A stretch of DNA of 21,292 nt from a virus. The translations under genes and the position numbers were made by a program. The DNA lies in the IMG/VR virus record IMGVR_UViG_3300034062_000911, positions 1-21,292 of that record; one strand, 5' to 3'. The notes under the pieces were generated by a model that worked only from the letters and a program-made list of their open reading frames with translations, made no database searches and was not told the origin of the DNA. This document shows positions 1 through 21,292 of this stretch, one piece after another (within the stretch, counting starts at the first letter, position 1; the number at the start of each line of letters is the position of its first letter).

Positions 1-344
1 CTACAGACGATGAAGATGTTGTGTTCCCAGATACAGTTATCACAATCAATACACAGCCAATTAGCAATACAGCCGCCGCATTTAGTGCAGTTAGCTTCAC
101 AGTTGTTACATCGACTCTACCAGTTGGTACAACAGTCAACCATCGTTGGCAACGTGCCGCAAATGCGAACGTAGCATTTGTAGACTTGACAAACGCAGGT
201 ACATACACTGGCGCCAATACAGCAACATTGAACATTGCAAACAATGGCGTTGCAGTAAGCGGTTCTATCTACCGTGTTCAGTTGTCAGCCGCAGGCGTTA
301 CTGCAAACACAGTATCCGCAAACGCAGTATTGACAGTTGCTTAA
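1..344 (+). CDS. C-terminal part of an Ig-like-domain phage structural protein (5' truncated)
   Basis: The frame is open from base 3 to the stop at 342-344, with no stop before the left edge. The gene therefore begins outside the window, and the GTG at 21 is only an internal codon. About 114 residues are visible. They carry a T-Q-P opening, a W-Q core strand (HRWQRA), alternating Val/Thr strands and a final A-V-L-T-V-A, the usual pattern of bacterial and phage Ig-like beta-sandwich domains. Such domains decorate capsids, tail tubes and fibres of T4-like phages and may bind cell-surface glycans weakly. The product is rich in Ala, Thr, Val and Asn and has no cysteine. It is followed by a strong terminator, so it is the last gene of its unit. 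Which structural protein carries the domain cannot be told from this fragment. Confidence 0.7.
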   Translation, partial: TDDEDVVFPDTVITINTQPISNTAAAFSAVSFTVVTSTLPVGTTVNHRWQRAANANVAFVDLTNAGTYTGANTATLNIANNGVAVSGSIYRVQLSAAGVTANTVSANAVLTVA

Positions 345-353
345 TGAAAACAT

Positions 354-375
354 GGGGGCTTAACAGCCCCCTTTT
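354..375 (+). terminator. Rho-independent terminator
   Basis: A perfect 7-bp GC-rich stem (GGGGGCT / AGCCCCC, 354-360 and 365-371) with a TAAC loop is followed directly by TTTT (372-375). It lies 9 bases after the stop of the Ig-like structural gene and about 60 bases before the next start. This is the cleanest intrinsic terminator in the window. Confidence 0.9.
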
Positions 376-432
376 GATCCGAGTCCCGGAAGTAGCATTC
401 CCATTCAATTGGGTTTAAATTAAGGAATAGAA

Positions 433-969
433 ATGGCAGATAAAAAAGTAACGCAGTTAACAGCATTGACTGCACCAGCAAACACAGATTTGCTTTTAAT
501 CATTGATGATCCAGCAGGTTCACCGATATCTAAGAAGATTACAGTTGAAGACTTGTTTGGCAAAACATCTACACTTAGTGTGTCTGCAATCAATATCACA
601 TCAACTGGTGATACTACGCTTGCCGCAAATAACTTCACGATTGACTCTACAACAAATATCACGCTAACCCGTGGTGTTGTAATCAATGAAGATGGCGCAG
701 ACAGCGACACACGCATTGAAACTGACAATCAAGCAAACATGTTCTTTGTTGATGCTTCAGCAGACGCAATTGGTGTTATGACAAACGCACCAACAGAAGC
801 ACTTGATATTAACTCTGACGCAATTAGAATTCGTACACCACAAACTCCAGCGAGTGGTAATAATACGGCAGTTGGTTGGGGTGTGGGTACAATCACTTGG
901 GATGCAAATTACATTTATGTTGCCGCAAATTCAACACATATTGTAAGGGCAGCATTGACAGCGTTCTAA
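433..969 (+). CDS. Phage virion structural (fibre-like) protein
   Basis: This 178-residue protein starts at ATG 433 behind an AAGGAA ribosome site (422-427). The N-terminus (MADKKVTQLTAL, then NTDLLLIIDDP and SKKITVEDLF, residues 1-43) matches the opening segment that I recall from many fibre and appendage proteins of T4-like marine phages, where 'VTxLtalt...tDll.vvdd' precedes beta-rich repeats. The middle (about 50-130) has alternating hydrophobic and Thr/Asn/Asp strands with I-T-S-T-G-D-T-T type turns, suggesting a trimeric beta-helical stalk. The C-terminus holds a small aromatic/Gly domain ending in the motif ANSTHIVRAAL. There is no catalytic motif and no signal peptide. It is probably a short whisker, fibre or head decoration. 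The Ala-Ala near the C-terminus is encoded GCA-GCA and makes the only GCAGC in the window. Structural role is likely; exact position in the virion is unknown. Confidence 0.65.
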   Translation: MADKKVTQLTALTAPANTDLLLIIDDPAGSPISKKITVEDLFGKTSTLSVSAINITSTGDTTLAANNFTIDSTTNITLTRGVVINEDGADSDTRIETDNQANMFFVDASADAIGVMTNAPTEALDINSDAIRIRTPQTPASGNNTAVGWGVGTITWDANYIYVAANSTHIVRAALTAF

Positions 970-1325
970 TGCATACATTAAACAATGATAACTTTGATGA
1001 GTACGCAGTAAGCAACTACTTTAATCCTAATTGCATATCTGTCTTAGAGTTTTTAGATGATTTGAAAATTATCAAGTACATTAAAAGACTCATAAACAAA
1101 TATGTAGACAAAAAGGAATTGAAAGAGAGATTGATTTTGAATCACATAATTTCTCTTTCAAATGTGTTTGGTGTTGAAGCGACAGTCAATATGTTAAGAT
1201 TTAAAATAGATAGTGAAAATCACGATGTGTTAAATGCGTTTTTCATTTATCTAGAATACGTTAAATTAGAAGATGTAGAAATTTTAGATTTAGCATTGTA
1301 CAACAATTTAAAGAAGAGCATATAA
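969..1325 (+). CDS. Conserved T4-like phage protein of unknown function
   Basis: The chosen start is the ATG at 969, sharing one base with the previous stop (TAATG). A longer reading from 876 would overlap the structural gene by 94 bases. The product is 118 residues, with no signal peptide or membrane segment. It looks mostly alpha-helical: an N-terminal FDEYAVSNYFNPNC segment, then LEFLDDLKIIKYIKRLINKY, then the core LKERLILNHIISLSNVFG and a final helix-rich part. The IKYIKRL...LKERLILNHI...L.NVFG pattern is one I recall from a small hypothetical conserved across T4-like cyanophages, next to structural or packaging genes. No Shine-Dalgarno is obvious, so translation is probably coupled to the upstream gene. 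The following gene starts immediately at 1326. Confidence 0.7.
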   Translation: MHTLNNDNFDEYAVSNYFNPNCISVLEFLDDLKIIKYIKRLINKYVDKKELKERLILNHIISLSNVFGVEATVNMLRFKIDSENHDVLNAFFIYLEYVKLEDVEILDLALYNNLKKSI

Positions 1326-2366
1326 GTGGCAAATTTAGTAGACTTATACTTAGTGTATAGAATTTTGAGGCTGTTCACTACTCCGTTCGCAGAGTGGGAC
1401 GCATACAAGTCTGGCGTCATTGATGCTGAAGGTAACATCATTGTTGATTCAGATAAAAGAACACCAGCACAAGATGATTCATTCACTAAGTTCGACTTGT
1501 TGATTCTAAAACTCAAAAGAGTCTTAGAAAAATTGCCGTTTGGTAAAACAAGACTTGCATCATATGCCGCCGCTTTGTTTTTACTCAAAGAAGAAAAGAA
1601 CATCAAAGAAGAAACGTTGAAAGAACAATTCTTAGATTACTATAACGGCAAGACATATCTATCTGAAGGCGTAGAAGAAGATATAGCAAACGTAACAGGC
1701 GGTATTGCAGGCTTAGATGGTAACCCTCCAGCAAGCAGAGCATTCTTACGTAGATTCGCAAAGAATGATGTGTTTGTTGTAGACACAGAACGATTCAACA
1801 AAGCACGTACTGGTAAAAAGAAATACCTTAAGTACGAGAAGTATGTTGGTAGTGATGAAGTTGGAAATGCAATTCGTGACTATGGTAGAAAGTATCCTAA
1901 GAAGCCAATCATTCTACAAGATGAGAGAACTGGCTCAATGATTTTCTTACGTCATGGTCGTAGTGGTATGTTCTCAGAGCAATTCAAACGTGAAGAGATT
2001 GTTGAGGAAGTTTCTCAATCACAATTGAAAGACTTAGAGACATACTTAGATAAATTGTTTAAAGTATTGAATGTTGACGTTTCATTCACTAAACATTTTT
2101 TAGATAGAGTAAACGATTCACGTAATGGCAAACCAATTACAGTAGATGAATTGCAGTTACTCTTCAAGAAGACAATTCAGAAGTACGGCAAGAAGATTCC
2201 TGCATTGGGACCTGATGCTGAAGCGGTATTGAATGATATGCAAACTCAAATCAATTTACCATTTGTATTGAAATGGGACAGAGATTCTGAAGAGTTAGAT
2301 TTGGTAGCAAAGACAGTTATGCGTAAGAAGAATTTTATGACGCATAATCAAAAATTCACAGTATAA
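1326..2366 (+). CDS. Conserved T4-like myovirus protein of unknown function
   Basis: A GTG start at 1326 directly follows the previous stop, with a purine-rich AAGAAGAG site about 9 bases upstream. The product is 346 residues and soluble, with no signal peptide. Three parts can be seen: an N-terminal segment (1-90) with a YLVYRILRLFTTPF motif and a hydrophobic SYAAALFLLKEE helix; a middle (about 100-235) rich in Lys, Arg, Gly and Tyr, with FLRRFAKNDVFVVD and a paired ILQDERTGSMIFL strand; and a C-terminal domain (about 240-346) with KHFLDRVNDSRNG, a KKYGKKIP segment and a terminal KTVMRKKNFMTHN. The N-terminal and C-terminal segments recall hypothetical proteins of T4-like cyanophages and pelagiphages. 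The highly basic C-terminus could contact nucleic acid, but no catalytic signature is recognised. Confidence 0.7.
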   Translation: MANLVDLYLVYRILRLFTTPFAEWDAYKSGVIDAEGNIIVDSDKRTPAQDDSFTKFDLLILKLKRVLEKLPFGKTRLASYAAALFLLKEEKNIKEETLKEQFLDYYNGKTYLSEGVEEDIANVTGGIAGLDGNPPASRAFLRRFAKNDVFVVDTERFNKARTGKKKYLKYEKYVGSDEVGNAIRDYGRKYPKKPIILQDERTGSMIFLRHGRSGMFSEQFKREEIVEEVSQSQLKDLETYLDKLFKVLNVDVSFTKHFLDRVNDSRNGKPITVDELQLLFKKTIQKYGKKIPALGPDAEAVLNDMQTQINLPFVLKWDRDSEELDLVAKTVMRKKNFMTHNQKFTV

Positions 2367-2375
2367 GGAAACGAT

Positions 2376-2495
2376 ATGTTAGAAACAATTTTTTGGATTT
2401 TAGTTGGTGCGTTTGCAGGTTGGCACTTTCCTCAACCTGAGTGGGCTAAGGCTTTAGAAACTAAAGTACGTTCACTATTCGCATCTAAAGAGTAA
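2376..2495 (+). CDS. Small membrane peptide, 39 residues, conserved in T4-like phages
   Basis: A short gene starts at ATG 2376 with a good AAGGAA ribosome site (2365-2370) and ends at TAA 2493-2495. The protein opens with one hydrophobic segment (residues 3-16, LETIFWILVGAFAG), then a conspicuous WHFPQPEWAKAL motif and a basic amphipathic tail (KVRSLFASKE). The GWHFPQPxWA motif is one I recall from tiny proteins of T4-like marine phages. It opens the membrane/lysis cluster, 5 bases before the next start. Its size and topology would allow a holin or antiholin-like role, but nothing in the sequence proves that. Confidence that it is a real gene is high because of the ribosome site, spacing and motif. 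Confidence 0.75.
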   Translation: MLETIFWILVGAFAGWHFPQPEWAKALETKVRSLFASKE

Positions 2496-2500
2496 TTGTT

Positions 2501-2965
2501 ATGTGGCAGATTATGTGGTTACTGAGTTTGATGCCCGATTGGTTTTACCATCTGATTGTTATTGTTTCATTACTAGGGTTGATTGTTGCAACCGTATTTA
2601 AGTTCATACCATATAGATTGCCTATTCAAGTTTTTGGTGCATTGCTATTACTATTCGGAGTATGGATGGAAGGCGGCATTGTGAACGAAGCTAAGTGGGA
2701 AGCAAGGGTAAAAGAGTTAGAAGAGAAAGTTAAGATAGCAGAAGAAAAATCTACAGAGAAGAATGTCGAGATACAAGAGAAAGTCGTAACCCAAACTAAA
2801 GTAGTTAGAGAAAAGGGAAGAGACATTATACAATACATCGACAGAGAAGTGGTGAAGAAGGAAGAAGTGGTTAAGTTTATAGAGAATTGCCCAATACCCA
2901 AAGATATTATAGATGCTCACAATGCCGCCGCTACCTTAAATAAAGCGATAGAGGCTAAGAAATGA
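2501..2965 (+). CDS. Two-TM, coiled-coil protein; candidate inner-membrane spanin
   Basis: This 154-residue protein starts at ATG 2501. Two hydrophobic segments lie at about residues 14-34 (YHLIVIVSLLGLIVATV) and 40-57 (LPIQVFGALLLLFGVW). A long charged coiled coil follows (about 63-125, rich in Glu, Lys and Val), then a small motif IENCPIPKDIIDAHNAAA with one Cys. This is the architecture of a Rz-type inner-membrane spanin, except that classical i-spanins have one N-terminal TM. Two TMs would leave both ends on the same side of the membrane, which fits a periplasmic coiled coil only if the N-terminus is outside. The next gene is a small lipoprotein overlapping by ATGA (2962-2965), the usual i-spanin/o-spanin arrangement. 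The function is inferred from topology and neighbour, not from a diagnostic motif. Confidence 0.6.
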   Translation: MWQIMWLLSLMPDWFYHLIVIVSLLGLIVATVFKFIPYRLPIQVFGALLLLFGVWMEGGIVNEAKWEARVKELEEKVKIAEEKSTEKNVEIQEKVVTQTKVVREKGRDIIQYIDREVVKKEEVVKFIENCPIPKDIIDAHNAAATLNKAIEAKK

Positions 2966-3228
2966 AAGCGTTAGCATGTTTATTGCTTATATTAATAGCT
3001 GGGTGTACAACTGTCGTTCCTGTGACACAGAAGTTTCCTGCCGCAATACCTGCATTAACTGAGAAGTGCGAAGACTTAAGAAAGATTGAAGGTGATAGAG
3101 TTGCTATTACTGACATGTTAAAAACGATTGTTGAAAACTATTCACTATACTATCAATGTTCTGCTAAGGTAGACGGATGGAATGAATGGTATCAACAGCA
3201 GAAGAAAATATACGAGGCTGTTAAATGA
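2962..3228 (+). CDS. Small lipoprotein, candidate outer-membrane spanin (o-spanin)
   Basis: This 88-residue protein has a short hydrophobic signal (residues 3-14) and a lipobox LIAGC with the lipidated Cys at residue 15, so it should be a lipoprotein processed by signal peptidase II. The mature part carries PVTQKFPAAIPAL, a Cys in EKCEDL, and a C-terminal motif YYQCSAKVDGWNEWYQQQKK. That last motif is shared, from memory, by small Rz1-like phage lipoproteins. The start overlaps the upstream coiled-coil gene by four bases (ATGA), implying coupled translation and a two-component spanin that would fuse inner and outer membranes at lysis. Unlike lambda Rz1 it is not embedded within the upstream gene and is not very proline-rich. 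Confidence 0.65.
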   Translation: MKALACLLLILIAGCTTVVPVTQKFPAAIPALTEKCEDLRKIEGDRVAITDMLKTIVENYSLYYQCSAKVDGWNEWYQQQKKIYEAVK

Positions 3229-3488
3229 AGAATATCATTTTAATAATTGCAGGACTTTTATTAGTTGGTTGTGCATCTAAAGATTATGCAGTTTACGTTG
3301 ACGCACAAAAGTCTATGTCTAAAGACGCAACATTAACAGAGACTGCAAGACTGTCTGCATTAGCAGAAATGGCAAAGAGCAATGATCCATCTGTACGTGC
3401 TACGGGTATCATGCTTTTGCAACAATTACAACAAGGCAGTAAACCTGTTGTCATTGAGCCTCCTAAAAAGAATTGGTTGGGATTATAA
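3225..3488 (+). CDS. Second small lipoprotein of the lysis cluster
   Basis: This 87-residue protein begins at ATG 3225, overlapping the previous stop by ATGA. The signal runs over residues 3-15 with lipobox LLVGC (Cys16). The mature region starts ASKDYAVYVDAQKSM, then an Ala/Leu/Met helix (TARLSALAEMAKSND) and a Gln-rich stretch (LLQQLQQG), ending in a Pro/Lys tail. Similar short lipoproteins with a YA.Y.DAQ opening accompany lysis or tail genes in other large phages (memory only). Two lipoproteins in tandem is unusual. This one could be an accessory spanin, an anti-superinfection lipoprotein at the cell envelope, or an envelope-remodelling factor. Confidence 0.65.
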   Translation: MKNIILIIAGLLLVGCASKDYAVYVDAQKSMSKDATLTETARLSALAEMAKSNDPSVRATGIMLLQQLQQGSKPVVIEPPKKNWLGL

Positions 3489-3919
3489 TGTCAACAGATA
3501 CGGTAGAAATAAAAGTTGATGTGGAAGTACTTAAGAATCAAGTATTGACAATCACACAACTTTGTGGTAAAATGGACTCAGTTATCGAGAAACTGGTGGA
3601 TAACCACGACCGTATGGTCAATCAAATATATACCGACATGGAAAAAAGAAAAGCAGACACTAACGCTGATATCAAAGAATTACATTCTAGAATTACCACT
3701 ATCAGCAGAGAAGTTGCAGATAAGGTTGAATTGACGGAACGTAGGATTATGGACGAGATTAAATCTCTCCGTGAAGATATCGCAGAACACAATAAAAAAG
3801 AAGATGATGACTTGAGAAAAATTCTTCAGTGGAAGTGGATGGTAGCTGGTGGTGTAGTTGTCCTTGCTTGGGTAATCTCCAACGTAAACTTAGCCGCACT
3901 ATCAAAAGTATTTAATTAA
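3488..3919 (+). CDS. Tail-anchored coiled-coil membrane protein
   Basis: The chosen start is ATG 3488, overlapping the previous stop by one base (TAATG). A TTG at 3473 in the same frame would add five residues inside the upstream gene and is less likely. The product is 143 residues. It opens with TVEIKVDVEVLKNQV, continues as a long coiled coil (about 15-110, with IEKLVDNHDRMV and DEIKSLREDIAEHNKKE), and ends in one hydrophobic segment (about 118-135, WKWMVAGGVVVLAWVISNV) with a short tail. A similar layout occurs in a conserved protein of T4-like marine phages. As the last gene of the lysis cluster, with a single C-terminal TM, it could be a holin partner or a membrane-tethered scaffold. No function is established here. 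Confidence 0.7.
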   Translation: MSTDTVEIKVDVEVLKNQVLTITQLCGKMDSVIEKLVDNHDRMVNQIYTDMEKRKADTNADIKELHSRITTISREVADKVELTERRIMDEIKSLREDIAEHNKKEDDDLRKILQWKWMVAGGVVVLAWVISNVNLAALSKVFN

Positions 3920-3948
3920 TTGACTTCCAGTCGAATGTACGCTATAAT
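3920..3948 (+). promoter_or_regulatory. Sigma70-type promoter for the replication/nucleotide operon
   Basis: TTGACT (3920-3925) and TATAAT (3943-3948) are separated by exactly 17 bases, a near-consensus housekeeping promoter. It sits in the 66-base gap between the membrane cluster and the primase gene. A second TATAAT (3972-3977) lies 8 bases before the primase ATG but has no matching -35. Recognition by host sigma70-like polymerase would fit early or middle expression of the primase-thyX-nrd operon. Confidence 0.75.
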
Positions 3949-3958
3949 GTACATTCGA
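3931..3958. repeat. Perfect 10-bp inverted repeat enclosing the -10 box
   Basis: TCGAATGTAC (3931-3940) and GTACATTCGA (3949-3958) are exact reverse complements, separated by 8 bases that contain the whole TATAAT. This looks like a dyad operator over a promoter. It could also form an RNA hairpin; a run of five T (3964-3968) begins 5 bases later, so weak termination of the upstream cluster is an alternative reading. Confidence 0.8.
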
Positions 3959-3985
3959 TAGACTTTTTGTATATAATGAGAAAAT

Positions 3986-5008
3986 ATGAGCATTTGGATT
4001 GACCAAAAGTACATTGGTACACTCTCGGTTCGCTTGGACAAATTTGTTCGCAAAGGCGACTACACCTATAACTTCAGATGCCCTATCTGCGGTGACTCCC
4101 AAACAAATAGAAACAAAGCACGTGGATACATCTTTGCACAAAAGGGTGGACTCTTCTACAAATGCCACAATTGTGCTGTCAGCATTTCACTTGGCAATCT
4201 AATCAAAGCTGTTGACCCAAACCTTTACAAAGAGTATTGCTTAGAGCGATACAAAGAAGGTGAGACTGGTCGCAAACCACACAAAGAACACGGATTCGTT
4301 TTTAAGCCTGTTGTATTTGGCAGTAACAAGACAGACAATCTAAAAGGTGTTTTGACTTCACTCTCTAAACTCAGCGATACGCATGAAGCTATCGTATACG
4401 CACGTTCTAGAAAGATTCCAGAAGATAAATTAAAGACACTCTATTACGTTGACAATGTTCAGAAGTTAAAAGTCTTTTCTCCAGAGTATGAAGAGAAGAT
4501 TGTAACTGAAGAACCTAGAATTGTCTTGCCGTTCTATGACAGAGATGGCGAGTTAGTTGGTTTAACTGCACGTGGTATTCGTGGTGAGAAACAGCGTTAT
4601 CTTGTAATGAAAATAAAAGATGATTCGCCCATGATTTACAACATGAACAACATAGATATAACACAGACTATTTTTGTTACTGAAGGTCCCATAGATAGTT
4701 TGTTCTTACCCAATGCAGTCGCAGTCGGCAACTCAAATCTGAAGTATGTACTCAATCACTTACCTAAAGATCAGTTAGTATTGATTTATGACAACGAACC
4801 ACGTAATAAAGAAATCGTCAGAGAAATCGGTGATGCAATTTTAGCAGACGCAAATGTGGTGATCTGGCCCAAATCATATCAAGAAAAAGATATAAATGAT
4901 ATGATACTAGCTAAAAGAACGCGGAATGAAATCCTCGATACGATAAATAAATTTACCTTTCGCGGCCCTAAGGCACTACTTGAATATAACATATGGAAGT
5001 TAAGATGA
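3986..5008 (+). CDS. 61: DNA primase, T4 gp61 type
   Basis: This 340-residue protein has the layout of T4 gp61, which with the gp41 helicase makes RNA primers for lagging-strand synthesis. An N-terminal zinc-binding module has Cys32, Cys35, Cys60 and Cys63 (RCPICGD ... YKCHNC). A TOPRIM-like catalytic part follows: LPFYDRDGELVGLTARG (about 181-197), IFVTEGPIDSLF with Glu233, and LIYDNEPRN with Asp269 and Glu271, plus a KDINDM segment near 301. The length matches gp61-like proteins. The start at ATG 3986 has the sequence GAGAAA upstream and lies just after the promoter/palindrome. It is the first gene of the operon, and its stop overlaps thyX by ATGA (5005-5008), so translation is coupled. No helicase gene is in the window. 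Confidence 0.9.
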   Translation: MSIWIDQKYIGTLSVRLDKFVRKGDYTYNFRCPICGDSQTNRNKARGYIFAQKGGLFYKCHNCAVSISLGNLIKAVDPNLYKEYCLERYKEGETGRKPHKEHGFVFKPVVFGSNKTDNLKGVLTSLSKLSDTHEAIVYARSRKIPEDKLKTLYYVDNVQKLKVFSPEYEEKIVTEEPRIVLPFYDRDGELVGLTARGIRGEKQRYLVMKIKDDSPMIYNMNNIDITQTIFVTEGPIDSLFLPNAVAVGNSNLKYVLNHLPKDQLVLIYDNEPRNKEIVREIGDAILADANVVIWPKSYQEKDINDMILAKRTRNEILDTINKFTFRGPKALLEYNIWKLR

Positions 5009-5712
5009 ACGTAAAACTGATAAGCTATTCACAACAAGCAATTGATGCAGACAAGCAAGACGAATTTGAATTTGATCTACCCAACTTACAAGACCTTGTA
5101 GCATACTGTGCAAGAGTATCAAATCCATCAAACCAAGCCAATAGCGAGACTTCAGAGAAACTAATTAAGTATCTCATTAAGCACAAGCATTGGTCGCCAC
5201 TTGAAATGGTGTCGGCATGCATGGAAATTGAAACAACAAGAGATATTGCAAGACAGTTATTACGCCATAGAAGTTTTTCGTTTCAAGAATTTAGTCAGAG
5301 ATATGCTGATCCTACAGCAGAGTTAGATGATGCTTTTGTTTTGCGTGAAGCAAGAATGCAAGACACAAAGAATCGCCAAAACTCCGTAGAACTTGATATG
5401 TCTGATGAAAATCAAAAACTATTAGCATACGAATGGGAACGTGCCCAGAAGCGAGTATTGTACGCAGTTAAAAAAGAATATGAATGGGCTATTAAGAATG
5501 GTATTGCAAAAGAGCAAGCGAGAGCAGTTTTGCCAGAGGGTCTTACAGTATCGAGACTCTACGCTAATGGCACACTTAGATCATGGATCCATTACATTGA
5601 TTTGAGAGATGGTAATGGAACACAAAAAGAACACGCAGAAATTGCAAGGGCGTGTGCTGAAGTAATTGCAAAGGTATTTCCAATAATTAAAAGTATACGA
5701 GAAGGAACTTGA
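5005..5712 (+). CDS. thyX: Flavin-dependent thymidylate synthase ThyX
   Basis: ThyX methylates dUMP to dTMP using methylene-tetrahydrofolate with FAD and NAD(P)H. The protein has 235 residues from ATG 5005, overlapping the primase stop by ATGA; a start at 4993 would lengthen the overlap needlessly. The diagnostic RHR-x7-S motif is at residues 87-97 (RHRSFSFQEFS), followed by QRY. VAYCARVSNPS (33-42), LEMVSACMEIETTRDIARQLL (67-86) and ARAVLPEGLTVSRLYANGTLRSW (172-194) fit the family. The C-terminal LRDGNGTQKEHAEIA is close to the usual dUMP-binding LR...aQ.EIR, except that the final Arg of EIR is Ala here. It sits directly before nrdA, giving a deoxynucleotide supply unit. Confidence 0.95.
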   Translation: MNVKLISYSQQAIDADKQDEFEFDLPNLQDLVAYCARVSNPSNQANSETSEKLIKYLIKHKHWSPLEMVSACMEIETTRDIARQLLRHRSFSFQEFSQRYADPTAELDDAFVLREARMQDTKNRQNSVELDMSDENQKLLAYEWERAQKRVLYAVKKEYEWAIKNGIAKEQARAVLPEGLTVSRLYANGTLRSWIHYIDLRDGNGTQKEHAEIARACAEVIAKVFPIIKSIREGT

Positions 5713-7494
5713 ATGACAACTGATATTGTAATCGACTATAGTAGAGATTCGCTATTCGATGAGTTAGGTATTAAAAGATTGAAAGAAAGTTATATGAAGG
5801 AGGATGAAAATTCTCCACAAGAAAGGTTTGCTCATGTTTCAGAAGCGTTTGGTAGCAATCCAGAACATGCACAGCGATTATATGAATACAGCAGTAGGCA
5901 TTGGTTGTCTTATTCTACTCCCATTCTTTCTTTTGGTCGCAGTAGTCGTGGGCTCCCTATTTCATGTTTTCTTCCATATCTACACGATAGTGCAGAAGGT
6001 CTTGTTAACTGTCTCGCAGAAGTTAATTGGCTTTCGATGTTGGGTGGTGGTGTCGGGATCGGTGTCGGCATTCGCAGTTCGGATGATAAATCGGTTGGAG
6101 TCATGCCGCACCTTCGCACATATGACGCATCATCTCTCGCTTACAGACAAGGTAGGACTCGCCGTGGTTCCTACGCTACTTATCTTGATATTTCTCATCC
6201 TGATATTCTCTTATTTCTTGAGATGAGAAAGCCGACAGGCGACCCCAATCTACGCACATTGAACTTGCATCACGGCATTAACATTCCAGATTCATTCATG
6301 CAAATCGTTGAACGATGTATGCAAGACAAAGATGCAGATGATTCTTGGGAATTAAGAGACCCACACAACAATGAAGTGCGTGAAGTAGTTTCTGCTAAAG
6401 ACTTGTGGCAACGTGTGCTTGACATTCGTATGCAGACTGGTGAACCATATCTACATTTCATTGACGCAAGCAATCGTGCTATGCCAGAATTTCAAAAGAA
6501 GTTGGGACTCAGCATTAAGCAATCAAACTTGTGTTCTGAAATTATTTTACCTACAGACAAAGATAGAACAGCAGTATGTTGTTTGTCTTCAGTTAATTTG
6601 GAGTACTTTGATGAATGGAAGAATGATCCTTTATTCCTTGCTGATATTGCTGAAATGCTCGACAATGTTCTTCAGTATTTTATTGATAATGCTCCTGCCG
6701 CCGTTGAACGTGCAAGGTATTCTGCCATACGTGAGCGCAGTATTGGTGTCGGTGCTTTGGGCTTTCACGCTTATCTACAACGAAATAACGTACCGTTCGA
6801 GTCAGCACTCGCAGTCGGAAGAAACAAACAAATCTTTAAACACATCAGGGATGGATTAAATGTTGCGAATCTTAAATTGGGTAAAGAGCGAGGTGAGGCT
6901 CTTGACGCTGTTGGCACTGGTCAACGTTTCAGTCATCTTATGGCTGTCGCTCCAAATGCTTCTTCGTCTATCATCATGGGAAATACTAGCCCTAGTATCG
7001 AACCTTATCGTGCTAATGCTTATCGTCAGGACACTTTATCGGGGTCATCATTAGCCAAAAACAAATGGCTTGACAGGATCATCAAAAGTGTAGTAAAATC
7101 AGATGATGAGTACCAGACAGTTTGGTCTAGCATTATCGCAAATGATGGTAGTGTACAGCACTTAGATATTCTTGATGATTGGCAGAAAGATGTATTCAAG
7201 ACTTCTATGGAGATTGACCAACGTTGGTTAGTTAATCATGCCGCAGATAGACAAGAATATATCGATCAAGCGCAGTCATTGAATCTATTCTTCCGACCTG
7301 ATGTGAACATCATGTATCTACATGCAGTACATTTTCAAGCATGGAAGCAAGGCCTCAAAACATTGTACTACTGCCGTTCAGAGAAGATTGGTAAAGCAGA
7401 CAAGGTATCAAAACGCATTGAGCGTGAAGTAATTAAAGAACTCGACATGAAAGCACTGATCGATGGTGATGCATGTCTCGCATGTGAAGGATAA
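5713..7494 (+). CDS. nrdA: Ribonucleoside-diphosphate reductase large (alpha) subunit, without ATP cone
   Basis: This class Ia subunit reduces NDPs to dNDPs together with NrdB (8056-9051). It has 593 residues; cellular NrdA is about 750. The N-terminal ATP-cone domain is missing, as the protein begins almost directly with the catalytic-barrel lead-in, so dATP feedback inhibition is probably lost. Catalytic residues are in place by alignment from memory: Cys85 (PISCFL) and Cys289 (AVCCLSS) as the substrate-reducing pair, Asn272, Cys274 and Glu276 (SNLCSE) for the thiyl radical site, Tyr552-Tyr553 (LYYCRS) for radical transfer, and a C-terminal CLAC (Cys588, Cys591) that accepts electrons from thioredoxin. 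The start directly follows the thyX stop, with GAAGGAA (5701-5707) upstream. The frame is uninterrupted, with no intron or intein. Confidence 0.95.
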   Translation: MTTDIVIDYSRDSLFDELGIKRLKESYMKEDENSPQERFAHVSEAFGSNPEHAQRLYEYSSRHWLSYSTPILSFGRSSRGLPISCFLPYLHDSAEGLVNCLAEVNWLSMLGGGVGIGVGIRSSDDKSVGVMPHLRTYDASSLAYRQGRTRRGSYATYLDISHPDILLFLEMRKPTGDPNLRTLNLHHGINIPDSFMQIVERCMQDKDADDSWELRDPHNNEVREVVSAKDLWQRVLDIRMQTGEPYLHFIDASNRAMPEFQKKLGLSIKQSNLCSEIILPTDKDRTAVCCLSSVNLEYFDEWKNDPLFLADIAEMLDNVLQYFIDNAPAAVERARYSAIRERSIGVGALGFHAYLQRNNVPFESALAVGRNKQIFKHIRDGLNVANLKLGKERGEALDAVGTGQRFSHLMAVAPNASSSIIMGNTSPSIEPYRANAYRQDTLSGSSLAKNKWLDRIIKSVVKSDDEYQTVWSSIIANDGSVQHLDILDDWQKDVFKTSMEIDQRWLVNHAADRQEYIDQAQSLNLFFRPDVNIMYLHAVHFQAWKQGLKTLYYCRSEKIGKADKVSKRIEREVIKELDMKALIDGDACLACEG

Positions 7495-7496
7495 AA

Positions 7497-7739
7497 ATGA
7501 AAGTACTTAGATTTACAGCATCATGGTGTCAGCCATGTAAGATGTTAGCAAAAACATTAGAAGACGTTGAAACTCAAATTCCAATTGAAGTTATTGACAT
7601 TGATGAGAATCAACAAATCGCAATGGACTATGGCATTCGTGGTGTCCCAACTTTAGTGATGATAGATGGTGACATTGAAGTTAAACGATTCTCTGGCATG
7701 AAAATGAAAAATGAAATAGAAACTTGGTTAGGAGCTTAA
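7497..7739 (+). CDS. Small thioredoxin-like protein, probable reductant of ribonucleotide reductase
   Basis: This 80-residue protein starts at ATG 7497, two bases after nrdA. The active site is WCQPC (Trp10-Cys14) within MKVLRFTASWCQPCKMLA. A central VIDIDENQQIAMDYGIRGVPTLVMIDG carries the cis-proline motif GVPT (about 49-52), and the C-terminal FSGMK helix completes a short thioredoxin fold. It is about 25 residues shorter than cellular thioredoxin, closer to glutaredoxin/NrdH and T4 NrdC in size, but the Trp-Cys-x-Pro-Cys site is thioredoxin-like. Its place between nrdA and nrdB strongly suggests it recycles the C-terminal cysteines of NrdA. The symbol nrdC would fit by position but not by active-site type. 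Confidence 0.85.
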   Translation: MKVLRFTASWCQPCKMLAKTLEDVETQIPIEVIDIDENQQIAMDYGIRGVPTLVMIDGDIEVKRFSGMKMKNEIETWLGA

Positions 7740-8048
7740 ATGGAATTCTCAACCTCAGACGTAATATTTTTAGTTGTATTGTCAATTTATTTCTTATTCA
7801 GAGATTTGAAAAAACGATTTCAAGTAAGAGAAAATGAAATTGATAAAGTTCTTGCTGAAGCGGAACAAGTTAAATATAAAAATATGGTAAGAGAAGTTAT
7901 GTTTTGCAAGAGTGAAATCGTTGAAGGACAAATTTTTGTCTACGAAAAAGACACGAATGCATTCATCACACAACAGCCTAACGTTGAAAGTATGTTTAAA
8001 TATTTTATAAACAATTACCCAAACAGAAGAATACAATTCGGAGAATAA
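7740..8048 (+). CDS. Small single-TM protein of unknown function inside the nrd operon
   Basis: This 102-residue protein starts at ATG 7740, directly after the thioredoxin-like stop, with AGGAGC (7730-7735) just upstream. One hydrophobic segment spans residues 8-20 (VIFLVVLSIYFLF), followed by a basic RDLKKRFQVR stop-transfer and a helical, charged stretch (about 30-48). The soluble C-terminal part (about 50-102) has VMFCKSEIVEGQIFVYEKDTNAF, a compact beta pattern, and ends in NYPNRRIQFGE. I do not recognise a family with confidence; similar membrane-anchored small proteins are scattered through T4-like phages. The unusual point is its place between the reductant and nrdB. It could tether a complex to the membrane or simply be a passenger gene. 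Confidence 0.65.
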   Translation: MEFSTSDVIFLVVLSIYFLFRDLKKRFQVRENEIDKVLAEAEQVKYKNMVREVMFCKSEIVEGQIFVYEKDTNAFITQQPNVESMFKYFINNYPNRRIQFGE

Positions 8049-8055
8049 TAAAAAA

Positions 8056-9051
8056 ATGAGTGCAACAAAAGTAAAAAGTAATTTGATGGATGGCAGAGAT
8101 GCATTCAAGCCATTTAATTATCCGTGGGCGTATGATGCGTGGCTGAAGCACGAACAAAGTCATTGGTTACATACAGAAGTTCCAATGGCTGAAGATGTAA
8201 AAGATTGGAAGAAAAAATTAACAGCAGACGAGAAACATTTTCTCACAAACATTTTTCGTTTCTTTACTCAAGGTGACATTGACGTTGCTGGCGGTTATGT
8301 AAAGAACTATCTACCATACTTCAAGCAACCAGAAGTACGTATGATGTTGCTTGGCTTTGCCGCTAGAGAAGCATTGCACGTTGCCGCATACTCACACTTG
8401 ATTGAAACGTTAGGTCTTCCAGATACAACTTATAACGAATTCTTAGCATATCAAGAAATGAAAGACAAGCACGATTACGTGTTAGACATTTCAAATGCAA
8501 ATGGTGACTTGCAATCTACTGCTACACACATTGCGGTATTCTCAGCATTCACAGAAGGTATGCAGTTGTTCTCTTCATTCATTATGTTGTTGAACTTCCC
8601 ACGTACTGGCAAGATGAAAGGTATGGGACAGATTGTTACTTGGTCTATCGTAGATGAAACGCAACATTGCGAATCTATGATTAAGCTATTCAGAACATTC
8701 ATTCAAGAAAATAATGAAATCTGGAATGATGACTTGAAGTCTAAGATATATACTATTGCAGAACGAATGGTAGAGTTAGAAGACAAGTTTATTGACTTAG
8801 CTTTTGGTATCAGTCACATGGAAGGACTTACTTCAGAAGAAGTTAAGAAGTACATTCGTTACATTGCAGATAGACGCCTTATCAGTCTTGGACTAAAAGG
8901 TATTTTTAAAGTCAAAAAGAATCCACTACCTTGGGTTGAAGAAATGATTAATGCACCGACACATACAAACTTCTTTGAAAACCGTGCTACAGATTATGCA
9001 AAGGGCGCAACCAAAGGCGATTGGGCAGATGTGTGGGGCAAAGCGGCATGA
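8056..9051 (+). CDS. nrdB: Ribonucleoside-diphosphate reductase small (beta) subunit
   Basis: NrdB houses the di-iron tyrosyl-radical cofactor that starts catalysis in NrdA. It has 331 residues and starts at ATG 8056, with GGAGAA (8040-8045) upstream. Iron ligands by comparison with the family: Asp74 (TQGDID), Glu105 and His108 (REALH), Glu167 (TEGMQ), Glu201 and His204 (DETQH). The radical tyrosine is Tyr112 (EALHVAAY), four residues after His108 as in class Ia enzymes, so this is not a Tyr-less class Ic type. The C-terminal tail (FENRATDYAKG...DVWGKAA) should dock into NrdA. The frame is continuous, without intron or intein. The stop overlaps the next ATG (ATGA, 9048-9051), coupling it to the receiver-like protein. 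Confidence 0.95.
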   Translation: MSATKVKSNLMDGRDAFKPFNYPWAYDAWLKHEQSHWLHTEVPMAEDVKDWKKKLTADEKHFLTNIFRFFTQGDIDVAGGYVKNYLPYFKQPEVRMMLLGFAAREALHVAAYSHLIETLGLPDTTYNEFLAYQEMKDKHDYVLDISNANGDLQSTATHIAVFSAFTEGMQLFSSFIMLLNFPRTGKMKGMGQIVTWSIVDETQHCESMIKLFRTFIQENNEIWNDDLKSKIYTIAERMVELEDKFIDLAFGISHMEGLTSEEVKKYIRYIADRRLISLGLKGIFKVKKNPLPWVEEMINAPTHTNFFENRATDYAKGATKGDWADVWGKAA

Positions 9052-9377
9052 TAATCGATCCAAATACAAGAGTTCTTGTTGTGGACAATATACCAAAACA
9101 ATTACAAGAGACTGCAAACATTGCAAGAAGAATTGGCTATAAAGCTGTAGATACTGTATCAAGCAATATTGATGCGTTAACTAAATTGAGATATCAGAAG
9201 TATGGTTTGATTATTTCAGACAATGCAGACTTATTCAAAAACACACCAGATACACAATGCAATATAGTTGTTTTATATTCCGAACATAAACTCAATACTA
9301 TCAATTCTAGTGTTCATAAATACATTGTTAAGCCGTTTAGTGAAGAAACACTAAAACATACTATAGAAGAAATTTAA
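9048..9377 (+). CDS. Compact CheY-like receiver-domain protein
   Basis: The start chosen is ATG 9048, overlapping the nrdB stop (ATGA); the in-frame ATG at 9021 would add nine residues inside nrdB. The 109-residue product has the beta/alpha order of a response-regulator receiver: RVLVVDN (Asp13-Asn14, where CheY has Asp-Asp), an amphipathic helix, LTKLRYQKYGLIISD (Asp58, the phospho-acceptor position), NIVVLYS (Ser78, the Thr/Ser switch) and KYIVKPFSEETLKHTI (Lys95-Pro96, the invariant Lys). About 37 residues separate Asp58 from Lys95, against about 52 in CheY, so helix 3/4 regions are shortened. It has no output domain. One acidic Mg2+ ligand is replaced by Asn, so phosphorylation is uncertain. 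It could be a decoy for a host histidine kinase or a structural relic. Confidence 0.65.
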   Translation: MIIDPNTRVLVVDNIPKQLQETANIARRIGYKAVDTVSSNIDALTKLRYQKYGLIISDNADLFKNTPDTQCNIVVLYSEHKLNTINSSVHKYIVKPFSEETLKHTIEEI

Positions 9378-9385
9378 GGAAACAT

Positions 9386-9841
9386 ATGAAAAATTTATTT
9401 TGGGCAATATGCGTAGTAGTGGGTTTTGCATACCCAGCAATGAATACATACGCACAGGGAAAACAAAAAGCTGGAGTAACATATGACGCTAATATTACTA
9501 GGGTTATTGATGGGGATACTGTTGCGTTTGAAGCGGCTTGGTTGCCAGACCCACTCAAAAAAGAATTGAGCATTCGTGTCTTTGGTGTTGACACACCAGA
9601 AAAAGGACACAGAGCGCAATGCCCAAGTGAAGCACAGCGTGGCGAAGCCGCTAGTAAATTCACGAAAGATATGATTGCCGCAAGTCAAAAGCGTCAAGTT
9701 GTTTTGATGGATTGGGACAAGTATGGTGGTCGTGTTCTTGGTGATGTTATTCTCAACGGACAAAGTTTACGTGCTATGTTAATTTCTAAAGGTTACGCTA
9801 GAGAGTACTACGGCGAGGCTAAAACATCTTGGTGTAATTGA
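9386..9841 (+). CDS. Secreted staphylococcal-type (thermonuclease) nuclease
   Basis: This 151-residue protein starts at ATG 9386 behind an AAGGAA site (9376-9381). A signal peptide covers residues 1-23 (hydrophobic FWAICVVVGFAYPAM, cleavage probably after TYA). The SNase fold follows: TRVIDGDTVAF with Asp42 and Asp44, IRVFGVDTPE with Arg64, Asp69 and Glu72, and DKYGGRVLGDV with Arg116. These match the Arg35, Asp40, Glu43, Arg87 and Asp21 active-site set of staphylococcal nuclease. Cys79 and Cys150 could form a disulfide, as expected in the periplasm. The enzyme would cut DNA or RNA outside the cytoplasm, for example incoming phage DNA at superinfection or released host DNA for nucleotide recycling. 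The catalytic call is firm; the biological role is inference. Confidence 0.9.
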   Translation: MKNLFWAICVVVGFAYPAMNTYAQGKQKAGVTYDANITRVIDGDTVAFEAAWLPDPLKKELSIRVFGVDTPEKGHRAQCPSEAQRGEAASKFTKDMIAASQKRQVVLMDWDKYGGRVLGDVILNGQSLRAMLISKGYAREYYGEAKTSWCN

Positions 9842-10477
9842 ATGTCATTTTTAATAGCCAATTTACCACCTGTTCACTGCTTTGTTAGAAAAGAATTTCT
9901 ATACGACTTCAAAGAAGGTCATGGTGAATATGTACCCTGTATTTGGGTAAGCATCAAATCGATTCGTGGTCAAGCATTTCGAATCGAATCATATCTTCCA
10001 GAGTATGGCGCACTCTATGACAAATTACCATTGAGTGCATACGTAAGTAGAGATCACAATCTAGATCCAGATAAATTTGTTCCTCTAGATTACCTACAAA
10101 TTTGGGACTGTCTTGGATACGACATGACAGTTATACAAAAAGTCTTTCTTAAAAACCTAACAGGAAAATTTTACGCAAAAGACAAAAGCTGGTACCAAGG
10201 CAACTACATGTTCACTGTTGACCATGCGGCACCAGACCATAATATGATTGACTTGACATATTCTGAGTGGCCAGAAGATCACAAGTCATACAATTTCATT
10301 GAACTAGATAATGGACAGTATGCGGCACAACCGAATAATCGATGTATATTCTACGATGCCGCAAGTAATCCTAAAGAAATGAAGTTTCCAGATTTTAAAG
10401 TCGCAACAAGAAAGTTTGTTGTTGAACACAATCCGAAATGGGCTTTAGGTGATACAGACACAGTAATGTACGAATAA
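9842..10477 (+). CDS. Conserved phage protein of unknown function (SLPPV-type)
   Basis: This 211-residue soluble protein starts at ATG 9842, immediately after the nuclease stop. Characteristic segments are MSFLIANLPPVHCFVRKEFLYDF, then YVPCIWVSIKSIRGQAF, ESYLPEYGALYDKLPLSAYV, LDYLQIWDC, a FTVDHAAPDHN segment and YAAQPNNRCIFYD. I recall this pattern from a protein present in very many marine and freshwater myoviruses and siphoviruses, always without a known activity. Conserved acidic, His and aromatic residues suggest a folded enzyme or structural protein rather than a linker. There is no signal peptide, TM or coiled coil. The neighbours (secreted nuclease and resolvase) do not settle its job. 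Confidence 0.75.
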   Translation: MSFLIANLPPVHCFVRKEFLYDFKEGHGEYVPCIWVSIKSIRGQAFRIESYLPEYGALYDKLPLSAYVSRDHNLDPDKFVPLDYLQIWDCLGYDMTVIQKVFLKNLTGKFYAKDKSWYQGNYMFTVDHAAPDHNMIDLTYSEWPEDHKSYNFIELDNGQYAAQPNNRCIFYDAASNPKEMKFPDFKVATRKFVVEHNPKWALGDTDTVMYE

Positions 10478-10488
10478 GGAGAAACTAC

Positions 10489-10701
10489 ATGACAACATAC
10501 AACGTATTCTGCGACACATGCGAAGCTGAGTATACTGTTACACCATTAGCAGGCGCAGGAATCACAACACCAACACATTGTTCTTATTGCGGTTCATCAA
10601 TAACTGAAGAAGCAATTTCAGAAAAAGATGAAGAGTGGACAGATGAAGATTGGGATAGTTTAGTAGAAGACGATGAATGGTCTTCAGAGAAAGATAAATG
10701 A
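10489..10701 (+). CDS. Small zinc-ribbon protein with acidic tail
   Basis: This 70-residue protein starts at ATG 10489 with one of the best ribosome sites in the window (AAGGAG, 10477-10482). Two Cys pairs, Cys8-Cys11 (FCDTCEAEY) and Cys31-Cys34 (HCSYCGSS), form a zinc ribbon like that of FmdB or rubredoxin-type regulators. The C-terminal 35 residues are strongly acidic (Asp/Glu and Trp, such as EDWDSLVEDDEW). Acidic zinc-ribbon proteins often bind polymerase, ribosome or DNA-binding partners or mimic DNA. Its stop overlaps the next start by ATGA (10698-10701), linking it to the RuvC-like resolvase. No exact family is assigned. Confidence 0.75.
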   Translation: MTTYNVFCDTCEAEYTVTPLAGAGITTPTHCSYCGSSITEEAISEKDEEWTDEDWDSLVEDDEWSSEKDK

Positions 10702-11267
10702 TTGTAGCAGGAGTAGATTATTCTCTAACCTGTCCTGCAATGTGTGTGTTTGATACTGAAGATGGTGAATTTAATTTTGAAAAGTGTCAGTTCTATTATC
10801 TGACACAATCTAGAAAATATGATGTACAATTTAAAAACATAAGAGGTAAGTTTTTCGACCACGAAGGAATGACTGACGTATTGCGATACGATGGTATTTC
10901 AAATTTCTTCATCGACAGACTGTTAGAGACAGACAAAGACTGCCATGTATTCCTAGAAGGATATTCTATGGGATCAAAAGGCAGAGTGTTTAACATTGCA
11001 GAGAATGCTGGCATTCTAAAATACAGACTATGGTTGTTTGCCGTAGAGTGTACAGAGATACCACCAACAGTACTTAAGAAATATGCTACTGGTAAGGGTA
11101 ATGCAAACAAAGAACGAATGCAGGAAGTCTTTGAAGAATTCAATGACATTCGTTTAAAAGAAGAACTACATATGACAGAGAAGCAATGGAATCCTTCTTC
11201 CGACTTGATTGATGCGTATTGGCTATGCAAATATGGATTTGACAAGTTGACATCCGAAGCAAAGTAG
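10698..11267 (+). CDS. RuvC-like Holliday-junction resolvase / RNase H-fold endonuclease
   Basis: This 189-residue protein has the RNase H-fold pattern of phage RuvC-like resolvases. The first strand is IVAGVDYSLTCPA with Asp7, the second acidic residue is Glu87 in VFLEGYSMGSKG, and the C-terminal acidic pair is Asp169/Asp172 in SSDLIDAYWL. Between them, PPTVLKKYATGKGNANKERM (123-141) is the Lys-rich substrate loop and helix typical of this group. It would cut branched DNA in replication or recombination, or clear branches before packaging. The start overlaps the zinc-ribbon stop (ATGA). The last codons contain the -35 box of the following promoter, and the stop lies inside its palindrome. 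T4 itself uses endonuclease VII (gp49), so this may replace that function. Confidence 0.8.
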   Translation: MIVAGVDYSLTCPAMCVFDTEDGEFNFEKCQFYYLTQSRKYDVQFKNIRGKFFDHEGMTDVLRYDGISNFFIDRLLETDKDCHVFLEGYSMGSKGRVFNIAENAGILKYRLWLFAVECTEIPPTVLKKYATGKGNANKERMQEVFEEFNDIRLKEELHMTEKQWNPSSDLIDAYWLCKYGFDKLTSEAK

Positions 11268-11275
11268 AGTATACT
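11247..11275 (+). promoter_or_regulatory. Sigma70-type promoter upstream of the ClpP-like gene
   Basis: A consensus -35 TTGACA (11247-11252, inside the end of the resolvase gene) is followed after exactly 17 bases by TATACT (11270-11275). An extra TATAAT lies at 11282-11287 without a good -35. The ClpP-like ATG is at 11302, leaving a short leader. This is the second near-consensus sigma70 promoter in the window and probably drives the 11302-16744 block. Confidence 0.7.
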
Positions 11276-11278
11276 CTA
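11265..11278. repeat. Perfect 14-bp palindrome over the -10 box
   Basis: TAGAGTATACTCTA reads the same on both strands and contains the whole -10 hexamer TATACT (11270-11275). It also begins with the TAG stop of the resolvase gene. It resembles a repressor operator placed on a promoter. The sequence is unrelated to the inverted repeat at 3931-3958, but its placement is the same. Confidence 0.75.
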
Positions 11279-11301
11279 TATTATAATAGAAAGTGATAAT
11301 T

Positions 11302-11955
11302 ATGGAAGAAGAAAAAATCAGTTCGTTGTTTGGCATAGATGAAGACAAAAAGCCTAGACAACCAAAAATACTTGGACAATTACACACTCTATATTTGTGT
11401 GGCGAATTAACTGCGCCTAATGAATACATAGATTGGTTTGAACTTATCAGAAACGCAAATGAAAATGATGTGATTAAAATTCACATTAATTCTCATGGTG
11501 GTAATTTATTTACTGCTGTGCAGTTGATGCGTGTTATGGCAGAGTCTCAAGCAAACATCATTGCATCCGTAGAAGGTGCATGTATGTCAGCCGCAACAAT
11601 GATATTCTTAGCCGCAGATGGCTTTGAGATATCAGAAAACTCCATGTTCATGTTTCACAATTACTCTGGTGGAACTATTGGCAAGGGTGGTGAGATGTAC
11701 GACAACATCATGTATGAACGCAAGTGGTCAGATAAATTCATGCGAAGCGTCTATTCAGGATTCTTAACAGACGATGAAATCAAATCCATGTTAGAGAATA
11801 AAGACATTTGGATGGATCCAGATGAAGTATTCAAACGTCTAAACAAACGCGGTGAAGAAATTATGAAAGCATCTGCGCCTAAGCCTAAAAAACCTAGAGC
11901 AAAACCTGTGCCAAAGAAAGCACCTGCTAAAAAAGTGAGGAAGACAAATGAGTGA
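11302..11955 (+). CDS. clpP: ClpP-like serine protease with basic Pro/Ala-rich tail
   Basis: The start chosen is ATG 11302 (217 residues); a GTG at 11293 would add three residues. The crotonase-like ClpP fold is clear: LYLCGELT (30-37), IKIHINSHGGNLFTAVQL (58-75), EGACMSAATMIFLAADG (91-107) with nucleophile Ser96, MFMFHNYSGG with His119, and NKDIWMDPDEVFKRL with Asp168 at the place of ClpP Asp171. The triad Ser96/His119/Asp168 is therefore complete. The last 28 residues are rich in Lys, Pro and Ala, unlike cellular ClpP. No Clp ATPase gene is near, so it may use host ClpX/A, act alone, or serve as a head-maturation type protease. ClpP-like proteins are known in T4-like cyanophages. Its gene follows a palindrome-controlled promoter and overlaps the next gene by 8 bases. 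Confidence 0.85.
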   Translation: MEEEKISSLFGIDEDKKPRQPKILGQLHTLYLCGELTAPNEYIDWFELIRNANENDVIKIHINSHGGNLFTAVQLMRVMAESQANIIASVEGACMSAATMIFLAADGFEISENSMFMFHNYSGGTIGKGGEMYDNIMYERKWSDKFMRSVYSGFLTDDEIKSMLENKDIWMDPDEVFKRLNKRGEEIMKASAPKPKKPRAKPVPKKAPAKKVRKTNE

Positions 11956-12658
11956 AAGTGTATTCTTAGTATCGTCAGCGATTCATGCAAAGCATGGCGT
12001 GTATGACACTCAAACGAGACTTGAACAAACTATTGAAACCTGCAAGTCTATTAGAAACAAGTGCGATGCAGATATCATTGTACTAGATGGTGGCTATGAA
12101 GATATCACAGAAAAAGAACGTGATATATTATCACCACACATTAAAAGATTTTATAGTTTTGCTGACGCAGATAATGTTAAACAAATTCAACAAGTGCCAA
12201 ATCACGATATTGTAAAGAATATGATTGAGATCATCATATTCGGTTCGTTCTTTGATAAAGCAGTTGAAGATGGTTGGCGTGAGAAATACAAACGTGTCTT
12301 CAAGATGAGTGGTCGTTATACGTTGAATGATGATTTCAACTATGACAAACACATGGAAGCTAAAGACAAAGTTGTCATTCGTGGCCCATTCACAAGTCAA
12401 TTCAAATCAGAAATCACAGGCGGTGTCTCATTGCAATATATGAGTCGCTTGTGGAGTTTTGATGCATTCTTACTCCCATACATTCGAGACCTTTATACTG
12501 ACATGTTTAATCACATGACAGATAGATTGAACGCAAAGGGCTACATTGACATTGAACATTTATTGTTCCATCACATCGACCCTGTGCTGATTGAGAATAT
12601 TGGTAAACTTGGTGTAGAAGGAAACATTGCACCGAACGGAGCGAGGGTAGCAGATTGA
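11948..12658 (+). CDS. Glycosyltransferase-like conserved phage protein (first of pair)
   Basis: This 236-residue protein starts at ATG 11948 with a GAGGAAG site, overlapping the protease stop by 8 bases. A Rossmann-like opening (ESVFLVSSAIHA, then CDADIIVLDGGYED) is followed by an Ile/Phe-rich helix and the motif KRVFKMSGRYTLNDDF (about 115-130). K-[IM]-[ST]-G-R-Y in this position is typical of sugar-transferase-like proteins that I recall in marine phages. A C-terminal part has YIDIEHLLFHHI and EGNIAPNG. There is no DxD motif of the usual type, although NDDF could serve. No signal peptide or TM. It may modify the phage DNA, capsid or host glycans; function is inferred from motif memory only. 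Confidence 0.5.
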   Translation: MSESVFLVSSAIHAKHGVYDTQTRLEQTIETCKSIRNKCDADIIVLDGGYEDITEKERDILSPHIKRFYSFADADNVKQIQQVPNHDIVKNMIEIIIFGSFFDKAVEDGWREKYKRVFKMSGRYTLNDDFNYDKHMEAKDKVVIRGPFTSQFKSEITGGVSLQYMSRLWSFDAFLLPYIRDLYTDMFNHMTDRLNAKGYIDIEHLLFHHIDPVLIENIGKLGVEGNIAPNGARVAD

Positions 12659-13473
12659 ACTACAAAATTTTTCAGATTTGTTTTGAAGACAGACAGATTC
12701 CATTAGTCGACCCTTTGCTGACACCATTTGATAATACGTCAAATGAGAAGCCTGAGTTGCGTGAGTTTCATTCGCTCAATCGTATCATTGACGAAGGCTT
12801 TGCAGATAACTTGGATGCTTGGGGTGTATTTGGTCCTCGCTGGCAAAGCAAGATGCGATATGAAGCGAATGTGATTAAAGATGCTATTGATGAAAATGTA
12901 GGCTTTGATGTTTACGTTTTTAATCACGCTAGAGTGCAGAACGCATTAACTGCAAACGTATGGGAACAAGGTGAGTACTTTCATCCCGGCATCAAACAAG
13001 TTGTTCGTTCTGCATTGATTAATGGTGGTTATGATACAAATGTGCTTGATGCGGTGATGACAGACTCTACGTGTTACTGTAGTTACTTTGTCGCAACAAA
13101 AGAATTTTGGTTAGATTACATTGCATTCGTAAAAGATATCAAAGTTAGACTCGAATCTTTGACAGGTGAAGACGCTGAGATTTATCACGGCAGTGCAAAT
13201 TATAGCAGAGACCCTAGCTTGAATATGTTTCCGTTTATTGTTGAACGATTGTTCTCTACGTTTCTTCAAATGAGAGAATACAAAGTGTACAGTCAGCCGT
13301 ATGATTACGATGTGTATAGTAGCCAGATCAATGACTTCAGCAAAGTTTTAAATTCATTGTATGGAATCAAACGTATGGTTGTTGAACGTCAGTCACAAGA
13401 ATTGTTTGAACATTGGAATCTACTCAGACTTTACTTTGCAAAGACACATCCAGAATTATTCAACTTGGATTAA
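12655..13473 (+). CDS. Glycosyltransferase-like conserved phage protein (second of pair)
   Basis: This 272-residue protein starts at TTG 12655, overlapping the previous stop (TTGA). A GGAGCGAGGG purine site (12637-12646) supports that start, and no in-frame ATG is near. The opening KIFQICFEDRQIPLVDP, then FDNTSNEKPELREFHSLNRI, is a pattern I recall in sugar-transferase or capsule-synthesis-like proteins (start of chain, 'PxDNt' loop). YDTNVLDAVMTDS, ATKEFWLDYI and SLNMFPFIVERLFSTFL follow. The latter resembles the acceptor part (FxxERLxxxFL) of such enzymes. It pairs by overlap with the preceding gene, so the two probably act together. Substrate is unknown, and the family call is tentative. 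Confidence 0.5.
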   Translation: MNYKIFQICFEDRQIPLVDPLLTPFDNTSNEKPELREFHSLNRIIDEGFADNLDAWGVFGPRWQSKMRYEANVIKDAIDENVGFDVYVFNHARVQNALTANVWEQGEYFHPGIKQVVRSALINGGYDTNVLDAVMTDSTCYCSYFVATKEFWLDYIAFVKDIKVRLESLTGEDAEIYHGSANYSRDPSLNMFPFIVERLFSTFLQMREYKVYSQPYDYDVYSSQINDFSKVLNSLYGIKRMVVERQSQELFEHWNLLRLYFAKTHPELFNLD

Positions 13474-13477
13474 CAAT

Positions 13478-13768
13478 ATGATTATTGATTTGTTTCGCCC
13501 TACTATAGAATGGATTAAAGATGATTTTAAGTCTAACAGGATTCGCTTTGCTATTGAGTTGCTTGCTTGGGCTATTAGTATTGGGTGTAGTATTAGTATG
13601 GCAGTTACCGTCCCCAACCCCCCTTTACTTACGTTGTATCCTATTTGGATCCTTGGTTGCGCCTTGTATGCTTGGGCTAGTTATACTAGGAAATCGTTTG
13701 GGATGCTTGCTAACTACTTACTGCTAACTACGATTGATACCATAGGATTGGTAAGGATGTTAACATGA
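13478..13768 (+). CDS. Small membrane protein, three TM segments
   Basis: The start is ATG 13478, four bases after the previous stop; the longer frame from 13361 would lie inside the upstream gene. The product is 96 residues with hydrophobic segments at about 22-42 (RFAIELLAWAISIGCSISMAV), 47-67 (PLLTLYPIWILGCALYAWASY) and 74-94 (GMLANYLLLTTIDTIGLVRML). The PNPPLLTLYPIW and FGMLANYLLLTTIDTIGL motifs match, from memory, a small conserved membrane protein of many environmental phages. The function is unknown. Its stop overlaps the next ATG (ATGA, 13765-13768), and the two may form a pair in the inner membrane. Confidence 0.75.
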   Translation: MIIDLFRPTIEWIKDDFKSNRIRFAIELLAWAISIGCSISMAVTVPNPPLLTLYPIWILGCALYAWASYTRKSFGMLANYLLLTTIDTIGLVRMLT

Positions 13769-13953
13769 GATTTTGGTTGATTTGGGCAAGAGCAACTAAC
13801 CACTTAATCGGTAAAACTGATGAAGACAAGCCTGATGTACCGATTCTTACCATGAAAGAAGCGTGGGTTGCATTGACTTTAAGAACGTTTTGGACTATAA
13901 TACACATTGTAACGTGCTTATTCATCATTGCAAATACGATTCATCATTGGTAG
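13765..13953 (+). CDS. Small membrane protein, one TM segment
   Basis: This 62-residue protein starts at ATG 13765, overlapping the previous stop by ATGA. An N-terminal RFWLIWARATNHLIG segment, a hydrophilic loop (KTDEDKPDVP) and a C-terminal hydrophobic helix (about 42-58, TFWTIIHIVTCLFIIANTI) are visible. The LRTFWxxxHxxTCxxIIxN pattern recalls small membrane proteins encoded beside the preceding family in T4-like marine phages. It is probably a partner of the three-TM protein. Function unknown. Confidence 0.7.
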   Translation: MRFWLIWARATNHLIGKTDEDKPDVPILTMKEAWVALTLRTFWTIIHIVTCLFIIANTIHHW

Positions 13954-13968
13954 TAAAGGAACAATATT

Positions 13969-14457
13969 ATGGCAAACAAGTCTTGGACAATCAATTTGGA
14001 AGAAGACCCAGAAACTGGTGATTTGATTCTTCCATTGAATGATGATATACTAGAGGGAACTGGTTGGAAAACTGGTGACAATATCGAATGGATTGACAAT
14101 AAAGATGGTAGTTGGACTATGAAAAAGATTGAAACACAATGGGTGCTTGTTGAAACTGTCTCTACGTTTCGTGAACGCTACATGGTAGAAGTGCCTGTTG
14201 GCATTGACAGATATGGTAAAGACAAAGCAGACTGGGCACTTGATACAGTTACGCTAGAAGAAGCAAAAGAATTTTCGCAAAAACATCTAGGCGAAACTAT
14301 CGTATCGCATCGTGTAGTGACTAAAGAAGAAGCATTGGCTTTGTGTGATAAAGATAATGCATATTGCAAAGCATGGACTGAAGAACATAAAGTTGCAACT
14401 TTCTTCACATCAATGGCAGATCACATTCGTGATGGCGATTATCAAGACCACACGTAA
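13969..14457 (+). CDS. AbrB/MazE-like DNA-binding-type domain fused to a conserved phage domain
   Basis: This 162-residue protein starts at ATG 13969 with AAAGGAA (13956-13962). Residues 3-53 (SWTINLEEDPETGDLILPLNDDILEGTGWKTGD and onward to WTMKK) have the looped-hinge swapped-hairpin pattern of SpoVT-AbrB/MazE antitoxin-type DNA-binding domains. The rest (about 55-162) is a separate conserved phage domain: WVLVETVSTFRERYMVEVP, then WALDTVTLEEAKEFSQKHLGETIVSHRVV, ALCDKDNAYCKAWTEE and FFTSMADHI. The second domain occurs alone, as I remember it, in T4-like cyanophages. The combination suggests a regulator, but no toxin gene is adjacent. The stop overlaps the SET gene start by one base (TAATG). 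Confidence 0.65.
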   Translation: MANKSWTINLEEDPETGDLILPLNDDILEGTGWKTGDNIEWIDNKDGSWTMKKIETQWVLVETVSTFRERYMVEVPVGIDRYGKDKADWALDTVTLEEAKEFSQKHLGETIVSHRVVTKEEALALCDKDNAYCKAWTEEHKVATFFTSMADHIRDGDYQDHT

Positions 14458-14852
14458 TGTTTCTATACAAAACAGAAGTACGAACAGCAACAAATCCAAA
14501 AATGGGTTTGGGTTTGTTTGCAAAAGAGCATATACCAGCGAATAGCGTTGTGTGGAAATACGTTGATGGCATTGATATAAAATTTCATATCGACAGGATG
14601 AAAGAATTCAATGATGCACAGAAAGAATATTTTAAGAAGTATGCTTGGATAGAAAAGTCTGAAGATGGCGAAGAATTCATGTGTTCGAATGCCGATTCGT
14701 CAAACTTTATCAATCACAGCAATTTACCAAACATTCAGAATACTGGTAATTTTTCTGTGGCAATTTGTGATATCCAAGTTGACGAAGAGATTTTTATCAA
14801 CTATAATAGTTTTGATACAGAGTTTGATGAATACAAAGATGAAATGATTTGA
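14457..14852 (+). CDS. SET-domain protein, putative lysine methyltransferase
   Basis: This 131-residue protein starts at ATG 14457 (TAATG overlap). The SET core motifs are all visible: MGLGLFAKEHIPANSVVWKY (16-35, matching G.GLFA...I..g..i), SSNFINHSNLPN (81-92, matching the R/NFxNHSxxPN AdoMet-binding knot) and DIQVDEEIFINYNSFD (105-120, matching dI..gEEl..nY, with Tyr116). There is no pre- or post-SET cysteine cluster. The length is close to minimal viral SET proteins such as chlorella virus vSET. It would methylate lysines on a host or virion protein with S-adenosylmethionine; target unknown. The usual Arg before FxNHS is Asn here (NFINHS), a common variation. Confidence 0.8.
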   Translation: MFLYKTEVRTATNPKMGLGLFAKEHIPANSVVWKYVDGIDIKFHIDRMKEFNDAQKEYFKKYAWIEKSEDGEEFMCSNADSSNFINHSNLPNIQNTGNFSVAICDIQVDEEIFINYNSFDTEFDEYKDEMI

Positions 14853-14862
14853 GGAACATAAG

Positions 14863-15096
14863 ATGACATTACCTGACGAAAGATATCGTGCATTGCGTTG
14901 CGGGCATCAAATGCTTTTAGATTTGTTGAACCCCAAAATAACACCTAAAGTACCAAAGTACGTTCGTCAACGTGCGTTGGGTGTTCTGAGACACTATCCA
15001 AATTCATATCACTTTGCTAAGATTGTGGAGAAGTTGCCTGAAGATTTTTCTGTCAATAGTCCATTTGTTAAGGTGACGAATGAAAACGCAAACTGA
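14863..15096 (+). CDS. BPSL0761-family small protein
   Basis: This 77-residue protein starts at ATG 14863 behind GAGGAA (14851-14856). The pattern DERYRALRCGHQMLLDLLNP, then KVPKYVRQRALGVLRHYPNSYH matches the small BPSL0761 family (R..AL.....FL..L.dP..tP.vP..VR..A..LLRHYP). That family is common in proteobacteria and their phages and is of unknown function. It is helical and basic, with no signal peptide or TM. Its 3' end overlaps the next small gene by 17 bases (15080-15096). Confidence 0.8.
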   Translation: MTLPDERYRALRCGHQMLLDLLNPKITPKVPKYVRQRALGVLRHYPNSYHFAKIVEKLPEDFSVNSPFVKVTNENAN

Positions 15097-15253
15097 AAAT
15101 GAAGTTGTGCATTTTTTGAAAGAGTTACTTCATCCAGAAGGTTTCGCATGGGCAGTAACAGATGAGGTGCGTAGAGAAGCGCATCAACTTTTAATTATGA
15201 TAGAAAGCAATAGTAATAATGAGCAAGATTCAACAATTCGGCCGACCGTTTGA
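15080..15253 (+). CDS. Small hypothetical protein overlapping both neighbours
   Basis: A 57-residue frame from ATG 15080 to TGA 15251-15253 has AAGGTG (15070-15075) at good spacing. It fills the space between the BPSL0761-like gene and the gene at 15219, overlapping them by 17 and 35 bases. The peptide (VVHFLKELLHPEGFAWAV, then TDEVRREAHQLLIMIES) has a pattern like small partners of BPSL0761-type proteins (FL..LL.P...gwaV...vR..A..LL), so it may be a divergent paralogue. It is probably translated, because its removal would leave a gap of about 120 bases in a very compact region. Function unknown. Confidence 0.65.
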   Translation: MKTQTENEVVHFLKELLHPEGFAWAVTDEVRREAHQLLIMIESNSNNEQDSTIRPTV

Positions 15254-15530
15254 AACGTTTGATCCCAGTAATAAAAAACATCGACAGATTTTTCACGATG
15301 TTTTGAGATATCGTACTTGGGGTAGGTCTGCAATTTGTTTTTGGGCAGAAGATGATTCTTCAGGAAACAACAGTTTGATGGATCAATGCGTTAAAGCAAT
15401 TGGAACATACTACATGGAAAAAGAATTCGGTGAATTGATTGATGATGATCCATTTGTATCTGGCGAATCGACACGTAGTAAACCAAATCCACATGTGTAT
15501 CAGTACACACGAAAGAAAACGATTATATGA
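15219..15530 (+). CDS. Conserved phage hypothetical protein
   Basis: This 103-residue protein starts at ATG 15219, 35 bases before the stop of the upstream small gene. Motifs are FGRPFETFDPSNKKHRQIFHDVLRYRTWGRSAICFW and a TYYMEKEFGELI segment. The FDPSN.eHR..f...l..rsW..s...F pattern recalls small proteins in T4-like marine phages. Soluble and basic at the C-terminus (TRSKPNPHVYQYTRKK). There is no recognised activity. The stop overlaps the next start (ATGA, 15527-15530). Confidence 0.65.
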   Translation: MSKIQQFGRPFETFDPSNKKHRQIFHDVLRYRTWGRSAICFWAEDDSSGNNSLMDQCVKAIGTYYMEKEFGELIDDDPFVSGESTRSKPNPHVYQYTRKKTII

Positions 15531-16015
15531 AATATGAAATCATAGACAATTTTTTAGATGAATTTAGTTTTAACCACATCAAAAGTGTAATTGAATCTGA
15601 TACTTTTCCTTGGTTTTGGCAAGACCAAGTTACTTTTGTAAATTCTGATGGGTCTCCATATTACTTTACTCATATGTTGTTTGTTGATAATGAAGCTAAA
15701 AGCCAATTATTTCGTCAATTTATGTTTCCTATTCTCGAAAAACTTGACGCAAAAGCTATCATTAGAATCAAGATAAATTTATATACAAATGTTTCAGAAT
15801 TTATTGAAAATGAATTTCATATAGATTATCCGTATGAACACAAAGGCGCAATTTTATATTTAAATAACAATAATGGATATACAATTTTAGAAGATGGTAC
15901 AAAAATAGAATCTATAGAAAATAGATTGCTTAAATTTGAACCACACAAAAAACATAGAAGTACTCATTGTACTGATGTTAAACGAAGAATGAACATAAAT
16001 TTTAATTATTTTTAA
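15527..16015 (+). CDS. 2-oxoglutarate/Fe(II)-dependent oxygenase family protein
   Basis: This 162-residue protein starts at ATG 15527 with an ATGA overlap. The double-stranded beta-helix signature is present: the His-x-Asp iron pair H98-I-D100 (FHIDYP), a distal His (His143 or His147 in HKKHRSTHC) and a 2OG-binding Arg (Arg153/154 in VKRRMNINFNYF). RIKINLYTNVS (80-90), GAILYLNNNNGYTILEDG and RLLKFEPHKKH match the phage 2OG oxygenase family that I recall as widespread in marine phages. These enzymes hydroxylate proteins, nucleobases or small molecules; the substrate here is unknown. The A+T content of this gene is higher than its neighbours (many AAT/ATT/TTT codons), which may hint at a separate origin. 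Confidence 0.8.
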   Translation: MKYEIIDNFLDEFSFNHIKSVIESDTFPWFWQDQVTFVNSDGSPYYFTHMLFVDNEAKSQLFRQFMFPILEKLDAKAIIRIKINLYTNVSEFIENEFHIDYPYEHKGAILYLNNNNGYTILEDGTKIESIENRLLKFEPHKKHRSTHCTDVKRRMNINFNYF

Positions 16016-16018
16016 AAC

Positions 16019-16744
16019 ATGAAAATCTACATCGGACCTTATAAAAACTGGGTTGGACCCTATCAAATAGCTGAAGCACTTTGCTTTTGGGCAAAGCCCG
16101 TTGAGGATGAATATGGATACAAACGTAAGCCTGATTGGGTGCATAATTTTGGAACATGGCTTTCTCACGGAACTACAAAAGAAGAAATTGTAGAATCAAA
16201 GAATGCTCCAGAAACTTGGCTATTGAAACTGTGTCAATGGATAGAGTCTAAGCGTAGCCGTAAGTCATATATCAAGATTGACAAATACGACACATGGTCA
16301 ATGGACCACACACTCGCAATGATTGTCTTGCCTATGCTGAAACAATTGCAAGCAACAAAGCATGGTGGACCTCATGTTGATGATGAAGATGTGCCAGAAG
16401 AACTGAAGTCAACTTCAGCGCCAGCAAAAGAGAATGAATACGACACTGACGCCAACTGGCATAAGCGTTGGGACTGGGCATTAAATGAAATGATTTTTGC
16501 ATTCGAATGTAAGAACGATGATTCTTGGGAAGAAGCGTTTCGTTCTGGTGAACATGAATTGATCTGGACTCCTATCGACAAAGATGGCAATGAAGTCCCT
16601 AAAAAAGATGCTAAGTTGTTTCGAATGGGACATGGTCCCAATGACACATACAAGTGTGACTATGAAGGTATGAAAGTTGTTGAGACAAGAATCCAGAACG
16701 GATTCCGTTTGTTCGGTAAGTACTATCAAGCACTTTGGGATTAA
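16019..16744 (+). CDS. Conserved phage protein of unknown function
   Basis: This 241-residue soluble protein starts at ATG 16019, three bases after the oxygenase stop. Motifs: KIYIGPYKNWVGPYQIAEAL, then FWAKPVEDEYGYKRKPDWVH, FGTWLSHG, IDKYDTWSMDHTLAMIVLPM, ATKHGGPHVDDEDVPEEL, DANWHKRWDWALNEMIFAF and a final RIQNGFRLFGKYYQALWD. This pattern occurs, from memory, in very many phages of environmental bacteria and is nearly always annotated as hypothetical. The His/Asp/Trp-rich core (WSMDHTL, HVDDEDVP) suggests a metal-binding enzyme, but nothing proves it. It ends the large + strand block before the palindrome and endolysin. Confidence 0.8.
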   Translation: MKIYIGPYKNWVGPYQIAEALCFWAKPVEDEYGYKRKPDWVHNFGTWLSHGTTKEEIVESKNAPETWLLKLCQWIESKRSRKSYIKIDKYDTWSMDHTLAMIVLPMLKQLQATKHGGPHVDDEDVPEELKSTSAPAKENEYDTDANWHKRWDWALNEMIFAFECKNDDSWEEAFRSGEHELIWTPIDKDGNEVPKKDAKLFRMGHGPNDTYKCDYEGMKVVETRIQNGFRLFGKYYQALWD

Positions 16745-16751
16745 TTCAATG

Positions 16752-16776
16752 CTAAATACTTCTATGATAATCATAG
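16752..16776 (+). promoter_or_regulatory. Possible late promoter and palindrome upstream of the endolysin
   Basis: CTAAATA (16752-16758) resembles the T4-type late promoter core (TATAAATA), and a perfect dyad CTATGAT-A-ATCATAG follows (16762-16776), overlapping a -10-like GATAAT and abutting the AGGAG ribosome site (16774-16778). No -35 is evident. The dyad could be an operator or a hairpin that hides the ribosome site. Motif assignment is tentative. Confidence 0.4.
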
Positions 16777-16785
16777 GAGACAGCA

Positions 16786-17406
16786 ATGGACTTTTTCACA
16801 GAAGATGCAGTACACCATTTAATTCCAAAAGTTAAAAACTTTGACGAGTGGTATAGTAATTTAATTAATATCTTGCCAGAATACGACATAGACACACCAA
16901 AAAGAGTTGCCGCATTCATGGCACAATGTGGACATGAATCTGGTGGCTTTACTTTGATGCAAGAGAATTTAAATTACTCCGCAAAAGGTTTACGTGGTAC
17001 ATTTGGTAAGTATTTTCCCAATGATGATATTGCAAAACAATACGAACGCAAGCCAGAGAAGATTGCTAATCGTGTTTATGGTAATCGTATGGGCAATGGT
17101 CCTGAAGAGTCTGGAGAAGGCTGGTACTTCCGTGGTAGAGGCATTGTGCAGATTACGGGAAAGAACAACTACACTAAGTGTTCACAGTCATTGTTTGAAA
17201 GCAATGTACTAGTTGAGAATCCTGATTTGTTGCTTGAAGCAGAGTATGCTATTCATTCTGCTTGTTGGTTCTGGTCTGCGGCTAGACTCAATGAACTAGC
17301 AGATATTGGCGATATGAAGACAATGACAAAACGAATCAATGGTGGATTCATTGGCTTAGAAGACAGAATCAATCATTACAATCATGCGATTGAAATTTTA
17401 ACTTAA
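16786..17406 (+). CDS. Endolysin, glycoside hydrolase family 19 (chitinase-like lysozyme)
   Basis: This 206-residue protein starts at ATG 16786 with AGGAG (16774-16778). The GH19 core is clear: VAAFMAQCGHESGGF with catalytic Glu51, MQENLNYSAKGLRGTFGKYF with probable second acid Glu60, a KIANRVYGNRMGNGPEESGEGWYFRGRGIVQITG loop-and-strand region (about 92-125), WSAARLNELAD and RINGGFIGLEDR. In phages this fold cuts the glycan backbone of peptidoglycan. It has no signal peptide or TM, so release needs a holin. It lies about 13 kb from the spanin-like genes, under its own palindrome region, a split lysis arrangement. Confidence 0.9.
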   Translation: MDFFTEDAVHHLIPKVKNFDEWYSNLINILPEYDIDTPKRVAAFMAQCGHESGGFTLMQENLNYSAKGLRGTFGKYFPNDDIAKQYERKPEKIANRVYGNRMGNGPEESGEGWYFRGRGIVQITGKNNYTKCSQSLFESNVLVENPDLLLEAEYAIHSACWFWSAARLNELADIGDMKTMTKRINGGFIGLEDRINHYNHAIEILT

Positions 17407-17419
17407 AAAGGCGATAATC

Positions 17420-17701
17420 ATGTTTAATAAAATTAAAGAGTTTTTCACAGGTAGCAAACCAGCAGTAGAGACAACAACTCAAGAAGTTCCTTTGACTGCG
17501 GCAGATGTTGCAATTAAAAACATCAAAGAGACTACTGCGGCAGTAGATGCTAAGATTGAAGTTGCACAAGAGCCAGCAGTAAAAGAAACGCCATGGATTG
17601 AAAAACCACCAGCCCCTATTGCTAAACGTGCGCCAAGACCTCAATCTACTAAAGCGACACCTGCGGCGAAAAGAAAAAAGCCAGCACCCAAAACTAAGTG
17701 A
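17420..17701 (+). CDS. Small basic Pro/Ala/Lys-rich hypothetical protein
   Basis: This 93-residue protein starts at ATG 17420 with AAAAAGGCG (17405-17413). The N-terminus MFNKIKEFFTG is amphipathic. The middle is acidic to neutral (Thr, Val, Glu) and the last 35 residues are basic and Pro/Ala/Lys-rich (PPAPIAKRAPRPQS, KRKKPAPKTK), similar in style to the tail of the ClpP-like protease. Probably disordered and able to bind nucleic acid or capsid. A MF.K.KEFFxG opening is seen in small T4-like cyanophage proteins (memory). Its stop abuts the stop of the opposing gene, with no terminator between. Confidence 0.6.
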   Translation: MFNKIKEFFTGSKPAVETTTQEVPLTAADVAIKNIKETTAAVDAKIEVAQEPAVKETPWIEKPPAPIAKRAPRPQSTKATPAAKRKKPAPKTK

Positions 17702-18298
17702 TTAATTAGCTAATGGATTATCAAGTGCCTTTTTGATCTTGTTATCTACTTCAGTTCTCAATGCTCTTATTTCAGCTTGAGTTTCTTTTTGATTCTTCAC
17801 TAACTCTCTGTTGATATCTTTCAATGTAGAATCAACATCACGTTTGATTTCTTTTACTGTGCCGTCAACGTCACGTTTAATCTCTTTCATTCCAGTGTCA
17901 GTTAAACGTTGATCGGTCTTACTTGATCGTTCAACGTTTTCAACAACGCCCTCTAATCTACGAACATCACCCTTTAAATCTATCTTGATGGTGTCAGTAT
18001 ATTCAACCATTTTGCTAGTGTTAGCATCCAAGACTTCCATCTTTTTATAGATTTCAGTTAAGTCTGGAGACACATACTTAGCAATTTTGTCTTTCATGCC
18101 CTGATAGTCTTTATAGACTTCAAAGGCACCATACAAACCACCAAGCAATGATGACACTAATGTAAATGCGACCATTAACTTAGCTGGTGTGAATTCGTAT
18201 CCGCCAATGCTGATAACTGTATCTTTACTTGCGTACTTCTTAACTGCCGCTTCTGCCTCGTCAATCTTAGCGTTTACGTTTTTAATTTCTTCTGCCAT
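17702..18298 (-). CDS. Membrane-anchored coiled-coil protein with hendecad repeats
   Basis: This 198-residue protein starts at the ATG at 18298 (reading left), with AAGGAAG upstream (18301-18307). An Ala/Glu/Lys helix (1-22) precedes a short beta-like VISIGGYEFTPAK, then one hydrophobic segment (about 41-62, LMVAFTLVSSLLGGLYGAFEVY). The rest is a charged coiled coil. Residues 138-170 hold three 11-residue repeats (KEIKRDVDGTV, KEIKRDVDSTL, KDINRELVKNQ), which predict a right-handed hendecad coil. It resembles, in layout, the tail-anchored coiled-coil protein at 3488-3919, but with the TM near the N-terminus. It lies 9 bases after the stop-to-start boundary of the next minus-strand gene, so the three minus genes may be one operon. 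Function unknown; a structural tether is likely. Confidence 0.7.
   Translation of the reverse strand: MAEEIKNVNAKIDEAEAAVKKYASKDTVISIGGYEFTPAKLMVAFTLVSSLLGGLYGAFEVYKDYQGMKDKIAKYVSPDLTEIYKKMEVLDANTSKMVEYTDTIKIDLKGDVRRLEGVVENVERSSKTDQRLTDTGMKEIKRDVDGTVKEIKRDVDSTLKDINRELVKNQKETQAEIRALRTEVDNKIKKALDNPLAN
17789..17887 (-). repeat. 33-bp coding tandem repeat (three copies)
   Basis: Within the coiled-coil gene, three consecutive 33-base units encode the 11-residue hendecad repeats at residues 138-170. The first two copies are closely alike at protein level (one unit ends GTV, the other STL); the third has diverged. This suggests recent duplication of a coiled-coil unit. Confidence 0.7.
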
Positions 18299-18307
18299 TT
18301 TTCTTCC

Positions 18308-20152
18308 TTATTTGTATTGTTGATTGACCATCTCTTGGTGTAGTCTATCACTACCACCTTGTAAACCTCTCAATGTTCTAGCATTATCTACTGTCTTTTG
18401 ATTCTTGTAAATTTCTTTGGGTGCATAGAATGCAACATCTGGAATCATAGTGAAGTACTGTGCATAATTTGCAGGTTGCTTTGCAATTGATTCTATCGTA
18501 ACATTACCTGCGGCTTCATTGTTCTGCACGTTCTTTTTAACTGAAGCATTTTGTTCAGAGCCAGTATTCATTTGCGGTAAAAATGGTTTAGATTCCATAG
18601 CATTGTCAACTGGACCTCTATATCCAAATTTGATTCCTTCTGTCGATGGCAATTCAATTTGAACTGGTGCATATCTTGTTGGTGCAACTAAACTGTAAGA
18701 TATTTGTGGTGTTACCATTGCAACATTAAATTCTTGTCTTGTAGTGTTTTGAATATTGTATTGCTGTTGTTGAGTTGTTACGCTAGAAGTGACTGTATCA
18801 GATTGCGTACCCATGCTACCACTATTGATAGACTGTTGAAGTCTCGCAGAGTTTGATGCAGAGTTTCCCTGTTGATTGCCTTGCATTGATACAGATGACC
18901 CTTGCAATTGTGTGACTGATTGTGTGCCTGATGCGAGTGCTGTTCCTGTTTGTGATGAACCACCACTGTTCGCAATGCTTTGAGATTGTACGTCACCAGC
19001 AAGTTTTTCAGCATTTTGTTTCGCAGTCTCACCTGCAGAAAATGCTTGTGCATCAGCCGCTTGTACTACAGATTTTTCTAGTGCCGCAGTCTTTTCTTGA
19101 TTAGACCCAATCATACTGAGAACTGAAGATAGAGATACTGTTGATTTTGAACCGCCTGAAGAATCAGACACTTCACCAACTTTAGCTTGTGGATTATTTG
19201 CGCTAGGTTGTGATGCGGATGCTTGTTGAGTGGGACCTGGCATAGGAGGACCCGCTGGCGCTGGGCCCACTTGTTGCATTGTTGGTTGTGGTGCTTGAGT
19301 GTTATCTAATGGCACAGGGCTTCCTGGCGGTGGCTGACTTCCCGGAGGAGGCGCAAGTTGTCCAGACTGAATTTGCATAGTCGAATCTGCCAGCATTGGA
19401 GGAGGCGGTGCTTGAATGTTGTCTACGACAGGTGGTGGAGGTGGGGCAAGTTTAGCAAGTGCTTCAAGATATCCAGGACATGTTGGAGAGTATATAGGAT
19501 TCGTTGCACATGGATCTACAGAATACTTCAGACTAAAATTAACACCATAAATTTCTGGACCATAAGGACCAGCCCATCCATTGTTATCTCTTCCAACAAA
19601 ACCATACTGAACACTACCTAGATTTTTAGATGCAAGCGGTGTGTTAAATGTTTCGGAGTAGTTGAACGTAGACCAATTAAATCTAGAATTCAAATCATAG
19701 TTTTTATTGAATACTGTAGAACCCTTTGAATCATAGAGACTGACATATGCAGTAAGATAGTCCATTCTCGCATCATCCCATCCATTTCCATTCTTAGCAG
19801 TAAATCCAAAATTATATCCGCTTACTGAAAGCCCAGTTCCGCTGTTTGGTAGAACATTAGAAATTGCTTGCATCTGATATAGATTAGTCATGCCAAATGA
19901 AAAGTTGATATTATCTCCAGGACGCACGATTGGATTTGGCCCACAGTAACCAGGATCACCCCATTCCCAACAAGTCAGATTGTTTTGATATACACCATTA
20001 ACCCAAGGCGTAGGTCCACCCTGAGGAGTATTCTGAAGAATATTCCCCGTAGTGTAGACTTGCGTTGGGTCTAGTGTTTGCGCTTTACTTAAAAGCGGCG
20101 TGAACAATAATGCCAAGCAAAGAGCCAAGCCCAATGTTTTTAGCAGTTTCAT
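18308..20152 (-). CDS. Secreted Pro/Gln/Ser-rich protein with N-terminal aromatic Cys domain
   Basis: This 614-residue protein starts at ATG 20152, read leftward. A signal peptide spans residues 1-24 (LGLALCLALLFTPLL, cleavage near SKA|Q). The N-terminal domain (about 26-230) has CWEWGDPGYC (Cys61, Cys70), a GNGWDDARMDYLTAYVSLYD segment, FVGRDNNGWAGPYGPEIYG and a second Cys pair (Cys215, Cys225). That pattern looks like a beta-sandwich with disulfides, and I recall it from T4-like marine phages. A Pro-rich linker (PPPPP near 237 and later) is followed by a long Ser/Gln/Asn/Gly-rich region (about 330-470) and a C-terminal part (480-614). It is probably a surface or virion protein exported through the inner membrane. 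Its first 23 codons overlap the 3' end of the upstream gene in another frame. Confidence 0.75.
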   Translation of the reverse strand: MKLLKTLGLALCLALLFTPLLSKAQTLDPTQVYTTGNILQNTPQGGPTPWVNGVYQNNLTCWEWGDPGYCGPNPIVRPGDNINFSFGMTNLYQMQAISNVLPNSGTGLSVSGYNFGFTAKNGNGWDDARMDYLTAYVSLYDSKGSTVFNKNYDLNSRFNWSTFNYSETFNTPLASKNLGSVQYGFVGRDNNGWAGPYGPEIYGVNFSLKYSVDPCATNPIYSPTCPGYLEALAKLAPPPPPVVDNIQAPPPPMLADSTMQIQSGQLAPPPGSQPPPGSPVPLDNTQAPQPTMQQVGPAPAGPPMPGPTQQASASQPSANNPQAKVGEVSDSSGGSKSTVSLSSVLSMIGSNQEKTAALEKSVVQAADAQAFSAGETAKQNAEKLAGDVQSQSIANSGGSSQTGTALASGTQSVTQLQGSSVSMQGNQQGNSASNSARLQQSINSGSMGTQSDTVTSSVTTQQQQYNIQNTTRQEFNVAMVTPQISYSLVAPTRYAPVQIELPSTEGIKFGYRGPVDNAMESKPFLPQMNTGSEQNASVKKNVQNNEAAGNVTIESIAKQPANYAQYFTMIPDVAFYAPKEIYKNQKTVDNARTLRGLQGGSDRLHQEMVNQQYK

Positions 20153-21292
20153 ATTTGTTCTCTTTTTCTAAAACTGGAATCTTGTCTGGATTTGCTTCCC
20201 AATACATTCTTGCAGTAACACCAATTTGACCATCTGCTGGACATGGAGTACCAGCCGCCATCATAGCATCAAACACTCTTCTATCTTGACACATAGTAGC
20301 AACGGCGGCTACCTTCATACCCATATCAAAAAGAGTTTTCGATAACTTTAAACGTTCGCAATTTAAGTCTCTAATTGTACCACCAGAAGAAACACCAAAG
20401 ATTTGAGTCTGAACAGAGCCAGATGAACCTGTAGAACACAAATCATTATTACCACCACTCATCATTGCAGGTGCTACAGCAGTTGGTGGAGGTTGAATCA
20501 CACGCTGAGTGATTGTAGTTTCATTGATGTTGCGGTTAGTCATATCACCAGAGTTGATGTTCTGATTAACGTTGGCATTCTGATTCACGTTTGTGCTAGT
20601 GCTAGTTGACGCATTGACGTTATTGTTATTGTTCGTCATTGTGCCAGTATTTTCATTCTTATTCACATTGTTGCTAGTCGTTGTATTGACGTTTGTGTTT
20701 TTGTTGTCACTTGTTGAAACGTTGTTATTGTTGTATGTCATTGTACCAGTATTTTCATTCTTATTGATATTGGTAGATGTGCTAACGCTATTGTTATTGT
20801 TGTTGAACGTTTGTGTGCCGCTGTTTATATTATGATTAGTGTTTGTATTGTTTGACGTTGAAGTATTAACGTTATTGTTATTGTTTGTCATTGTTCCAGT
20901 ATTGACATTGTTATTATTGTATGTCAATGTGCCAGAGTTAACGTTGTTATTGTTAAACGTCTGAGTGCCACTATTCACGTTATTGTTTGTGTTAACGTTC
21001 GTGGATGTGCTTGTGCTTGCGTTGTTATTGTTGTTCGTATTAACGCTAGTGCTGTTGACAGTTGAATTGCTTGTCGCATTGCTGTTGCTTGTCGCATTGC
21101 TATTGCTATTAACTGTACTGACACTATTTGAAGTGCTGTTGGTGTCTACCAACGTTTTGCTATCGTATGTACCTTGATTAATGAGACTTGTGGTCCCTGT
21201 TGTTGTTCCACCAGTTGTGCTGGATGTTCCAGTCGTTTGTGCTAATGCCGCACCAAACATCATAACAAAAAGAGCAACTACAAGGCTCTTCT
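20085..21292 (-). CDS. Secreted Asn/Thr/Ser repeat protein (5' truncated by right edge)
   Basis: The frame stays open to the right edge. The residues upstream of the internal Met at 21263 (KSLVVALFVM) and those after it (MFGAALAQ) form a signal peptide, so the real start lies outside the window. Numbering from 21263, residues 41-248 are a low-complexity Asn/Thr/Ser domain with GT-x-T-x-NNNN blocks at about 99, 111, 123, 149, 173 and 207. The C-terminal domain (about 258-392) has Cys276, Cys302, Cys325 and Cys341 (DLCSTGSSG, LNCERLKLSK, VAAVATMCQD, AAGTPCPADG) and a hydrophobic end (LGSLLGIIVHAAFK). The same C-terminal pattern occurs, from memory, in secreted proteins of T4-like cyanophages. 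It overlaps the next gene by 68 bases. It is probably a surface or virion-associated adhesin-like protein. Confidence 0.75.
   Translation of the reverse strand, partial: KSLVVALFVMMFGAALAQTTGTSSTTGGTTTGTTSLINQGTYDSKTLVDTNSTSNSVSTVNSNSNATSNSNATSNSTVNSTSVNTNNNNNASTSTSTNVNTNNNVNSGTQTFNNNNVNSGTLTYNNNNVNTGTMTNNNNNVNTSTSNNTNTNHNINSGTQTFNNNNNSVSTSTNINKNENTGTMTYNNNNVSTSDNKNTNVNTTTSNNVNKNENTGTMTNNNNNVNASTSTSTNVNQNANVNQNINSGDMTNRNINETTITQRVIQPPPTAVAPAMMSGGNNDLCSTGSSGSVQTQIFGVSSGGTIRDLNCERLKLSKTLFDMGMKVAAVATMCQDRRVFDAMMAAGTPCPADGQIGVTARMYWEANPDKIPVLEKENKYETAKNIGLGSLLGIIVHAAFK
20520..21143 (-). repeat. Degenerate Asn/Thr/Ser coding repeat array
   Basis: The DNA encodes about 208 residues made almost only of Asn, Thr, Ser and Val, with 12-residue units at 99-123 and longer units after. 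A 20-base segment is repeated exactly at 20644-20663 and 20746-20765 (CCAGTATTTTCATTCTTATT on the + strand), 102 bases or 34 codons apart, indicating recent unit duplication. On the opposite strand it reads as hydrophobic false ORFs. Confidence 0.8.

Follow-up and report, generated by a model that had tools for sequence, protein, structure and literature searches.

What is a SET enzyme, of the kind best known for marking histones in human cells, doing in a virus of bacteria? The question is raised by a 21,292-base IMG/VR virus record (here, the window, analyzed over its whole length), which we read as a fragment of a tailed phage. One of its open reading frames matches the SET profile PF00856 over profile positions 1 to 105 of 105 (score 47.9 bits, cut-off 22.4; E 2e-12) and is the sole PF00856 match in the whole record. 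In the control scan with this profile, 1 of 14 control genomes was positive, that of Methanosarcina acetivorans. Profile searches gave no PHROG or NCBIfam match for the frame. The SET stretch occupies residues 17 to 117, and no second Pfam domain was found in the 131 amino acids, i.e., the domain stands alone, without pre-SET or post-SET parts. The frame and its motifs are as follows, with residue counts taken over the 83 distinct near-full-length SET domains gathered in this analysis.

14457-14852, plus strand: SET-domain protein, candidate protein-lysine N-methyltransferase, 131 amino acids, ATG start
14505-14513, plus strand: GxG motif (G17-L-G19); G17 kept in 77 of 81 aligned SET domains, G19 in 80 of 82
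14712-14732, plus strand: NHSNLPN motif, residues 86 to 92; N86 in 82, H87 in 78, P91 in 73, and N92 in 74 of 83 aligned SET domains
14802-14804, plus strand: Y116, the expected catalytic tyrosine; tyrosine in 77 and phenylalanine in 3 of 82 aligned SET domains

Residues 17 to 19 (GxG) and 86 to 92 are presumably the AdoMet site, and we take Y116 to be the catalytic tyrosine. The motifs that the first-pass annotation had quoted, NFINHSNLPN and an EEIF-type motif, are present in the frame at 14457-14852 on the plus strand, where NFINHSNLPN supplies N86, H87, P91, and N92 and EEIFINYN supplies Y116. In addition, E111 and I106 were kept in all 83 aligned domains, and the four residues G19, N86, H87, and Y116 were present together in 66 of the 74 distinct viral domains. 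Two positions before Y116, at the Phe/Tyr switch that governs product specificity in SET enzymes, the window protein has Ile and the family varies, so the degree of methylation is not predictable. The full-length PF00856 match, the whole AdoMet and catalytic motifs, and the phage genes as neighbors bear out the earlier description of a phage-borne SET protein that is both minimal and intact.

The AlphaFold2 model of the protein, built with 27 family members in the alignment, had a pLDDT of 90.5 and a pTM of 0.76. When it was compared with solved structures, as the first-pass annotation had proposed for vSET, this viral enzyme was the best match by Foldseek against the PDB (3kma_A, ranked first, E 1.7e-6) and shared the top rank in VIA-align with many other SET enzymes (Z 11.3, rmsd 2.1, 97 residues aligned). 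VIA-align placed 362 of 1,000 chains at Z ≥ 8, and the 50 rows listed were all SET-bearing proteins or complexes. At the level of sequence, a profile of the 27-member family matched 133 distinct PDB sequences at E ≤ 0.001, of which the best 60 were mostly named histone-lysine methyltransferases, with MLL3/KMT2C first (E 1.7e-14).

The gene is under purifying selection. Its frame is kept in six IMG/VR relatives at 87 to 100% identity, and dN/dS, calculated for close pairs only, was 0.04 between the window and L003, 0.19 for L004, 0.17 for L006, and 0.20 for L009; the copy in L002 differed by two synonymous and no nonsynonymous changes. Together, the predicted fold, the match to vSET, the kept motifs, and the low dN/dS make it likely that the window protein is an active enzyme.

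The genes around it in the window that are needed below are the following.

4993-5712, plus strand: thyX-like ORF, named by eye and by similarity across loci; homologues lie beside the SET gene in related phages
5713-7494, plus strand: nrdA-like ORF, matching annotated ribonucleotide reductase (RNR) alpha subunits of Pelagibacter phages
8056-9051, plus strand: nrdB, ribonucleotide reductase small chain (PF00268, E 5.3e-77)
9842-10477, plus strand: phrog_3704 protein, 211 amino acids (PHROG E 3.9e-87 over residues 1 to 211), ca. 4 kb upstream of the SET gene
13969-14457, plus strand: upstream ORF, 162 amino acids, with phrog_661 over its N terminus and a stop codon that overlaps the SET start by one base

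The rest of the window is a replication and nucleotide-metabolism block, with a primase (phrog_47), the thyX-like and nrdA-like genes, a thioredoxin-like gene, nrdB, a nuclease, a RuvC-like gene, and a ClpP-like protease, and a GH19 hydrolase lies downstream of this block. The SET gene is followed in the window's clade by a BPSL0761-family ORF (14863-15096; NCBIfam NF041728, E 6e-14). The neighbors of the SET gene and their order recur in L002, L003, L004, L006, and L009, while L005 ends at the SET gene. Three other frames of the window deserve mention. An ORF directly after nrdB (9045-9377) resembles a response-regulator receiver (PF00072, E 8e-8), and a long ORF on the minus strand (20085-21263) carries asparagine- and threonine-rich repeats (NNNNVNT) and is possibly surface exposed. 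The third, at 15527-16015, matches phrog_274, “DNA endonuclease V,” and by eye shows an HxD ... H pattern like that of a 2OG-Fe(II) oxygenase, an assignment for which no Pfam or PDB sequence match gave support. A gene with the same “DNA endonuclease V” label follows phrog_3704 in the Synechococcus phage Sf-CH1b (L107), in the order SET, phrog_3704, labeled gene.

The gene immediately upstream had been called AbrB-like and placed one base before the SET gene. In fact, the two share a base, since the A of the SET start codon is also the final base of the stop codon before it (TAATG at 14455-14459), an overlap that suggests coupled translation. As for its identity, only phrog_661, a family of unassigned function, was found, and over the first 56 residues alone (E 4.1e-11); no Pfam model matched at E ≤ 0.001 (the best at a laxer threshold was DUF1905, E 0.16), and no AbrB chain in the PDB was matched by the sequence of these 56 residues. 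The AbrB label found no support in these searches. Nor could the upstream gene be kept as a general SET companion, as a phrog_661-type ORF adjoins SET in eight loci, window included, confined to the window's clade and L043.

How common are such genes? The window protein alone retrieved five close IMG/VR loci and, at E ≤ 0.001, a single one of 50,697 phage records, that of a 636-kb uncultured phage. Profile scans of viral records reached further, with 28 loci in one scan and at least 77 in a wider one. The final set comprised 99 viral SET loci, i.e., the window and 98 others (L002 to L106 minus seven bacterial loci, with L007 and L008 coming from named phage records), which formed 42 clusters at 50% identity and 60 at 70%. 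The seven bacterial loci came from a profile search of bacterial genome contigs, and of 142 genomes from the class to which an Alphaproteobacteria MAG (G001) belongs, 24 had a SET match. Given this many viral loci and bacterial genomes, the view that SET proteins are scattered exceptions in bacteria and viruses, as the first-pass annotation had it, is too narrow. On a tree of 82 rows and 119 columns, which contained no eukaryotic SETs, the phage domains are intermixed with the bacterial ones (8 changes), 47 of the 79 inner branches being open. Some copies are unusual. In five contigs (L027, L028, L029, L030, and L031), SET is frameshifted into two overlapping frames, and a similar copy in L016 is intact; in a Phycisphaerales contig (L033, 4408-8004), four ORFs with SET matches are packed into 4 kb, spread over the two strands; and the SET gene of the cyanophage SynMITS9220M01 (L008, 3953-4318; MT408532.1, 51724-52089) is annotated as a truncated 195-base hypothetical gene, the open frame being longer.

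We then asked which genes accompany SET. A homologue of phrog_3704 directly abuts it in 10 of the 42 clusters (16 of 60 at 70% identity). A second family, which we call q, adjoins it in 5 of 42, and q occurs there without phrog_3704 in 4 of 42 (7 of 60 at 70%). Among the 83 families of direct neighbors ranked, every other one reached at most two SET clusters. SET is found both ahead of and behind its neighbor, for phrog_3704 as well as for q. Within one starred SET clade (98), the downstream position is taken by phrog_3704 in L074 and by q in L080, L089, L096, and L104; the window's own starred clade (99) includes phrog_3704 upstream, phrog_3704 downstream, and q downstream. From both orders and the mixed neighbors within clades, the link of SET with phrog_3704 or q appears to have arisen, or been re-established, several times. 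The contact can be very close, as in the cyanophages SynMITS9220M01, S-B05, and Sf-CH1b, in which the two frames share bases or lie no more than a few bases apart, and the SET match of RN05-S and RB11-B extends into a feature named PurM. Three phages whose core genes relate them to the window (L010, L011, and L014) have SET directly before phrog_3704; in the window itself, SET lies 4 kb downstream of phrog_3704 and has other genes as direct neighbors. We found no report of a SET-phrog_3704 or SET-q linkage in the literature searched on phage SET/lysine methyltransferases, and this recurrent linkage is the new part of the present analysis. SET enzymes are common in environmental phages, and a recurrent neighbor is a concrete lead to their substrate.

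Ribonucleotide reductase genes also accompany SET. An nrdA homologue abuts SET in L010, L011, L012, L039, L040, L044, L074, and L077, directly preceding it in L010, L012, L039, L040, L044, and others, and a different nrdA abuts it in L089, L096, L098, L104, and L105. A window-like nrd gene was detected with the window nrdA and nrdB queries in the fetched flanks of 3 of the 10 phrog_3704-linked SET clusters and was absent from those of the other 7.

Seen from the other side, the association is rare. Both families mostly live without SET, given at least 595 confirmed IMG/VR loci for phrog_3704 and at least 587 for q. SET was adjacent in 1 of 80 phrog_3704 loci and in 3 of 80 q loci (two of them already in our set), in samples biased by taking the 80 best matches to each query, with flanks of 1.5 kb; accordingly, neither family needs SET. 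In ten further annotated phage regions with phrog_3704, no SET match at E ≤ 0.1 was within reach. Among 30 SET-bearing records chosen for having no phrog_3704 in their fetched flanks, 6 of which were q-linked (L078, L080, L089, L090, L096, and L098), phrog_3704 was found anywhere in a single one, compared with 20 of the 27 records of the first SET set, which included the window's clade. Of the neighbor families, 41 of 65 around phrog_3704 and 20 of 54 around q were singletons, with nrdA or nrdB often among the neighbors, and such variable, nrd-rich surroundings suit an insertion hotspot.

What, then, are the two putative partner families? phrog_3704 was found in 114 of the 50,697 phage records, mostly cyanophages. 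Records label it PurM, phosphoribosylaminoimidazole synthetase, or ferredoxin (window 9842-10477; L114 3501-5142). No AIR-synthetase or ferredoxin Pfam match was obtained at E ≤ 1 in 22 members, and P-SSM2 has a separate purM gene just downstream of phrog_3704, so the PurM label looks like a carry-over. If the link to SET is real, it would offer a first hint of what this family does, its “PurM” and “ferredoxin” labels being without Pfam support. The predicted structure (pLDDT 78.8, with the last 30 residues poor) has an SH3-like C-terminal half, residues ca. 99 to 171, for which the best structural match was the Tudor domain of SETDB1 (Z 6.6, rmsd 2.1, 59 residues aligned). The matches listed were mostly Tudor and KOW domains with some myosin rows, all at Z < 8, below the trust level of the tool, and the best Foldseek match of the model had an E value of 0.02. 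The modeled fold would be compatible with a binding module, in particular a methyl-lysine reader. Internal repetition between the two halves of the protein was not detectable by hhalign.

Members of q have 72 to 80 amino acids and the motifs TPKG, EHDLxWVVF, TGECW, and IRxxxN (e.g., L104 2535-2765 and L046 5443-5634). Outside IMG/VR, the family had one INPHARED match. No confident PHROG or Pfam match was found in the four members tried; one member reached E 0.015 with the Pfam Hsr-9 Tudor model, below the cut-off, and was not counted as belonging to it. We also considered whether phrog_3704 and q form one family, given a shared EH...PNN/N look, and rejected it: the best hmmsearch domain had E 0.018, and hhalign gave a whole-profile probability of 0.1, the halves being likewise unsupported.

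The reading that we favor, tentatively and at somewhat less than even chances, is that of a catalytically competent, single-domain protein-lysine N-methyltransferase (PKMT) made with the replication and nucleotide genes and targeted by a separate phage protein. The SET frame would be translated into such an enzyme, expressed together with the phage replication and nucleotide-metabolism genes of the early or middle class, and would methylate a lysine on some host or phage protein in early to mid-infection, with AdoMet as the methyl donor. Since the protein is little more than a catalytic domain, we infer a separate targeting protein, most likely phrog_3704, which recurs in the operon of SET, with q in its place in other phages. 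Ribosomal, nucleoid, or virion proteins had been proposed as targets. They received no support here, the context being the replication and nucleotide-metabolism block, phrog_3704, and q rather than late virion genes. Against this favored reading count the 4 kb that separate the two genes in the window, the rarity of SET beside phrog_3704 or q when sampled from their side (1 of 80 and 3 of 80), the single phrog_3704 carrier among the 30 SET-bearing records, the lack of detectable homology between phrog_3704 and q, and the hotspot-like variability of the surroundings. A more specific version is rather unlikely, i.e., that SET and a Tudor/KOW-like SH3-barrel protein (phrog_3704 or q) form a writer-and-reader, or writer-and-guide, module in the nucleotide-metabolism operon of tailed phages. 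If true, infection would involve the marking of a host or phage protein by this module, which would also read or direct the mark, so that viruses of bacteria would have a counterpart to the methyl-lysine signaling of eukaryotes.

It is quite possible, instead, that the enzyme is an active PKMT whose substrate is a host protein and which has no connection to phrog_3704 or q, and that SET genes drop repeatedly into an accessory hotspot near the ribonucleotide reductase operon. The variable neighborhoods of both families, rich in nrdA/nrdB-type genes, and the low adjacency counts just given speak for this, and so does the position of SET elsewhere in the window, where it is 58% identical to that of L012, while nrdA and thyX are 92% identical, as expected of a mobile accessory gene. 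On the other hand, with nrd in the flanks of only 3 of 10 phrog_3704-linked SET clusters, a reductase hotspot would not explain most of them, even if divergent reductases may be missed, and the other accessory families at the same places reach two SET clusters at most. That phrog_3704 (or q) is itself the substrate, with SET methylating a lysine of its neighbor, would also account for the recurrent adjacency, and K148 of the window phrog_3704 protein is invariant in 32 of 32 proteins from SET-bearing phages. This lysine is equally invariant where no SET is adjacent (10 of 10), and no phrog_3704 lysine was both universal in and specific to SET-linked proteins, the others being neither universal nor clean, so the search for a SET-specific lysine failed and we consider this explanation unlikely.

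The two remaining alternatives concern the SET protein itself. A catalytically dead fold, kept for binding, could be read from the 8 of 74 distinct viral domains that lack at least one of the four key residues and from the frameshifted copy in five contigs (L027 to L031); the window protein, however, has all motifs, a high-confidence model, and a gene under purifying selection, which makes this quite unlikely here. An artefact, whether cellular contamination or a chance ORF, is extremely improbable. The record is a 21-kb fragment and nothing was found in favor of an artefact, while the SET gene occurs in six more viral contigs with the same phage neighbors and in named cyanophage isolates.

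Phage SET genes as a kind are already known. ORF62 of the cultured Stenotrophomonas phage Ps15 is reported as a “SET domain protein” (PMC9025141), and GenBank annotates the SET protein of Sf-CH1b as a SET protein-lysine N-methyltransferase. Four SET queries run by tblastn matched no Stenotrophomonas phage record, so the Ps15 protein presumably belongs to a distant subfamily. Full-text searches on phage SET/lysine methyltransferases yielded no study of the function of a phage SET enzyme, and one apparent hit (PMC3220722) was a false match to the Ig “I-set” domain. The better-known bacterial SET proteins are secreted effectors, such as the chlamydial NUE (PMC3980110; see also PMC2904774). The bacterial SETs of our set (Nitrospinota, Phycisphaerales, Leptospirales, and Alphaproteobacteria) are single-domain proteins of similar length, with up to 37% identity. 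In the cyanophages Sf-CH1b (XYM57557.1), S-B05, and SynMITS9220M01, the SET gene overlaps phrog_3704, whereas in the window, the two are separated, and the cyanophage proteins branch elsewhere in the tree and are so diverged that a search with the window protein misses them at E ≤ 0.001. Among solved structures, the one most like the window protein is vSET of Paramecium bursaria Chlorella virus 1 (PDB 3kma), also a virus-encoded, stand-alone, minimal SET domain, although the two are only 24% identical over the structural alignment. vSET forms a dimer and methylates H3K27 of the host histone. Its virus infects eukaryotic algae, hosts that bear histones, whereas the hosts of the window phage are bacteria, without nucleosomes.
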